Assembly: GCA_027618565.1 (NCBI GenBank)
Contig: JAQCEQ010000018.1
Location: forward strand, 1 to 54,687
Source: Planctomycetota bacterium
GTDB lineage: Bacteria > Planctomycetota > Phycisphaerae > Phycisphaerales > SM1A02
Length of the DNA stretch: 54,687 bases
Direction of reading: 5' to 3'
A program made the position numbers and the translations under genes. Positions 1 to 54,687 of this stretch are shown here, piece by piece (position 1 is the stretch's first letter; each line of letters starts with the position of its first letter). The notes beneath the pieces were generated by a model. It was not told the DNA's origin and made no database searches. It saw only the letters and a program-made list of their open reading frames with translations.

Positions 1-843
1 CCCCACGCCCCCCACGCCCCCAGGCCGACCACCCCCGGGTCGGCCAGGCGCACCGACCGCACCGCCACCAGCACCACCGCTGGTGGCACCTGTGCCCGTC
101 AGTTGCCCCGCCTCCGCGGCGGCGTCGGCGGCTTCCGCCGCCTGCGCGGCGATTTCTTCCTCGCTCGGCGGGACATAGAGCGCCTCCAGCCGCTCAATGG
201 GCACAACTGCGCGCAGGCTCACCATGTCGCGAGTGTCATCCCACGGGTCCACGCCAGGTGCGCGACCAGTCGCGGTGACCGTCAGCCGGAGCGCCCACGG
301 AACGCCGTCGATGTCGCTGTCCCACTCCTCGAACCAATCCCAGCCATCGAACGCCTCCACCTTGAGCGCCACGATCCCGTCGATCGCCGGGTCGGCCGTG
401 CCTCCCGCCGTGTCATAGCGATCGGGCACCTTGTCCGAGCGGATCCAGAGTGCGGAGCCGGCGGCATCGTCTTCCACCCGCACCTGCGTCTCATACTCCT
501 GGCCTTGCCCGCCGAAGCGTTCGTCGGTGAGTGGCCGGAGCACGGTGTTGAAGACGAGGAGATCGTCGCGGTCCAGTTCTCCCAGAGGCGTGTCGAACGA
601 ATCAGGAATGATCACGACGCGCGTGTCGAAGAGGTCGTCGGAACGAACCAGCCCCGCGACCTCCTTGCGCAGCCGCTCCACCGCCACATGCGCGCGGACC
701 GACGCGGTGCTTCGGACGGCCGCCACCTCGCGCGCACGACCCATCTGGGACATGGCGATGGTGATCGCACCAAGCACGATGATGGCCACCAAGCCGGCGA
801 CCAAGAGCTCGGCCAGGGTGAATCCTCGTCGTGTGTCAGCCAC
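1..843 (-). CDS. GspJ-like pseudopilin, partial (runs off left edge)
   Basis: The reading frame is open from a GTG at 843 to the window edge, giving 281 residues. It begins with a short basic leader and a class III prepilin signal (RRGFTLAELLVAG, cleavage expected after the Gly and before Phe, Glu at mature position 5). A hydrophobic helix follows. The body resembles minor pseudopilins of the GspJ type: after the helix come REVAAVRSTASVRAHVAVERL and a mostly beta, acidic domain. The visible end is Ala/Glu-rich and then Gly/Pro-rich (repeated GGG, GRPGG), which is longer and more disordered than usual for the family. The GTG overlaps the stop of the preceding GspI-like gene by 8 nt, so coupled translation is likely. 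The GspJ assignment rests on position after G-H-I and the signal; the fold was not verified. The 3' end is outside the window. Confidence 0.8.
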   Translation of the reverse strand, partial: MADTRRGFTLAELLVAGLVAIIVLGAITIAMSQMGRAREVAAVRSTASVRAHVAVERLRKEVAGLVRSDDLFDTRVVIIPDSFDTPLGELDRDDLLVFNTVLRPLTDERFGGQGQEYETQVRVEDDAAGSALWIRSDKVPDRYDTAGGTADPAIDGIVALKVEAFDGWDWFEEWDSDIDGVPWALRLTVTATGRAPGVDPWDDTRDMVSLRAVVPIERLEALYVPPSEEEIAAQAAEAADAAAEAGQLTGTGATSGGAGGGAVGAPGRPGGGRPGGVGGVG

Positions 844-1303
844 TGGTCTGCTCCTCCAGTTCGTCGTGCCGCTGCTCTCGATCAAAGGGCTCTTCGGGGC
901 GACGATCGCGATCCTCTTCCTCCATCTCCGGGCGCGGCGCGACCTTGGTCTCGCACTGGTGCCTGCGGCCCAGCGGGTCCGTCACCGTCGCAAGCACGGT
1001 TGCGGGGAGGCCCGGTGCCTCTGCGCCGTCGATGGCCACTTCGTAGGTGAAGTCTTGCCACGGGTCCTCGCAGGGACCGTTGAGGGGTCGGTAGAGGCCA
1101 AACTCGTCGGGACCCATGAGGACCACCTCGGAGAGCAATTCGTCCAGAATCGACGCTGCCGCAACCGCAAACTCGCCGCGCCGCTGGTTGGCCAGCGACT
1201 GCGACATGATGCTCACGATGGCCGCCATCCCGATCGCCAGCACGATGCCGGCCACCAAGACCTCGACCAGCGCAAAACCGCGGGTCGTCAATGGCTTCAC
1301 CAT
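836..1303 (-). CDS. GspI/PilV-like minor pseudopilin
   Basis: This 155-residue protein starts MVKPLTTRG followed by FALVEVLVAGIVLAIG, a class III prepilin signal with Gly before the cleavage site and Glu at mature position 5, then a single hydrophobic helix. Minor pseudopilins of the GspI type form the tip of the type II secretion pseudopilus with GspJ and GspK. The body is short, and the last 35 or so residues are strikingly charged (Glu/Asp/Arg-rich), unlike a standard GspI. The start ATG overlaps the stop of the upstream GspH-like gene by 7 nt and its own stop overlaps the GspJ-like GTG, so all are in one translationally coupled operon. A generic PilV-type annotation would also be reasonable. 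Confidence 0.78.
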   Translation of the reverse strand: MVKPLTTRGFALVEVLVAGIVLAIGMAAIVSIMSQSLANQRRGEFAVAAASILDELLSEVVLMGPDEFGLYRPLNGPCEDPWQDFTYEVAIDGAEAPGLPATVLATVTDPLGRRHQCETKVAPRPEMEEEDRDRRPEEPFDREQRHDELEEQTSG

Positions 1304-1869
1304 GGATCCTGGTCCCTTCCCTCGGCGTCTAAATCGATCAGCGCGCGGAGATCGGCGAGTTCGTTAGACGAGGCGTCCGAGTCCTTTCGCGGGCGGAGCG
1401 CGGTGGGAAGCAGCGTGACGGTGGTCTCGGCGCCGCCGTTGGAGAGCACCAGCGCAATGCTGGGTCGGATCGAGCCTGGAATGGTTGACACCAGAAACTC
1501 GTCAGGCGAGATCGGCTCCCCGTCCACCAAGACATCCAGCAACTCGATTTCGCCACCCAGCCGCAGCGGCAAGACCAGTTCCTCGCGCCGCCAGGCCGCG
1601 CGCTCGCCCTCTTCGGCCACCGCTTCGTCCATGACGACCAGGAACACGTCCGGCGAACCGGCTTCCCGCATCAGTCCCACTTGTCGGCTGCCGGTGCTGT
1701 CGCGGTACGCCAGCGCGGACAGCAATTGTTCGGCCTGCGCCACGGCGACCTCACCGCGGGCGCGGCTGATCCGGTTGATGCGCGGCAGCACGATGGCGGC
1801 CATGATGGCCACGATCGTGACGGCGATGATCACCTCGATCAGCGTGAAGGCTCGTCGGTCGCGAGTCAC
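1297..1869 (-). CDS. GspH-like minor pseudopilin
   Basis: I place the start at the GTG at 1869 (VTRDRR followed by AFTLIEVIIAVTIVAIM), giving 190 residues. This puts the prepilin cleavage motif six residues from the N-terminus; note Arg-Ala rather than Gly before Phe. A GGAGAG Shine-Dalgarno-like stretch lies about 10 nt upstream, and the gene begins 4 nt after the GspG stop. A frame extension to 1959 would add an improbable hydrophilic leader. The hydrophobic helix is followed by a domain of mixed strands ending in an acidic tail. In type II secretion, GspH sits near the pseudopilus tip. The assignment is from signal, size and operon position. Confidence 0.78.
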   Translation of the reverse strand: MTRDRRAFTLIEVIIAVTIVAIMAAIVLPRINRISRARGEVAVAQAEQLLSALAYRDSTGSRQVGLMREAGSPDVFLVVMDEAVAEEGERAAWRREELVLPLRLGGEIELLDVLVDGEPISPDEFLVSTIPGSIRPSIALVLSNGGAETTVTLLPTALRPRKDSDASSNELADLRALIDLDAEGRDQDPW

Positions 1870-1873
1870 CGGA

Positions 1874-2362
1874 TCACTTCTCTCCGTTGGTGATGTCCGC
1901 GTTTTCTCCCTCGCCGCCGGACTGCCCGTCAAGCCCGAACGAGACGATGTCAAAGTCAAAGTTCACTTCGCCAGGGATCACGAGCATGTATGGGTTTCCC
2001 CAGGGATCCAGGAGTGCCTTGACATTGGGGAGGTAGGGGTCATCACCTTCCACCAAGACCTCCAGGTCAAAGTCGTCCGACACGCCGCTCAACCCGTTCT
2101 CCGTGAGGTACAGCCGAACCTGCTGGGCCAGCTGTGCCGCCTCTGACCGCGCGCGATTCTCCTTGGCGCCGGATATGAACCTCCCAAGCCGCGGAACGAA
2201 GATCGCCGCCAGGATGGCGATGATCGTGACGGCGACGATGACCTCTATCAGCGTGAAGGCACGACGCGATGCGCGGCGGAAACCCGTCGGCCGCGGGAGA
2301 GGCGACTCCGCGTTGGGGGTGCGGAAGGATGGGTCGGTCGCAGTGGGGGTTGAGGCAAGCAT
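1874..2362 (-). CDS. gspG: Type II secretion major pseudopilin GspG
   Basis: This 162-residue protein has a class III signal (RRAFTLIEVIVAVTIIAIL) after an unusually long leader of about 34 residues that starts at the ATG at 2362. No better in-frame start with a ribosome site was seen. GspG is the major subunit of the pseudopilus that pushes substrates through the outer membrane. Family landmarks are visible after the helix: ENRARSEAAQLAQQVRLY, then LLDPWGNPYML, then a C-terminal SFGLDG...GEGENADI calcium-loop region, matching the conserved DPWG and SxGxDG...D motifs of the T2SG family. As in other GspG proteins, the residue before Phe is not a clean Gly (here Ala), which may affect processing. 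It is followed directly by the GspH-like gene. Confidence 0.92.
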   Translation of the reverse strand: MLASTPTATDPSFRTPNAESPLPRPTGFRRASRRAFTLIEVIVAVTIIAILAAIFVPRLGRFISGAKENRARSEAAQLAQQVRLYLTENGLSGVSDDFDLEVLVEGDDPYLPNVKALLDPWGNPYMLVIPGEVNFDFDIVSFGLDGQSGGEGENADITNGEK

Positions 2363-2428
2363 GGTGGTTTGGTGGGTGGTGGGAAGGAGAATCAGTCGGG
2401 GGAATGAGGCGTCTGGATGGAGACGGCA

Positions 2429-3682
2429 TCAGCCGCCTCCAAGCGCCTCCTGGAGCTGGAGGATTGGCAAGAGCATGCCCGCCAGCACGAAGCTGGCGAT
2501 GCCGGCCATGATGACAATCAGCAGTGGGGGGAGCAGGCTGGTGAACACCTTGAGCGAGGAATTCACTTGCCGGTCAAACGCACCCGCCGCGTGGATGAGC
2601 ATGTTCTCGAGGCGTCCGCTCTTTTCGCCGATGTTGACGATTTGCACCAAGAGCGGCGGGAAGAGCCCGCTCCGCTCCAGCGGGTCGGCCAGCGACGCGC
2701 CGCTGGAGACGCGATCCGTCACTTCGTCAATCGCGTTCATCATCGCGTGGTTCCCCAGCGTGTCGCGCACCACCTTGAGCGACGGCAGGATCGGAATGCC
2801 CGCAGAGACCAGGGTTCCAAGGGTCCGCGTGAATCGCGCCACGGCGATGTCTCGCATCAACTTGCCAAGGATCGGCACGCGAAGCACCCATCGGTCGAAC
2901 GTAAAGCGGTTGGCGGGCACCGCCATCCATTGGCGGGAGGAGTAGACCGCGCCCGCCACCGCCAAGAGGATGGCCCACCACCACCGCACGACCACGTCGG
3001 CAATCCCCAGGAGGATTCGGGTGGGCAGCGGCAATTCCAACTCGACCTGCCCGATGATGCCACTGAGAAGCCTGGGCAGCACGAACACGATCAGCACCAC
3101 CACGCTCATGGCGATCAGCCCGGCCACGATGAGTGGGTACACGGTGGCACCAATCACCTCGCGTCGCAACTCGACTTGCCTCTCGAGGAGGTCTGCCAGC
3201 TGGTGGAGGATCTCCGGCATGCGACCCGTCGTGTCAGCCGCACGGAGCATGCCCACCGTCATCTCGTCGAACGGCGCCCCGTAGTCCGCGGCGGCCTGGT
3301 GGAGCGGGCGACCCGCCTCCACGCGCTCGATGACGAAGTCCAGGAGGACCGGGAGCGCCTTGCCGGCAGCTTGCCTGCGAACCGTCTGGAGTGCCTGCAA
3401 GAGGGGCAATCCAGCCTCGGCGGCGGTAGCGATCTCGCGCACGAGATTGGCCAGGTCTGCCCGCTTGATGGAGGGCCGACCGGCGGCACGTCGCGTGGGA
3501 GCGGCACCCCCGCGGTGCGCTCTGGCCGCCTCGGCCCGGGCCGACCCCACGCTCTCCAGCTCCAGAGCCATGATGCCTAGGTGAGCCAGTTGACGCAGCG
3601 CCGCGCCCCGGTCAGCCGCCGCGACCGTGCCGACGGCACTGGCACCATCCGCGCCTATGTAGCGATAGCGGAATTCGCTCAC
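2429..3682 (-). CDS. gspF: Type II secretion inner membrane platform protein GspF
   Basis: This 417-residue protein has the usual length of the GspF/PilC family. The N-terminal cytoplasmic part starts MSEFRYRYIGADG, typical of GspF, followed by a T2SSF helical domain (ADLANLVREIATAAEAGLPLLQ, with RAADTTGRMPEIL). Two hydrophobic helices follow (around 180-205 and 225-245), then a second T2SSF domain (RFTRTLGTLVSAGIPIL, IGEKSGRLENML) and a C-terminal membrane segment. The two copies each show the (T/E)xxGRxxxxL signature. GspF is the inner-membrane platform that couples GspE ATP hydrolysis to pseudopilus growth. The start is a GTG; 60 nt separate it from the gspE stop. Confidence 0.95.
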   Translation of the reverse strand: MSEFRYRYIGADGASAVGTVAAADRGAALRQLAHLGIMALELESVGSARAEAARAHRGGAAPTRRAAGRPSIKRADLANLVREIATAAEAGLPLLQALQTVRRQAAGKALPVLLDFVIERVEAGRPLHQAAADYGAPFDEMTVGMLRAADTTGRMPEILHQLADLLERQVELRREVIGATVYPLIVAGLIAMSVVVLIVFVLPRLLSGIIGQVELELPLPTRILLGIADVVVRWWWAILLAVAGAVYSSRQWMAVPANRFTFDRWVLRVPILGKLMRDIAVARFTRTLGTLVSAGIPILPSLKVVRDTLGNHAMMNAIDEVTDRVSSGASLADPLERSGLFPPLLVQIVNIGEKSGRLENMLIHAAGAFDRQVNSSLKVFTSLLPPLLIVIMAGIASFVLAGMLLPILQLQEALGGG

Positions 3683-3742
3683 GCGACCCCCCGCCGTTCA
3701 GCGGTCAGGGCGAGCATCGTGGACACCGGGGACGGAAGTGGC

Positions 3743-5401
3743 TCACCCATCATCCACATCCTGCGTCGCCCGCAGGACCTCCGAGACGGTCGTGAATCCC
3801 TGCGCGGCCTTGATCATGCCGTCATCGCGCATGTTGAGGAAATCGTTACCGACATGATCGCGAAGTCGACTCGAATTCTGGTTGGAACTCACGGCCGCGC
3901 GAAGCGCCGTCGTCATCCGAACCAGCTCGAAGAAGCCGATGCGGCCGCGGAATCCGCTCCCCTTGCACTCATCGCACCCGGCGCCTGCGAAGGCGCCGTG
4001 CTGGGCGAACAACTCGCGCTCGTCGTCACTGAGGCGCGCAAGGAGGTCCTCGCCCAATGGCGAACTGACGCGGCAGGCCTGGCAGACCCGACGACCCAGG
4101 CGCTGCGCGAGAAGGCCCTCCAGGACGCTGGCCACCAGGTAGGGCTCGGCACCCATGTCCACCATGCGGCCCACGGAACTGAGCGCATCATTCGTGTGCA
4201 GCGTGGAGAGGATCAAGTGACCCGTCAACGCAGAGCGGATGGCGATGTCCACGGTCTCGGCATCGCGAATCTCGCCCACCAGGACGACATCGGGATCTTG
4301 GCGCAGGATGGCGCGCAGCCCCGTGGCGAAAGTCAGCCCACGCTTGGGATTCACCGGGATCTGGTTGATGCCGTTCAGTTCGTACTCGACGGGATCCTCG
4401 ATGGTGAGGATCTTCTTCCGCGGGTCATAGAGTTTGGAAAGCGCGGCGTACAGCGTCGTCGTCTTTCCCGAGCCCGTGGGCCCCGTCACCAGGAGCAGCC
4501 CGTGTGGCTTCTCGATGAGGCGATCCATGGCGCGTCGATGCACCTCGTTCATGCCCAGGCTCTGCAGGTTGAGCTGCAGATTGGACTTGTCCAGGATGCG
4601 CATCACGATGCTCTCGCCATAGATCGTGGGCACCGTCGAGACACGGATGTCCACCTTGCGCCCCTCAAACCGCAGGGCGATGTGCCCATCTTGCGGCACA
4701 TATCGCTCGGCGATGTTCATCTGCGCCATGATCTTGACGCGGCCGACGATGGCGGCCTGCAGGTGCTTGGGCGGCTGCTGCTGCTCCACCAGCACGCCGT
4801 CGATCCGGTACTTGACCTTGAGTTCGCTCTCGAACGGCTCCACATGGACATCCGATGCGCGGGTCTGGATCGCCTCCAGGAGAAGGAGGTTGACCAGGTT
4901 GACCAGCGTCGGCTGCTCGGCCATCCGGTGGAGGTCATCAGCCTCGATGGCGTCCAGGTTGTGTTCCACCTCGGGAGCGGACTCATCCTCGCCACCCAGG
5001 CTCTCCGCCATGCGCGCGGCGGTGGTTCCGTACGCCTTCCGTACCAGTTCCCGGAAGACATCTTTCGGCACGGCGGCGCGGGTGACCCGCTTGCGCGTGA
5101 TCGCAGCGACTTCATCGACGGCCGTCAGGTTGAAGGGATCCTCGAGCGCCACCACCAGCCTCGACCCATCCAGGCGGATGGGCACGATTCCAAGTCGCAC
5201 CGCTCGCGATGCGTCCAGGCAGGCCACCGCGGCCGGCTCCGGGTCCATGGCTTTCTCGATGAACTCGATCCCAAGAGCCGCACACCGGCGCTGCAGCTGC
5301 TCGGGGGCGGTGATCGCCACGGAGTCGAGGCCACCCTCGGCATGTGGCTCCGCAGCGCCTCCGGGAAGCGGCATTGAGAGTCGGTCGTAGAGTTCATCCA
5401 C
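3743..5401 (-). CDS. gspE: Type II secretion assembly ATPase GspE
   Basis: This 552-residue AAA-type secretion ATPase has an N-terminal MshEN/GspE-N type region (about 25-125), then the catalytic core. Visible motifs are Walker A GPTGSGKTTT (about 307-316), the Asp box (ILTIEDPVEYE), Walker B DPDVVLVGEIRD (about 369-380) and the His box (ILSTLHTND). A Cys-rich zinc element has CxxC at about 440-443 and CxxC at 476-479, as in GspE/PilB. It powers pseudopilus assembly at the cytoplasmic face. The GTG at 5401 has a GAGGA ribosome site about 10 nt upstream. It is the first gene of the secretion operon running leftwards. The secretin (GspD) and GspC/K/L/M genes are not in the window. Confidence 0.96.
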   Translation of the reverse strand: MDELYDRLSMPLPGGAAEPHAEGGLDSVAITAPEQLQRRCAALGIEFIEKAMDPEPAAVACLDASRAVRLGIVPIRLDGSRLVVALEDPFNLTAVDEVAAITRKRVTRAAVPKDVFRELVRKAYGTTAARMAESLGGEDESAPEVEHNLDAIEADDLHRMAEQPTLVNLVNLLLLEAIQTRASDVHVEPFESELKVKYRIDGVLVEQQQPPKHLQAAIVGRVKIMAQMNIAERYVPQDGHIALRFEGRKVDIRVSTVPTIYGESIVMRILDKSNLQLNLQSLGMNEVHRRAMDRLIEKPHGLLLVTGPTGSGKTTTLYAALSKLYDPRKKILTIEDPVEYELNGINQIPVNPKRGLTFATGLRAILRQDPDVVLVGEIRDAETVDIAIRSALTGHLILSTLHTNDALSSVGRMVDMGAEPYLVASVLEGLLAQRLGRRVCQACRVSSPLGEDLLARLSDDERELFAQHGAFAGAGCDECKGSGFRGRIGFFELVRMTTALRAAVSSNQNSSRLRDHVGNDFLNMRDDGMIKAAQGFTTVSEVLRATQDVDDG

Positions 5402-5455
5402 AGTCGGTGATCCTCGTTCGGTCCATCCAAGAACCGTGCGTCCGGCGGCGGTGCG

Positions 5456-6826
5456 TCACTCAATCGTCGGCGGGGCATCCATGGGAGCGCCGCCGCGGGG
5501 CGGGCGTGCCGGTCCGCCTGGCGCGCCGCCTGGACGTGTGGGTCGGCCGGTGTCGCCAAAGTTGGTATTGCTGTGGGATTGATCTCCCGCATCGCCGAAA
5601 CGGTTGTTCACCTTGCCGCTAGACCGCTCGTCCGCCTTTCCGGGACTGGATCGCTTGAGCAATACGGGTACCTGCTCAAGTTGTTCCGGGGTGAGGATGT
5701 CGCGCAGCCGCGTGGCGGCCTCGTCCTGGATGGTCTCCCGCCGCGCCGCCTCGATGCGGAAGGTGTCCGCGGGCTTGGTGGCGGGCGACTCTCCGCGCGC
5801 TCGAGCCGTGGCGGCATTGGCCGTGGCCAGTTCCCGCTCAGGCTCCTCCCTCTGGAGGATCGTGCGCAGCTTCGCCTCGAGCGTGTCCATCGCCAAGACA
5901 TACTGGTCGCGGGTCTCCAGCACGGCGCTCAGCTGCTCTTCCGTCAGGGAATCGATCGCAAGCACCTGCTCGAAGACAGTCATGAAGGTTCTGGCCCGGT
6001 AGGCCTTCGGGTAGGCCGCACGCAGCGCGGCCTGGCGGAAGGTCGCACCCCACTCCGCGCCCAGCGCCGCCGTCAGCTCCTCGATGTGCCTGTCCTGGAC
6101 GATTCTCAAGGCCACGCGTGAATCGAGGATCTTGCCGAGCCCGGACAGGCCGCGCGCCGTATCACCTCCTATGAGCGCCTCCCGCAGGTCGGCCTGCGCC
6201 TCGCCGGCCTTGAGGTCCCTGGCGGTGAGTCCATCGTCCAGCTGAAGCTCGTAGGCGAGAAATGCCTCTTCCGCACCGCGGCGCAGGTCCAGGGGAAGGT
6301 CGATCTGCTTCGAGACGAGGATCAGGTCCACGCCCTCGCCGCTCAACACGCTGTCGGGGAGGATCTTCTCTCGTCGAAGCGCCCGCTCAAGCGCGGGCCA
6401 GCGAGCGGTCTGGTCATCGCTCAGCTGGATCCTGACATCGTCCTCGAAGCGCTTGGCGATCTTCGACTTTTCCAGCTCCCACTCCTGGAAGGGGACCAGC
6501 AACTGCCGCATGGCGTCGTCCTGTCCACCGGCCGCCAGTTGGCCGGAGATGTCCATGAGTCGGTTGCGGAACGACGCTTCGCCGGCGCGGTAGTCCGTCT
6601 GGTAGTCGTCCAGCAGCACCTCCACGATGGGCTTCTGCCACTCCTCCAGGGCGAGGATCTCGTTGAGCAGTTCGGCATCGCGCGCGAGGTAGTCCGGCTG
6701 GAATGCCTTGCGGAAGCCGGCCTCGCCGCCGAACTGGGCGTTCGCCGACGAAGTCAAGAGCGGAGCGAGGGATGCGACAAGCGTGAGTGCCATCGCGCGC
6801 GAGATCGATCGAATCACGGTCTTCAT
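5456..6826 (-). CDS. Exported helical protein with LTxxQ-like motifs, function unknown
   Basis: This 456-residue protein begins with a clear Sec signal peptide ending in SSANA|QFGG (about residue 30). The mature part is almost entirely charged helix. It contains three short motifs resembling the LTxxQ repeat of Spy/CpxP-type periplasmic proteins: LSDDQTARWPAL, LTEEQLSAVLETRDQY and LTPEQLEQVPVLL. The last 70 or so residues are low complexity, with Asn/Gly and then Pro/Gly/Arg-rich stretches (GGAPGGPARPPRGG). It lies 54 nt upstream of gspE on the same strand, so it may share a transcript with the secretion genes. A periplasmic chaperone or sensor role is only a guess from the motifs; no enzymatic motif is visible. 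Confidence 0.75.
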   Translation of the reverse strand: MKTVIRSISRAMALTLVASLAPLLTSSANAQFGGEAGFRKAFQPDYLARDAELLNEILALEEWQKPIVEVLLDDYQTDYRAGEASFRNRLMDISGQLAAGGQDDAMRQLLVPFQEWELEKSKIAKRFEDDVRIQLSDDQTARWPALERALRREKILPDSVLSGEGVDLILVSKQIDLPLDLRRGAEEAFLAYELQLDDGLTARDLKAGEAQADLREALIGGDTARGLSGLGKILDSRVALRIVQDRHIEELTAALGAEWGATFRQAALRAAYPKAYRARTFMTVFEQVLAIDSLTEEQLSAVLETRDQYVLAMDTLEAKLRTILQREEPERELATANAATARARGESPATKPADTFRIEAARRETIQDEAATRLRDILTPEQLEQVPVLLKRSSPGKADERSSGKVNNRFGDAGDQSHSNTNFGDTGRPTRPGGAPGGPARPPRGGAPMDAPPTIE

Positions 6827-6947
6827 GGGTTATTCCTGACTATCGGGAAACGAGGATGCTGACCATTCATGACGGCAAACTCGGCAATCAGGGCTTCGTG
6901 GCTGAGCGATTGACAGATATTCGCGAGGCGAGCGCGACGCGCATCAA

Positions 6948-6985
6948 TAGTCCAATAACACCATTCAAGACGTGTTATAGGACTA
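6948..6985. repeat. AT-rich inverted repeat
   Basis: Arms at 6948-6961 (TAGTCCAATAACAC) and 6972-6985 pair at 13 of 14 positions around a 10-nt loop. It sits in the 184-nt space between the scoA-like stop and the start of the exported protein gene, both on the minus strand. There is no T-run on either side, so it is not a standard intrinsic terminator. The right arm read on the minus strand contains TATAAC, which resembles a -10 element. It could be an operator or part of a promoter for the downstream gene. Nothing else recognisable was seen in this gap. Confidence 0.5.
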
Positions 6986-7010
6986 CAGAGAGTCTTTTGG
7001 CACCTTGCCG

Positions 7011-7706
7011 TCAGCCGCGCACCGTGCGCTGCTCGATCCGCTTCACCGGGACGGTCACCACGATGCGATCGACGAAGATCCCTGGGGTGTGGACATGGTC
7101 GGGGTCCAGTTGGCCCGGCTCGACCAACTCCTCCACTTCGGCAACCGTCACGGCGCCAGCCGTGGCAGCCATGGGGTTGAAGTTCCGGGCTGTGCGCCGG
7201 AAGATGAGGTTTCCCGTCCGGTCGGCCTTCCAAGCCTTCACCAGTGCCAGGTCTGCCCGGATTCCGCGTTCGAGCACGAAACTCTCGCCGTCGAAGTCCA
7301 TGTGTGGCTTCCCCTCCGCGATCACCGTCCCCACGCCTGTTTTGGTGAAGAAGCCCGGAATGCCCGCGCCTCCGGCACGGAGCCTTTCGGCCAGGGTTCC
7401 CTGGGGGCAGAACTCAAGTTCCAGTTCGCCGCTCATGAACTGCCGCTCAAACTCTGCGTTCTCCCCCACATAACTGGACACCATCTTGCGGATCTGCCGG
7501 GTCTGCAGGAGCAGCCCCAACCCCCAATCGTCCACCCCGGCATTGTTGCTCACCGCCGTCAGGCCGCGAACACCGCTGTCGCGAAGGGCGACAATCAGTT
7601 GCTCCGGAATCCCGCACAGGCCAAACCCGCCCACCGCCACGGTCATGCCATCTCGAACGATGCCTTGAAGCGCGGAGGCGGGGGACTGGAAGACCTTGTT
7701 CAACAT
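7011..7706 (-). CDS. scoA: 3-oxoacid CoA-transferase subunit A
   Basis: This 231-residue protein matches the alpha subunit of succinyl-CoA:3-ketoacid CoA-transferase. These enzymes move CoA between succinyl-CoA and acetoacetate (or related acids) as alpha/beta pairs. Visible landmarks are [35 protein letters not shown], the glycine-rich [16 protein letters not shown] segment, and [22 protein letters not shown]. Length is normal for a separate A subunit. The catalytic glutamate is on subunit B, which normally follows A directly, often overlapping it. Here A is followed by 184 nt of non-coding DNA and an unrelated gene, and the gene upstream is divergent, so no B subunit is adjacent. The partner must be elsewhere or absent. 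Confidence 0.9.
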
Positions 7707-7754
7707 GGGAGGCGGACGATACGGCGGGTGAGCCGACTCGGCTAGCGTGGCCGC

Positions 7755-8930
7755 GTGCGTTGGTTGCTTGTTGCCATCTTCCTGTGCACCCTGCCAGACG
7801 CAGTCGTGGTCCCCGCCCTCAAGGAGTTGGTGGTGGACAAATACAACGCCACGCCGGTGGCGGCGCAGGCATTCCTTGCGGTGAACCTCGTCGGGTTCCT
7901 CGTCGCAGCGCCATTGGCGTCTTGGTTGCGGCGTCGCTGGTCACCCGCACGCGTGATCGTGGTCGGGGCGCTGCTGGATGCGGCACTCCTTGCCCTGCTC
8001 TCGGCTCCGATTGGATTGGCCTGGACGATCTCGATCCGAGCCCTCGAGGGACTCCCAGACGCGCTGGTCTTTGGGGAGCTCTTTGCCCTCGTAGGAGCCG
8101 TTGAGGACCCACGCCTGAGGGTACGGCGCTACGGGGTGGCCTCGACCACGCTCATGCTCAGCATCGGCTTGGGCATCGTCGCCGGCGGAGCGATGGCGCG
8201 GGGCACGGATCCGACCAACGTGTATTGGTTTGGTGCGATGGCCAACATCGCGGCGGCCGTGTTCGTGAGGTCGCTGGCCGCCACGGCGCTTCCCCAACGC
8301 GATATCCCTCTGGAGCCGGCGGAATCGCCAGCGGCAAGCACCACGAGCGTTCCGCGTCCGCTCTGGCCAGCGCTGGTGATGGCTTTCGCGGATCGAGCGA
8401 CCGGCGGCTCGTTGACCAGCGTGCTTCCGCTCCTGCTTGGGAGAATCCTGGGCGCCGACGCCGGCGAGCGTGGTTGGATGGTGGGGCTTCCCGTGATCTT
8501 GATGGCGCTCGGTGCGGGACTGGCTGCGATGGTCGCGGCTCGCGCGGGCGTCCGGGTCACTCGCCACGCGGGTGCCGCGATCTACGCCCTGGCACTCATC
8601 GCAATCGCGGTCGTCCCGCCGGAGCGCCCGTTGCTGGTCGTGTTGCTCGTGGTGGCTGGTTGCGCTGGGAGCGTGCTGCTGCCGACCTCACTTGCGATCG
8701 CGGCTCGGTCCCGGCGCGGCTGCACCGCACTCACGGCGTTTGCCGCCGCGGGCGGCGTCGGGCAGTCCGTCGGACTGCTGGTCCCGCTCTTGCTCTTCGC
8801 CGGAATCCAGCCGGGCACGGACGGCGAACGCGGCCTCTTGGCAGGGTTCGGCTGCCTCCACCTGGCCTCCACCGTGGTTACCTCCGGTGCGTCGTGGGTG
8901 GGAGCCTGGCGGCAGCGCTCAGTTGCATGA
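7755..8930 (+). CDS. Major facilitator superfamily transporter
   Basis: This 391-residue, very hydrophobic protein has about 11-12 predicted membrane helices, the size of an MFS carrier. A basic loop after helix 2 ([21 protein letters not shown]) corresponds to the MFS motif A position between helices 2 and 3. A central polar linker (about 180-200) separates two six-helix halves. Helices such as [20 protein letters not shown] and [19 protein letters not shown] are Gly/Ala-rich, as in drug or metabolite exporters. The start is GTG at 7755, divergent from scoA by 48 nt. The 3' end overlaps the convergent sigma-factor gene by 12 nt. The substrate cannot be told. Confidence 0.85.
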
Positions 8931-9935
8931 ACCGCCCGCTGCGGAGGATTCTTCGCGGCTTCCCAGGAGCGAGCGCAGTTTCGCGAGCGCATGGTTCTGC
9001 ACCTGGCGAACCCGTTCCTTGGTCAGGCCAAGCCTTCGGCCGACCTCCTCCAGGGTGGGGGAGTCGTCGTTCAGGTGGGCCGTGAAGCCAAATCGATTCT
9101 CGATGACCGAATGCTCGACAGGGCTGAGGGCTGCGGCATTGGTGGATAGGAGTTCGCGAAGTTCCACGATGGTGCTTCCATCGGTCACCGCCGAACCCGC
9201 CCGTGGATCCACCGCGTTTCCGATCTCCAGCTCCGGGTCGTACGCCAGCGAGTAGCGCTGCCGGTACTTCGTGCTATTGATCCCCGCCCGGCTGAACGCC
9301 TTCAGGATGGCGCGGCACGCGTAGGTGCTGAACTTGAAGCCTCGCTCGCAGTCAAACTTGTCCACGCTGCGCATGAGCGCCATGTTTCCCTCGCCAATGA
9401 GGTCGGCGAACTCCATGTCGTCGGCGCGCACGCGTCGGGCCATCGCCAGGACAAGCGCCACATTGGACTCGGCGATCTGGAATCGAAGCTGCACCGCACG
9501 GTCGCGCCAGTGCAGCGCCTCCACCAGCACCGCCGTGGTGGGCTCCTTGCCGCGGAGTTGGCGATGAAGGCGCTCCATCCGATAGCGTGAGTAATTCATC
9601 TGCCGGAAGAGGGTCACTTCCTCGCGGCCCGTCAACGGCTTTGTCTGGCGGAATCGAGCATCCCGCGTGGTGTGTGCGCTCAGGTCTTCCACCAGGGGCC
9701 GATACCACGAGACATCCGCCGCCTGGATATCGGGAGCGTCATCGAAGAGGCGCTTCTCCGCGCCCCGCTTCCGGAATTCAGGGCTGTCCACGAAGGGGGT
9801 CGATCGGGCCAACAGGGCGATGGCCTTGTCGCGCGCCTGGCGGGTGAGTCGCGCCGAGACCTTGCGCGCGCGTCCACGCCGAACTGGCGCGGGCGCTCGA
9901 GTGGGCACCAATTCGCTGAGGATTGGGTCAAACAT
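8919..9935 (-). CDS. Sigma-70 family RNA polymerase sigma factor, divergent
   Basis: I use the ATG at 9935 (MFDPILSELVP), giving 338 residues; a longer frame to 10004 adds an arginine/proline-rich stretch unlikely to be translated. Region 2 is clear: VALVLAMARRVRADDMEFAD, LIGEGNMALMRSVDKFDCER, GFKFSTYACRAILKAFSR. Region 4 is a helix-turn-helix: TLEEVGRRLGLTKERVRQVQ followed by NHALAKLRSLL. It is therefore a primary/RpoS-like group factor, not ECF. Two things are odd. The usual WWIRQ tryptophans of region 2.3/2.4 are replaced by CRAILKA, and region 3 is very short, with only about 65 residues between regions 2 and 4. An N-terminal region of about 110 residues has no clear 1.1 domain. Promoter preference may therefore differ from the housekeeping factor. 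Confidence 0.9.
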   Translation of the reverse strand: MFDPILSELVPTRAPAPVRRGRARKVSARLTRQARDKAIALLARSTPFVDSPEFRKRGAEKRLFDDAPDIQAADVSWYRPLVEDLSAHTTRDARFRQTKPLTGREEVTLFRQMNYSRYRMERLHRQLRGKEPTTAVLVEALHWRDRAVQLRFQIAESNVALVLAMARRVRADDMEFADLIGEGNMALMRSVDKFDCERGFKFSTYACRAILKAFSRAGINSTKYRQRYSLAYDPELEIGNAVDPRAGSAVTDGSTIVELRELLSTNAAALSPVEHSVIENRFGFTAHLNDDSPTLEEVGRRLGLTKERVRQVQNHALAKLRSLLGSREESSAAGGSCN

Positions 9936-10145
9936 CGGTGGGTCTTCAGGCGGGTGGAGTCGATGGAGAACGCGGGGTTGCCGCACGTGGGACGCCGGGC
10001 GCACCTCGACCAGTCATCGCGCGATGCGCAGGCGCTCCGTTGGATGTCCGTAGCAAGGAATCTGCTGGCAGAAACCTCCTTGAAATACGGACGGACGCGA
10101 CGGAACTGTTCGCTCCGCGACCGGAATTTGCGACGACAAATCAAC

Positions 10146-10174
10146 AAAAAATCGCCCTCCACTCTCCGGAGGGC
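10146..10174 (-). terminator. Intrinsic terminator after ndk
   Basis: On the minus strand GCCCTCC (10174-10168) pairs with GGAGGGC (10160-10154) around a 7-nt loop, followed by GATTTTTTG. The hairpin lies about 43 nt past the ndk stop. The 5' leader of the sigma-factor gene lies beyond it. Confidence 0.85.
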
Positions 10175-10216
10175 TGTCCAGTGCCATGAGTCGGGTGGAG
10201 TGCCCGCTCGGAGCGA

Positions 10217-10687
10217 TTACTCTGCGGTGCCGGAGGACAGGTCGTAGACCCACCCCTCGATCATCCGGGTCCAGGGGACCAGTTCGCCCGGAGCGAAGAA
10301 AAGCCCCAGTTCCTTGTGGGCGGCCTCGGTGCTGTCGGAACCGTGGATCAGGTTGAAGGCGTTGGAGACCCCAAAGTCTCCCCGAATCGTGCCAGGCGCC
10401 GCCTTGGAGCCAAAAGTTGCCCCCATCAGGTTTCGGGCGATGGCGATCGCCCCCACGCCTCGTACCGCCATGACCACCACCGGGCTGCTGGTCATGAATG
10501 CCAAGAGGCCGTCGTAGAACGGCTTGCCCGCATGGGGGGCGTAGTGCCTCTCGGCGGTCGCGCGCGGGATCTGCATGAGCTTCATGCCGACGATCTGGAG
10601 ACCCTTCTCCTCGAACCGGGTGACGACGCGACCAACGACCCCGCGCTGGACGGCGTCGGGCTTCAGAATGATCAGTGTGGTCTCCAT
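10217..10687 (-). CDS. ndk: Nucleoside-diphosphate kinase
   Basis: This 156-residue protein is a full-length Ndk, which balances NTP and dNTP pools by phosphate transfer through a phosphohistidine. It starts METTLIILKPDAVQRGVVG, the canonical N-terminus with the KPDAV motif. The active-site segment reads FNLIHGSDSTEAAHKELGLFF, matching the NxxHGSDS consensus with the catalytic His. TIRGDFG also matches the family. The sequence ends with a short extra tail (WVYDLSSGTAE). It is transcribed alone, with its own terminator downstream and the divergent topoisomerase VI operon upstream (103 nt between starts). Confidence 0.97.
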   Translation of the reverse strand: METTLIILKPDAVQRGVVGRVVTRFEEKGLQIVGMKLMQIPRATAERHYAPHAGKPFYDGLLAFMTSSPVVVMAVRGVGAIAIARNLMGATFGSKAAPGTIRGDFGVSNAFNLIHGSDSTEAAHKELGLFFAPGELVPWTRMIEGWVYDLSSGTAE

Positions 10688-10790
10688 GCGGGCGGAAAGG
10701 CTAGCAGAGTTTTCTCACGGATGCCGGGGTGCGAAACGGCTCCCGCGCCGCGAATCACCCGATAATCCCCTATAAGTCAGGGGTCGCCTG

Positions 10791-12980
10791 ATGTCGGGAC
10801 GGATCCCGCAACGCGGCATGGACGCAGCCATGGGTACAGTCGCCAGTTCGCTTCAACTTGGTTCGGTACGGCCGGTCGCGGCGCCGCCTGCGCCCACAGC
10901 GCCGGAACAGGAACGGCGCACGCCGATGACTCCGCACGATCCCAAGCCATCCAAGCCGCCCAAGCCATCCAAGCCAGCGGCGACTTCGAAGCCTGATCCA
11001 TCGGGTGTCGCCGGGACCAGCGCCGCGGCGAAAGGCGGGGGGAGGAAGGGATCCGCTGGGACTCGTGCCACTGCGGAGGAGATGGCTTCGCGGCAACGCG
11101 ACATCTCCGTCAGCGAGTTCTTTGCCAAAAACAGGCACCTGCTCGGCTTCGACAATCCCCGCAAGGCGCTCCTGACCAGCGTCAAGGAGGCGGTGGACAA
11201 TGCTTTGGATGCCTGCGAGGAAGGCGGCATCCTTCCCGACATCACAGTCGTCATCGAAGACCTCCAGCCAGACCGGCCTGCGTCGGCGAAGAGTTCGCGC
11301 TACCGCGTGACGGTCGTCGACAACGGTCCGGGAATCGTCCGCAAGCAAGTGGAGAACATCTTTGGTCGACTGCTCTACGGTTCCAAGTTCCATCGGCTCA
11401 AGATGAGCCGGGGGCAGCAGGGGATCGGCATCTCCGCCGCGGGCATGTACGGCCTCATCACGACCGGCCGTCCGATGGTGATCCACACGCGCCCAAGCAC
11501 CAGGGCCGCGGCGCACCACATCGAGCTGGCGATGAATACCAAGACCAACCGCGCGGAGGTCACGGTGGACATCGAGACGCCGGACTTCCCGCCGCAGCGC
11601 CTGCGTGACCTCACGCCCGGCACTCGCGCCATCGAGGAGATGCTCTCGGAGGACTGCTACCGAACCGGCACAAGCGTCTCCATTGAGATGGAGGGTCGAT
11701 ACCAGCGCGGCCGCGGTTCCGTGGACGAGTTCCTGGAATTGACGGCGATCGCCAACCCGCACGCGCGGATCACCTGGGTGGCGCCCACTCGGGAGGCCAG
11801 TGTGGAGGATGAACTCCTTCCGGTGAAGGCCCAGTCAGCCAGCAGCGCCTCGCCCGCGGCATCGCCGGTGGAGACCACCGAGGTCAGCGGCGTGGTCATC
11901 TTTCCGCGCGGCGTGGAAGAGCTCCCCGCGGAGCCCATGGAGATCCAGCCGCACCCGAAGGGGATCGAACTTGGGACGCTGCTGCAGATGGTCAAGGACT
12001 ACGCCGCCACCGAAAAGGGCGGCACGCTCTTCCAGTTCCTGCAGGATCGATTCTGCCGCGTTTCGGCCACCACCGCGGCCTCGATGTGCAAGGCGGCGGG
12101 GGTGACGAGCCGCACCAGGGCGCGCGATGTGGAAGCGCCAGAAGTGGAACGGCTCTTTACGTCGTTCGAGAACATTCGCCTCGGGCCGCCGCCCACCGAC
12201 TGCCTCGCTCCCATCGGCGTGCGGCAACTCCTCGCCGGCATGCTCAAGGGCGTGCGCGCGGAGTTCTATGCCGCCAGCTCCCGTGACCCGTCCATTTACC
12301 GTGGTCGGCCCTTCCAGATCGAGGCGGCGATCGCCTTTGGCGGGGACCTCCCGGCTGACGACTCGGCGCGCGTCATTCGATTCGCCAACCGCGTGCCGCT
12401 GCTCTTCCAGCAGTCGGCGTGCAGCAGTTACAAGGCGGTGGCGGAAACCAGCTGGAAGAACTACGGGCTGCAGCAGCCGCGCGGTGGAGGCCCCGTCGGC
12501 CCCCTCGTCGTGATGATCCACATGGCCAGCGTGTGGGTGCCCTTCACCAGCGAGAGCAAGGAAGCCATCGCCGACTACGACGAGATCCGCAAGGAGATGC
12601 GCCTGGCGCTCATGGAGTGCGGGCGCAAGCTGGGCTCGTACCTCAAGCGACGGCAGCGCATGCGCCGCGAGGGCGAGCGCCGAGATGTCTTTGAGCGCTA
12701 CATCGGCGAGATCTCGCGCAGCCTCCACGGCCTGGTCGGTGCGGACCCCAAGAAGGTCTATGAGTCGCTGCTCAGGCAGGCCCGGTCACGCACCGCGGTC
12801 GCCGACGATGTCCTTGATGAGGACGGCAAGGTGGTGCGCCAGGAACCCGACGACATCGAGGGAGTGATGGTCGTGGACCGGACCCCGGACATCGCGCCGA
12901 GGGCGGCGGGGGGGCGACCGGACACTCGCCCCGCGAAGCCGTCGGACGACGGTGACCTGTTTGATGGCGTGGGCAAGTGA
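10791..12980 (+). CDS. top6B: DNA topoisomerase VI subunit B (ATPase)
   Basis: This 729-residue GHKL ATPase is subunit B of the type IIB topoisomerase that passes one duplex through another. Bergerat-fold motifs are plain: the N box SVKEAVDNALDACEE (about 130-144), VVDNGPGI (about 175-182) and SRGQQGIGISAAGMYG (about 206-221). Subunit-B-specific blocks follow: LLYGSKFHRLKMSRG, the H2tH/transducer part with RFANRVPLLFQQ, and MASVWVPFTSESKEAIADYD, whose Lys contacts ATP. It is longer than archaeal forms (about 530 residues) because of a Pro/Lys/Ala-rich N-terminal tail of about 95 residues, an insertion near 330-355 and an acidic C-terminal tail. The ATG at 10926 (MTPHDPKP) is an alternative start. 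It overlaps or abuts subunit A downstream. Confidence 0.95.
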   Translation: MSGRIPQRGMDAAMGTVASSLQLGSVRPVAAPPAPTAPEQERRTPMTPHDPKPSKPPKPSKPAATSKPDPSGVAGTSAAAKGGGRKGSAGTRATAEEMASRQRDISVSEFFAKNRHLLGFDNPRKALLTSVKEAVDNALDACEEGGILPDITVVIEDLQPDRPASAKSSRYRVTVVDNGPGIVRKQVENIFGRLLYGSKFHRLKMSRGQQGIGISAAGMYGLITTGRPMVIHTRPSTRAAAHHIELAMNTKTNRAEVTVDIETPDFPPQRLRDLTPGTRAIEEMLSEDCYRTGTSVSIEMEGRYQRGRGSVDEFLELTAIANPHARITWVAPTREASVEDELLPVKAQSASSASPAASPVETTEVSGVVIFPRGVEELPAEPMEIQPHPKGIELGTLLQMVKDYAATEKGGTLFQFLQDRFCRVSATTAASMCKAAGVTSRTRARDVEAPEVERLFTSFENIRLGPPPTDCLAPIGVRQLLAGMLKGVRAEFYAASSRDPSIYRGRPFQIEAAIAFGGDLPADDSARVIRFANRVPLLFQQSACSSYKAVAETSWKNYGLQQPRGGGPVGPLVVMIHMASVWVPFTSESKEAIADYDEIRKEMRLALMECGRKLGSYLKRRQRMRREGERRDVFERYIGEISRSLHGLVGADPKKVYESLLRQARSRTAVADDVLDEDGKVVRQEPDDIEGVMVVDRTPDIAPRAAGGRPDTRPAKPSDDGDLFDGVGK

Positions 12981-13012
12981 TCCCTGGGCACGCAGGAGAG
13001 GACGAGCAACAC

Positions 13013-14155
13013 ATGGCGACCAAGAAAACCACGGCCATCGGCGGAAAGCAGGCCTCCAAGGCGGAGCGAGATCGCAAGACGCTGGCCAAGATCGTCGATA
13101 TGGCGGGGGGCGTCGCCTCCACGGCGCTCCAAGGGGCGGAACCCACGCTCCAGGTGCCGTCGCGCACCCGCACCAACACCCTGTGGAACAAGAAGCGTGG
13201 CATTCTCCAGATGGGGGACGCCTGCCAAGAGCGCCAACTCTTCAACCTCGGACAGGCGAAGGGATTCATGCAGTCGCTCCTGCATTCGGAATCGATCAAG
13301 TCGCTCATCGAGGCACAGAAGACGCTCTCCTTGCGCGGCATGTTCTACAAGGGTCTTCACACGGTGGCCGGCACCAAGGAGAAGACCTTCACTGACCAGT
13401 CGGAGTCCGACGGGATTCTGGAAGACCTGGAGGTCTCGCTCAGCGCGCTGCGCGAGGAACTCCACATCTTCGCCAAGAAGGCTGGCACGATCGTGGGCAA
13501 CATCACGCTCATCGACTCCGGCGACGAGATCGACTGCCGGCACATGGGTTCCGGCGGCTACGCCATCCCGTCGATCGTGGAGCCGGATGTCATTCAGTTC
13601 AAGAAGTGCGAGGCCAAGTTCATCCTCCACGTGGAGAAGAACACCGTCTGGAGCCGCTTCAACGAGGACCGGTTCTGGGAGAAGCACAATTGCATCCTGA
13701 CCGAGGGCGGCGGGCAGCCGCCGCGCGGGGTGCGCCGGATGCTGCGGCGGCTCCACGAGGAGCTGAAGCTCCCCGTCTACTGCCTCCTGGACTGCGACCC
13801 ATGGGGGCATTACATCTACTCCGTCCTCAAGCAGGGATCCATCTCCCTGGCCTTTGAGAGTGAGCGCCTGGCGATTCCCGACGCCAAGTTCCTGGGCATC
13901 CGTGCGCGCGACTATGTCGACTGCGAACTCTCCGACGATGTGCAAATCGCGCTGACCGACACCGACATCAAGCGAGCCAAGGAGATCATGGGGTACCCGT
14001 GGTTCGCCGACCACAAGGGGTGGCAGCGCGAGATCGCGGGGCTCCTCAAGAACGGATTCAAGATGGAGGTGGAGTCGCTCATCACCAAGGACATCTCCTA
14101 TGTGACGGAGCAGTATGTGCCGGAGCGCCTCAAGAAGAAGGATTGGCTCGAGTAG
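13013..14155 (+). CDS. top6A: DNA topoisomerase VI subunit A (Spo11-like)
   Basis: I use the ATG at 13013 (MATKKTTAIGGKQ), preceded by GAGAGGA about 10 nt upstream, giving 380 residues. A GTG at 12977 overlapping the subunit B stop is possible. Subunit A makes the double-strand break. The winged-helix CAP domain contains SLRGMFYKG, where Tyr112 aligns with the catalytic Tyr of the Spo11/TopVIA motif RD(I/L)(F/Y)Y. The Toprim domain has the acidic residues FILHVEKNTVWSRF (Glu208) and LLDCDPWGHYIYS (Asp260, Asp262). Both the catalytic tyrosine and metal ligands are thus present, so the enzyme should be active. Together with subunit B it forms an A2B2 heterotetramer. The type is common in archaea and scattered in bacteria. 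Confidence 0.95.
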   Translation: MATKKTTAIGGKQASKAERDRKTLAKIVDMAGGVASTALQGAEPTLQVPSRTRTNTLWNKKRGILQMGDACQERQLFNLGQAKGFMQSLLHSESIKSLIEAQKTLSLRGMFYKGLHTVAGTKEKTFTDQSESDGILEDLEVSLSALREELHIFAKKAGTIVGNITLIDSGDEIDCRHMGSGGYAIPSIVEPDVIQFKKCEAKFILHVEKNTVWSRFNEDRFWEKHNCILTEGGGQPPRGVRRMLRRLHEELKLPVYCLLDCDPWGHYIYSVLKQGSISLAFESERLAIPDAKFLGIRARDYVDCELSDDVQIALTDTDIKRAKEIMGYPWFADHKGWQREIAGLLKNGFKMEVESLITKDISYVTEQYVPERLKKKDWLE

Positions 14156-14191
14156 CACCCGGCCGGACACGGCGGACTGACGACCCCGTGT

Positions 14192-15022
14192 TCACTTGCC
14201 AGCATCCGGCGCATCCAGCGGGATCCACAGGACGAAGTCGCAGCCCAACCCTGGCGTGGAGTGAACCTCAAGAGTGCCTCCGTGCTCGGTGGCGATGCGT
14301 CTCGCCGTGGGGAGCCCCAGCCCCGAGCCGGAGCGCTTGGAGGTGACATAGGGCCGGAAGATTTCCGCGACCAGCGCGGGGTCGATGCCTGGCCCGGTGT
14401 CGATGACGTGCATTCGCGTCCACCGGGTCGAGTCCGCTGGTTCCAGCTTCAGGATCAGCTCCCTCGAGCGCGGGGCCCTTGCAGCCTCCTCGAGCGCTGG
14501 AGGTGGCCCCATCGCTTGCAGGGCGTTCACCACCAAGTTGAGGAGCGCCTGCTTGAGGAGCCCGGCATCGAGGTTCCCGGCGATCGGCTCCTTCGGCAGG
14601 TCCACCCGCATCTGGACGCCGGCGCGCTCGCACTGGGGGTGGACAAAGTCAGCGAGCTCATCGATGAGCGTGCGAAGGTCGGTCTCCGTTCGGTCCACCA
14701 CCATGCGCCCGGCGTATCGCAAGAAATCCTCCAGGATCTCCTTGAGCCGGTTGGACTCCCGAGTGAGCGTGTCCACCCGGCGGGTGAGCGATCCGCCCCG
14801 GTCCTCCGGCAGCTCCAGATCCAGGATCTCCTCGCGCAGCAGCTGGGCGTTGAGGACCAAGGTCGAGAGCGGGTTCTTGATCTCGTGCGCGAGCCCGGCC
14901 CCCAGCGCCGTGAGGTTGGCCACCAATTCGGCGCCGTCACGGTCTGATGGCGACGATCCCGTAGACGCACCGGCGTGCGACGGCTCAGGTGTGGAGTGTC
15001 TCGTAAGGCCGCCGTCGGTCAC
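14192..15022 (-). CDS. Sensor-less histidine kinase
   Basis: This 276-residue protein consists of little more than HisKA and HATPase_c domains. H box: GLAHEIKNPLSTLVLNAQLL with the phospho-accepting His46. N box: QALLNLVVNALQAMG. G1: HVIDTGPGID. F/G2: SKRSGSGLGLPTARRI. There is no transmembrane segment, PAS or GAF domain; the first 30 residues are polar. It is therefore soluble and would need a partner or an unseen input. This NtrB/AtoS-like core usually works with a response regulator, but none is adjacent. The GTG start lies 6 nt after the cold-shock gene stop, so the two are likely co-transcribed. The convergent topoisomerase operon ends 36 nt away. Confidence 0.92.
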   Translation of the reverse strand: MTDGGLTRHSTPEPSHAGASTGSSPSDRDGAELVANLTALGAGLAHEIKNPLSTLVLNAQLLREEILDLELPEDRGGSLTRRVDTLTRESNRLKEILEDFLRYAGRMVVDRTETDLRTLIDELADFVHPQCERAGVQMRVDLPKEPIAGNLDAGLLKQALLNLVVNALQAMGPPPALEEAARAPRSRELILKLEPADSTRWTRMHVIDTGPGIDPALVAEIFRPYVTSKRSGSGLGLPTARRIATEHGGTLEVHSTPGLGCDFVLWIPLDAPDAGK

Positions 15023-15028
15023 GCGGGC

Positions 15029-15283
15029 TCAGCTGTGCGTTGGCGTGGTCGCCCGAACAAGGCTTCGCGCCGCGGTTGCCGCCCAGCCCTTGGAACCCTT
15101 CTCGGCGGAGTACATGATGCGTTCACCGTCCTTGAAGGTCCGGAAACCGGCATCTTGCTCGATCACGCTGAAGTGAACAAAAATGTCCTGCCCTTCCGGA
15201 CCGATGATGAACCCGAACCCCTTTCGCGCGTCGAACCACTTGACGGTGCCTTCCTTGCTCTCGATGCGCGTCTGCTCCGACAT
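15029..15283 (-). CDS. Cold-shock domain protein
   Basis: This 84-residue single cold-shock domain protein has RNP1 KGFGFI and RNP2 DIFVHFS plus the typical GTVKWFDARKGFG start and a C-terminal segment GSKGWAATAARSL. Such proteins bind single-stranded RNA or DNA and act as RNA chaperones. The ATG at 15283 has GGAGA 7 nt upstream, better than the longer frame that reaches 15391. Compared with the usual 65-70 residues there is a short extra N-terminal tail (MSEQTRIESKE) and a short C-terminal one. It is the first gene of a probable two-gene operon with the histidine kinase. Confidence 0.95.
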   Translation of the reverse strand: MSEQTRIESKEGTVKWFDARKGFGFIIGPEGQDIFVHFSVIEQDAGFRTFKDGERIMYSAEKGSKGWAATAARSLVRATTPTHS

Positions 15284-15452
15284 TCGTGTGTCTCCGACAG
15301 GGGCCAAACCTCGTGCGATGGGAAGCGCTCCCAACCCACGACCCCAAGAACGGGGCATCTGTATTGTGCGCCAAGATCGTGAAGTCTGCAAGGGAGGCGA
15401 CAGAATTGGTTACCGGAAGTTGCAGACCTGTCACTTGGTGGTCGGTAACGAC

Positions 15453-15480
15453 AAAAAAGGGGGCGGCCGGAGCCGCCCCC
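15453..15480 (-). terminator. Intrinsic terminator after pnp
   Basis: On the minus strand GGGGGCGGC (15480-15472) pairs with GCCGCCCCC (15467-15459) around a 4-nt loop and is followed by six T. It lies about 40 nt past the pnp stop and separates pnp from the cold-shock operon. Confidence 0.93.
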
Positions 15481-15520
15481 GAGGGGGTCATTGGGGGTCA
15501 CGTCCCTACCGAGAAGCAGG

Positions 15521-17785
15521 TCAGTCCCGAGGTCTGCGGTCCCCACGGTCGCGTCGGCCACCACCGTCGCCACCACCACCACCGCCGCCGCCGCCGTAGC
15601 CGCCACCAGCTCCGGCGCCCACGGTCTCAGGATCCATTCCCTCAGGGACCGGCAGCAACGCCTTGCGGCTCAACTTGATGCGACCCGTGTCATCCACATT
15701 GATGACCTTGACCTTGACGCTGTCGCCGATCTTGACGACATCGTCAACCTTCTTGACGAAGCCGTACGCCAGCTCGGAGACATGGCACATGCCGTCGGTG
15801 CCGGGGGCCAGTTCCACGAAGCAGCCGAACTCGCGGATGGAGACCACCTTGCCGTCGTAGATCGAGCCGACCTTGATCTCCGCGCCGAGGGCTTCCACCT
15901 CCGCACGGGCCTGACTGGCCGCGGCAGCGTTGGAGCAGGCGATGGAGACGGTGCCGTCCTCGGCCACATCGATCTGCGCGCCGGTTCGCTCCTGGATGCC
16001 TCGGATGGTCTTGCCACCGGGGCCGATGAGCTTGCCGATCTTCTCCGGGTCGATCTTGACCTGGGTGATGCGCGGGGCGTGCGCGGCGATGTCGGCGCGC
16101 GGGGCCGGGATGCATTTCTCGATCTGGTCGATCAGGAAGAGCCGACCCTCCTTGGCTTGCTCGAAGATCGAGGTGATCTCGTCGATCCCCAAGCCGCGGG
16201 CCTTGAGATCCAGCTGGATGCCCGTGATGCCCTCACGCGTGCCGGAGACCTTGAAGTCCATCTCGCCGAAGAAGTCCTCTTCGCCGATGATGTCGGTCAC
16301 ATGGCTGACGCGGCCATCGGTGCTGGTGAAGCGACCGACGGAAATGCCCGCGCAGGTGGCCTTGATGGGGACGCCGGCATCCATGAGCGCCAAGCATCCG
16401 CCGCAGACGGAGGCCATGCTCGAGGAGCCGTTGGACTCGGTGATGTCGGACACCAATCGGATCGTGTAGGGGAAGTCCTCGGTGCTGGGGAGGATCGCCA
16501 GGAGCGACCGCTCCGCGAGGGCGCCGTGGCCGATCTCGCGACGGCCCGGGCCGGTGATGCGGCCAGCCTCGCCGGTGCAGAAGGGGGGGAAGCTGTAGTG
16601 GAGATAGAACTTCTTGGCGTACTCGGGGAGCAGGCCGTCCACAATCTGCTCGTCACGGCTGGTGCCGAGCGTGCAGGAGACCAGTGACTGTGTCTCACCG
16701 CGCTGGAAGAAGGCGGAACCGTGCGTGCGCGGGAAGACCGCGACGCTCATGTCCAGCGCGCGGATCTCCTTGAAGCCGCGACCGTCGGCGCGGATGCCCT
16801 TCTCGGCGACCAGATAGTGGGTGACCTTCTTCTCCAGGATGCGCAGGGCTTCCTTGGCCTCGGCCGCCTTCTTGGAGGCCGCGAGATGGTCGGTGTACGA
16901 GAGACCGGCGGGGACGGAGAACGCCGACTCCAGGCACCACTTCTTGACGGCATCCACTTCGCTGTTGCGGTCGTGCTTGCCCTTGATTTGCCGAGCGGCG
17001 ACGAGCTTGTCGTACGCCAGTTCCTTGACCTTCGCCATGACCTCGTCGCTGGGAAGGACGGCGGCACCCATGTTCACTTCCGGGGCGCCCGTCTTGCTTC
17101 GAAGCTCCGCCATCATGCCGAGGATGGGCTTGACGCCCTCGTCGTAGCCGAAGCGGATCGCCGCGACCATGGTGGCCTCGTCGATCTCGGCGGCGCCGAC
17201 CTCGATCATGTTGATCCCGTCGATGTGGCCCGAGAGGACCAGGTCCAGGTCGCTGTACTCCATCTGCGCTTGGGTGGGGAAGATCACAAAGGTGGGTCCG
17301 GACTCGGTGACGATGCGGCCCACGCGCACGGTGGCCACGGGGCCTTGGTAGGGGGCGTCGGTGAGGTTGAGGGCCGCCGACACGCCGTTGCAGGCAATGA
17401 CATCGGAGTCATTCTGGGCATCGTGGCTCATGACGATGGCCTGGAGCTGGATCTCGTCGATGAACCCGTTGGGGAAGAGTGGGCGGATCGGGCGATCCAT
17501 CATCCGCATGGTGAGAATCTCCTTCTCGCTTGGCGGTCCCTCGCGCTTGCGGAAGCCGCCGGGGAACTTGCCGCCGGCCGTGGTCTTCTCGCGGTAGTCG
17601 CAGGTGAGGGGGAAGAAGTCGATGCCGGCGCGCGGGTTGGCGCGGACGGCGGTGCAGAGAATGAAGGTGTCGGCGTAGGAGATCATGACGGCGCCGCTCG
17701 CGAGCTTGGCAACTTTGCCAGTCTCCATGCGAAGGGTGCGGCCGGCGATCTCGCGCTCAACGATGGCGTGGATCTTTTTGGACAT
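15521..17785 (-). CDS. pnp: Polyribonucleotide nucleotidyltransferase (PNPase)
   Basis: This 754-residue protein carries the full PNPase layout: a first RNase PH domain (GAVMISYADTFILCTAVRA, FPLTCDYREKTTAGGKFPGG), a helical linker, a second RNase PH domain (FQRGETQSLVSCTLGT, and the catalytic region MDFKVSGTREGITGIQLDLK), then KH (KIGKLIGPGGKTIRGIQ) and S1 (GSIYDGKVVSIREFGCFVEL) RNA-binding domains. It degrades RNA 3' to 5' with phosphate and is a core degradosome enzyme. The tail is Gly-rich, with a run of nine Gly followed by an Arg/Asp-rich end that resembles RGG-type RNA-binding tails. It lies downstream of rpsO on the same strand, the ancient rpsO-pnp arrangement, with a long hairpin between. 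Confidence 0.98.
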   Translation of the reverse strand: MSKKIHAIVEREIAGRTLRMETGKVAKLASGAVMISYADTFILCTAVRANPRAGIDFFPLTCDYREKTTAGGKFPGGFRKREGPPSEKEILTMRMMDRPIRPLFPNGFIDEIQLQAIVMSHDAQNDSDVIACNGVSAALNLTDAPYQGPVATVRVGRIVTESGPTFVIFPTQAQMEYSDLDLVLSGHIDGINMIEVGAAEIDEATMVAAIRFGYDEGVKPILGMMAELRSKTGAPEVNMGAAVLPSDEVMAKVKELAYDKLVAARQIKGKHDRNSEVDAVKKWCLESAFSVPAGLSYTDHLAASKKAAEAKEALRILEKKVTHYLVAEKGIRADGRGFKEIRALDMSVAVFPRTHGSAFFQRGETQSLVSCTLGTSRDEQIVDGLLPEYAKKFYLHYSFPPFCTGEAGRITGPGRREIGHGALAERSLLAILPSTEDFPYTIRLVSDITESNGSSSMASVCGGCLALMDAGVPIKATCAGISVGRFTSTDGRVSHVTDIIGEEDFFGEMDFKVSGTREGITGIQLDLKARGLGIDEITSIFEQAKEGRLFLIDQIEKCIPAPRADIAAHAPRITQVKIDPEKIGKLIGPGGKTIRGIQERTGAQIDVAEDGTVSIACSNAAAASQARAEVEALGAEIKVGSIYDGKVVSIREFGCFVELAPGTDGMCHVSELAYGFVKKVDDVVKIGDSVKVKVINVDDTGRIKLSRKALLPVPEGMDPETVGAGAGGGYGGGGGGGGGDGGGRRDRGDRRPRD

Positions 17786-17819
17786 AGTCAGAACAGGCTC
17801 CGGTTCGGAGTGAGTGGAA

Positions 17820-17927
17820 GGCGCCCCGGGGTCAGGCGAAGGCGTGCACGCGGCCGGCGGGAACAGACCCGCGGCGGCGTGGACCCAGCCATTTGTCCGC
17901 CAGGTTCGCCTGACGGGGAGGGGCGCC
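17820..17927 (-). promoter_or_regulatory. Long rpsO-pnp intercistronic hairpin
   Basis: Arms at 17905-17927 and 17820-17840 pair as 8 bp (GGCGCCCC) plus 9 bp (TCAGGCGAA) separated by an asymmetric internal loop, closing a 64-nt apical region. It starts 8 nt past the rpsO stop and ends 35 nt before the pnp start. No T-run follows, so it is not a simple terminator. In Escherichia coli the pnp leader folds into an RNase III-cleaved hairpin used for PNPase autoregulation; position and form here are analogous, but the equivalence is inference. Confidence 0.7.
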
Positions 17928-17934
17928 GCTTGGC

Positions 17935-18204
17935 TTACTTGCGCAGGCCGAGCTTGTGAATGAGCGTGGTGTAGTCCTCGCGCCGGGTGGCGGCGAGGTA
18001 CTTGAGCAGGCGGTTGCGCCGACCGACCAGGAGGAGAAGCCCCCGGCGTCCGGCGTGATCCTTGCGATGCTGCTTGAAATGGTCGGTGAGGGCGTTGACG
18101 CGTTCCGTCAGGATCGCGATCTGGACCTCTGGCGACCCACTGTCAGAGTCGTGGCGACGGTTGTCGGCAACGACCTGCTTCTTGGTGGTGGCAGAAATGG
18201 TCAT
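17935..18204 (-). CDS. rpsO: 30S ribosomal protein S15
   Basis: This 89-residue protein matches bS15/uS15 of normal length. It shows DSDSGSPEVQIAILTERVNALTDH with the conserved GSPEVQ motif, HRKDHAGRRGLLLLVGRRNRLLKYL and the C-terminal DYTTLIHKLGLRK. S15 binds 16S rRNA helix junctions early in small subunit assembly. It is the first gene of an rpsO-pnp pair and is divergent from the carboxyltransferase gene (109 nt between starts). S15 often represses its own mRNA, but no leader structure was resolved here. Confidence 0.98.
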   Translation of the reverse strand: MTISATTKKQVVADNRRHDSDSGSPEVQIAILTERVNALTDHFKQHRKDHAGRRGLLLLVGRRNRLLKYLAATRREDYTTLIHKLGLRK

Positions 18205-18313
18205 GGTTCTTGGGGCCGGCCCACGCGGGGCCGACGGGTCCTTTCTTCTTGAATCGAGCCAAGCATCCTACCGGACCCCCTCCCGAACCGCAACTGGTCC
18301 GTATCTTCCCCCC

Positions 18314-19948
18314 ATGACCGACGACGGGCCGTCCATCCCGAGATGTATCGCCACTTGGACAGCCCACGCGGCGCGCCTGGAGCAGGGAGGCGGGCCCGCA
18401 GGGATCGAACGCCAGCATCGCCACAAGCGACTGACGGCCCGGGAGCGCCTGAAACGGCTCCTGGATCCCGGTACCCCTCAGTTGGAGTGCGGGCTCTTCG
18501 CCGGCTGGAACATGTACAAGGAGTTCGGGGGGGCGCCCGGGGCGGGGGTGGTAACGACCATCGGCCAGGTCCAGGGCCGACTGTGCATGGTGGTGGCCAA
18601 CGATGCCACGGTGAAGGCCGGGGCGTTTTTCCCGATGACATGCAAGAAGATCATTCGCGCGCAGGTGATCGCGGAACGGACGCGGCTTCCCCTCCTTTAC
18701 TTGGTTGACAGCGCCGGCGTCTTCTTGCCTCTCCAGGAAGATGTCTTCCCTGATACCGACGACTTTGGCCGCATCTTCCGAAACAACGCCGTCTTGAGCG
18801 CGCAAGGGATTGCGCAGTACGCCGCGATCATGGGCAACTGCGTGGCGGGCGGTGGATACCTGCCAGTCCTCTGCGACACGCTGCTCATGACCGAGGGCAG
18901 CGGGCTCTACCTCGCGGGCCCGGCGCTGGTGAAGGCGGCGATCGGGCAGGAAGTGGACAGCGAAGACCTTGGCGGTGCGGCCATGCACGCGGCGATCTCT
19001 GGCACGGTGGACTTTCGAGAGAAGGATGACGAGTCGTGCCTGGAGCGGCTTCGCAGCCTGATGCTGGCCAATCGATCGGTCGCCAGGCTCGTGGCGCCGG
19101 ACGTAGCGCCAAAGGACCCGGAGGGCGAGTCGGACCCCTTGGCCGTCTTCAAGCTTGGTGCCGGCACCCAGTACGACATGGTGGCGCTCCTGCGAACCAT
19201 CGTGGACGGCGGAAGCTTTGATGAGTACCGCGCGGAGTACGGCAAGTCGATGGTGTGTGCGTACGCACGCATCGGCGGGTACGCGTGCGGCATCGTGGCC
19301 AATCAGCGCAAGTTGACGCAGCGCCTGTTGCCCGGAGGCAAGTCGGGGCCAACCAGTGCCGCCAACATGCCGGCGGTCATCTACGACGACAGTGCCGACA
19401 AGGCGGCCAGGTTCATGATGGACTGTTCGCAGCGGGCGATCCCGATCCTCTTCGTCCACGACACCACCGGGTTCATGGTGGGCCGCGACAGCGAACAGGG
19501 CGGCATCATCCGGTCGGGCGCCAAGATGGTGAACGCGATGAGCAATGCGACCGTCCCCAAGGTGGTACTCATCGTCGGCGGTTCCTACGGCGCAGGCAAC
19601 TACGCGATGTGCGGCCGTGCGTTTGACCCCATGCTGACGCTGGCGTGGCCGACCGCCGCGTGCAGCGTGATGGGTGCCGGCAGCGCGGCCAAGACGCTGC
19701 TGGAGATCGACCTCGCCGCGCGCCAGCGCAAGGGAGAGCAGGTGGACGAGGCGATGCGGGAGCAACTCCTCGCGGCGATCACGGCGTCGTACAGCGAACA
19801 GCAGGACATTCTGTATGGCGCCAGCCGCGGCTGGGTGGATCGCATCATCGATCCCCGCCAGACGCGCGCGGAACTCATCGTGGCGATGCAGGTGGCGGCG
19901 CAGGCGCCGGTGAGCGGGCCAGTGGCCACCGGGGTGCTGCAGACGTGA
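18314..19948 (+). CDS. Acyl-CoA carboxylase carboxyltransferase (beta) subunit
   Basis: This 544-residue protein, read from the ATG at 18314, is the carboxyltransferase subunit of a biotin-dependent acyl-CoA carboxylase of the methylcrotonyl/propionyl-CoA type. It moves CO2 from carboxybiotin to an acyl-CoA. The N half begins with KRLTARERLKRLLDPGTPQL and contains YLVDSAGVFLPLQEDVFPD and GNCVAGGGYLPVLCDTLLM. The C half shows ANQRKLTQRLLPGG, LFVHDTTGFMVGRDSEQGGI, and GSYGAGNYAMCGRAFDP with the oxyanion-type glycines. A longer frame to 18062 runs through the divergent rpsO leader and is not supported. The biotin carboxylase/BCCP partner is not adjacent. The stop overlaps the rdgB GTG (GTGA). 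Confidence 0.93.
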   Translation: MTDDGPSIPRCIATWTAHAARLEQGGGPAGIERQHRHKRLTARERLKRLLDPGTPQLECGLFAGWNMYKEFGGAPGAGVVTTIGQVQGRLCMVVANDATVKAGAFFPMTCKKIIRAQVIAERTRLPLLYLVDSAGVFLPLQEDVFPDTDDFGRIFRNNAVLSAQGIAQYAAIMGNCVAGGGYLPVLCDTLLMTEGSGLYLAGPALVKAAIGQEVDSEDLGGAAMHAAISGTVDFREKDDESCLERLRSLMLANRSVARLVAPDVAPKDPEGESDPLAVFKLGAGTQYDMVALLRTIVDGGSFDEYRAEYGKSMVCAYARIGGYACGIVANQRKLTQRLLPGGKSGPTSAANMPAVIYDDSADKAARFMMDCSQRAIPILFVHDTTGFMVGRDSEQGGIIRSGAKMVNAMSNATVPKVVLIVGGSYGAGNYAMCGRAFDPMLTLAWPTAACSVMGAGSAAKTLLEIDLAARQRKGEQVDEAMREQLLAAITASYSEQQDILYGASRGWVDRIIDPRQTRAELIVAMQVAAQAPVSGPVATGVLQT

Positions 19949-20586
19949 CGCATCGAATCCTCTTCGCCACCAGCAATCCGCACAAGGTGGAGGAAGTGGT
20001 GGCGGTCCTGGAGTTGGTGGGCGTGGAGGTGATCAGCCTGGCGAACCTTGCCAGCGAATTTCCAGAGCCGGAGGAGACGGGGGAGACCTTCGCGGAGAAT
20101 GCACGGATCAAGGCGGTGGCGTACGCCGCGATGTGCGGCATGCATGCGCTGGCGGATGACTCGGGGCTCAGCGTGGACGCATTGGGAGGCGCGCCGGGGG
20201 TGCAGAGTGCGCGGTACGCAGGCGTTGGGACGACGCGCGCCGAACGCGACGCCGCGAACAACGCCAAGCTGCTGGCGGCGCTGACGGGCGTGCCAGAGGG
20301 TCAGAGATCCGCTCGATTTGTGTGCGCGATGTGCCTGGCCGCGCCCGATGGGTCGATCCTGGCAGAGGCCGAAGGGACCTTTGAGGGAGCCATCGGGTTT
20401 GCGCCGCGCGGATCGAACGGATTCGGATACGACCCGCTTCTGGAACTCCCCGGCGAGGGGCGCACCAGCGCGGAACTCTCCCCGCAGGAGAAAAACGCGC
20501 GAAGCCACCGCGGGGCGGCGACGCGAGCGATGGCGGACTCGCTTCGCGGGCTCACCGCGAACCCTGACCGCGTGGCGTCCCAGTGA
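19945..20586 (+). CDS. rdgB: Non-canonical purine NTP pyrophosphatase (RdgB/HAM1)
   Basis: From the GTG at 19945 this gives 213 residues. RdgB hydrolyses dITP, dXTP and ITP to monophosphates, keeping deaminated purines out of DNA. Family landmarks: HRILFATSNPHKVEEV (SNxxK motif), ETFAENARIKA, the catalytic ALADDSGLSVDALGGAPGV, SARYAG, and the C-terminal GSNGFGYDPLLELPG plus SPQEKNARSHRGAA. All key residues are present. It is coupled by a 4-nt overlap to the carboxyltransferase gene, an arrangement without obvious metabolic logic. Its last 35 nt overlap the convergent CxxCxxCC protein gene. Confidence 0.96.
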   Translation: MTHRILFATSNPHKVEEVVAVLELVGVEVISLANLASEFPEPEETGETFAENARIKAVAYAAMCGMHALADDSGLSVDALGGAPGVQSARYAGVGTTRAERDAANNAKLLAALTGVPEGQRSARFVCAMCLAAPDGSILAEAEGTFEGAIGFAPRGSNGFGYDPLLELPGEGRTSAELSPQEKNARSHRGAATRAMADSLRGLTANPDRVASQ

Positions 20587-21910
20587 AGTGCGCCGGCACC
20601 GGCGTCAGCGCCCGCGCCAGCGCCACCAGGCCACCATTCTGCGCCAGCCCTCGCAACCGCAGCGGCTCTGCCGCCGTGGACAGCCATGGCACGCGGCCCG
20701 CGGTGCGCTCGACGTGGCCCACCGACCACTGGACGCCCTCAAGCGTGAGGGGACTGGTCGCCGAAGTGACCGAGGCATGCAGCCGTGCCAGCCACAGCAC
20801 GGCGAGGACATCCACGGTGAGCGCGGCCAATCCGAAGATCGCGCTCATGCCGTAGTAGCCCGCGCCCCACGCCCGCTCCCCAAGGAGCCGCGCGGAGACC
20901 CAGCGAACAAGCAGGTCATCGATCTCGCGCGCAACGGCGGCATCGGGCACGGGTCGATCCGCGGTGATCGTGGCGAAGTCGATGGGGCTGGTCGAGATTG
21001 CCTCAAGACCCCTGAAGGCCGGCACGGTGCCACGACCTCGGCTCCAGGCGCGCGACAGGCGCAGGTCGCTCCAGGCACTCCGGAGCCAGCCGCGCGACTG
21101 CAGCGATTCAAGCCTGGGTGAATGGATGCGCAGGTGGATCGCCCCGCGCAGGAACGCCCAGTCGCGCGGTCTTGGTGCATCGGCTTCGGCCAGAGCCACT
21201 TCCTGGACTGCGTGCTCCGCGAGCACGCTGGCCAACTCCACGAACCGGTCTCCCCGCACCCGCGGGATGTCCGCGTTGACGAGCGACTGGGAGAAGAAGC
21301 AGAGCGCCGTGATCCACGACGGATCTTGGGACGAGCGCGCACCACGATGACCGTCGACGATGCAAAGCGCACCGTTGAGCACTGCCTCCACTTCGCCTGG
21401 CTGTGCCGGGAGTCGCGCGGTGGACCAACCTGTGATGCTGGGAGGGGATCTCGGCGGGGCCACCAGCTCAGGCGCGTCGGCCACCATCGCGCGAAGGTCC
21501 GCAAGGTGCGACTCTGGCTTCTCACCCACGCTTCGCTGGACGCTCTGGCAGGCAAAGTTGAGGCCGGCGATGGCGCCCGACGCCGAAGGCACCACGCTGA
21601 AAGGAAAGAAACGGCATGCCACGGGCTTTTCTTGGAGCCCAAAGCGAGCGTGGACTTCACATCGACCGTCCGGCTGGAGAAAGGTGCACGACCCGTCGTC
21701 GCGCTGGCGGAGGAAGTGGCGCCCGCGGAATGTGGTGGTGACCGGCTCGCCGCGCTCGCGCTCCCAGCCTTGCTTCTTGAGTCGATCCACGTCCTCCGCC
21801 CGCAGTTGCACCGTGAAGTCTCGGCAGCACGCTCCGCAGGAGTGGCACGAATAGCGCTGCCCGGCGGGGGTGCGGACGATGATCGGGAGGGCGACGGATC
21901 GAGGAGGCAT
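20552..21910 (-). CDS. YkgJ-type CxxCxxCC protein with long C-terminal extension
   Basis: This 452-residue protein carries near its N-terminus the Cys-cluster YSCHSCGACCRDFTVQL, the CxxCxxCC signature, and a second Cys set (CTFLQ, CEVHARFGLQEKPVACRFFPF). This is the YkgJ/FliB-type family, thought to bind zinc or an iron-sulphur cluster. Family members are usually 100-250 residues. Here about 300 extra residues follow, largely helical, with a hydrophobic region (YYGMSAIFGLAALTVDVLAVLW) that could be a membrane segment. Function is unknown; fliB-like lysine methylase similarity would be worth testing. It lies 84 nt downstream of floA on the same strand and may share its transcript. Confidence 0.8.
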   Translation of the reverse strand: MPPRSVALPIIVRTPAGQRYSCHSCGACCRDFTVQLRAEDVDRLKKQGWERERGEPVTTTFRGRHFLRQRDDGSCTFLQPDGRCEVHARFGLQEKPVACRFFPFSVVPSASGAIAGLNFACQSVQRSVGEKPESHLADLRAMVADAPELVAPPRSPPSITGWSTARLPAQPGEVEAVLNGALCIVDGHRGARSSQDPSWITALCFFSQSLVNADIPRVRGDRFVELASVLAEHAVQEVALAEADAPRPRDWAFLRGAIHLRIHSPRLESLQSRGWLRSAWSDLRLSRAWSRGRGTVPAFRGLEAISTSPIDFATITADRPVPDAAVAREIDDLLVRWVSARLLGERAWGAGYYGMSAIFGLAALTVDVLAVLWLARLHASVTSATSPLTLEGVQWSVGHVERTAGRVPWLSTAAEPLRLRGLAQNGGLVALARALTPVPAHFTGTPRGQGSR

Positions 21911-21994
21911 GCGATCTCAGCCTCCGCGGCGATGCCTGGGGCGGTCACGCCAGATGACGCGGAGCGCTCGCAGGGCATCGCGCGCGCCGTGGCG

Positions 21995-22999
21995 TCAGAC
22001 GCCTTCCTTGGCGATCGTCGATCGCATCGAGGTGTCGGACTGGATGTTGCGGATCCGCTCGTAATCCATCACGCCGAGGTGGCCATTGCGGAACGCATAG
22101 GCGATCGCCTTGGGAACTTCGGCCTCGGCGAGCACGACGATGGCGCGATTTTTCTGTCCCTCGGCCTGGTGTTCCGCTTCCTGCGCCACCGCGAGCGCGC
22201 GACGCTGTTCCGCCTGCGCCTGGAACCGCTTGGTGTCAGCTTCCGCCTGCGCCTGCTGCAACTGCGCGCCGATGTTGGAGCCGACGTCGATGTCGGCGAT
22301 GTCGATGGAGAGGATCTCGAAGGCCGTTCCTGCGTCAAGCCCCTTGGCCAGGACCGTTTTGGAGATCCGGTCAGGGTTCTCCAGCACCTCCTTGTGGTCT
22401 GCGGCGCTGCCGATGGTGGAAATGATGCCTTCGCCCACTCGGGCGATGATGGTCTCCTCGGTGGCACCGCCAATCAGGCGGGAGAGGTTGGTGCGAACCG
22501 TCACGCGGGCCTTGGCACGGAGCTGGATGCCGTCCTTGGCCACTGCGTCAATCGTCTGCCTCCCGCCTATCGGGTTGGGGCAGTCGATGACCTTGGGGTT
22601 CACGCTGGTGTTGACGGCGTCAAGGATGTCGCGACCCGCTAGGTCGATCGCCACCGCACGGTCCCACGGCAGGTCGATCTTGGCCTTGTTGGCGGCGATG
22701 AGCGCGCGCACGACGTTGCTCACGTTGCCGCGTGCCAGGAAATGCGCCTCCATCAGGTCGGCGGTGATGTCCAGCCCCGCCTTCTTGGCTGCGATCCGGT
22801 TGAGCACGATGAGCGACGGCTCCACCTTCCGAAGCCGCATCATCACCAGCTCGATCAGCGCGACCGGGGCTCCTGAGAGCCATGCCTGGAGCCACAGCTG
22901 GAAATACTGCAGCAGGATGAGGAACAGGATGAGGCCAAAGAGCCCCAGCACCCCAAGGCCGATGAGCGCCCACGTGTCGATGGCAAGCAGTGGAATCAT
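21995..22999 (-). CDS. floA: Flotillin-like protein FloA
   Basis: Read from the ATG at 22999 ([14 protein letters not shown]), this is a 334-residue FloA-type scaffold protein of membrane microdomains. A hydrophobic N-terminal hairpin ([21 protein letters not shown]) is followed by [24 protein letters not shown] sequence, the PHB domain with [20 protein letters not shown] and [20 protein letters not shown], and the coiled-coil Ala/Glu/Gln-rich tail ([20 protein letters not shown]). Family length is about 330, so it is complete. The start overlaps the upstream nfeD-like stop (ATGA), fitting a translationally coupled nfeD-floA operon, as known for Bacillus yqeZ-floA. Confidence 0.94.
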
Positions 23000-23577
23000 C
23001 GGGGCAGGGTACCACCACCGGTGCGACGAACCCGCCACTGCGCTTCCACGCGCCCGATGACTTCCACTTCTTCGCCGGCGTCGATAAATCGGCCCTCGGC
23101 AATCGCGTCCACGCGAGCGGAGCCGATGCGCATGAATCCGCCTGGGCGAAGTGGGGTCTCCGTGATGCCGCGTGCACCGAGGGCAACGCCCGGGGCCGTG
23201 CTGCGTTCACCCTCGCCGGTCGGCGCAGCGTCCCTGACCGCGCCACCTCCCGCCTCCACATTAAGCACGGCGCGCTTCCCGATGGGAGTCCGGCTCCACC
23301 ACTTCACGCCCTGCACGGCGATGATCGGTCCTGCCAGGAGCATCGCCACCATGGCCACGAGGCCGACGAGTTCGTTCCAAAGGAAGAGCGAGATCACGCC
23401 CCCCAGCGCCGTGAGGATTGTCAAGATCGCCAGCAGCCCGCCGCTGGGCACGAAGAGCTCCAGCACCAGGAACACGATGGCCAGTCCAAGCAGGCCCAGT
23501 CCGACCAGGAGCATCGACGCATCGCCGCCACTGGCGCTGGCTGCCGAGGCGGGAGCAGTGGCAAGGAACTCAAGCAT
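22996..23577 (-). CDS. NfeD family protein, short form
   Basis: From the ATG at 23577 ([11 protein letters not shown]) this is a 193-residue NfeD-type membrane protein. Three to four helices (around 20-100, e.g. [40 protein letters not shown]) precede a small OB-fold-like C-terminal domain ([20 protein letters not shown], followed by [20 protein letters not shown]). NfeD proteins interact with flotillins and stomatins at the membrane. The gene overlaps the long NfeD gene by 8 nt and floA by 4 nt, so the three products are probably made together. The longer frame to 23673 lies inside the preceding gene and is not used. Confidence 0.9.
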
Positions 23578-25252
23578 GGATCGGTTCAACCTCCGTGGTG
23601 ATGCCGTCGATCCGGATGATCTTGACCGGCGTTCCGGCGTCGACCATCGCACCGAGGGCGACGACATCGGCAAGCCGTTGTCCGAAGCGTGCCTGACCCG
23701 ACGGTCGGAGCGCCGTCTCCGCGACGCCCGATTCGCCGACGGTCAGTGGCCGGCTGTGCACAGTATGAGCAATCCCTGCATCGACCTGCTCATCGGCCAT
23801 GGCGGTGAGCACGCCGGCCATCATGAACGACGAAGACCACACCGCTCGGCGCAACCCCCAGATTCCCACGGCAGCCAGCGCGATTCCCCCAAGCACCACC
23901 GCTGCAGCGCCGGGGAGCTGGGCACGGCCCTCGGGGGTTCCCAGGTCGCCGCCCGTGAAGACACCCACCATCCCTAGGCAAAAGCACAGTGCCCCCGCCA
24001 ACCCCACCCAGGTGCTTCCGGGGACGAGGAGCAACTCCATCGCCACCAGCCCCAACCCCACCAGCACCAGCGTCGTGGCCCACCACTCGCTCATCCCGAT
24101 GAGTGCCGGTGAGCCGACCAGGATGACGAGGCAACACGTGGCCGCAGCCCCAAAGGCACCAACGCCAGGCGTGAGGAGTTCGCCGATGAAGCAGATGAGC
24201 AGCGCCGCCACCAGCACGAGCCGGACAGGCCAGCCGGTGAGCCATCGGACCAGCGATTCGCTCCAGCGCTCGTCCAGCCTCGAGATCGTGGCGCCACCCG
24301 TCCAGCGGGAGAGTTCGACATCGTTCGCGACCGATCCCTCCGCCAACCCGAGCGCCACGGCCTCGCGCTCACGGACAGTCAGCAGTGTCCCCTCCTCAGC
24401 GACGCGCGCGACGACGACCCACCCCAGCTCGCCAGTTCCCGCAACCACCCGCTCCCGCGGACTTGCGCGAAGGGACTTGCGACCGAACGGCTGGAACCAC
24501 GGCTGCGGCGCGTCTCCCTCCAGCCGACCCGTCCCCGCATTGTCCTCGGCGAGCCGAAGGGCTCCCAGTTCCTGTCGATCCACGATCATCCTCATGCCAT
24601 CGGAGGGTCGCTCCACCAGCCAGAACGGGTCACCCAGGCGCACGAATCGCTCCACCAGCCGCTCGTCGCGGCCGACGCGCCGCGCGCTTTCCACCACTTC
24701 GCTCACGACGGGAGCCTCGATCTTGGCACGCTCCGTCTCTGGCAACGGCTGCAGCCCCACGCCCGGGAGCGCTGCGATCGGGGCGGCGTCACCGAAGACG
24801 CCGGCGGGCGACACGACGATGGCATCGGTCGCCAGCGCGATGATCGCCCCGGCACTGAAGGCCTGCGGGTGGACCCAGGCGATCGTCCGGATGCTGCTGG
24901 CGCGGATCGCCGCGCAGATGTCCAGCGTGGACTTGAGGTCGCCGCCCGGTGTGTCCAGTTCCAGGACGGCCATGTCGGCACCCGATGCCGCGGCGCTCTC
25001 CAGTCGCCTGAGCACGGAGGCCCGGGTCACCTCGTCGATCTCGCCGTGTACCGAAATCACGACGACGCGCTGGGCAGCGCGCCACGCGGGGATGCTGCCC
25101 GGATCCCGGTCGTTGGATTCCTGTGCAACCTGCGTCGCCGGCGCCGGAGCGGCCCACGAGGCCATGCACGCCACGGTGGCGATCGCGAGCGTGGCTCGCC
25201 AGGCAGCAGGCTGCTGTCCCCTGGAACCGCCGCGCGCGCCGAGAGTGACCAT
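23570..25252 (-). CDS. NfeD-type membrane serine protease
   Basis: This 560-residue protein has a signal peptide (cleavage around SWAAPAPA), a ClpP-class protease domain and a membrane plus OB-fold NfeD domain. The protease part shows VVVISVHGEIDEVTRASVL, LELDTPGGDLKSTLDICAAI and HPQAFSAGAIIALATDAIVV, where the Ser in FSAGA sits at the nucleophile position of the family, and then SPAGVFGDAAPI. The middle (about 190-330) is a longer insertion than in the short archaeal homologues. Helices from about 340 to 470 are followed by GVAETALRPSGQARFGQRLA, the OB-fold. It is the first gene of the nfeD-nfeD-floA operon and probably acts in membrane quality control. No promoter was recognised. Confidence 0.92.
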   Translation of the reverse strand: MVTLGARGGSRGQQPAAWRATLAIATVACMASWAAPAPATQVAQESNDRDPGSIPAWRAAQRVVVISVHGEIDEVTRASVLRRLESAAASGADMAVLELDTPGGDLKSTLDICAAIRASSIRTIAWVHPQAFSAGAIIALATDAIVVSPAGVFGDAAPIAALPGVGLQPLPETERAKIEAPVVSEVVESARRVGRDERLVERFVRLGDPFWLVERPSDGMRMIVDRQELGALRLAEDNAGTGRLEGDAPQPWFQPFGRKSLRASPRERVVAGTGELGWVVVARVAEEGTLLTVREREAVALGLAEGSVANDVELSRWTGGATISRLDERWSESLVRWLTGWPVRLVLVAALLICFIGELLTPGVGAFGAAATCCLVILVGSPALIGMSEWWATTLVLVGLGLVAMELLLVPGSTWVGLAGALCFCLGMVGVFTGGDLGTPEGRAQLPGAAAVVLGGIALAAVGIWGLRRAVWSSSFMMAGVLTAMADEQVDAGIAHTVHSRPLTVGESGVAETALRPSGQARFGQRLADVVALGAMVDAGTPVKIIRIDGITTEVEPIHA

Positions 25253-25293
25253 TCTCGGATTCTAGGTGACAGCATCGCCGGCCACTCCCAACG

Positions 25294-25323
25294 AAAAAGG
25301 GGGCTGGCGCAAGGCCAGCCCCC
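25294..25323 (-). terminator. Intrinsic terminator after prepilin pair
   Basis: On the minus strand GGGGGCTGGC (25323-25314) pairs over 10 bp with GCCAGCCCCC (25308-25299), 5-nt loop, then five T. It lies about 55 nt after the stop of the second prepilin-like gene and ends its transcript before the nfeD operon. Confidence 0.93.
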
Positions 25324-25377
25324 AAGGTCATGCAGGCTCAACGACTGGTCGGCAGGGCCGGCCGGCCGCTGGTGGGG

Positions 25378-26211
25378 TTAGTCCCACTCCTTCACGTGAT
25401 TGAGCGGGTCGGTGGCGACCGAGGTGATCGTCAGGAACGAGTCACTGTAGTCGGTGGCGTCGGACTTGAAGATGTTGTCGGGCAGGCCCGCCACCAGCGA
25501 CATTCCTTCCGGGAAGAAGGTATCCACGAAAATCGTGTGGTTGTCGTTGAAGCAGAGGTTGCCCTCCCATTCCTTGGGACCACCATGGATCTCGATGGTC
25601 TTGGACGCGTTCATGTTGGCCACGATGCCGCCGTCGATGCCACGGTTGCCGAGAATGGCAAACTTGGAGTTGTTGGACGACTTCCACTCCCGAGTGCGGC
25701 GAGCCCGAGTCTCCAGGGGCATCGTCGCGTACGAGGTGTTGCAGACCGTCTGCAAGTCGGTCTTGAAGTTCATGTCGTCCCAGTACACATCGAGCGCCGG
25801 GTTGTACAGCGAGTAGTTGTAGTTGAGGCACTCAATCACTCGACCGCTGGCCTCGGCGGTGCTGACGAGCACCTTGGGGCTGACCAGGCTCTGGGTGATG
25901 GCCCAAGAGTGGAGGGCGGCGTGCGTGTTCTTAGACTCGTCGATCGAGCCGCGGCCGGGGACCTGGTTGCCGTTGAAGGCCAGTCTGTTGATCTCGCCCG
26001 GGAGTGGGAAGTCGCCGCGGGCGTTCTCGGCCGCCTTGATCAGCCAGCCCTTGTGGATCTGGCCGATCTGGGTGGCGTCCTTGACCTGCTTCGCGGTGGC
26101 ACGCGCCTTGTTCAGGGCGGGGAGCAAGAGGCCCAGCAGGATGGCGATGATCGCCATGACCACCAGGAGCTCGACGAGGGTGAAGCCTCGGATGTGCTTT
26201 CGGTTCATCAT
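25378..26211 (-). CDS. Prepilin-type cleavage/methylation domain protein (copy 2)
   Basis: This 277-residue protein starts MMNRKHIRG followed by FTLVELLVVMAIIAILLGLL, a textbook class III prepilin signal (Gly before Phe, Glu at +5). It belongs to the large group of planctomycete pseudopilin-like proteins. After the helix comes PALNKARATAKQVKDATQI, then a globular domain with LNYNYSLYNPALDVYWDDM, HGGPKEWEGNLCFNDNHTIF and a short tail. It is closely similar in layout to the gene upstream, with shared blocks (KDATQIGQIHK versus KDSTQIQQIHK; NYNYSLYNP versus NYNYAAYNP; EWEGN...DNH versus EWQGN...DNH), so the two are tandem duplicates. A ribosome site AGGAA lies upstream. Function is unknown; it could be a filament subunit or secretion substrate. 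Confidence 0.88.
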   Translation of the reverse strand: MMNRKHIRGFTLVELLVVMAIIAILLGLLLPALNKARATAKQVKDATQIGQIHKGWLIKAAENARGDFPLPGEINRLAFNGNQVPGRGSIDESKNTHAALHSWAITQSLVSPKVLVSTAEASGRVIECLNYNYSLYNPALDVYWDDMNFKTDLQTVCNTSYATMPLETRARRTREWKSSNNSKFAILGNRGIDGGIVANMNASKTIEIHGGPKEWEGNLCFNDNHTIFVDTFFPEGMSLVAGLPDNIFKSDATDYSDSFLTITSVATDPLNHVKEWD

Positions 26212-26233
26212 TGGAAGTGTTCCTTGGTGGGGG

Positions 26234-27226
26234 TTACTGGGGAGTGAGGGCGTCGTGACTGACGGTGGCGTTGGTGTCCGTGGGGCTGCCGATCACGATC
26301 CCAAGCCAAGCGTCGCCGGCGGCCGTGGTGCTGGGGCTGGGGCTGCAGTTGTGCTCGGCGGCGAAGATGTTGTCCGCCCTCGCGTTGCCATTGCCGCATT
26401 CATAGACGGTGCTGGGGGGATAGAAGGTGTTCTCGGTTCCGACATGGTTGTCGCCGTAGGCGATGTTTCCCTGCCATTCCTTCTTGTCGCCGTGCAGCAG
26501 GAGCGTGGGGCTATCGTCGTAGGTAGGGCCCGTCGTGGTGCCGTTCGTCGTTCCGCGCGTGCCGATCATCGGCTTGGTTCCGGAGGCCTCAGGGATCAGA
26601 TCAGCGCGCCAATACTGCTTCTTGCGCTGGCCACAGAGGACCATCGCCGCGTACGAGAAGTGGCAACCGTCGTTCGGGTCCGTCGGCGCCGTGGTCAAGT
26701 AGATCTTGCCGCGGAAATTGCCGGCGTTGAGATTGTCGGCGGCGCAGTTCCAGCCGGTGACGTCACCGTCCCAGAAGATGCCGCCCGACGGGTTGTAGGC
26801 CGCGTAGTTGTAGTTGATGGCCTCGCGAATCACCTCGTTGGCCTCGGTCGGACCGTAGAGCAGGTCGGGGTTGAACATCTCGCGCATGAGGCACACCGAA
26901 AAGAGGTTGCGGGTGCCATTCTTCTTTTGGCACTCTCGGCCCTGGTTGGGCGAGCCCTGGGAGACACCCGGGGGCAAGTAGCCAGCCGACTGGTCACGGT
27001 GGATCCAGCCGGGGACCGGGAGGCGGCGCTGGGGCTCTTCATTCGCGTAGATCAGCATCGCCTTGTGGATCTGCTGGATCTGCGTGGAATCCTTGACGCT
27101 GCGGGCGGCCTGCTGCGCCTTGGACAAGGCGGGGAGCAGGAGGCCGATCAGCACAGCAATGATCGCCACGACCACTAGCAACTCGACGAGCGTGAAGCCG
27201 CGAGTCTTCTGCGTGTTCTGCATCAT
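26234..27226 (-). CDS. Prepilin-type cleavage/methylation domain protein (copy 1)
   Basis: This 330-residue protein starts MMQNTQKTRG followed by FTLVELLVVVAIIAVLIGLL, a class III prepilin signal, then PALSKAQQAARSVKDSTQIQ. The globular part contains NYNYAAYNPSGGIFWDGD, LLLHGDKKEWQGNIAYGDNH and several Cys (positions around 120-200) that could form disulphides. It is 53 residues longer than its downstream paralogue, with extra Asn/Thr-rich loops. GGAG lies 9 nt before the ATG. The two genes are 22 nt apart and share one terminator. A strong promoter candidate lies about 320 nt upstream, so the leader is long. Confidence 0.88.
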   Translation of the reverse strand: MMQNTQKTRGFTLVELLVVVAIIAVLIGLLLPALSKAQQAARSVKDSTQIQQIHKAMLIYANEEPQRRLPVPGWIHRDQSAGYLPPGVSQGSPNQGRECQKKNGTRNLFSVCLMREMFNPDLLYGPTEANEVIREAINYNYAAYNPSGGIFWDGDVTGWNCAADNLNAGNFRGKIYLTTAPTDPNDGCHFSYAAMVLCGQRKKQYWRADLIPEASGTKPMIGTRGTTNGTTTGPTYDDSPTLLLHGDKKEWQGNIAYGDNHVGTENTFYPPSTVYECGNGNARADNIFAAEHNCSPSPSTTAAGDAWLGIVIGSPTDTNATVSHDALTPQ

Positions 27227-27551
27227 GATCTTGAATCTCCAGGACGGGGTGGGACTGGTCCCGTGGGGGGTCCCAATGAGGAATAGCCTGAATCAGGCCC
27301 CGCCCGGACCATCCGGGCGGCGTGGTTGAAAGTGGGGGTCCGACGCGAGTGAGGCGTGGGCACCCGACAGTCCAAAAGGGTGGTGGGTCGCGCGGCGTTG
27401 ATGGCACCATCAAGCGATAGAGCCATCGACGACGAGCGTCCCGGTGCAATGAGGCTGTCGGCTGCGCGGTCGGAAGAATCGACCCAATCGGGTCAAATCA
27501 AGGACGGATCTAGCAATGAGACCGTGCGAGCCTTGGCATGGAGCCAACCGA
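27227..27551 (-). promoter_or_regulatory. Long hairpin-rich leader of the prepilin pair
   Basis: This is the only stretch over 300 nt without a gene (the gap is 27227-27636). If transcription begins just below the promoter at 27552-27579, the leader is about 320 nt. It holds several inverted repeats: 27481-27494 (GACCC/GGGTC), 27398-27413 (TTGATGG/CCATCAA), 27300-27320 (9-bp arms CCGCCCGGA/TCCGGGCGG, 3-nt loop), 27286-27298 (GCCTG/CAGGC) and 27251-27262 (GGGAC/GTCCC). No known riboswitch class was recognised and no small ORF with prokaryotic signals stood out. The part nearest ridA (27580-27636) shows nothing clear. Confidence 0.5.
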
Positions 27552-27579
27552 ATAATAGGTCCGATCGGGACGAAGTCAA
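27552..27579 (-). promoter_or_regulatory. Sigma-70-like promoter, probably for the prepilin pair
   Basis: On the minus strand TTGACT (27579-27574) is followed by a 16-nt spacer and TATTAT (27557-27552). Both hexamers match the consensus at 5 of 6 positions. In this GC-rich DNA such a pair is rare. It points towards the prepilin genes; the spacer is 1 nt short of optimum. Confidence 0.6.
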
Positions 27580-27636
27580 GGTTCCGATCAGAATCGAAAA
27601 TTGGAAGATTCTTCCCCAGTCCGATATCGTTCTCCC

Positions 27637-28098
27637 ATGCCCACCCGCCTTGAAGCGCTCCAAGCGCTCGGTCTGACCCTTCCCGCAGCCCCCAAGCCAG
27701 TCGCCGCCTATGTCCCAGGCGTGCGCACCGGGAACTTGGTTTTCGTGAGCGGGCAACTCCCCATGAAGGACGGGGCGCTGCTGGCCACCGGGCCGGTGCC
27801 ATCCGTTGTGTCGCCGGAGGCGGCGCAGGCGGCGGCTCGCCAGTGTGGGCTCAATGCCCTGGCGGTCGCGGCTGGGATGGCCGGGGGGCTCGAGAGGATC
27901 CGGCGGATCGTGCGCGTGGGGGCGTTCGTGCAGAGCGACCCGGGCTTCACCGGCCAGCCCGGCATCGCCAACGGGGCGAGTGAATTGATGCTGGCGGTCT
28001 TCGGTGAGGCAGGGCGGCACGCCCGGGCCGCAGTCGGGAGCGTGGCGCTTCCGTTGGGGGCGTCGGTGGAGGTGGACCTCATCGTCGAGGTCGAGTGA
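27637..28098 (+). CDS. RidA family protein (YjgF/YER057c/UK114)
   Basis: This 153-residue protein, from the ATG at 27637 (MPTRLEALQALGL), belongs to the RidA family, which hydrolyses reactive enamine/imine intermediates. It shows YVPGVRTGNLVFVSGQLPMKDG near the N-terminus and a C-terminal ARAAVGSVALPLGASVEVDL with the Arg and the Ala-Leu-Pro pattern. It is about 25 residues longer than E. coli RidA and most like the plant-type subfamily with GKVG-like insertions (VSPEAAQAAARQCGLNAL). Active-site Arg (RHARAAVGSV) is present. The gene is solitary; the next gene is convergent with 13 nt between stops. Confidence 0.92.
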   Translation: MPTRLEALQALGLTLPAAPKPVAAYVPGVRTGNLVFVSGQLPMKDGALLATGPVPSVVSPEAAQAAARQCGLNALAVAAGMAGGLERIRRIVRVGAFVQSDPGFTGQPGIANGASELMLAVFGEAGRHARAAVGSVALPLGASVEVDLIVEVE

Positions 28099-28111
28099 CC
28101 GCTGTCCGGAC

Positions 28112-29401
28112 TCAGTGCGGGCGCAGTAGCACCAGCACCACATTGGCCAGGACCGAGGCCGCCAGGAGCACGACCATCACGATGCCACCGGTCGTCGAGA
28201 AGATCGATGGCCCCGTGTCGTGCACCGGTATGGAGTCCGATTCGGGCAGCGAGTCGGCCGTGAGGGCGCCAAGGTCGGGTGCCTTCCGCGCGTACTTGGT
28301 CTGCTCGCCCCCCAGGGCGAGATCGATGTCCTCAATGACTTCCTTCGCGGTCGCGTAGCGATTGTGCATCCGCTTTTGCATGAGCATCTCCACGACCTCG
28401 GCCGTGGAGGCGGAGATGGACGGCACCAGGTGGTCCGGCGGGATGGCGTGCTCCTTGAGGTGCTTCTCCATCACCTCCCTCTTGGTGCTGCCCTGGAACG
28501 GGACGCGCCCCGTCAGCATGTGGTACATCGTGACACCAAGGCTGTAGAGATCCGCCTGGGCCCCCGCCTCCTTGCCGATCGCCTGCTCCGGGCTGATGTA
28601 GAAGGGAGTGCCCAGCGCGAGGCCCTTCTCGGCCTCTGAGCGCGCATGGTCCACGATGGGGCGAGCCAGCCCCAGGTCGGCCAGCTTGGCAAGCCCCGAG
28701 CGCGTGAGCATGATGTTCTTGGGCTTCACGTCGCGGTGGATCATGCCGCGGGAATGCGCGTGATCCAACGCCATCGCGACCTGTCGGATGATTCGGAGCG
28801 ATTCCTCCTCGGGGAGGCGCTTGGCTTGCATCAGGCGGTCGTGGACCGTGCCGCCATCGACAAACTCCATCACGATGTATGCGGTCCCGCTCGCGACGCC
28901 CGTCTCGATGACCCCCACGATGTGCGGGTGGTTGAGTCGTGCGGTTGCCCTCGCCTCCTGCTGCAGGAGTTCCACGTACTTGGCGTCCGCGGAGTATTTC
29001 TGCGAGAGGACCTTCAACGCGACCGGTCGCTGGACGCTCAGCTGCGTGGCGTGATAGACAGAGCCCATCGCGCCGGCACCGAGGAGTTCGTGGATGTGGT
29101 ACCCCGGAATGTGGAGGTCGCCCTGCGGCTTGGAGGCCTGCCGGTGCAGCCGCGCCAGCTGCCGTTGCGTCACGACGCCGGTCGACACCAGGATCTCGTT
29201 AAGTGTGTGGAGGCGGCCCTCGGACGCCAGCTTGGCCCGGAGTGTGGCGCACTTGTCCACTTCTTCGGTCGTGGCCAGCCCGCGTTCCACGACCAGCCTT
29301 CCCACCATGCTGTCGCCGGCTGAGCTGGCGGCGGAGTCCTCGTTGGGTGGCTCCTCCGCGTGCTGCCGTTCCGGGTCGTTGGGCTGAACAGGCGCTCCCA
29401 T
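28112..29401 (-). CDS. Membrane serine/threonine protein kinase with MshEN-like N-terminus
   Basis: This 429-residue protein has a Hanks-type kinase domain (about 103-365): Gly loop LLGAGAMGSVY (about 107-117), Lys130 in ALKVL, catalytic HRDVKPKNIML (222-232), DLG at 242-244 and GTPFYISPEQ. A C-terminal hydrophobic helix (GGIVMVVLLAASVLANVVLV, about 403-425) anchors it, leaving only a few residues outside, so there is no sensory ectodomain. Residues 33-90 (VGRLVVERGLATTEEVDKC and LNEILVSTGVVTQRQLARLH) resemble two MshEN/GspE-N repeats of the form LVxxGxxTxxQL, a nucleotide or second-messenger binding fold. The start is 35 nt from the divergent maf start. Confidence 0.93.
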   Translation of the reverse strand: MGAPVQPNDPERQHAEEPPNEDSAASSAGDSMVGRLVVERGLATTEEVDKCATLRAKLASEGRLHTLNEILVSTGVVTQRQLARLHRQASKPQGDLHIPGYHIHELLGAGAMGSVYHATQLSVQRPVALKVLSQKYSADAKYVELLQQEARATARLNHPHIVGVIETGVASGTAYIVMEFVDGGTVHDRLMQAKRLPEEESLRIIRQVAMALDHAHSRGMIHRDVKPKNIMLTRSGLAKLADLGLARPIVDHARSEAEKGLALGTPFYISPEQAIGKEAGAQADLYSLGVTMYHMLTGRVPFQGSTKREVMEKHLKEHAIPPDHLVPSISASTAEVVEMLMQKRMHNRYATAKEVIEDIDLALGGEQTKYARKAPDLGALTADSLPESDSIPVHDTGPSIFSTTGGIVMVVLLAASVLANVVLVLLRPH

Positions 29402-29436
29402 GGGAGCCCACCCTTATACTCGGCATCCGTAGCCGC

Positions 29437-30060
29437 ATGCCGATGCGCGACGCACCAGCCATTTCTATCGTGCTCGCCAGCGCTTCGCCACGCCGGTCTG
29501 CCCTCTTGTCTGCCGCAGGTGTCCCGCACCAGCGCCGGGTTCCGTGCGTCGATGACGCCAGCCTGTCGCTGCCGCTGGCAGGGGCGTCCCTGGTGGAGGC
29601 CTTGGCACATTGCAAGGCTCACCAGGTCCACTGCGGCAGCGCGGAGGTGATCGTCGCGGCGGACACGCTGTGCTTCCTGGATGGGGTCATCGTGACGAAG
29701 CCAGTGTCGGAGCCCGATGCCCGCGAGATGCTTCGGACCTTTGTGGGTCGATCGCACCGTGTGGTCACGGGCGTGGCGATCCGGGTCCCGCACCGGACGA
29801 TCACCTTCGCCGATGCGGCGGAGGTGTGGCTGGATTCGCTGGAGGACGGGGAGCTGAGCGACTACCTGCAGGGCGGGTGCTGGAAGGGAAAGGCTGGTGC
29901 CTACGACTACCCGGAACGATTGGCTGCGGGATGGAAGCTCCGATGCGAGGGAGACCCACGGTCCGTGTCGGGACTCCCGGTGGAACGGGTGCTGGAGGCC
30001 CTGCGCGAAATCGGCTGGAGATCTCCGTCACCGACCGCCTTGGGAGCGGTGGCGAGATGA
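29437..30060 (+). CDS. maf: Maf family nucleoside triphosphate pyrophosphatase
   Basis: From the ATG at 29437 this gives 207 residues (ATG at 29443 is equally possible). Maf proteins hydrolyse dTTP, UTP or modified nucleotides. Landmarks: ISIVLASASPRRSALLSAAG, the ASPRR nucleotide motif; VIVAADTLCFLDG, with the catalytic Asp; and SHRVVTGVAI. The C-terminal signature is altered: GGCWKGKAGAYDYPER in place of the usual GKAGAYxIQG, then SVSGLPVERVL. The protein is otherwise full length. The stop overlaps the lpxK start (ATGA). Dinucleotide specificity cannot be told from sequence. Confidence 0.92.
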   Translation: MPMRDAPAISIVLASASPRRSALLSAAGVPHQRRVPCVDDASLSLPLAGASLVEALAHCKAHQVHCGSAEVIVAADTLCFLDGVIVTKPVSEPDAREMLRTFVGRSHRVVTGVAIRVPHRTITFADAAEVWLDSLEDGELSDYLQGGCWKGKAGAYDYPERLAAGWKLRCEGDPRSVSGLPVERVLEALREIGWRSPSPTALGAVAR

Positions 30061-31127
30061 CGGGCCCGCTGCCTGATTGGTTGGTGCCGGCCTCCGCGCC
30101 TGCGTCGATCGTCTACGGCGCGATCTCGGATGCCGTTCTCGCCTGCCGCGCACGCCGAGTCCATGCGATGCCGCTTCCGACGGCCTCGGTCGGAAACCTC
30201 TCCGTTGGCGGCACGGGCAAGTCGCCCCTGGTCCGATGGATCGCCACGCAGCTCGTGCGGTGCGGTGCGAGCCCGGTCATCGTGACTCGCGGCTACCGGC
30301 GCGGAAGGGCCGAGGCTGCCGACGAGACGCTCGAACACCGGGCGGCGTTGCCGAACGTCCCGGTCGTAGAAGGAGTCGATCGGGCCGCGGCTGTGCGGAA
30401 CTTCCTGGCTGGTGGCGGCGTGGCGAACTGCGTGATCTTGGACGACGGATTCCAGCGCCGCGACGTGGCCCGGGACGTGGACATCGTTCTCGTGCGCGCC
30501 CGGGACTTTCGGGACCGGCGGCTTCCCTGGGGGCGATTGCGCGAGTCCGTGACCGCCTTGCGTCGCGCCGGTGTGGTGTGCTGTCCGGAAGAAGACGGGG
30601 AGGCGGTGGCCCAAGGGCTCCGTGCGATCGGTGTTTCGTGCCCGGTGGCGCACTTCGCCCGCCGGTGGGACGGCGTATCGGTCTGGGAGGCGGGCCGGGA
30701 GCGCCAGGAATCGACTCGTTGGCTCTCGGACCGAGTCATGGACTTGTGGCTAGGGGTGGGTGATTCTCGCCAGTTTCTTGCGATGGCGGCCGCGCACGGC
30801 GTGCGGTTTGGCACGGTCTCGGATCGGCGTGATCATGTTCGCTACACTCCGGGCTGGGTCGCACGGCAGTTGGCCGGCGCCCAGCCGTGCGTGGTGAAGG
30901 CCGTGCTCACCAGCGAGAAGGACTGGGTCAAGGTGAAGGCGGCGCTTGAGGCGTTGGCGTTGTCCGCGGGATCGCAGCCGCTCGCCGTGGTGGCGCGCCC
31001 GCGACTGGAGTTGCTGTGGCCGATCGGCGGCGACGAGGTCATTCGCGTGGCGTTGCGCCGGCTTGTCGAAGGCGTGAGCACTGTTGAAAATCTGGGGATG
31101 CACGGTGGAACTTGCTCGTCGGCTTGA
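30057..31127 (+). CDS. lpxK: Tetraacyldisaccharide 4'-kinase LpxK
   Basis: This 356-residue protein phosphorylates the 4' position of the lipid A disaccharide at the inner membrane. Landmarks: an N-terminal hydrophobic segment (SIVYGAISDAVLACRARR), P-loop SVGNLSVGGTGKSPLVRWIA, VTRGYRRGRAE and the metal/catalytic segment CVILDDGFQRRDVARDVDIV. Presence of LpxK means this organism builds lipid A and has an outer membrane with LPS. The start overlaps the maf stop by 4 nt. The last residues (VENLGMHGGTCSSA) extend past the usual end and overlap the likely promoter of the HU gene. Confidence 0.95.
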   Translation: MTGPLPDWLVPASAPASIVYGAISDAVLACRARRVHAMPLPTASVGNLSVGGTGKSPLVRWIATQLVRCGASPVIVTRGYRRGRAEAADETLEHRAALPNVPVVEGVDRAAAVRNFLAGGGVANCVILDDGFQRRDVARDVDIVLVRARDFRDRRLPWGRLRESVTALRRAGVVCCPEEDGEAVAQGLRAIGVSCPVAHFARRWDGVSVWEAGRERQESTRWLSDRVMDLWLGVGDSRQFLAMAAAHGVRFGTVSDRRDHVRYTPGWVARQLAGAQPCVVKAVLTSEKDWVKVKAALEALALSAGSQPLAVVARPRLELLWPIGGDEVIRVALRRLVEGVSTVENLGMHGGTCSSA

Positions 31128-31153
31128 CTCGCCCCATTCGTGTGGCAGATACT
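31124..31153 (+). promoter_or_regulatory. Sigma-70-like promoter upstream of HU gene
   Basis: TTGACT at 31124-31129 and GATACT at 31148-31153 are separated by 18 nt, the first overlapping the lpxK stop. The -35 matches 5 of 6 and the -10 4 of 6 consensus bases. It lies about 50 nt before the HU start codon. Confidence 0.5.
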
Positions 31154-31203
31154 GTTGGTTGGCACACTCGTGGGAGAGTGGTCCAGCCACTAAAGAGAGA
31201 CAC

Positions 31204-31542
31204 ATGCCGACCACGACCAAGAAGGAACTCATCGACCGCATCTCCGCGCGCACCGGGCTGCGCCGCAACGATGTACGTGAAACCGTCCAGCAATTCCTGG
31301 ACGAAGTGGTGAACGAACTCGCCAAGGGTCGCCGCCTGGAGTTCCGCGACTTCGGCGTCTTCGAGGTGAAGTCGCGCGCGCCTCGCGTGGGCCAGAACCC
31401 GCGCACGCTCGAGCGCGTCCAGGTCCCCGCCCGGAAGACCGTGAAGTTCAAGCCCGGTCGATTGATGAACGCGGCCTTTGAGGTCACCACGGCCGCGAAG
31501 CGCAAGGTCAGCCCGGTCGCGTCGATCGTCGGGGCGGCCTGA
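31204..31542 (+). CDS. HU/IHF family DNA-binding protein
   Basis: This 112-residue histone-like protein begins MPTTTKKELIDRISARTGLR; the ATG at 31204 follows an AGAGAGA ribosome site. HU-type landmarks: RNDVRETVQQFLDEVVNELA, GRRLEFRDFGVFEVKSRAPR and the DNA-intercalating arm RVGQNPRT. The usual HU length is about 90; here about 20 extra C-terminal residues (FEVTTAAKRKVSPVASIVGA) follow the normal end, with two Lys-Arg repeats as in some planctomycete and actinobacterial forms. The TGA overlaps the dnaB start (TGATG), so DnaB and HU are co-translated. A good promoter candidate precedes it. Confidence 0.95.
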   Translation: MPTTTKKELIDRISARTGLRRNDVRETVQQFLDEVVNELAKGRRLEFRDFGVFEVKSRAPRVGQNPRTLERVQVPARKTVKFKPGRLMNAAFEVTTAAKRKVSPVASIVGAA

Positions 31543-33023
31543 TGGCCAAGGCTCGAGACAAGGAACTGCGGGCAAAGAAGCTGCAGGCCGCGCGCGAGAC
31601 CATCGGCGCGCTTGGGTCCAAGCTGCCGCCGCACGCACCCGCTGCGGAGGCTGCCGTCCTTGGCTCGATCATGATCGATCCCAGGCGGATCGGTGACGTG
31701 GTGCAGATCCTGCCCAGCGCGGATGCGTTCTATCGCCCCCACCACCAAGTGATCTACCGGACGATCCTGGCGCTCCACGACGCCAGCCCGCTGGTGGAAC
31801 TGCTGGCGCTGCAGCAACGGCTCCAGGACGAGGGGCAGTTGGAGGCGATCGGTGGCCTGGAGTACCTGCTGGAGCTGGCCAACGGCGTCCCCAGCGCGTC
31901 CCATGTGGAGCAATACGCCACCGAGGTGCGCGACAAGTCGATGCTCCGGGAACTCATCGATGCCGCGTCCGAGGCGATCCACGACGCGCACACGAGGCCG
32001 CACGATGCTCAGAGTGTCGTGGAAGAGTCCGAGTCCCGCATCTTCGCCATCGCACAGGCCCGCGAGACCTCGCATGCCCGGGACCTGCGTTCACTCCTGG
32101 AAGAGACGATCGGGCAGATCGAGGCCGCGGACGGGCGGTCGTCCGGTGGCGTGCCCAGCGGCTACGACGACCTGGATTCCCTGCTCAACGGGCTTCACCG
32201 CGGCGAGATGATCGTCCTGGCCGCAAGGCCGTCCATGGGAAAGACGGCGATGGCGCTGAACATCATGGAGCAAGTCGGGGCGACTGGCGTCGGGTGTGCC
32301 ATGTTCAGCCTGGAAATGAGCAAGCAGCAGCTGGCGCAGCGCATGCTGTGCGCCAAGAGCGGCGTGGACAGCCAGCGCGTCCGTCGCGGGCAACTGCGCG
32401 CCGAGGACTTTCGCCACCTGCAGGAAGCGTGCCAGTCACTGGCGCAGCAGCGAATCTGGGTGGACGACACTCCCGGCATGACCCTGCTCCAGTTGCGGAG
32501 CAAGGCCCGGCGCCTGGTGGACCAGCACCAGGTCGCGGCAATCTTCATCGACTACCTGCAGCTCCTGACATCGGGTTCACGAGCCGAGAGCCGCCAGGTG
32601 GAAGTGAGCGAGATCAGCCGGGGCATCAAGGCCATGGCGCGTGAACTCAACCTGCCGGTCGTGTGCCTCAGCCAGCTCAACCGGGCCGTGGAGGGCCGCG
32701 GCGGGAACCGACCCCGCATCAGTGACCTGAGGGAGTCGGGGTCCATCGAGCAGGACGCCGATGTCGTCATGCTCCTCCACCGCGAGGACTACTACCACAT
32801 CGGGGAGGATGGCTGGCGCGAGAAGAACGAGAACAAGATCGATGTGGCCGATCTGATTGTGGCCAAGCAGCGAAACGGTCCCACCGGGACGGTCCGCCTC
32901 GTTTGGAACAACAAGACGACCCGATTCCTGCCGCTTGATCGTCGCCACGCTCCCACCGGCGTCGACTACGCCGCGGACGGCGACGCCTACGCAGCGCCGG
33001 CGGAGTCGTCCTTTCCCTACTGA
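31542..33023 (+). CDS. dnaB: Replicative DNA helicase DnaB
   Basis: This 493-residue protein is the hexameric 5'-3' fork helicase. The N-terminal domain starts after a 30-residue basic leader with PHAPAAEAAVLGSIMIDP; the RecA-like C-terminal domain has Walker A ARPSMGKTAMALNIM (about 228-242), the CAMFSLEMSKQQLAQRM block, Walker B IFIDYLQLLTSG (Asp337) and the SQLNRAVEGR... RISDLRESGSIEQDADVV arginine-finger region. It is complete and of normal length with a short Ala-rich tail. The gene overlaps the HU stop by 1 nt. No intein was seen, which is worth noting because DnaB is a frequent intein site. Confidence 0.98.
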   Translation: MAKARDKELRAKKLQAARETIGALGSKLPPHAPAAEAAVLGSIMIDPRRIGDVVQILPSADAFYRPHHQVIYRTILALHDASPLVELLALQQRLQDEGQLEAIGGLEYLLELANGVPSASHVEQYATEVRDKSMLRELIDAASEAIHDAHTRPHDAQSVVEESESRIFAIAQARETSHARDLRSLLEETIGQIEAADGRSSGGVPSGYDDLDSLLNGLHRGEMIVLAARPSMGKTAMALNIMEQVGATGVGCAMFSLEMSKQQLAQRMLCAKSGVDSQRVRRGQLRAEDFRHLQEACQSLAQQRIWVDDTPGMTLLQLRSKARRLVDQHQVAAIFIDYLQLLTSGSRAESRQVEVSEISRGIKAMARELNLPVVCLSQLNRAVEGRGGNRPRISDLRESGSIEQDADVVMLLHREDYYHIGEDGWREKNENKIDVADLIVAKQRNGPTGTVRLVWNNKTTRFLPLDRRHAPTGVDYAADGDAYAAPAESSFPY

Positions 33024-33074
33024 TATTTGGTGGTCCGCTCGCACCGCACCGCGTGCTCGACTTAGGATGGTGCC

Positions 33075-33641
33075 GTGGGATCGGACAGGGATGTCATCCA
33101 CGCTTCCATCGTCGCGCGTGCGGCCGCCGGTGACACCGCGGCTTGGGGTCAACTCGTCGACCACTACGGCGAGCGGCTCTACCGGTACGCGCGATCACGA
33201 GGACTAGATCCAGACACGGCGGAGGAAGTGGCACAGGACTGCTTCGTCCGAGTGGTCTCCAAGCTTGGCGACTATGTGGAAGCGGGCCGATTCGAGCCGT
33301 GGCTCTTCACTATTGCACGGAACCTGGTCCTGGACGAGCTCCGGCGCGTGCCAAGACGCCCCCAGGCCATCGACCCGGAGGAACTCGTGGCAATCTCGCC
33401 CGAGGTGCCGCCAGGAGGCGAACCCGAATCCCCGATCAGCCTGGCGGGGCTGGAGGACGCGATGGCGCGCCTGAGTGAGGCGGAACGCGATCTCCTCTGC
33501 CTTCGCTACGTTGGCGGCATCTCATTCGTGGAGATGAGCGGCGTCGTTGGCGAGAATGTCAATACGCTGCTGGCTCGGCACAAGCGAGCACTGGACAAGC
33601 TCAGGGCGATCCTGGGGGGAGCGTCCGACGGCGATGCGTAG
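33075..33641 (+). CDS. ECF-type RNA polymerase sigma factor
   Basis: This 188-residue protein starts at GTG 33075 (MGSDRDVIHASIVARAAAGD). Region 2: AWGQLVDHYGERLYRYARSR, GLDPDTAEEVAQDCFVRVV, FEPWLFTIARNLVLDELRR. Region 4: AMARLSEAERDLLCLRYVGGI with SFVEMSGVVGENVNTLLARH, a helix-turn-helix. No C-terminal extension. It is followed at 96 nt by a membrane protein that could be its anti-sigma factor and by a coiled-coil protein, which is a common layout for envelope-stress systems. Stop TAG at 33639-33641. Confidence 0.95.
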   Translation: MGSDRDVIHASIVARAAAGDTAAWGQLVDHYGERLYRYARSRGLDPDTAEEVAQDCFVRVVSKLGDYVEAGRFEPWLFTIARNLVLDELRRVPRRPQAIDPEELVAISPEVPPGGEPESPISLAGLEDAMARLSEAERDLLCLRYVGGISFVEMSGVVGENVNTLLARHKRALDKLRAILGGASDGDA

Positions 33642-33736
33642 TCCTATAACACAACTCTTTGGATTGGCTCCTTGTTTTCTAGTCATGGCGAGCAGCCACC
33701 GCCGTTTCCCCAACCGAGGCCTGAGGAATCGCTCCC

Positions 33737-34225
33737 GTGTTTGACCAAGCCAACGAACCTGACGACTCCGCGCCGAAGCCTTCCGAGGCCGAACTGCTGG
33801 CGACGCTTGAGTCGTGGGGATCCCATCTCGCTTCACCGCCATCAAGCCGTACGCGCCGCCGCGACGCGGTCCTTCGCCGAACAGCGCTGGCGCTTCGCAA
33901 CCAGGCGCGCGGCCCTTCGGCGTGGTCCCGCGGCTGGCGAGCTGCGGCTATCGCGGCTGTCGCGGCCGTGGTCGTTTGCGTGCTTGCGCTGTGGCAGTTG
34001 ACGCCGGGACCTGATCGTTCGGACTCCGGGATGAGTGGCTCCGTGGTGGCGTTTGAATACCAGCCGTCGGAGTCCGATGCCGCGTTGGCCAGCCTGCTCG
34101 TCGGCTCCGACGCAGCCGGCGTGGATGGCACGGCGTTTGACGGATTGGTGCAGTCGTTCGACTCGGACGCGGCATCGGTGGAATTCGAGGTCCTTGCGTT
34201 GGCCCGTGTCGGAGGCGCCTCATGA
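33737..34225 (+). CDS. Single-span membrane protein, possible anti-sigma factor
   Basis: This 162-residue protein starts at GTG 33737 (MFDQANEPDDSAPK). The N-terminal 65 residues are cytoplasmic, with a basic patch (RTRRRDAVLRRTALALRNQA). One transmembrane helix follows (AAAIAAVAAVVVCVLALWQL, about 69-88), then an acidic periplasmic domain of about 70 residues. Position after an ECF sigma gene and this topology suggest an anti-sigma factor. It lacks the HxxxCxxC zinc motif of the ZAS class, so the assignment is by context only. The start is 96 nt after the sigma stop and the stop overlaps the next gene by 4 nt. Confidence 0.65.
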   Translation: MFDQANEPDDSAPKPSEAELLATLESWGSHLASPPSSRTRRRDAVLRRTALALRNQARGPSAWSRGWRAAAIAAVAAVVVCVLALWQLTPGPDRSDSGMSGSVVAFEYQPSESDAALASLLVGSDAAGVDGTAFDGLVQSFDSDAASVEFEVLALARVGGAS

Positions 34226-34899
34226 GCACGGTCTCTCGGCGCGCGCGCTGGATCGTGTGCAGCCTTCTGGTCGCGATGATCGGGTTGGTGGCGGCCGGCG
34301 TGCAGTCGGCCCGTGAGCGGTCGGGCCCAGGCGACGACGCGGTGATCGCCGTGGCGCGCGACATCTCGCCAGCATGGGCAGACTCCTTGGAGGAGGCTCG
34401 CGTGGCACGTCCAGCCCAGTTCCAGGCGCAGCTGTTGGAATTCCGACGCCTCCGTTCTCTGGCGATCCTCCGCGAGCGCCGCCCGACGGTCTACCAGCAA
34501 CGGATCCGGGAACTCCAGCTGGACTACCAGGCTCGGGAGCTGGGAACCCAGTATGTGGCGGCCGTGGCGGCCGGTCGATCCGAGCAGGCGATGGAGCTGG
34601 AGCGCCAGCTCCAGACGCTCAGCCTGCAGTTGGTGGATGCCAACCTTCGGTCTCGGGCCAGCGAGCTGTCCGAGCTGGACGGCCTCATCAAGGAACTGCG
34701 GGTGGAGTTGCAGCACGACTCTGAGCTCAGGACGGACAAGGCGGAGGAAGTCACAAGAGCACTGCTCACCGGACAGGCCCCCCCGCCCCTGGGCGGGCGG
34801 TCCTTCGATGGGCGGCGACCCACAGGGCCTGGGCCAGGCGACGGGGCCGGGCAGGCCCCACTCGACAACGCCGCCACTCGCGCAGATGATGCGCGCTAG
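34222..34899 (+). CDS. Membrane-anchored coiled-coil protein of unknown function
   Basis: This 225-residue protein has an N-terminal signal/anchor (ARWIVCSLLVAMIGLVAAGV) followed by a long charged helical region (about 55-180; e.g. RRPTVYQQRIRELQLDYQAR, ELERQLQTLSLQLVDANLRS) that should form a coiled coil. The last 45 residues are Pro/Gly-rich and disordered. It resembles the shape of periplasmic metal or stress sensors of the LTxxQ/CnrX type, but no metal-binding motif is clear. It overlaps the possible anti-sigma gene (ATGA) and ends directly before the OppC-like ATG, so it is probably translated with both. Confidence 0.65.
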   Translation: MSTVSRRARWIVCSLLVAMIGLVAAGVQSARERSGPGDDAVIAVARDISPAWADSLEEARVARPAQFQAQLLEFRRLRSLAILRERRPTVYQQRIRELQLDYQARELGTQYVAAVAAGRSEQAMELERQLQTLSLQLVDANLRSRASELSELDGLIKELRVELQHDSELRTDKAEEVTRALLTGQAPPPLGGRSFDGRRPTGPGPGDGAGQAPLDNAATRADDAR

Positions 34900-35877
34900 A
34901 TGACGCGGGCTGCCGTCGATTCATATCCAGGAGCAAGGCACCGCGCCCGATGGCCCGCACCGGCGCTGGTGGGCATTCTCGTGCTCCTCATCGTCGCGGG
35001 AGCCTGCATCCTCAGCCTTCCGTGGACGCTCGCTCGCGTTGATGATGGCGAGGGAATGGCCGTCCGACGCTTCGAGTCAACGAGTTATTCCCAGGCGTTG
35101 CTTCCCCCGGCGTGGTGGGGCGGGGGCGCGGCTGGGGGGTGGATGGGAACCGACCGCTATGGACGCGATGTTCTGGCCCGATGCCTCTTGGGCGGCGCCG
35201 TCAGCCTCACCGTGGGACTCAGTGCCGCTGCGATCGCCGTTGTCATTGGGACGCTGTACGGCGCGATTGCCGGTGCCCGCCGCGGCCTGGTGGACGGCAT
35301 CATGATGCGGTTTGTCGACCTGCTCTACGGAATCCCAGGTCTGCTCCTCGTGGTGCTCTTGGCCGTGGCGGTCGACGGGGCCAGCGCACGGCTGGGATTG
35401 GAGAAGACTCCGGCTCTCGCGCGAATCATCGATGTCGCGGTCCTCGTCGTCGCGATCGGCGGCATGAGCTGGCTCACGATGGCCCGAGTCGTGCGGGGAC
35501 AGGTCCTGAGCCTGCGAGAGCGTCCCTTCATGGAGGCGACGCGTGCCCTCGGACTCTCGCCCGCACGACAATTCTTCCGGCATGTGCTGCCAAACCTCGT
35601 CGGGCCGGTGGCGGTGTACGCGGCGCTGGCCGTTCCCTCCGCGATCCTGTCGGAGAGCTTCCTCTCGTTCCTGGGGATCGGCATTCGTGAGCCGCTTCCC
35701 AGCTGGGGAAGCCTGGCCAGTGCCGGGCTCACCGAACTCAACGTGGTGACCGCGAGGTGGTGGCTCCTCGTGTGGCCTTGCGCACTGATCGCCGTCACGC
35801 TCGTGGCGCTGGGGTTGGTTGGTGATGGGTTGCGGGATGCGCTGGACCCGACCAGTGCCGCCCGTCGATCGGCATGA
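34900..35877 (+). CDS. OppC-like ABC transporter permease (stand-alone)
   Basis: This 325-residue protein is a DppC/OppC family permease of normal length. It has an N-terminal helix, then WMGTDRYGRDVLARCLLGGA (the LGTDxxGRDVxSR block), about five helices and the EAA loop region EATRALGLSPARQFFRHVLP, with LSESFLSFLGIGIREPLPSW near the end. The ATG follows the TAG of the coiled-coil gene with no gap. Oligopeptide-type importers need OppB plus OppC; this copy is not next to an OppB. A second, larger OppC-like gene lies at 39519-41018. This one may pair with a different OppB or with the one at 37947-39497. Confidence 0.93.
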   Translation: MTRAAVDSYPGARHRARWPAPALVGILVLLIVAGACILSLPWTLARVDDGEGMAVRRFESTSYSQALLPPAWWGGGAAGGWMGTDRYGRDVLARCLLGGAVSLTVGLSAAAIAVVIGTLYGAIAGARRGLVDGIMMRFVDLLYGIPGLLLVVLLAVAVDGASARLGLEKTPALARIIDVAVLVVAIGGMSWLTMARVVRGQVLSLRERPFMEATRALGLSPARQFFRHVLPNLVGPVAVYAALAVPSAILSESFLSFLGIGIREPLPSWGSLASAGLTELNVVTARWWLLVWPCALIAVTLVALGLVGDGLRDALDPTSAARRSA

Positions 35878-36012
35878 TCCGCGAATTCCGCACGTTGCGC
35901 TTGATCAGCACGGCTCTGGGCCGCTCCTTCGCAGCCGATTCCGGCGTGCAGAAACGACTAGCCTACGACCCCCGTCGGATCCACGGATCTGTGCCGGGAC
36001 AGGACCCCAACG

Positions 36013-37902
36013 ATGCGCAACCGCTTTGGAATCAAGGATCTCGTTCTCACCATCCTGATCGTCGTGCTGGTCACGGTCGGCATCCTGCAGATGATCCAGG
36101 GTGATCGACTCTGGAGGCGCATCGACGGTCTGGAGGCGCGGATCTCGGCGATGGACGCACGGCCCGTGCAGGTCGTGCAGGCAGCGGCGGGCGGGGGAGC
36201 TGTGGCCAGCAGTTCGCGAGACGAATCGTGGGGACGGCCGGGCGTCGATGTCGTTTGGAGCGGACCGATGGTGGCCTCCACCGATCCCCGGCAGACTCCG
36301 GGCTTTCGTGCCGGCGGCGAGGTGACCGAGATCTTCGGTGCTCAGCCGGCCCGCATTACTCCCTACCTCTCGACGGATGTCTACGGACAACGGGTCATTG
36401 ATCGGGTCGTGGAACCCTTGATGGCGCTGGATCCCAAGACGCTGGAACGCGTCGGCGTCCTGGCCGACGCCTGGCAGGTGGATCCCGATGGTCTGTGGGT
36501 GCGCTGCCATATCAATCCCAGGGCGAAGTTCGCCGACGGGCACCCCGTGACCGCCGAGGATGTCCGCTACACCTTCATGGACTTCATCAAGAACCCGCTC
36601 ATCGAGGCGGAGCGCAGCCGCGCCCTCATGGACAAGGTTCAGGATGTGGTGGTCGTGTCTGACAGGGTCGTGGACTTCCTCTTTACCGAGGCGCTCTTCA
36701 CCAACGCGAACATCATGGGGAACTACATCCTTCCCAAGCATGTCTACGGCGTCCTGGAGCCAGAGCAGATCAACCAGTCCACCGGGCTGTGCGTGGGCAG
36801 CGGGCAATTCAAGTTGCCGAGTTTCTCGATGGCCGACCAGTGGACCCCAGGCTCCGACATCGTGCTGGTGCGCGACTTGCAGTACTGGGGCGACCCCGCC
36901 ACGCTGGACGGTCTCCGCTTCAAGGTGGTGACCAACGACCTGGCGTCGCTCACGGCCTTCGAGAATGGCGAAGGCGACTTCATGACGCCGACCTCGCCGC
37001 AGTTTGTCAACAAGAGCGAGGAGGCCGACTTCTTGGAATCGACCTATGCGCTCAACTGGCTGAACATGCGCAGTGGCTACTCGTTCATCGGGTGGCAGTG
37101 CGGCAAGCGCGGCGGGCCGTCCGGTCAGTTCACGCCGTTCCATGACAAGCGCGTGCGTCGGGCGATGACGATGATCCTGGATCGCGAGACGATGATTAAG
37201 GACATCTGGGACGGCATCGGCGTGGTCGCGACGGGCCCGAACGGTCCCGAGAGCACCGCTTACAACCACGAGATCACCCCGTGGCTCTTCGACATGGAGG
37301 CGGCGCAGGCGCTGCTCACCGAGGCGGGGTGGGTGGATGCCAACGGGGACGGAGTGCTGGAGTACCAGCTGGACGACGGCGTCTTCCCCATGGGGAAGCG
37401 ATTCGAGTTTGAGTTCACGATCTCCACCGGCGGCCAGATCATGGACCGCATCATGGACTACATCCGCGGCCAGTGCCAGAAGGCACGGATCGTGTGTGTT
37501 CCCAAGGTGGTGGACTGGTCGTTCTTCGCGGACATGCTCAAGACCCGCGACTTCGACGCCCTCATCATGGGCTGGAGCGCCAACAGCCCGGAGTCGGACC
37601 CGCAGCAGATCTGGCACTCGTCCAGCATCCAGGACCAGGGTGACAACTTCATCCAGTGGGCCAACGCCGACGCGGACGAACTGGTGACCCGCGGACGCCT
37701 CATGATGGACACGGCGGAGCGGCAACGCATCTGGCAGCAATTCCATGCCGTGGTCCACGAGGACCAGCCCTATACCTTCCTCCGAGTGAGCCCGTGGCTC
37801 CGGTTCGTGTCGCGCAGCTTTGGCAATGTGCAGACCTACAAGACGGGACTGGAGCCACAGGAGTGGTGCCGGCTTGGCTCTGTCCCCGAACCCGCCCGCT
37901 GA
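36013..37902 (+). CDS. Membrane-anchored oligopeptide-binding protein (SBP_bac_5)
   Basis: This 629-residue protein has a transmembrane anchor (LVLTILIVVLVTVGILQMI, about 10-28), a short coiled coil (WRRIDGLEARISAMDAR) and a linker, then a cluster C solute-binding domain (about 100-620): VIDRVVEPLMALDPKTLERV, HVTAEDVRYTF-like TAEDVRYTFMDFIKNPL, the DKRVRRAMTMILDRETMIKD block typical of OppA/DppA, and FDALIMGWSANSPESDP. There is no lipobox, so attachment is by helix rather than lipid. Length is greater than OppA (about 540). Ribosome site AGGA lies 8 nt upstream. It heads an operon with the two permeases and ATPase below. Confidence 0.93.
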   Translation: MRNRFGIKDLVLTILIVVLVTVGILQMIQGDRLWRRIDGLEARISAMDARPVQVVQAAAGGGAVASSSRDESWGRPGVDVVWSGPMVASTDPRQTPGFRAGGEVTEIFGAQPARITPYLSTDVYGQRVIDRVVEPLMALDPKTLERVGVLADAWQVDPDGLWVRCHINPRAKFADGHPVTAEDVRYTFMDFIKNPLIEAERSRALMDKVQDVVVVSDRVVDFLFTEALFTNANIMGNYILPKHVYGVLEPEQINQSTGLCVGSGQFKLPSFSMADQWTPGSDIVLVRDLQYWGDPATLDGLRFKVVTNDLASLTAFENGEGDFMTPTSPQFVNKSEEADFLESTYALNWLNMRSGYSFIGWQCGKRGGPSGQFTPFHDKRVRRAMTMILDRETMIKDIWDGIGVVATGPNGPESTAYNHEITPWLFDMEAAQALLTEAGWVDANGDGVLEYQLDDGVFPMGKRFEFEFTISTGGQIMDRIMDYIRGQCQKARIVCVPKVVDWSFFADMLKTRDFDALIMGWSANSPESDPQQIWHSSSIQDQGDNFIQWANADADELVTRGRLMMDTAERQRIWQQFHAVVHEDQPYTFLRVSPWLRFVSRSFGNVQTYKTGLEPQEWCRLGSVPEPAR

Positions 37903-37946
37903 ACGGGGCGTGACGCGCGACCGAGAGAGACGAACGACGAATCACC

Positions 37947-39497
37947 ATGGGTTCCTACATCGCTCGAAGACTGGTCCTGATGCTGCCGACGATCATCGGC
38001 ATCACCTTGATGGTCTTCTGCCTGTTGGCCCTTTCGCCTGGCGGCATCGGTGCGGGGCTGCGAGTGAGCGGCGGCCAAATGGAATCCAGCAAGGCGGCAC
38101 TCCTGGAGGCGTATCTGGAGGATCGCTATGGGTTGAAGGACCCGGTCGTGGTGCAGTACGTGCGTTGGCTGGGCCGCATCAGCCCCATCAAGTTTGGCCG
38201 TCGCGACCAGTTCAAAGATGGTGGCGACCTGGTTCGGGCTCCGCGTGCCGTCAAAGTGCCGGTGCTCGCGGGGACGGCGTGGAATCCGTGGGTGCCGTTG
38301 GATGCATCGGCGGAAGTAGCTGCTGCTGCCGCATCGGATCCCGCCCCGGGTGCCGAGGCGGGAACTCCGGAACTTCGGACCGCCTTCAATGGCGTGGCGC
38401 GCGACTACGCAAAGGCACGTGCGGAGTACTTGGTCGCCGGTCGCGAGATGGAGCGGCTCCTCGGTCGATACGCCGTGGAAGCCGGCTTCCCCACGTTGGT
38501 CGCCCCCGACGGTGAGGTTGATGTCGATGGGGTAGCGGCGCTTACTCCCGATCGATCGTTGGGCTCGTTCCAAGCGGTGGAAGTGGCGGCGCAGGTCCTG
38601 GATGCCAAGTGGGTGGCGTGCGAGCGATACCGCGCACAGGCCGATTCGATCTTTGCCCGGTTCCCATACCAAGAGGCGGGTGTCCCCATTCTTCCGGGCG
38701 TGGTCCACCTGGCGTCGCCAGACTTGGGGACGGCGTTCAGCAAGGGTCGACCCGTGGCGGACCTGATCCTGGACGCCTTGCCAGTGACGCTCTTGCTCAA
38801 CGCCATCGCGATTCCCATCATCTACCTGATCGCGGTCCCGACGGGCATCCTTGCCGCCGCGCGTCGCGGGAAGTGGTTTGACACGCTGTCTGGTGCGACA
38901 TTCGTCGCGATGTGGAGCATCCCGACGGTGTGGGCCGGCGTGCTCATGATCGGGTACCTCGCCGACAAGAAGTTCCTGGGCTGGTTTCCCGTGGCGGGGC
39001 TCCATGCCAAGAACGCCGACTCCATGCCCTTCCTTCCGTCATGGGCAGGCGGCAGCTTCGAGATGGGCTACGTACTGGACACGCTTTGGCATATCGCGCT
39101 CCCCGTGGCCTGCCTGGCGTACGGTGGCTTTGCGGTGCTGGCGAAGCAGACGCGGGCGGCGATGCTGGACAACGCCAACATGGACTTCGTGCGCACTGCC
39201 AAGGCGAAGGGCGTCCCGTCGCGGGATGTCCAGATCTATCACATCTTCCGCAACAGCCTGCTGCCGCTCATCACGATGTTCGTGGCGATCTTCCCCGCGA
39301 TGCTGGCTGGATCGCTCATCGTGGAGAAGATTTTCTCGGTCCCCGGCATGGGCAGCCTCATGCTGGAGGCGATCAACCTGCGCGACCGCGAGCTCATCCT
39401 GGCCAACACCTTCATGGTGGGCATGGTGAACCTCCTCGCCCTGCTCCTGGCCGACATCCTCTACGCCTTTGCCGATCCGCGAGTGTCCTTCGACTGA
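37947..39497 (+). CDS. OppB-like ABC permease with large periplasmic insertion
   Basis: This 516-residue permease starts MGSYIARRLVLMLPTIIGIT, the standard OppB/DppB first helix, and LEDRYGLKDPVVVQYVRWLG. The remaining helices contain RPVADLILDALPVTLLLNAI and the EAA-like loop RTAKAKGVPSRDVQIYHIFR, then LIVEKIFSVPGMGSLMLEAI. OppB is usually 300-330 residues. The excess is an insertion of roughly 170 residues (about 81-253) in the first periplasmic loop, Ala-rich and helical, just before SPDLGTAFSKGRPV. It could dock the membrane-anchored binding protein. The downstream permease carries an insertion at the same topological position. Confidence 0.92.
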   Translation: MGSYIARRLVLMLPTIIGITLMVFCLLALSPGGIGAGLRVSGGQMESSKAALLEAYLEDRYGLKDPVVVQYVRWLGRISPIKFGRRDQFKDGGDLVRAPRAVKVPVLAGTAWNPWVPLDASAEVAAAAASDPAPGAEAGTPELRTAFNGVARDYAKARAEYLVAGREMERLLGRYAVEAGFPTLVAPDGEVDVDGVAALTPDRSLGSFQAVEVAAQVLDAKWVACERYRAQADSIFARFPYQEAGVPILPGVVHLASPDLGTAFSKGRPVADLILDALPVTLLLNAIAIPIIYLIAVPTGILAAARRGKWFDTLSGATFVAMWSIPTVWAGVLMIGYLADKKFLGWFPVAGLHAKNADSMPFLPSWAGGSFEMGYVLDTLWHIALPVACLAYGGFAVLAKQTRAAMLDNANMDFVRTAKAKGVPSRDVQIYHIFRNSLLPLITMFVAIFPAMLAGSLIVEKIFSVPGMGSLMLEAINLRDRELILANTFMVGMVNLLALLLADILYAFADPRVSFD

Positions 39498-39518
39498 TTC
39501 CTTTGACCTGACTGCTCC

Positions 39519-41018
39519 ATGTCCACCTCACCCGTCCAACGCGAGTCCGTCAGCGGCATCGAAGTGATGCGCGGCATCGGCGTGCAGCGGGCGAAGCCCT
39601 TCTGGGCCGATGCGTGGGATCGCACCATCTCCCGCCGTGGCGCCCAACTGGCCACGGCGTGGATCGGGCTCATCGCGCTCTTTGCGGTGATCGCGCCAGT
39701 GGTGGCGAGCGGGCTGCCGCTGTGGTCCGTGGAAGCGAAGGGGGGCGTGGTTGTTCGATCCTGGAGCCCGCTCTGGGAGCATCTCACGGCGACCGATCTC
39801 CTGATGCTCCTCGGAGGCGTGGTCGGCATCCCTCTCGTCTTCCTCGCCAGGTGGCGAACGCGCGGCGCGCGGCTTGGCTTGCTCTGCACCTTCGCCGTGC
39901 AGGCGGGGCTCTCGGTGGTTGTCGCGGGTGCCATCCGCGAGTGGCTGGTCGATGACACCGGCAGCGAGTGGGTGCGATCCGTGGGTCGACTGGCCTCCAC
40001 AGCGTGGATCGCCTCTGGCCTCACCTGCGGCGTGCTCGCGCTGGCGTGCTTCCGACTGGCGCCGCTGGGCCGGCCGAAGCACCGGACGGGACCGCGGCTG
40101 GCCTGGGCTGGCGCGGTGGCACTGGTCTGCACGGCGGCGATCGCCTCTCGGTGGATCGAACCCGTAGCCCTCCTTGATCGCTATGTGGACGAACAGGCCT
40201 CGGGTGTTCTCTCCAATACCTGGGCGCCCATCCCGTTTGGCCCTGACCAGTCAAGGACTGATTGCTACATGGAGCCGCCGGGCACCACCTTTGCGCAGGC
40301 GACGGAGTCATTCGCGGGGACGGCGCTGGGCGAACGCGAGTTTGTCCTGGGTACCGACACGGTGGGCAAGGATGTGCTCTCACAGATGCTCCACGCGTGC
40401 CGACTCTCCATCTCGATCGGGTTCGTCTCCACCAGCATCTCGCTCATCATTGGCGTCACGCTGGGTGCACTGATGGGCTACTTCGGCGGTCGTGTGGACA
40501 TGGCCCTCTCGCGCGTCGTCGAGATCTTCATGGCGATCCCGGTGCTCTTCCTGCTGATCGTGGCCGCCGCGGTGCTGCCGCGCAACACCTATGTCATGAT
40601 GGCGATCATCGGCTGCGTGTCATGGCCGGGACCGGCGCGCTTCATCCGCGCCGAATTTCTGAAGTTGCGCAACACCGACTTCGTGCAGGCCGCACGGGCA
40701 CTGGGGCTTCCGCTGCACACGATCCTCTTCAAGCACATGTTGACCAACGGCGTGACGCCCGTCCTGGTGCAGGCCTCGTTCGCGATTGCGGCTGCGATCC
40801 TGGCCGAGGCCACGCTCTCGTTCCTTGGCCTTGGTCCCGTGGGCCAGGCGTCATGGGGCAAGCTGCTGGCGTCCGCCACCGGGGAGACGGGCCAGTTCAT
40901 CTGGTGGCTGGCGATCTTCCCGGGCCTGGCCATCTTCCTCACCGTGCTCGCCTACAACCTCCTGGGCGAGGCCCTGCGCGACGCGATCGACCCCAAGCTG
41001 AGAAAGGCCGCACTCTGA
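39519..41018 (+). CDS. OppC-like ABC permease with extra membrane helices
   Basis: This 499-residue protein has a usual OppC core only in its C-terminal half: [20 protein letters not shown] (about 277-296), [40 protein letters not shown] (EAA loop) and [20 protein letters not shown]. Upstream of that, the N-terminal half has the first helix (about 45-65) and then extra hydrophobic segments (around 92-110, 118-138, 160-178, 193-210) and a loop, in place of the short first periplasmic loop. OppC proteins are usually about 300 residues. The insertion matches the position of the one in the OppB partner. The stop overlaps the ATPase start (TGATG). Confidence 0.9.
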
Positions 41019-42106
41019 TGGCTGAACAGAAGTCCGCCACTCCACCCGCACCAAGGCCACTCCTTGAGGTGGCCGACCTGGCGGTGAGCTTTGACAACGC
41101 CGGCGGCCCCCGCATCCAGGCCGTCTGCGGCGTGAGCATGGCGCTGCACCGGCAGCAGACGCTGGCCGTGGTGGGGGAGTCCGGCTGCGGCAAGAGCGTC
41201 ACGGCCATGAGCGCGATGCAATTGGTGCCGCGCCCGCCAGGCCGCATTGACCGAGGATCGATCCTCTTCGAGGGGCAGGACCTCCTCTCGCTCACGGAAC
41301 AGCAGATGCTCAAGATTCGCGGCGGGAAGATCGCGATGATCTTCCAGGAGCCGATGACCAGCCTCAACCCGGTGTACACGATCGGTGACCAGATTCTGGA
41401 GGCGGTACACCTGCACCGGGACCTCTCGAAGGACGATGGCTGGGCGGCGGCGGTGAGCGCGCTGTCGGATGTGGGCATCCCGGAGCCGGAGTCCCGGATG
41501 TCACAGTATCCGCACCAATTCTCCGGCGGCATGCGCCAGCGGGTGATGATCGCGATGGCCCTGGCCTGCCAGCCCACGGTGCTCCTGGCGGACGAGCCCA
41601 CCACCGCGCTGGATGTCACGATCCAGGCGCAGATCCTGGATCTCCTCCGGCAGCTCCAGCGAACGCGCGACATGGGCATGATGCTCATCACGCACAATCT
41701 GGGAGTCGTCGCAGAAAACGCCGATGTCGTCTGCGTGATGTACGCCGGGCGTGTGGTGGAGTACGGCACCGTCTTCGACATCTTCGACCGGCCCCTGCAC
41801 CCGTACACGCGCGGACTGTTGCGGTCGATTCCTGGGTTGCACGAGACCAAGCACCGGCTGGTCACCGTGGACGACATCGTGAACGACCCCGCGGAGTACC
41901 GCAAGCTGCCCGGCCACGCCAAGGGCATGGTGCCCTGGTGGCCGTTCATGCCCGAGGGTGCCACGCCCGCGCTGGTGCCCGACCGCGACGTCTACGCGCT
42001 GGTGGAAGTGGAACCCAATCGATGGCTTGGCCTGTGGCGGAGCGAACACGTTGACTCGCTTGGCGCCAGGCGCCCTGACCTGGACTACCGGCGCACCGAT
42101 CGATGA
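41018..42106 (+). CDS. Oligopeptide ABC transporter ATP-binding protein (OppD/DppD type)
   Basis: This 362-residue ATPase has Walker [16 protein letters not shown] (about 54-68), Q-loop [16 protein letters not shown], signature [16 protein letters not shown], Walker [17 protein letters not shown] and the switch His in [14 protein letters not shown]. The C-terminal extension of OppD/DppD types begins at [13 protein letters not shown] but lacks the conserved Cys-rich (CxxRCP...C) motif: no cysteines appear after the signature. OppF/DppF is not next door, although most such importers use a D/F heterodimer. The gene overlaps oppC and dut by 1 and 4 nt. Confidence 0.94.
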
Positions 42107-42555
42107 GCGCCGAACGCCCAACAATCTCATTCCAGGTGCTGAGCACGCTTGCCGTTGTGCCCCAGTACCAGACGGAGCACGCCGCGGGCATGGACATCCA
42201 TGCCGCCATCGCCGAGTCGATCACGCTCAGGCCGCACGAGATCGCGCTGGTTCCTAGCGGCCTGGCGATGGAGATTCCCGTGGGGTTCGAGGCGCAGATT
42301 CGCCCGCGAAGCGGTCTCTCATGCAAGCACGGCATCACGGTCCCCAATGCTCCCGGCACGATTGACGCGGACTATCGCGGCGAGGTCAAGATCGCCCTCA
42401 TCAATCTTTCCACCGTCGATTTCACGATCGAGCCCGGCATGCGCATCGCGCAGATGGTGGTCGCGCCGGTGGCGCATGCCACGGTGCAGGTCGTGGCGTC
42501 GCTCAGCGAAACGGCGCGGGGCACGGGCGGCTTTGGTTCCACGGGGCATCGGTAG
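42103..42555 (+). CDS. dut: Deoxyuridine 5'-triphosphate nucleotidohydrolase (dUTPase)
   Basis: This 150-residue trimeric dUTPase converts dUTP to dUMP. All five motifs are seen: 1 AGMDIHAAI, 2 [11 protein letters not shown], 3 [15 protein letters not shown] (with catalytic Asp), 4 [10 protein letters not shown], 5 [12 protein letters not shown] (the mobile C-terminal arm). It is full length. Its start overlaps the ATPase stop (ATGA), so it is probably translated with the transporter although the functions are unrelated. The next gene is convergent (24 nt between stops). Confidence 0.97.
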
Positions 42556-42578
42556 CGGTCACCCCAGACCGCCCAAGC

Positions 42579-44423
42579 TCACTCCTCCCGGCACGCCTCC
42601 CTGAGCTCCTCGGCGAGCGACGAGAGGACGGCTTGCGCCGCGAGGGCCGACGTGGCATCCTTCGATTGGCGCGCGTGTCGCTCCGAGAGCCGGGCGCGAG
42701 TGAGTCGCTCCAAGAGCGCCCGGGACCCGGCCAGGACAGCGTTGGCACCCGGCGCCGCAAGGACTCGAGCCAGGATCGATTCTCCGGCAGGTGGGAGTTC
42801 ATCCGCACTGCGGGCAAGCGCGCGACAGAGGATCGACGCGACCGTCGCGTCGGGAATCGCCGATCGAGCCTCCACCAAGATCGGTTCGGCGGAAGTCAGG
42901 TCTCCCCGAGTGAGGTCGTCCCTCGCCACACGTACGGCGCCGCGCAGGCGCGAGAGCCCCGCGAGGTTTCCCCCCGGTGCCGGCTCCCAGCCGCCCCATC
43001 GCGGGAGCATGGCCACCGCCTCCGGCGTCAATGCATCCACGAGCGACGCCCACTCATGCACGTCCAGGTACAGCCTGAGCGTCGCCGCGAGTGCATCCGC
43101 CTCGTGGCCACCCTCCGTGATCGCCACGGCCCACCTGCGGCGCATCTCCAAGGCCGCCAGCCGAAAGGCGCCATCCGGCGGTGTCTCGCCAACGACGGGG
43201 GCGTCCAGCGTGGTGGATCGCACGAAGAGGTCGATCACTTCCGGGTCGGCCCGGGGCAGGCGTCGCGCCAAGGCCTGCCGGAGGGTTGGCGAGACCGCCG
43301 CGCCTTCGATGCCTCGATCCAGTTCCTGCCATCGCACCTTGGTGATGGTGGCGCGTCGGCACGATGCGGTGGGCTCTTCCAGCGCACGCCATCGATCCCC
43401 CTGATCGATGCCGGGCGAGGCCAGCGCTGTGGCCATCGCGACAGAGAGCGCACCGTGTGCGTCCACCAGGTCGATGGACGACTGGCGGGCCTGCTCCGCG
43501 AATCGACGGGGTGTGGGTGCCTCCCGCGCTGCAGCCGAGTGCTCCAGGGCCAGGACCGACTCACACAGGACTTCCAGGCGTGCGGGCAGCGAACGGAGGG
43601 TGCCGATGCGTGTCTGGTGCGAGAGCACCTGCGCGATAGTGGCCGATTCGAACCGCCGGAACAGCCCCGCTTGGGCACCCTGGACCGCTTTGGACGATTG
43701 ACCGCGCTCGACGATGGCGTGCAGGTCCACCAGTGACTGCGCGGAGGCGAAAACGACTTCATGGGAACCCTTCGATGCCACCAGCTGGCGCCACTCGGCC
43801 ACCAGCGGGGCGAGCGAGGCCCACGGTTCCGATGCCGCGGGCGGGGAAGTGATCGCCGAGAGCAATTCCAACGGCGACTCGGAGCCGCTCCCGGGCCACG
43901 CGGACCCAAGATCGGCCCCCGAGGGAAGGATGGCGCGCAGCGGCCACAGCATCTCGGCCAGTGCATCGTCGCACTCCCACCCCGAGGCATCCGGTGCCAG
44001 CGATCGCACGGGAGCCAGGCCGATGGCTTCCATCGCCGACACGGCGTGCGAGACGCGCGCAGCATCCGCCGGCCCGAGCGCTTCGACGCGAGCCAACCGA
44101 TCGCGAAGGTTGGGGACCAGGGCCAGTGCGGTGAGTGCGGTGATCGTGCCGTCGGCATGGGGAGATTCCAGCGCGGCAGCGCGGGTCAGCAATGTGTGGG
44201 CGGCGGCCGTGAGGAGGGCGCTCGCGCGGTCGCTTGCCCTCCGTGTGGCCCCGGCGGGCGTCCCCACGCCGCCGTCCACCACCGCCGCCAATTCAGCGAG
44301 GGCGGCTGAGCCGGCGCTCCACGCTTGCGTTCGTTCGCCTTGGCATGCCGCCGGCACCGGTGCGCTCGACAACCACGACACCACCGTCATCGACCCCGAT
44401 GCCAGCCAAGCCATCAGGCACAT
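42579..44423 (-). CDS. Large exported helical protein, function unknown
   Basis: This 614-residue protein starts at ATG 44423, which has GGAG 8 nt upstream; ATG 44414 would be three residues shorter. The N-terminus (MCLMAWLASGSMTVVSWLSS) looks like a signal peptide ending near PVPAAC|QGERTQ, where the Cys could be a poor lipobox. The rest is a Leu/Ala/Arg-rich, helical, repetitive-looking protein without catalytic motifs. The stretches LSVAMATALASPGIDQGDRW and PLVAEWRQLVASKGSHEVVF show TPR- or HEAT-like spacing but I could not define repeats. It overlaps the truA stop by 10 nt and is the last gene of the murD-ispF operon. Confidence 0.7.
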   Translation of the reverse strand: MCLMAWLASGSMTVVSWLSSAPVPAACQGERTQAWSAGSAALAELAAVVDGGVGTPAGATRRASDRASALLTAAAHTLLTRAAALESPHADGTITALTALALVPNLRDRLARVEALGPADAARVSHAVSAMEAIGLAPVRSLAPDASGWECDDALAEMLWPLRAILPSGADLGSAWPGSGSESPLELLSAITSPPAASEPWASLAPLVAEWRQLVASKGSHEVVFASAQSLVDLHAIVERGQSSKAVQGAQAGLFRRFESATIAQVLSHQTRIGTLRSLPARLEVLCESVLALEHSAAAREAPTPRRFAEQARQSSIDLVDAHGALSVAMATALASPGIDQGDRWRALEEPTASCRRATITKVRWQELDRGIEGAAVSPTLRQALARRLPRADPEVIDLFVRSTTLDAPVVGETPPDGAFRLAALEMRRRWAVAITEGGHEADALAATLRLYLDVHEWASLVDALTPEAVAMLPRWGGWEPAPGGNLAGLSRLRGAVRVARDDLTRGDLTSAEPILVEARSAIPDATVASILCRALARSADELPPAGESILARVLAAPGANAVLAGSRALLERLTRARLSERHARQSKDATSALAAQAVLSSLAEELREACREE

Positions 44424-45214
44424 TGCTCGGTCTCCAGCGGCACTTCTCGCGGATAGTGCACCCACTCCAGGCACAGTCCCTGGGGCGGCATCGTGGGGCC
44501 GGCCAGCGTGCGATCCCCGGTCGCGAGGATTCGCCGAATCCCGTCCGTGTCCATGCGCCCGCGCCCCACCTCCACAAGCGTTCCCACGATGATGCGGACC
44601 ATGTTGTAGAGGAATCCGTCGCCTTGCACGCTCACGCGGATGATCCCCTCGGGCCCGCGCGAGACATCGCAGGCGTGGACCGTGCGCACCGTGGTCTCCT
44701 TGCCCTCCGTCTGGCCGGCGAGCCCCTTGAAGTCGTGTTGCCCCACCAGCAGGCCGGCGGCGGCCTGCATTGCTCCCAGCTCCAAATCGTGCACAACTTC
44801 CGTCACAAACCGCGACTCGAACGGGTGCGTTCGGTGGCCGTGCCGGCATCCGTCACGCAGCGCATATCGGTACCGCTTCGTGTCGCAATCGCGGATCGGG
44901 TCAAACCCGTCGCTCACACGCACCGCCGCGCGAATCTGGATGTCTCGAGGGAGCCGTGCGTTGAGGGCGGCGGTCAGTCGGCCAGCGGGCACATCGACGG
45001 GGACCGCAAAACTGGCACACTGCCCCTCGGCGTGTACGCCGGCATCGGTGCGGCTGGCGCCCACCACCGGGACGGCATGCTTGATCGCACTAGTGACCGC
45101 CTGCTCCACGCACCATTGCACGGTGCGCAGTGGCTGGCCGTCCGCGCCAAGCTGTCGCTGCCAGCCGTGGAAGTCCGTCCCGTCGTACGCGATGATGAGC
45201 CGGTAGCGAGGCAT
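44414..45214 (-). CDS. truA: tRNA pseudouridine(38-40) synthase TruA
   Basis: This 266-residue protein makes pseudouridine at tRNA positions 38-40. It begins MPRYRLIIAYDGTDFHGWQR, the family N-terminus, and has the catalytic-Asp motif VVGASRTDAGVHAEGQCASF. Other family blocks are NARLPRDIQIRAAV, RYRYALRDG, HDFKGLAGQTEGKETTVRT and GDGFLYNMVRIIVGTLVEVG. Complete and of normal length. It lies 15 nt downstream of the nucleotide-binding protein gene on the same strand. Confidence 0.97.
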   Translation of the reverse strand: MPRYRLIIAYDGTDFHGWQRQLGADGQPLRTVQWCVEQAVTSAIKHAVPVVGASRTDAGVHAEGQCASFAVPVDVPAGRLTAALNARLPRDIQIRAAVRVSDGFDPIRDCDTKRYRYALRDGCRHGHRTHPFESRFVTEVVHDLELGAMQAAAGLLVGQHDFKGLAGQTEGKETTVRTVHACDVSRGPEGIIRVSVQGDGFLYNMVRIIVGTLVEVGRGRMDTDGIRRILATGDRTLAGPTMPPQGLCLEWVHYPREVPLETEQCA

Positions 45215-45229
45215 GGCGCCGCTTGGGCG

Positions 45230-46366
45230 TCAGGCGCCAAAGAGCGAGGCCGGCGGGGCCATCATGCCCTTCGCCTCAAACCAGGCGAGTGCCTCGTCCA
45301 CGGTGCGGAAGATCTTCGTGGCCGTCTCCGTGATGAACGGGCTTGGACTCTTGGTGGGCTTCCAGACCACATACACCTCCTTGGCATGCTCGAACGCGTG
45401 ATGCAGCTCGCGCTCCACGCCGCTGGAAAGCCCCGGGATGCCGCCGGGCAGTTCCGGGACCAAGGAGACGATCATGTCCGACTGGTCCACCAGCCGGAAG
45501 TCGCGCATGTAAATCTGGCCGTCGATGTCACCGGCGATGTCCAGCACTTCGCGCACGGGGAGCCGCTGAGGCGCCGCGCCTGCACGAGCACCGTACGCGT
45601 GCGAAGTGATCTCCACGAAGTCCTTGCCATCGCGGGCCGCAGCGATCGCGCGGTCCAGGAGGAGCTTTTCGTCCACATCCGCGGGGTCGAAGGTGATGAA
45701 GTGTTCCGCCAGTGCGGCCCGGAACCTCGAGATCTCCTCTAGGACATCCGGCATGTCGACCACATGCGACATCGGGAAGCTGGGATACACCTTTCGCATC
45801 CCGGGTCGAGTCACCAGGCGCAGGCAGGTTTCCGCGGTGTCCTGGTGCCGTCCGCGCGACAGGATGAAGAACTGGTCGCGGCATCCCAGTCCCTGTGCCA
45901 TGAGCTCCGTGGCCAGGATCTCTTCCTCCCGCCAGACCATGCAGTCCTTGAGCGTGGCGTCGATCGAGTGCTCCGCGTGGAGGCGCCGGTGGATTTCCTC
46001 GATGTTGTCCACCAGGCAGATGAACATCGATGGCGAGAACAGTTCCAGCTGGTCAAAGTCAAACGCCGAGAAGAGCCCGTGCCGCCACCGGAAGGTGGCA
46101 TGGGTGTTCACGATCACGTTGGGGTGGTCGCGCAGCGGGTGCGACCGCGAGATGATGTCCTTGAAGGCCGCTCGCCGGAGGCTCCCCAGCCGCGAGATCG
46201 GCAGGTCCAGGATGTGCCCCGCACGGACATCCGGGGCCTCGGTGTACATCATCTCGCCGATGTTGAACAGGTCAATCCCGTCGCCCCTGGCACCGCCGAG
46301 GTCAACCACTCGTTCAAGGTAGGCCCGCTTGTCCAGACCCACCTGGCCGGTGACGATCGCTCGCAT
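45230..46366 (-). CDS. Nucleotide kinase-like / deoxyribosyltransferase-like two-domain protein
   Basis: This 378-residue protein starts MRAIVTGQVGLDKRAYLERV, a P-loop-like segment (TGQVGLDK, 6-13) that has lost the Gly-Lys-Ser/Thr end of a normal Walker A. Residues about 85-130 (VIVNTHATFRWRHGL, FSPSMFICLVDNIEEIHRRL) resemble archaeal adenylate kinases, which have a (V)DTH motif and an ALVE... segment. Residues 287-340 (MRDFRLVDQSDMIVSLVPEL, then GLSSGVERELHHAFEHAKEV) resemble the nucleoside 2-deoxyribosyltransferase fold, including a Ser-Gly-x-x-x-Glu pattern. Both resemblances are from motif recall. It sits between ispF and truA in an operon. Function is not known; nucleotide binding is plausible. 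Confidence 0.65.
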   Translation of the reverse strand: MRAIVTGQVGLDKRAYLERVVDLGGARGDGIDLFNIGEMMYTEAPDVRAGHILDLPISRLGSLRRAAFKDIISRSHPLRDHPNVIVNTHATFRWRHGLFSAFDFDQLELFSPSMFICLVDNIEEIHRRLHAEHSIDATLKDCMVWREEEILATELMAQGLGCRDQFFILSRGRHQDTAETCLRLVTRPGMRKVYPSFPMSHVVDMPDVLEEISRFRAALAEHFITFDPADVDEKLLLDRAIAAARDGKDFVEITSHAYGARAGAAPQRLPVREVLDIAGDIDGQIYMRDFRLVDQSDMIVSLVPELPGGIPGLSSGVERELHHAFEHAKEVYVVWKPTKSPSPFITETATKIFRTVDEALAWFEAKGMMAPPASLFGA

Positions 46367-46370
46367 CCTG

Positions 46371-46904
46371 TCAGCCTACCGGAGCGAGCAGCACAACCGC
46401 ATGGACCTCGATGGCGCGACCCTCGCCGATCGCATCGACCCCCTCGTGGGTCTTGCCCTTGATGTTGAGGCACTCGACGGGGCAGCCGATGACACTGGAC
46501 AGGTTGGCTCGGATCGCCTGGCGGTATGGCGCGATCTTGGGCGACTCGCAGACGACCGTGATGTCCGCATTGCCAAGCGAATAGCCGGCCGATCTCATCT
46601 CGCGCACGGCGTCGTGAAGGTAGCGCGTGGAGTCCTCTCCCAGGTGCGCCGCATCGGTGTCCGGGTACCGGGAACCGAGGTCCGGTGAAGCCATCGCGCC
46701 AAAGATGGCATCGACCAGCGCGTGGATGACTGCGTCACCGTCGGAGTGCGCGAGGGGTCCTCGTGCACTCGGGATCGCCACGCCACCCAGCACCATGCGG
46801 CGACCACCTCCCTCAGGCGCGACCGGTTCGAGGCGGTGCAGGTCGTAGCCGTGCCCCATGCGTGGCGTGCGAGCACCAACTCGCTGCGGTACGTTGCCAC
46901 TCAT
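46371..46904 (-). CDS. ispF: 2-C-methyl-D-erythritol 2,4-cyclodiphosphate synthase
   Basis: This 177-residue protein catalyses the cyclisation step in the MEP isoprenoid pathway. Landmarks: MGHGYDLHRLEP (zinc Asp-His pair), RGPLAHSDGDAVIHALVDAI (zinc His), PDTDAAHLGEDS and ADITVVCESPKIAPY. The C-terminal SSVIGCPVECLNIKGKTHEG includes the KGKT hydrophobic-cavity motif. An N-terminal tail of about 15 residues precedes the usual start. The ATG overlaps the lipoprotein stop by 4 nt and the next gene starts 4 nt after its own stop. Confidence 0.97.
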   Translation of the reverse strand: MSGNVPQRVGARTPRMGHGYDLHRLEPVAPEGGGRRMVLGGVAIPSARGPLAHSDGDAVIHALVDAIFGAMASPDLGSRYPDTDAAHLGEDSTRYLHDAVREMRSAGYSLGNADITVVCESPKIAPYRQAIRANLSSVIGCPVECLNIKGKTHEGVDAIGEGRAIEVHAVVLLAPVG

Positions 46905-47365
46905 CCGTCGTAAATGTTGGGGTCGGTAGAGGCGGGGACCAGTCCAGCCCCCGAGCGATCGTCCGTCCGCAGACGGTGCGCCGGGTCATCGGGCACCGTC
47001 TCGGGCCCGGGCCGCAGGTAGTAATCCACGCGCCGGCACGGGGCCGCCGGGACTGACAGCGTGTTGCGAAGTCGACCCGTCTTGGTGCCGATGGGCATGA
47101 GCCCCCAGAGCATCCGGTCTGGGGCCTGCGATGGGTCATCGCCTCCGTCCTCCACGAACTTGTAGGAGAACTGCTGTTGCGGCGGCACATCCAGCTCGAA
47201 GAAGACTTCTTCGCGGCAGGCATCCGTCATCCTGATGGTGACGGGTTCCATCGGTGTGGAGTAATACGTCTGGGCACTCTTCGGGCCAGGCAAAAGGCCT
47301 CCCTTGGGCGAGTAGCAGCCGGCCAGGAAGCAGGTGAGTCCCAAGACGGTGGCGGTCCGCATCAT
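46901..47365 (-). CDS. Predicted lipoprotein, function unknown
   Basis: From the ATG at 47365 this 154-residue protein has a lipoprotein signal MMRTATVLGLTCFLAGCYSP with lipobox LAGC (Cys17). The mature part is short and polar, with YYSTPMEPVTIRMTDACREE, PAAPCRRVDYYLRPG and a tail DPNIYDG. It contains three Cys besides the lipid-attached one. Lipidated Cys followed by Tyr-Ser suggests outer-membrane sorting if Lol rules apply. The start is inside the murD stop (ATGATG). No family was recognised. The alternative longer frame to 47560 lies inside murD and is rejected. Confidence 0.75.
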   Translation of the reverse strand: MMRTATVLGLTCFLAGCYSPKGGLLPGPKSAQTYYSTPMEPVTIRMTDACREEVFFELDVPPQQQFSYKFVEDGGDDPSQAPDRMLWGLMPIGTKTGRLRNTLSVPAAPCRRVDYYLRPGPETVPDDPAHRLRTDDRSGAGLVPASTDPNIYDG

Positions 47366-48813
47366 GGCGCCATCGTATCGGCGCGAGGCACCAGATCGCG
47401 GGAGGATTGGCAGAGTGCCGCGAAGGCCTCGCCGCGCGCCTCGAAGTCCCGGAACTGGTCCCAGCTCGCACAGCCCGGGCTCAGGAGGATGATGTCGCCA
47501 GGCTGGGCTCTGGCGCACGCGCGTTGGACGGCCGTGTCCAGGGTCGCGCAGTCGCTCCACGATTCCGGCAGGGCGATCGCCGAGCCAGTCTGTCCGATGG
47601 CGTAGAGCCCAGCCAGTTGGGGTCCGAGGTCGCGAAGCGACTGGAGGTCGATCCCCTTGTCGTATCCGCCCGCGATGAGGTGGATGCGTGCTGGATCGGG
47701 AAACGCCGCGATGGCCAGACGGGTGCTGGCGGGAGTCGTGCTCTTGGAGTCGTTGTAGAACCGGAGGCCGTCGTGTTCGCCGACGAATTCGAGGCGATGC
47801 GGGAGGCCCCGGAACCGGGCGATCGCAGCCCGGGCGGCGGCGTGGTCAAAGCGGGCGGCCCCATCGCGCGCTCCCGAGTGCTGGTCTCCGGAGCGGTGCT
47901 GAGCGACCGCCTCCAATGCCGCGATCGCCAGCGCGGCGTTCTCACGGTTGTGCGCCCCCGCGAGATGCAGGGCCGGCGGTTCCGGCAGGCGGCTGGGGTC
48001 CAGCGGCCACCACGGTTCGCTGGCCAAATGCCTCCGCAAGGCGGCGGTCCTCGCCGCGTCCTGCGCGCTCAGGAATCGACTGGCGCCACCGTCCTCCGGG
48101 ACGATCCCCGCCTTGGACTGCACGTAGTGCTGCAGCGAACCATGCCAGTCCACATGGTTCGGCGCGAGGTTGGTGAGGACGCCGATCGTGGGAGCCCAGC
48201 GAGCCGTTCCCATGCCTCCCCACTCCCGCGCTTGGGCACTGAGCCACCACAGCTGCGCGGAGGAGAGTTCCAGCACCAGCCACTCTGGCCGTGGCCCGTT
48301 CGCGAGCACGCGATCCAAGAGGCTTCCGCCGATATTGCCGCCGAGCCACGCATCAACGCCCGCGGCGCGGATGCCTTCGTCGACCAGTGAAGTCGTCGTG
48401 GATTTGCCGGCGCTGCCCGTGACGGCGATGGTGGGAACGCCCTCTAGCTCGCGCAGCGCAAGTGCGATTTCAGTCGTCACGATGCTTCCCGCCGCGCGCG
48501 CCTGGGTCAGCAGCGCGTTCTGCCAAGGCATCGGGACTGCCGCGCTGGCCACGACGAGCGCCGCGCCCTCAATGTCGCTGGGGTCCTGCGAGTCGGTGCG
48601 AACCGTGACGTGACCCTCACGCACCAGGCCGGCGATGGAATCGAGGCTCTCCGCAAGTCGGCTCGCCGAGGCGCGGTCGCTCACATGGATGCGCGCACCC
48701 TGCGCGGCGAGCCAGCGAATCGCCCCCAAGCTCCCGCCAAAGCGACCAAGCCCGACGACCGCCACACGCGCACCGCGGAGTTCTGGGAGCGGGGACCAAA
48801 GTGAGGATGTCAT
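47362..48813 (-). CDS. murD: UDP-N-acetylmuramoylalanine--D-glutamate ligase MurD
   Basis: This 483-residue protein adds D-Glu to UDP-MurNAc-L-Ala in peptidoglycan synthesis. Landmarks: VAVVGLGRFGGSLGAIRWLA (UDP-binding domain), the ATP P-loop IAVTGSAGKSTTTSL, LVLELSSAQLWW, TNLAPNHVDWHGSLQHYVQ, LPHRLEFVGEHDGLRFYNDS, KSTTP, and LLSPGCASWDQFRDFEARGE. All are MurD-specific (ELSSxQL; SPxxxSxDxFxxFExRG). Peptidoglycan is therefore made, as now accepted for planctomycetes. It is 12 nt after the DUF4190-like gene and overlaps the lipoprotein gene. Confidence 0.96.
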   Translation of the reverse strand: MTSSLWSPLPELRGARVAVVGLGRFGGSLGAIRWLAAQGARIHVSDRASASRLAESLDSIAGLVREGHVTVRTDSQDPSDIEGAALVVASAAVPMPWQNALLTQARAAGSIVTTEIALALRELEGVPTIAVTGSAGKSTTTSLVDEGIRAAGVDAWLGGNIGGSLLDRVLANGPRPEWLVLELSSAQLWWLSAQAREWGGMGTARWAPTIGVLTNLAPNHVDWHGSLQHYVQSKAGIVPEDGGASRFLSAQDAARTAALRRHLASEPWWPLDPSRLPEPPALHLAGAHNRENAALAIAALEAVAQHRSGDQHSGARDGAARFDHAAARAAIARFRGLPHRLEFVGEHDGLRFYNDSKSTTPASTRLAIAAFPDPARIHLIAGGYDKGIDLQSLRDLGPQLAGLYAIGQTGSAIALPESWSDCATLDTAVQRACARAQPGDIILLSPGCASWDQFRDFEARGEAFAALCQSSRDLVPRADTMAP

Positions 48814-48825
48814 CGCTGGTTCCGG

Positions 48826-49560
48826 TCAGCTGCCGCTTTGTTCGGGGTGATCGGTCGGCGCTGGCGGAGACGTGGACCCGCTCTCCGGAGGGAAAGTGAG
48901 GACCGCTCCGGGCGGACTGCCGATGCTGAGTGACCGAATGCGCACGCGCAGTTCGCCAGTGCGCTGGTTGGCAAACTCCATTGCGACATACCCGCCGACG
49001 TTCTGGCCATCAAAGACGAAGAGCCACGGCAGATTGATGGCTTCGGATAGAGCGGGAGTGGCGATGCTCTGCCGTTGCTGGTCTAGCGCTGCATGGGATG
49101 GCGTCCCGTACTCCGCTTCCACGAGCGCGAAGTACGCCAGTACCACCTCGTCGTCCGCCGTGGAACCGGGTGGCGTGAAGAGGTCACGGAAAGCATCCAC
49201 ATCGTCTGCCGCGATGGCTGACATCGCCTCCGAGGGAAGCCGGAACATCGGAGCGTAGATCTTGGTCCAGCCGAACCATCCGACGACCACGGCTAAGGCG
49301 CATCCGACGACGCCGAGGACCAGGCCAAAGATCGCCAGCCCTCGCCCCTTCACCGATGGATCACGACCGATGCACAGCGCGCCGATGGCACCGACCACGA
49401 CCGCCGCGAGGGAGACCAAGGGACAGCCGCAACAGAGGAAGACCAACCCCGCGATCCCCAGCGAAAGCGCCCACACGGCCAACGTGCTGGTGCGAGTGAC
49501 TTCCGGCGAGACCTCAGGCGCGAAGCCAGGCTGATTGGGATCGATCGTGTACTCCAACAT
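48826..49560 (-). CDS. DUF4190-like membrane protein with periplasmic domain
   Basis: This 244-residue protein begins with a proline/glutamate leader and then two hydrophobic hairpin helices (TSTLAVWALSLGIAGLVFLC, CGCPLVSLAAVVVGAIGALC) and RDPSVKGRGLAIFGLVLGVV, the repeated pattern of the DUF4190 family, including the polar Gly-Arg-Gly turn. The C-terminal half (about 105-235) is soluble and likely periplasmic, ending in a Pro/Ser-rich tail. Two small Cys motifs (CCGCP) occur in the first helix pair. Function unknown. It is first or second gene of the murD operon, 12 nt before murD. Confidence 0.7.
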   Translation of the reverse strand: MLEYTIDPNQPGFAPEVSPEVTRTSTLAVWALSLGIAGLVFLCCGCPLVSLAAVVVGAIGALCIGRDPSVKGRGLAIFGLVLGVVGCALAVVVGWFGWTKIYAPMFRLPSEAMSAIAADDVDAFRDLFTPPGSTADDEVVLAYFALVEAEYGTPSHAALDQQRQSIATPALSEAINLPWLFVFDGQNVGGYVAMEFANQRTGELRVRIRSLSIGSPPGAVLTFPPESGSTSPPAPTDHPEQSGS

Positions 49561-49592
49561 GGGGCAAGGAGTCTAGTTCCGACTGGGATCCG

Positions 49593-50165
49593 TCAGTTGG
49601 GCGCGTTCCACTCCTCGATATCACCGCTGGAATCCTGCACCCGGACCGTCGCGACCACCGGAAGGGGCAGCAGTTGCTGCGTGCTTGGGACGAAGTTCCC
49701 GAGGCACTCCAACTGGCATGCACCGTTGGGTCCCTCCGCACGCCACCGCGACGAGAACTTCAAGAGCCACCCGCCGCTTCCGGACAACTCCGTGGTCTGT
49801 GCGCTGAGGCGGACCGGCACGCCGACCTCGGCTTCAAGCACCGCTCGGATCGGATCCGTCCCAGCCGCGATCGTCACCGCCTCAGCGGCAACCGGCGCGA
49901 CGGACGCCAACAGCCGGGCCTCCAGTGAACTTGCCAACCAGACATTGCCCCCGGCGCACACCATGCCGCCGATGGTGGCCGCAATCGACAGTCGCCGTGA
50001 CCACGGGTGACCAGTGCGCGCTGCCACTCGCCAGCGCCAGCCGCCGAGCACGGCGCCAACCAAATTGGGGATCGGACAGCATGGGATAACGGCGCCGATC
50101 AGCGCAATGACGGCGAGTGGGTCCAAGGAACCATTGGCTGGAGGATCGGAACTGCGCGCGTGCAC
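49593..50165 (-). CDS. Small membrane protein, function unknown
   Basis: This 190-residue protein has two hydrophobic helices near the N-terminus (ALIGAVIPCCPIPNLVGAVL, LSIAATIGGMVCAGGNVWLA) with a basic loop (GGWRWRVAARTGHPWSRRLS) and a periplasmic-like domain of about 110 residues. The layout resembles the gene downstream, and both have a Cys-Cys-Pro type motif in the first helix, so they may be distant paralogues. It starts 102 nt from the metalloprotease stop and may be the promoter-proximal gene of the murD operon. No homologous family was recognised. Confidence 0.65.
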   Translation of the reverse strand: MHARSSDPPANGSLDPLAVIALIGAVIPCCPIPNLVGAVLGGWRWRVAARTGHPWSRRLSIAATIGGMVCAGGNVWLASSLEARLLASVAPVAAEAVTIAAGTDPIRAVLEAEVGVPVRLSAQTTELSGSGGWLLKFSSRWRAEGPNGACQLECLGNFVPSTQQLLPLPVVATVRVQDSSGDIEEWNAPN

Positions 50166-50267
50166 GAAGGGCGGGCAACCTACACCAAAAGCGGCCGTTG
50201 AACGGCACTCTTTGGTGTCGGTACGCCTGAATCGATGGTTGTTGCAGCGCGCGGACGATCGTCGCCA

Positions 50268-52547
50268 TCACGGGCATGCGCCGAACGCGCTCATCAGGCC
50301 GGCAAGGTCCACGCCATCGGTCGTGCCGTCGCCGTTGGTGTCACCGCTGGGGCTACCCCAGCCAGCCAGCATGATGCCGAGGTCCACACCGTCGATCTGG
50401 CCGTCGCCACTCAGGTCGGCGGGGCAGGGCGTGCCGCAGGACACCAGGGATAGCGACATCGTTCCTGATCCGGTCCCCGTCCGACCGCCAAGGCGGATGA
50501 GGTAGGGCTGACCCTGGATCATGCTGAATTCCACTTCGGAACTGCCTAGCGAGCAGCCCGTCGTGTCGTCGTCGCAGGCGTGCAGGTCAAGCGATGAGGT
50601 GGGGCAGGTCCCCATCTCGTACACCAGGATCTTGGTGTCAAAGTTGACCGTGCCGCAGGTGCTTGCCTGCGCCACGCCGTCGCAGACTCCGGTGAACGCG
50701 AACCAGACGTCACCGACCAGTCCTGCCGCACCTTCGTTGCATTGCGTCGGCACGGCGATCAGGTCAAGCGTCGCTCCCGCCGAGTTAAAGACGGTCGAGC
50801 CGAGCGAGATGGTCGTCGGTGCCGAGCAGGAGTCGTTCGCGGGACCGGCGCTTCCGGGCTCCTGCACGGAGATGTCGTCGATGAACCAATCATCGGAACT
50901 ATCGGCGCCGTCGACCACGAACCGGATGCGCGCCTCGCCGTGGTGGGCGGTTGAAAGAAGGACATGCGCGTGCTGCGTGAATCCCGTGGGGTTCACGCCG
51001 TCCGAGGTGATCGTGTTCACCGTGATCCAGTGCATCGAGGAATTGATGTACTGGACCGTGAGCGTCTTCCCGGACTCCACGCCCGCGCGGCTCACCCAGT
51101 AGCGGAGCTCGTACCCGCTGAGGCCGGCGAGGTTGATGCGCGCGCTGCGGATCTCGTCGTCGGCAAAGTCGGTGCTGCCGGAGCTGTCTAGGTTGAGGGA
51201 GTAGGTCGCGCTTGGCTCGTTGGGGGCGGCGGTCGAGACGGTACCGCCCTTGTTGTAGGACCACCGTCCGCTGGAGATGGTGGTGTTGGCCCACGGCTCC
51301 ACGAATGGGGGCGCGGCAGGCGCCGCAGCGATGGCGTCGCAACTCACCGAGTTCTTGTAGGCCGTGATCTGCGAAATCGGGGACGGGTCAAACTTCAGGT
51401 TGGACCCGCTGATGCCCCCGCAGCCGCCGTTGGCGCTGCACATGATGTGGCAGTCGGCATTCCCCTGCGAGTCGCAGTGCGTGGCATCCCAGTTGTGTCC
51501 CAGCTCATGGGCACTGAGGCTAAGGCGATAGTTGAGGGTGGTCGTGTAACGACTCTCCACGACGCCGAAGTTGTACGGGCTGTAGCAGACAACACCCAGG
51601 TAGGCGAGGCCGATCGCGCCGCCGGAAAAGTTGTACCCGCTGAAGAGGTGCACCACGTCGTCCGGAATCAGCGTGTAGGGCGACGCCGAGAAAATCGCAT
51701 CGACCTCATCCAGCCGCCCGTTGATGGTGGTGGTGGTGTACGGGTCGTCGGAGGTGGATCGGACCACTGTCGCGACGATCTCGAAAATGATGTTGACATC
51801 ACGGTCGTAGATCGTGTCGATCCCGTTGATGATCAACTCCACGTCGGCGATCGTGTTGTTCACGCTGTTGTTGTTCTTGGTGAAGAACTCGTAGTCGGTG
51901 TCGCAGGAGATGTCGCAGATGTTGGGGGTGGTGCCGGCAATCCCGCCGTCTTGTGAATCCCCGCCCGCAGCGTCGCCCTGCCCTTCACGCCCCATCAGCC
52001 GTCGCTTGACTTCCATGTTCTGGAAGAGGTTGCCGCAATGCCCCTCGGGCACCACGGCGTCGCCGGCGTGAAACACGACATGCGTGCCGGCCACGCCAGC
52101 GAAGCCTGGAACGAAATCCGTGACCGGCTGGATGACCACCGTCGACGCAGCATCCAGCAGAAGCACGCCACTCAATCCCGATTCCAAGAGGGACATCGCC
52201 ACGCGGCTCTCTGGATAGCCCTCCACAGATCCGCGATAGGTTCGGGGCGCGGGTGCGTCCACGGAGACAAGTTGGTTTCCCCCCACGTCAACAAGCGCCG
52301 CAAAGTCAGCACTTCGCACGCTGTGGGACACGAGGTGAACCTCCAGGAGGCCGCCATCAAACGGAATGTCCACGTCGAAGGCCGCAGGCAGCCCCTGGGG
52401 AAGCGCCAATGACACCTGCTCCCACGCCGTGAGCTCGGCGATCTGAACCGCATCAGGGCGAGACTTTGGCTCAAACGCGCCCGCGAGGAGCGTCGTCACC
52501 GCGACGGCGAGCATGAGGGATGCGGTGGTCTGTGCAGAGTGTCGCAT
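50268..52547 (-). CDS. Secreted zinc metalloprotease with GC-type dockerin
   Basis: I use the ATG at 52547 (MRHSAQTT), 759 residues. It has a signal peptide (VTTLLAGAFE), an N-terminal pro-region (about 40-190) like M12/reprolysin prodomains, and a catalytic domain with zinc site HELGHNWDATHCD (about 347) and Met-turn IMCSANGGCGG. The site is HExxHxxxxxH; the usual Gly after the second His is Asp. A jelly-roll-type domain (about 430-560) and an NDxC domain (NDSCSAPTTISLGSTVF, about 565-690) follow. The C-terminus is a dockerin: CPADLSGDGQIDGVDLGIML and DTNGDGTTDGVDLAGLMSAF. Substrate: likely extracellular or cell-surface protein. Confidence 0.9.
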   Translation of the reverse strand: MRHSAQTTASLMLAVAVTTLLAGAFEPKSRPDAVQIAELTAWEQVSLALPQGLPAAFDVDIPFDGGLLEVHLVSHSVRSADFAALVDVGGNQLVSVDAPAPRTYRGSVEGYPESRVAMSLLESGLSGVLLLDAASTVVIQPVTDFVPGFAGVAGTHVVFHAGDAVVPEGHCGNLFQNMEVKRRLMGREGQGDAAGGDSQDGGIAGTTPNICDISCDTDYEFFTKNNNSVNNTIADVELIINGIDTIYDRDVNIIFEIVATVVRSTSDDPYTTTTINGRLDEVDAIFSASPYTLIPDDVVHLFSGYNFSGGAIGLAYLGVVCYSPYNFGVVESRYTTTLNYRLSLSAHELGHNWDATHCDSQGNADCHIMCSANGGCGGISGSNLKFDPSPISQITAYKNSVSCDAIAAAPAAPPFVEPWANTTISSGRWSYNKGGTVSTAAPNEPSATYSLNLDSSGSTDFADDEIRSARINLAGLSGYELRYWVSRAGVESGKTLTVQYINSSMHWITVNTITSDGVNPTGFTQHAHVLLSTAHHGEARIRFVVDGADSSDDWFIDDISVQEPGSAGPANDSCSAPTTISLGSTVFNSAGATLDLIAVPTQCNEGAAGLVGDVWFAFTGVCDGVAQASTCGTVNFDTKILVYEMGTCPTSSLDLHACDDDTTGCSLGSSEVEFSMIQGQPYLIRLGGRTGTGSGTMSLSLVSCGTPCPADLSGDGQIDGVDLGIMLAGWGSPSGDTNGDGTTDGVDLAGLMSAFGACP

Positions 52548-52575
52548 GGATGTCTCGAACAAAGCCTGGATTTGG

Positions 52576-52603
52576 AAAGGGGCTGCCGGTACTCGGCAGC
52601 CCC
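52576..52603 (-). terminator. Terminator-like hairpin after dockerin protein gene
   Basis: GGGGCTGCCG (52603-52594 on the minus strand) pairs over 10 bp with CGGCAGCCCC around a 5-nt loop. The following T-run is short (TTTCC). It lies about 55 nt past the 52658-54058 stop and directly before the protease start. Confidence 0.65.
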
Positions 52604-52657
52604 CTGAAGAATCGCGTCAAGCCGAGTCCGGCATCGCCGGTGGCTCAGTGGAGCCGT

Positions 52658-54058
52658 TCAGGTCCCCCAGTTGGCCAGGAGCGTTCCGAGGTCGATGCCA
52701 TCGGTGATGCCATCGCCATTGACATCGCCGCCGGCGCCACCCCAGTTGGCAAGCAGGATGCCCATGTCGATGCCATCGATGATGCCATCGCCGTTGAAGT
52801 CACCGGGGGTGGCTGGCGCGCTGTCTGGGACAAAGACCGGCGCCGTCGCCGAAGCCGGGTTGCCTGGCTTGAAGAGTCCCAATGTGGCGACGCCGTTCAC
52901 GGCATTCGGCGCAGCGGGACTGTCAAAGCGGAAGGTGTACGCCGAGGCCCAGCGGAGCGCCGCGCCATTCGTGTTCTGCGCATAGGTCTGCGGGCAGGTC
53001 CAGGTCACTGCGCCGCCCGTGTGGGATCCCGTCCACAAGTCGTTGGCGAACGGTTCGCCGGAGTGGTACATGGGACGGGCGAATCCGATGTTGCTCACAT
53101 CGATGCTGTCGCTCACGGGGATGCTGAAGGAGTATCCGGCGCGGTCGGAGTTGAGGTTGTGCACCACATACTCGTAGCGCCAGACGCCGGGGCTGACCTC
53201 CCAGGCTCGGTTGCCGATGTTGAAGCGGCCATCGCCGGAGACATCGACGGCCTTGATCGAGACATCGCTGTGCTGGTCCTTCCAGCCGTAGATGGCGGGC
53301 AGCTGCTGGATCGTGCTGCCGCTGAAGGTGAGCGAATAGCCCGTGCTGGAGTCGCTGCCGACGAGCACGCGACGATACGAAGCATTGTTCAATGAATTGC
53401 CGGCCTCTGCATCCTGCGGGTGGACGTACTGGCACTCGGCGTAGAAGATGGCGTTGGCATTGAGGCTGGGATTCATGTCGCTCTGCTTGACGCGGAGGCG
53501 CTCCTTGGCGGCTGATGGATCGGAATTCGTCGGGTCAGTCTGGCTGGTATTGAAGTAGCCCGTCGACGGGTTGATCTGGAAGCGCGGGCGAAGGTCGCTC
53601 TGCGATCCGTTGAGGCTGGCCGTGTAAGGATCGGAGCACCCAACGCCCAAGAGGGACGGGCAGCCGCCACCGGCCGGCGTGCAGGTGCCGCAGAGATTCT
53701 GCTGCAGAGCACAGAATCCATGCTTGACCCACGAGAGGCCGATGTGCTCAAACCCGCCGTTCTTGACTCGATACAGGGCCATCGGGATCACCGGGTGTCG
53801 GTTGCTTGGAGCGGCGTACCACTCCAGCTGGGCCGTGCCGATGTTGCAGCTGGTGGAGCCGAACGCATAGGCCAGCCATACATCGCCGTTGATCGTCCCC
53901 TTGAAGTACTTTGCGACGCTCGGGATGGAGCCAACGATGACATCAGCGCCTGCGCTCGCACCACCATCGTCGGCGGGACGGGCACCAGCGTTGACTTGAC
54001 CGAGGAAGGCGGCGAGGCCGCCAAGCGACAGACAGGTGAGGGTCGTTCCGAGTTTCAC
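52658..54058 (-). CDS. Exported protein with C-terminal GC-type dockerin
   Basis: This 466-residue protein has a signal peptide (LGGLAAFLGQVNA|GARPADD) and a long beta-type domain. Cys pairs near 70 and 115-140 (CALQQNLCGTCTPAGGGCPS) suggest disulphides. The DVSGDGRFNIGNRAWEVSPG block and the YEYVVHNLNSDRAGYSFSIP segment are typical of planctomycete exported proteins. The C-terminus is a two-copy dockerin: GDFNGDGIIDGIDMGILLAN and GDVNGDGITDGIDLGTLLAN, each with a calcium loop DxNxDGxxDGxD. Function is unknown. The two dockerin copies are near-identical. Confidence 0.88.
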   Translation of the reverse strand: MKLGTTLTCLSLGGLAAFLGQVNAGARPADDGGASAGADVIVGSIPSVAKYFKGTINGDVWLAYAFGSTSCNIGTAQLEWYAAPSNRHPVIPMALYRVKNGGFEHIGLSWVKHGFCALQQNLCGTCTPAGGGCPSLLGVGCSDPYTASLNGSQSDLRPRFQINPSTGYFNTSQTDPTNSDPSAAKERLRVKQSDMNPSLNANAIFYAECQYVHPQDAEAGNSLNNASYRRVLVGSDSSTGYSLTFSGSTIQQLPAIYGWKDQHSDVSIKAVDVSGDGRFNIGNRAWEVSPGVWRYEYVVHNLNSDRAGYSFSIPVSDSIDVSNIGFARPMYHSGEPFANDLWTGSHTGGAVTWTCPQTYAQNTNGAALRWASAYTFRFDSPAAPNAVNGVATLGLFKPGNPASATAPVFVPDSAPATPGDFNGDGIIDGIDMGILLANWGGAGGDVNGDGITDGIDLGTLLANWGT

Positions 54059-54073
54059 TCTTGAGTTCTCCGA

Positions 54074-54097
54074 GGGCTAGGGGCTAGGGGTTGGGGG
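54074..54097 (+). other. G-quadruplex-forming motif upstream of dockerin protein gene
   Basis: Runs of G at 54074-54076, 54080-54083, 54087-54090 and 54093-54097 are separated by loops CTA, CTA and TT on the plus strand. This meets the simplest G4 rule (four runs of at least three, loops up to 7). It is 15-40 nt before the ATG at 54058, on the template strand of that gene. Confidence 0.7.
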
Positions 54098-54229
54098 TTG
54101 GACCGCCAACCGTGGGTGCGAACCGACAGGTCAAAGTACCTCTAGATGAGGCACCAAGCCACGAAATGATCCAAGTTTTTCTACGTTTCTGGCTGCGATT
54201 CCTGCTGCGTGCAGTGAAAGCGGTCAGCC

Positions 54230-54265
54230 AAGAAAGAAAGCCGCCCCGGCAAGTGCCGGGGCGGC
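54230..54265 (-). terminator. Intrinsic terminator after PEP-CTERM gene
   Basis: On the minus strand GCCGCCCCGGC (54265-54255) pairs over 11 bp with GCCGGGGCGGC (54250-54240) around a 4-nt loop and is followed by TTTCTTTCTT. It lies about 60 nt past the stop of the PEP-CTERM-like gene. Confidence 0.9.
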
Positions 54266-54325
54266 CAGTGATCACCGTCTAGACGGGGACGCGTGAGAGC
54301 GGCCCAATGTCAGAGTAGTTGCCGA

Positions 54326-54687
54326 TTAGGCGCGGCGGCGACGGCCGGCGAAGCCAGCGAGGCCGAGCACGGCCAGCGCGCCGGGGGCGGGGACGCCCAC
54401 CGAGTAGGTGCCGTATCCGAAGAGCGCCGTGCTCGTCGAGGTGCTCTCCTTCCAACCAGAGGTCAGCGTCGCGGTCCAGCCGGCGTCGCCGGAGGTGAGA
54501 CCGACTTGCATGATGAGCATGGACATGCTTGCTCCAACGACGATTGGCGTACCTGGAGCAGAGTTGTACCAACCCGCGTTGTGCGGGATGGCGGTTCCAG
54601 CACCGCTACCGAAGCCTGGGTCGAGAGAGGTCGATGCGGATGCACCAGCGGTGCCGTTCATCGTGACGTAGGTGTCGTTCAACACTT
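54326..54687 (-). CDS. PEP-CTERM-like sorted exported protein, partial (runs off right edge)
   Basis: The frame is open from the right edge to a stop at 54326. The visible 120 residues are a Ser/Thr/Gly-rich exported domain and then the C-terminal sorting tail VPAPGALAVLGLAGFAGRRR: an (I/V)P(A/E)P motif, a short hydrophobic helix and a basic end, as in PEP-CTERM proteins handled by exosortase (the motif here is PAP, close to the VPxP type). A GTG at 54685 is present but the real start is expected beyond the edge. It is probably a surface or exopolysaccharide-associated protein. Its own terminator lies 60 nt downstream. Confidence 0.8.
   Translation of the reverse strand, partial: VLNDTYVTMNGTAGASASTSLDPGFGSGAGTAIPHNAGWYNSAPGTPIVVGASMSMLIMQVGLTSGDAGWTATLTSGWKESTSTSTALFGYGTYSVGVPAPGALAVLGLAGFAGRRRRA

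Follow-up and report, generated by a model that had tools for sequence, protein, structure and literature searches.

The gene at positions 45230..46366 (minus strand) of the 54,687-nucleotide stretch of planctomycete DNA analyzed here (the window) encodes a 378-residue protein. We interpret it, with a probability of about 0.6, as a fusion of a C-terminal deoxynucleoside monophosphate (dNMP) N-hydrolase of the DNPH1/RCL type and an N-terminal pseudo-nucleoside monophosphate (NMP) kinase of archaeal adenylate kinase descent. The putative active site, the gene neighbours in some relatives, and a motif in the tail of the protein suggest that it helps to clean up or recycle DNA precursors.

The Fusion Gene and Its Locus

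The gene is located in a cluster of genes on the same strand:

45230..46366, minus strand: fusion gene, 378 aa, pseudo-adenylate-kinase/DNPH1-like (ATG start; open reading frame and AlphaFold model)
46371..46904, minus strand: ispF, next gene upstream, 4 bases apart (Pfam YgbB, 3.1e-51)
44414..45214, minus strand: truA, next gene downstream, 15 bases apart (Pfam PseudoU_synth_1, 3.3e-39)
47362..48813, minus strand: murD-like Mur ligase, same strand cluster (Pfam Mur_ligase_M, 3.8e-13; Mur_ligase_C, 1.4e-10)

The fusion gene is present in a single copy in its own genome (62 contigs, 96.8% complete), and its product shares 50–92% identity with the 51 further sequences in alignment A1; the open reading frame at 45230–46366 is thus not a chance one. 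A canonical adk gene is found elsewhere in the same genome (PF00406, E 1.5e-25).

An earlier reading of the same DNA (the initial annotation) had placed the gene in a housekeeping operon with ispF, truA, and murD. Pfam matches bear out these neighbours, but the setting is limited to the window's nearer relatives and therefore says little about function. The survey employed mechanically called open reading frames and BLAST clusters, with the focal gene missed at some loci, and covered 64 of the 80 loci L002–L081 (those longer than 8 kb) together with 40 loci, L183–L222, from more distant genomes, six genomes of the window's own order included. The murD, truA, and ispF clusters were found at 38, 33, and 21 loci, respectively, all of them from the nearer relatives, and at none of the 40 loci L183–L222. 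The ispF/truA/murD setting was accordingly set aside as functional evidence.

Two-Domain Architecture

An AlphaFold2 model built from 61 sequences (A2) had a mean pLDDT of 85.5 and a pTM of 0.87, and was composed of two domains, an archaeal-adenylate-kinase fold (residues 1–188) and a 2'-deoxyribosyltransferase/DNPH1 fold (residues 188–368):

45803..46366, minus strand: N-terminal domain, residues 1–188, archaeal adenylate kinase fold (Pfam AAA_17, PDB profile, VIA-align)
45263..45802, minus strand: C-terminal domain, residues 189–368, DNPH1/2'-deoxyribosyltransferase fold (Foldseek, VIA-align, hhalign)

When the full model was compared to the PDB with Foldseek, archaeal adenylate kinases ranked first (6ln3, E 4.9e-8), and the 2'-deoxyribosyltransferase 7o62 appeared at rank 39 (E 2.3e-4). 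The model, the fold search, and the profiles of the N-terminal half thus agree with the initial annotation that the protein is a fusion of two domains, and the single continuous family that would have spoken against it did not turn up, as no family covered the whole protein in the searches run. A Foldseek search of BFVD returned 14 matches at E ≤0.001, among them single-domain NDT-like and kinase-like proteins; a few aligned over most of the model, at rmsd values above 15, and none was read as the same fusion. The fusion is not named in the open-licence (PMC) literature searched, a scope outside which subscription papers mostly fall.

The N-Terminal Domain Resembles a Degenerate Archaeal Adenylate Kinase

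The descent of the N-terminal half from archaeal-type adenylate kinases, proposed by the initial annotation, is supported by sequence as well as by fold. Pfam AAA_17 matched the window protein above its curated cut-off (E 2.8e-8), and matched all 52 members of A1 at E up to 1, though one relative, L163, fell under the cut-off (23.7 bits vs. 27). The NCBIfam archaeal adenylate kinase model PRK04040 gave an E of 4.6e-5, with a score of 23 bits that lies below its cut-off of 155. Searched against the PDB, the A1 profile matched adenylate kinases of archaeal type (6ln3, E 2.4e-10), and VIA-align placed residues 1–188 on 6ln3 with a Z of 17.7 and an rmsd of 2.7 over 184 aligned residues.

Residue counts were made over 177 rows, i.e., a 137-row set, from which proteins shorter than 330 aa and exact duplicates had been dropped, plus 40 added rows; genome G353 is present in both sets. 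Two sites of the domain stand out:

46325..46351, minus strand: degenerate P-loop, residues 6–14, TGQVGLDKR (residue counts over 177 rows)
46106..46108, minus strand: N87, at the Asp of the archaeal adenylate kinase DTHA motif (PDB profile alignment; Asn in 177/177 rows)

In the PDB alignment, TGxxGxDKK stands opposite TGVPGVGKTT. The broken P-loop TGQVGLDK reported by the initial annotation is confirmed. The kinase signature GxxGxGK[ST] is replaced, and the relatives read TGxxGxDK or DR. The P-loop glycines G7 and G10 are kept in 176 of the 177 rows (the remaining row has a gap). Position 12 is Asp in 169 rows, Glu in 7, and Asn in 1; position 13 is Lys in 170 and Arg in 7 (the Arg rows among the 40 added ones come from families f96 and f101); Lys is found at position 14 in 135, Arg in 17, and other residues in the rest of the rows. 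The Asp that N87 replaces serves the metal site in adenylate kinases. Thr predominates at position 138, where we place one of the LID arginines of adenylate kinase, and all 177 rows have Lys at position 140. Among the motifs of archaeal adenylate kinases, THA is retained and NxG is retained in part (position 35 is Asn in 78, His in 54, and Ser in 5 of 137 rows, and G37 is present in all 137). Many other residues of the domain are invariant. The counts show an N-terminal half whose kinase signature, as far as can be judged from sequence, has been lost. A reading of the protein as an active adenylate kinase was rejected, since the P-loop and DTHA residues are replaced.

The C-Terminal Domain Resembles DNPH1

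The 2-deoxyribosyltransferase fold that had been assigned to the C-terminal half was recovered by structure comparison, and was weak by sequence alone. VIA-align placed residues 188–368 of the full model on 7o62 with a Z of 13.7 (128 aligned residues, 1.9 Å). With the full model, DNPH1 entries scored Z 10.8–12.3 and other transferases 10.4–11.7 (6evs 11.7, 1s2d 11.2). The C-terminal domain predicted alone (pLDDT 83.2, pTM 0.72) gave a Z of 14.8 with 7o62 (132 residues aligned, rmsd 2.4) and Z values of 12.4–14.2 with numerous DNPH1/RCL entries; other named nucleoside transferases scored 11.7–12.8, and an unnamed E. faecalis protein 13.6. Because Z differences of less than 1 were treated as ties, the fold search cannot firmly separate a hydrolase from a transferase, and the full-length model separates them least of all.

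Sequence searches with the C-terminal half gave little. PF05014 did not match the window protein at E up to 1, nor was its curated cut-off reached; with E values of up to 1, it matched 6 of the 52 A1 members, the best of them at 0.087, and it reached the cut-off in none of 41 genomes of near relatives. A profile of the C-terminal half, run against the PDB at E up to 10, returned no NDT or DNPH1 chain, and therefore the assignment rests on fold; its sole hit was a GTPase (E 0.49). Comparison of the profile with 18 planctomycete PF05014 proteins (A4) using hhalign yielded an E of 8.5e-4 and a probability of 24%.

Human DNPH1, which releases 2-deoxyribose 5-phosphate, has Y24, D80, and E104 as its triad and binds the phosphate through S98 and through S128' from the second subunit (PMC10603095, in excerpt). 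In MilB, phosphate contacts are made by S97 and G99, E103 is the corresponding glutamate, and an F17Y substitution switches the substrate from CMP to dCMP (PMC4081090, in excerpt). Candidates for the equivalent residues of the fusion protein are as follows:

45785..45787, minus strand: Y194, candidate equivalent of DNPH1 Y24/MilB F17, deoxyribose-selecting (VIA-align range; 177/177 rows)
45500..45502, minus strand: D289, candidate acid, equivalent of DNPH1 D80 (RDF motif; 177/177 rows)
45407..45427, minus strand: SSGVERE, residues 314–320, with S314 as candidate phosphate serine and E320 as candidate nucleophile (SxGxxxE pattern, hhalign columns)
45341..45343, minus strand: S342, candidate equivalent of DNPH1 S128', the second phosphate serine, from the partner subunit (position only)

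These equivalences are based on motifs, spacing, aligned ranges, and the one weak profile–profile alignment (probability 24%). Y194 is placed by the aligned range, which begins with residue 189 on DNPH1 residue 19 (VIA-align); by count from Y194, M199 would take the base-stacking position. The hhalign alignment pairs SSGVEREL with DSGTAWEV, so that E320 falls on the conserved Glu; the position of S314 is occupied by Asp in 18 of the 18 planctomycete PF05014 proteins (invariant D80 of A4). S342 is 22 residues from E320, vs. 24 in DNPH1, and a short helix (343–348) begins there. D289 belongs to an RDF motif that precedes the strand Asp D297 by eight residues, and is matched to D80 of the DNPH1 sequence on this basis. 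An invariant alternative exists in D280 (137/137 rows), and the equivalence of D289 is less certain than that of E320.

Y194, D289, S314, S315, G316, E318, E320, and S342 are identical in all 177 rows, so the loss of active-site residues from all homologues, which the initial annotation had weighed against its own reading, did not occur. Nor did the conserved C-terminal Glu to which it had pointed prove elusive: E318 and E320 are both invariant, and E320, which completes SxGxxxE, is best read as that residue. From its sequence, the C-terminal active site looks intact.

Distribution

Alignments A1–A3 exclude L017, which has a truncated start, and further loci left out by choice. A scan of genome contigs returned 351 relatives, the best 80 of which were 71–92% identical to the window protein. 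By record title, these best 80 of 351 are mostly from Planctomycetota, Phycisphaerae, and other planctomycete groups, with several titled "uncultured bacterium" or "bacterium"; one is a metagenome-assembled genome titled Chitinophaga pinensis.

A single-sequence query detected the gene in 22 of 294 genomes of the phylum. The A1 profile (52 sequences) detected it in 22 of 288, i.e., in 21 genomes of the window's class and in G223, which is from outside it. Among the listed non-matches of this search, G127 is the sole genome of the class; 246 further non-matches we take to be outside the class, because the rows seem to be ordered from near to far kin, which leaves one genome with the gene among about 266 outside the class. 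In the tree, which was made from 44 of the 137 rows, the G223 copy branches within the window's own order (99/91, with G077). Its contig is 6.6 kb long and belongs to an assembly split into about 1020 contigs; for these reasons the copy is probably contamination. Within the class, the A1 profile matched 346 of 397 genomes, and 259 of 284 good assemblies. Of the 51 class genomes without a match, the 20 that were listed are from families f94, f100, f102, f108, f6, f96, f99, and f2. The results thus show that the fusion gene is common in one planctomycete class, to which it is nearly confined, and is not reliably seen outside it.

No relative was found in the plasmid records, phage records, or viral contigs searched, and PADLOC gave no match for the fusion protein. 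In PHROGs, neither the window protein nor L100 had a match, L171 had an NDT hit under the threshold (E 0.056), and L154 had a hit to an unknown family (E 0.33).

Linkage to deoC

In some genomes of other orders, the gene downstream of the fusion gene is deoC (TIGR00126, E 3.3e-72), whose product, DeoC, consumes 2-deoxyribose 5-phosphate. Of 80 other-order carriers with coordinates, 8 have deoC as the next gene downstream, in the same orientation (G261, G361, G209, G157, G287, G057, G303, and G356), with 27–240 bases between the matched regions, and the other 72 do not have it there. Six other-order genomes have the two genes on the same contig, non-adjacent, 136 kb to 2.4 Mb apart. deoC is found anywhere in the genome in 68 of the 80 other-order carriers, and in 56 of 58 own-order carriers, where it is adjacent in none; in G077, a member of the own order, it is 3.4 kb away on the other strand. 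Further deoC neighbours (G418, G501, G558, G605, and G561, with wider gaps in G618 and G537) are kept outside the 8/80 count, because the 30-genome set that they come from was chosen for diversity and for fragmentary matches.

Among 14 deoC junctions inspected base by base, five have a 4-base stop/start overlap (L100, L101, L102, L161, and L163), L160 has a 5-base gap, and in L099, L172, and L211 the genes are 138–498 bases apart; the other five (L097, L167, L168, L169, and L178) are unreadable from the listed start codons. When adjacency was mapped as a label on the 44-row tree, five changes were required, at least four of them on well-supported branches, and none of 500 shuffles was as low. 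Adjacency occurs at three separate places in the tree: the f6/f7/f107/f111 clade, f5, and f103. deoC is present in 124 of 138 carriers, vs. 9 of 20 class non-carriers (Fisher p 1.2e-5, with relatedness ignored), and the remaining 14 carriers lack a deoC match. Three single-contig genomes of family f6 have neither gene, and G605 and G561, of the same family, have both, adjacent to each other.

A Terminal LF Motif

The protein ends in a short motif located in a tail that was modelled with low confidence:

45236..45244, minus strand: terminal LFG motif, residues 375–377, low-confidence tail (end of 78/78 distinct sequences)

All 78 distinct sequences from L001–L081 end with LFG plus one residue. 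LFG followed by 0–2 residues ends 49 of 70 focal open reading frames, vs. 1 of 1048 mechanically called neighbouring ones. In the nearer and own-order set, LF is present in the C-terminal tail of 106 of 107 sequences (shuffled mean 15, maximum 25). Among the 29 remaining sequences, 9 have it there, vs. a mean of 1.3 and a maximum of 6 after shuffling. The motif is C-terminal in f96, f101, f5 (QASLF), and f109, and N-terminal in f95 (TLFGK), f106 (QSSLFG, QTRLF), f104 (NLFA), and f99 (QKQLF), the N-terminal cases having been read from the open frame because the starts are uncertain there. Close to the C-terminus, members of f95, f104, and f106 further carry QLNLL, QPDLL, or QKPLF, and the tail motifs of the relatives include QASLF, QVDLF, QSSLF, QKPLF, and QLNLL. 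By our own reading, 31 of 40 sequences have LF in one tail, the exceptions being all eight of f98 and one of f104. The motif is missing from f6, f107, f111, f97, f98, f105, and four of the five f7 rows, as well as from single rows of f99 and f104. It is thereby absent from most of the main deoC-adjacent clade; f5 and f103 have both the motif and the neighbour.

In DnaE proteins of the class, GQ-x-x-[LMF]-F occurs at one aligned site in 20 of 23 main copies from 24 genomes (second copies were excluded, as was G298, in which DnaE is divided between two matches), and reads GQMDMF in the window's genome. By comparison with the E. coli protein, we take this site to be the DnaE clamp motif. In many families, the terminal LF motif of the fusion protein appears to resemble it. 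Bacterial clamp-binding proteins carry QL(S/D)LF (PMC9690074, in excerpt), of which the window protein's own tail, PASLFGA, has the S, L, and F and lacks the Gln. The fusion protein may perhaps be tethered to the clamp; as the tail of the window protein lacks the Gln, we treat this as a lead and not as a result.

Proposed Mechanism and Alternative Explanations

According to the reading we prefer, a dNMP would enter the C-terminal pocket, probably between two subunits, where S314 and S342 of the partner subunit would hold the 5'-phosphate and Y194 would select for deoxyribose. Y194, D289, and E320 would cleave the N-glycosidic bond by double displacement, with E320 attacking C1' and D289 protonating the leaving base. 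A glycosyl-E320 intermediate would form and then be hydrolysed, and the products would be the free base and 2-deoxyribose 5-phosphate, the latter available to DeoC. The N-terminal domain, in which NMP-side motifs are partly kept and the ATP side is rewritten, probably binds a nucleotide without phosphoryl transfer, and, by a weaker argument, may serve as a regulatory, substrate-presenting, or assembly module. The initial annotation had spoken of a cell-wide role in nucleotide handling or sensing; Ser at the phosphate site, Tyr at the position that selects for deoxyribose, and, in some relatives, deoC as the neighbouring gene allow this role to be narrowed to hydrolysis of dNMPs.

The main competitor, which we judge improbable, is that the C-terminal domain is a transferase that moves deoxyribose (or deoxyribose 5-phosphate) between bases, as NDTs do, and as the phage enzyme DmtZ does with the Z base. 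The top fold match, 7o62, is annotated as a 2'-deoxyribosyltransferase, the full-length comparison puts transferases and DNPH1 almost level, and the example of DmtZ shows that hydrolysis and transfer can be combined in one DNPH1-like enzyme (PMC12884076, in excerpt). However, the fusion proteins have Ser at the phosphate site where all 18 planctomycete PF05014 proteins have Asp, DNPH1 entries are numerous among the fold hits of the C-terminal domain, and a DeoC neighbour fits release of 2-deoxyribose 5-phosphate. Since the catalytic signature is visibly gone from the kinase half, the C-terminal domain could likewise bind a dNMP or deoxyribose phosphate without turnover and act as a regulator; the candidate catalytic residues are, however, held in 177/177 rows while the P-loop Lys drifts, which makes such a role quite unlikely.

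The opposite arrangement, in which both halves are active and the N-terminal domain phosphorylates NMPs through an unusual P-loop while the C-terminal domain edits the product, draws on the P-loop Lys kept in 170 of 177 rows, the many invariant residues of the N-terminal domain, and the AAA_17 match to every A1 member, L163 being below the cut-off. We consider it very unlikely: Gly is replaced by Asp, Glu, or Asn at position 12 and Ser/Thr mostly by Lys or Arg at position 14, the DTHA Asp is Asn in every row, LID Arg, as placed here, has given way to Thr138/Lys140, the P-loop Lys itself is lost in seven rows, and the genome has a canonical adk. Least probable, in our estimate, is that the protein is no housekeeping hydrolase and serves as a sensor or effector of nucleotides or NAD, such as a TIR-like NADase or a defence protein. 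Folds of this kind do serve in NADase defence proteins (cf. PMC13174449, in excerpt), but the gene is carried by 346 of 397 class genomes, is absent from the plasmid and phage records and viral contigs searched, and had no match in PADLOC or, for the window protein, in PHROGs. On this distribution and these searches, the defence gene reading was rejected.

If dNMP hydrolysis by the C-terminal domain is the right reading, the protein would give bacteria a conserved, chromosomally encoded counterpart of DNPH1, which sanitises the nucleotide pool in humans, and would do so in a new architecture, with a pseudo-nucleotide-kinase as a module of a nucleotide hydrolase; the domain fusion would mark one planctomycete class, the deoC linkage makes the proposed reaction directly testable, and the terminal motif predicts a coupling of pool sanitation to the replication clamp. 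A wider and distinctly speculative extension, which we hold to be doubtful, is that the class possesses a replisome-tethered dNMP N-hydrolase, guided by a dead adenylate kinase that would sense or present dNMPs, and tied to the clamp through LF in many families, which would destroy unwanted dNMPs, such as damaged or modified ones, close to the fork and pass deoxyribose 5-phosphate to DeoC.

Comparison with Known Systems

By predicted fold and candidate residues, the C-terminal half of the fusion protein is a divergent relative of DNPH1. The human and rat DNPH1/RCL proteins share with it the fold of residues 188–368 (18–21% identity in structural alignments of the window protein) and, at candidate matching positions, the Tyr, Asp, and Glu triad and the phosphate serines (PMC10603095, in excerpt). 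In contrast to the fusion protein, the matched DNPH1 chains are single-domain, of about 120–145 residues. The candidate Asp and Glu are 31 residues apart in the window protein, vs. 24 in DNPH1, and the E55/H56 element of DNPH1 is without an established counterpart, for which D230 and E233 of the window protein were considered. MilB, a CMP/hydroxymethyl-CMP N-glycosidase, has the same family fold (4jem, Z 11.8) and the S-x-G-x-x-x-E signature, but has Phe, associated with ribose, where the window protein has Tyr194, and Arg23, which reads the hydroxymethyl group, where the fusion proteins have Ser or Thr at position 200 (PMC4081090, in excerpt).

Archaeal adenylate kinases (6ln3, 1nks, OdinAK) resemble residues 1–188 in fold (Z 15–17.7), in the kept THA, and in the partly kept NxG, and differ in the P-loop, the DTHA Asp, and the LID arginines, all of them replaced in the fusion protein, and in the lack of a fused second domain. 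Two known fusions have a comparable design. In phage DmtZ-DutZ, a DNPH1-like domain is likewise fused to another domain of nucleotide metabolism, although that protein is phage-borne and its partner is an active dUTPase-like domain, whereas here the gene is chromosomal and the partner is a putative pseudo-adenylate kinase (PMC12884076, in excerpt). The Zobellia HGPRT/adenylate kinase fusion also joins an adenylate kinase domain to a base-handling enzyme; there, in contrast, both domains are reported to be active, and the partner is a phosphoribosyltransferase (PMC7326950, in excerpt).

Gene neighborhood of the fusion gene

The following genes recur in the vicinity of the fusion gene:

42103-42555, plus strand: dUTPase gene (PF00692, E 1e-33)
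L028 (locus of a relative), 6991-7668: BshB1-like deacetylase (TIGR04001, E 1e-51, slightly below the cut-off)

In the window, ~2.7 kb separate the dUTPase gene and the fusion gene, which lie on opposite strands. Of the 64 nearer loci in the survey, 32 contain a cluster resembling this dUTPase; it was not seen in any of the 40 loci from more distant genomes (L183-L222) covered by the same survey. The product of dUTPase is dUMP, a possible dNMP substrate of the fusion protein. The cluster of the L028 deacetylase was found downstream in 34/64 of the nearer loci.

Atypical copies

The sole copy seen outside the class was in genome G223 (contig C466; loci L096 and L221). Since this copy falls inside the window's own order in the 44-row tree, and its host contig is just 6.6 kb long, it is probably a contamination of the G223 assembly. 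The class search returned two matches per genome in three members of family f104 (G426, G582, and G594), whose best matches had E-values of about 1e-184 to 1e-189, versus about 1e-154 to 1e-171 in other f104 genomes; transfer or contamination may be responsible. A copy at locus L055, 75% identical to the window protein, lies on a contig titled Chitinophaga pinensis, which is probably a mislabel. In G439 (contig C1, 1671541-1672773), the match is broken at residue 257/259 within a single open frame, which points to an insertion inside the C-terminal domain.

Conserved motifs

One segment of the fusion protein combines low model confidence with conservation:

46073-46090, minus strand: residues 93-98, in the stretch THATFRWRHGLF

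This stretch is almost invariant throughout the class-wide protein set, and residues 93-98 are the only segment with pLDDT <50 in the AlphaFold model of the whole protein.

The DnaE motif GQxx[LMF]F, which resembles the terminal LF motif of fusion proteins in many families, was present in 20 of the 23 class members read (loci L263-L285), with an FF version (e.g., GQMNFF) in members of families f5, f7, and f107, and in some others.
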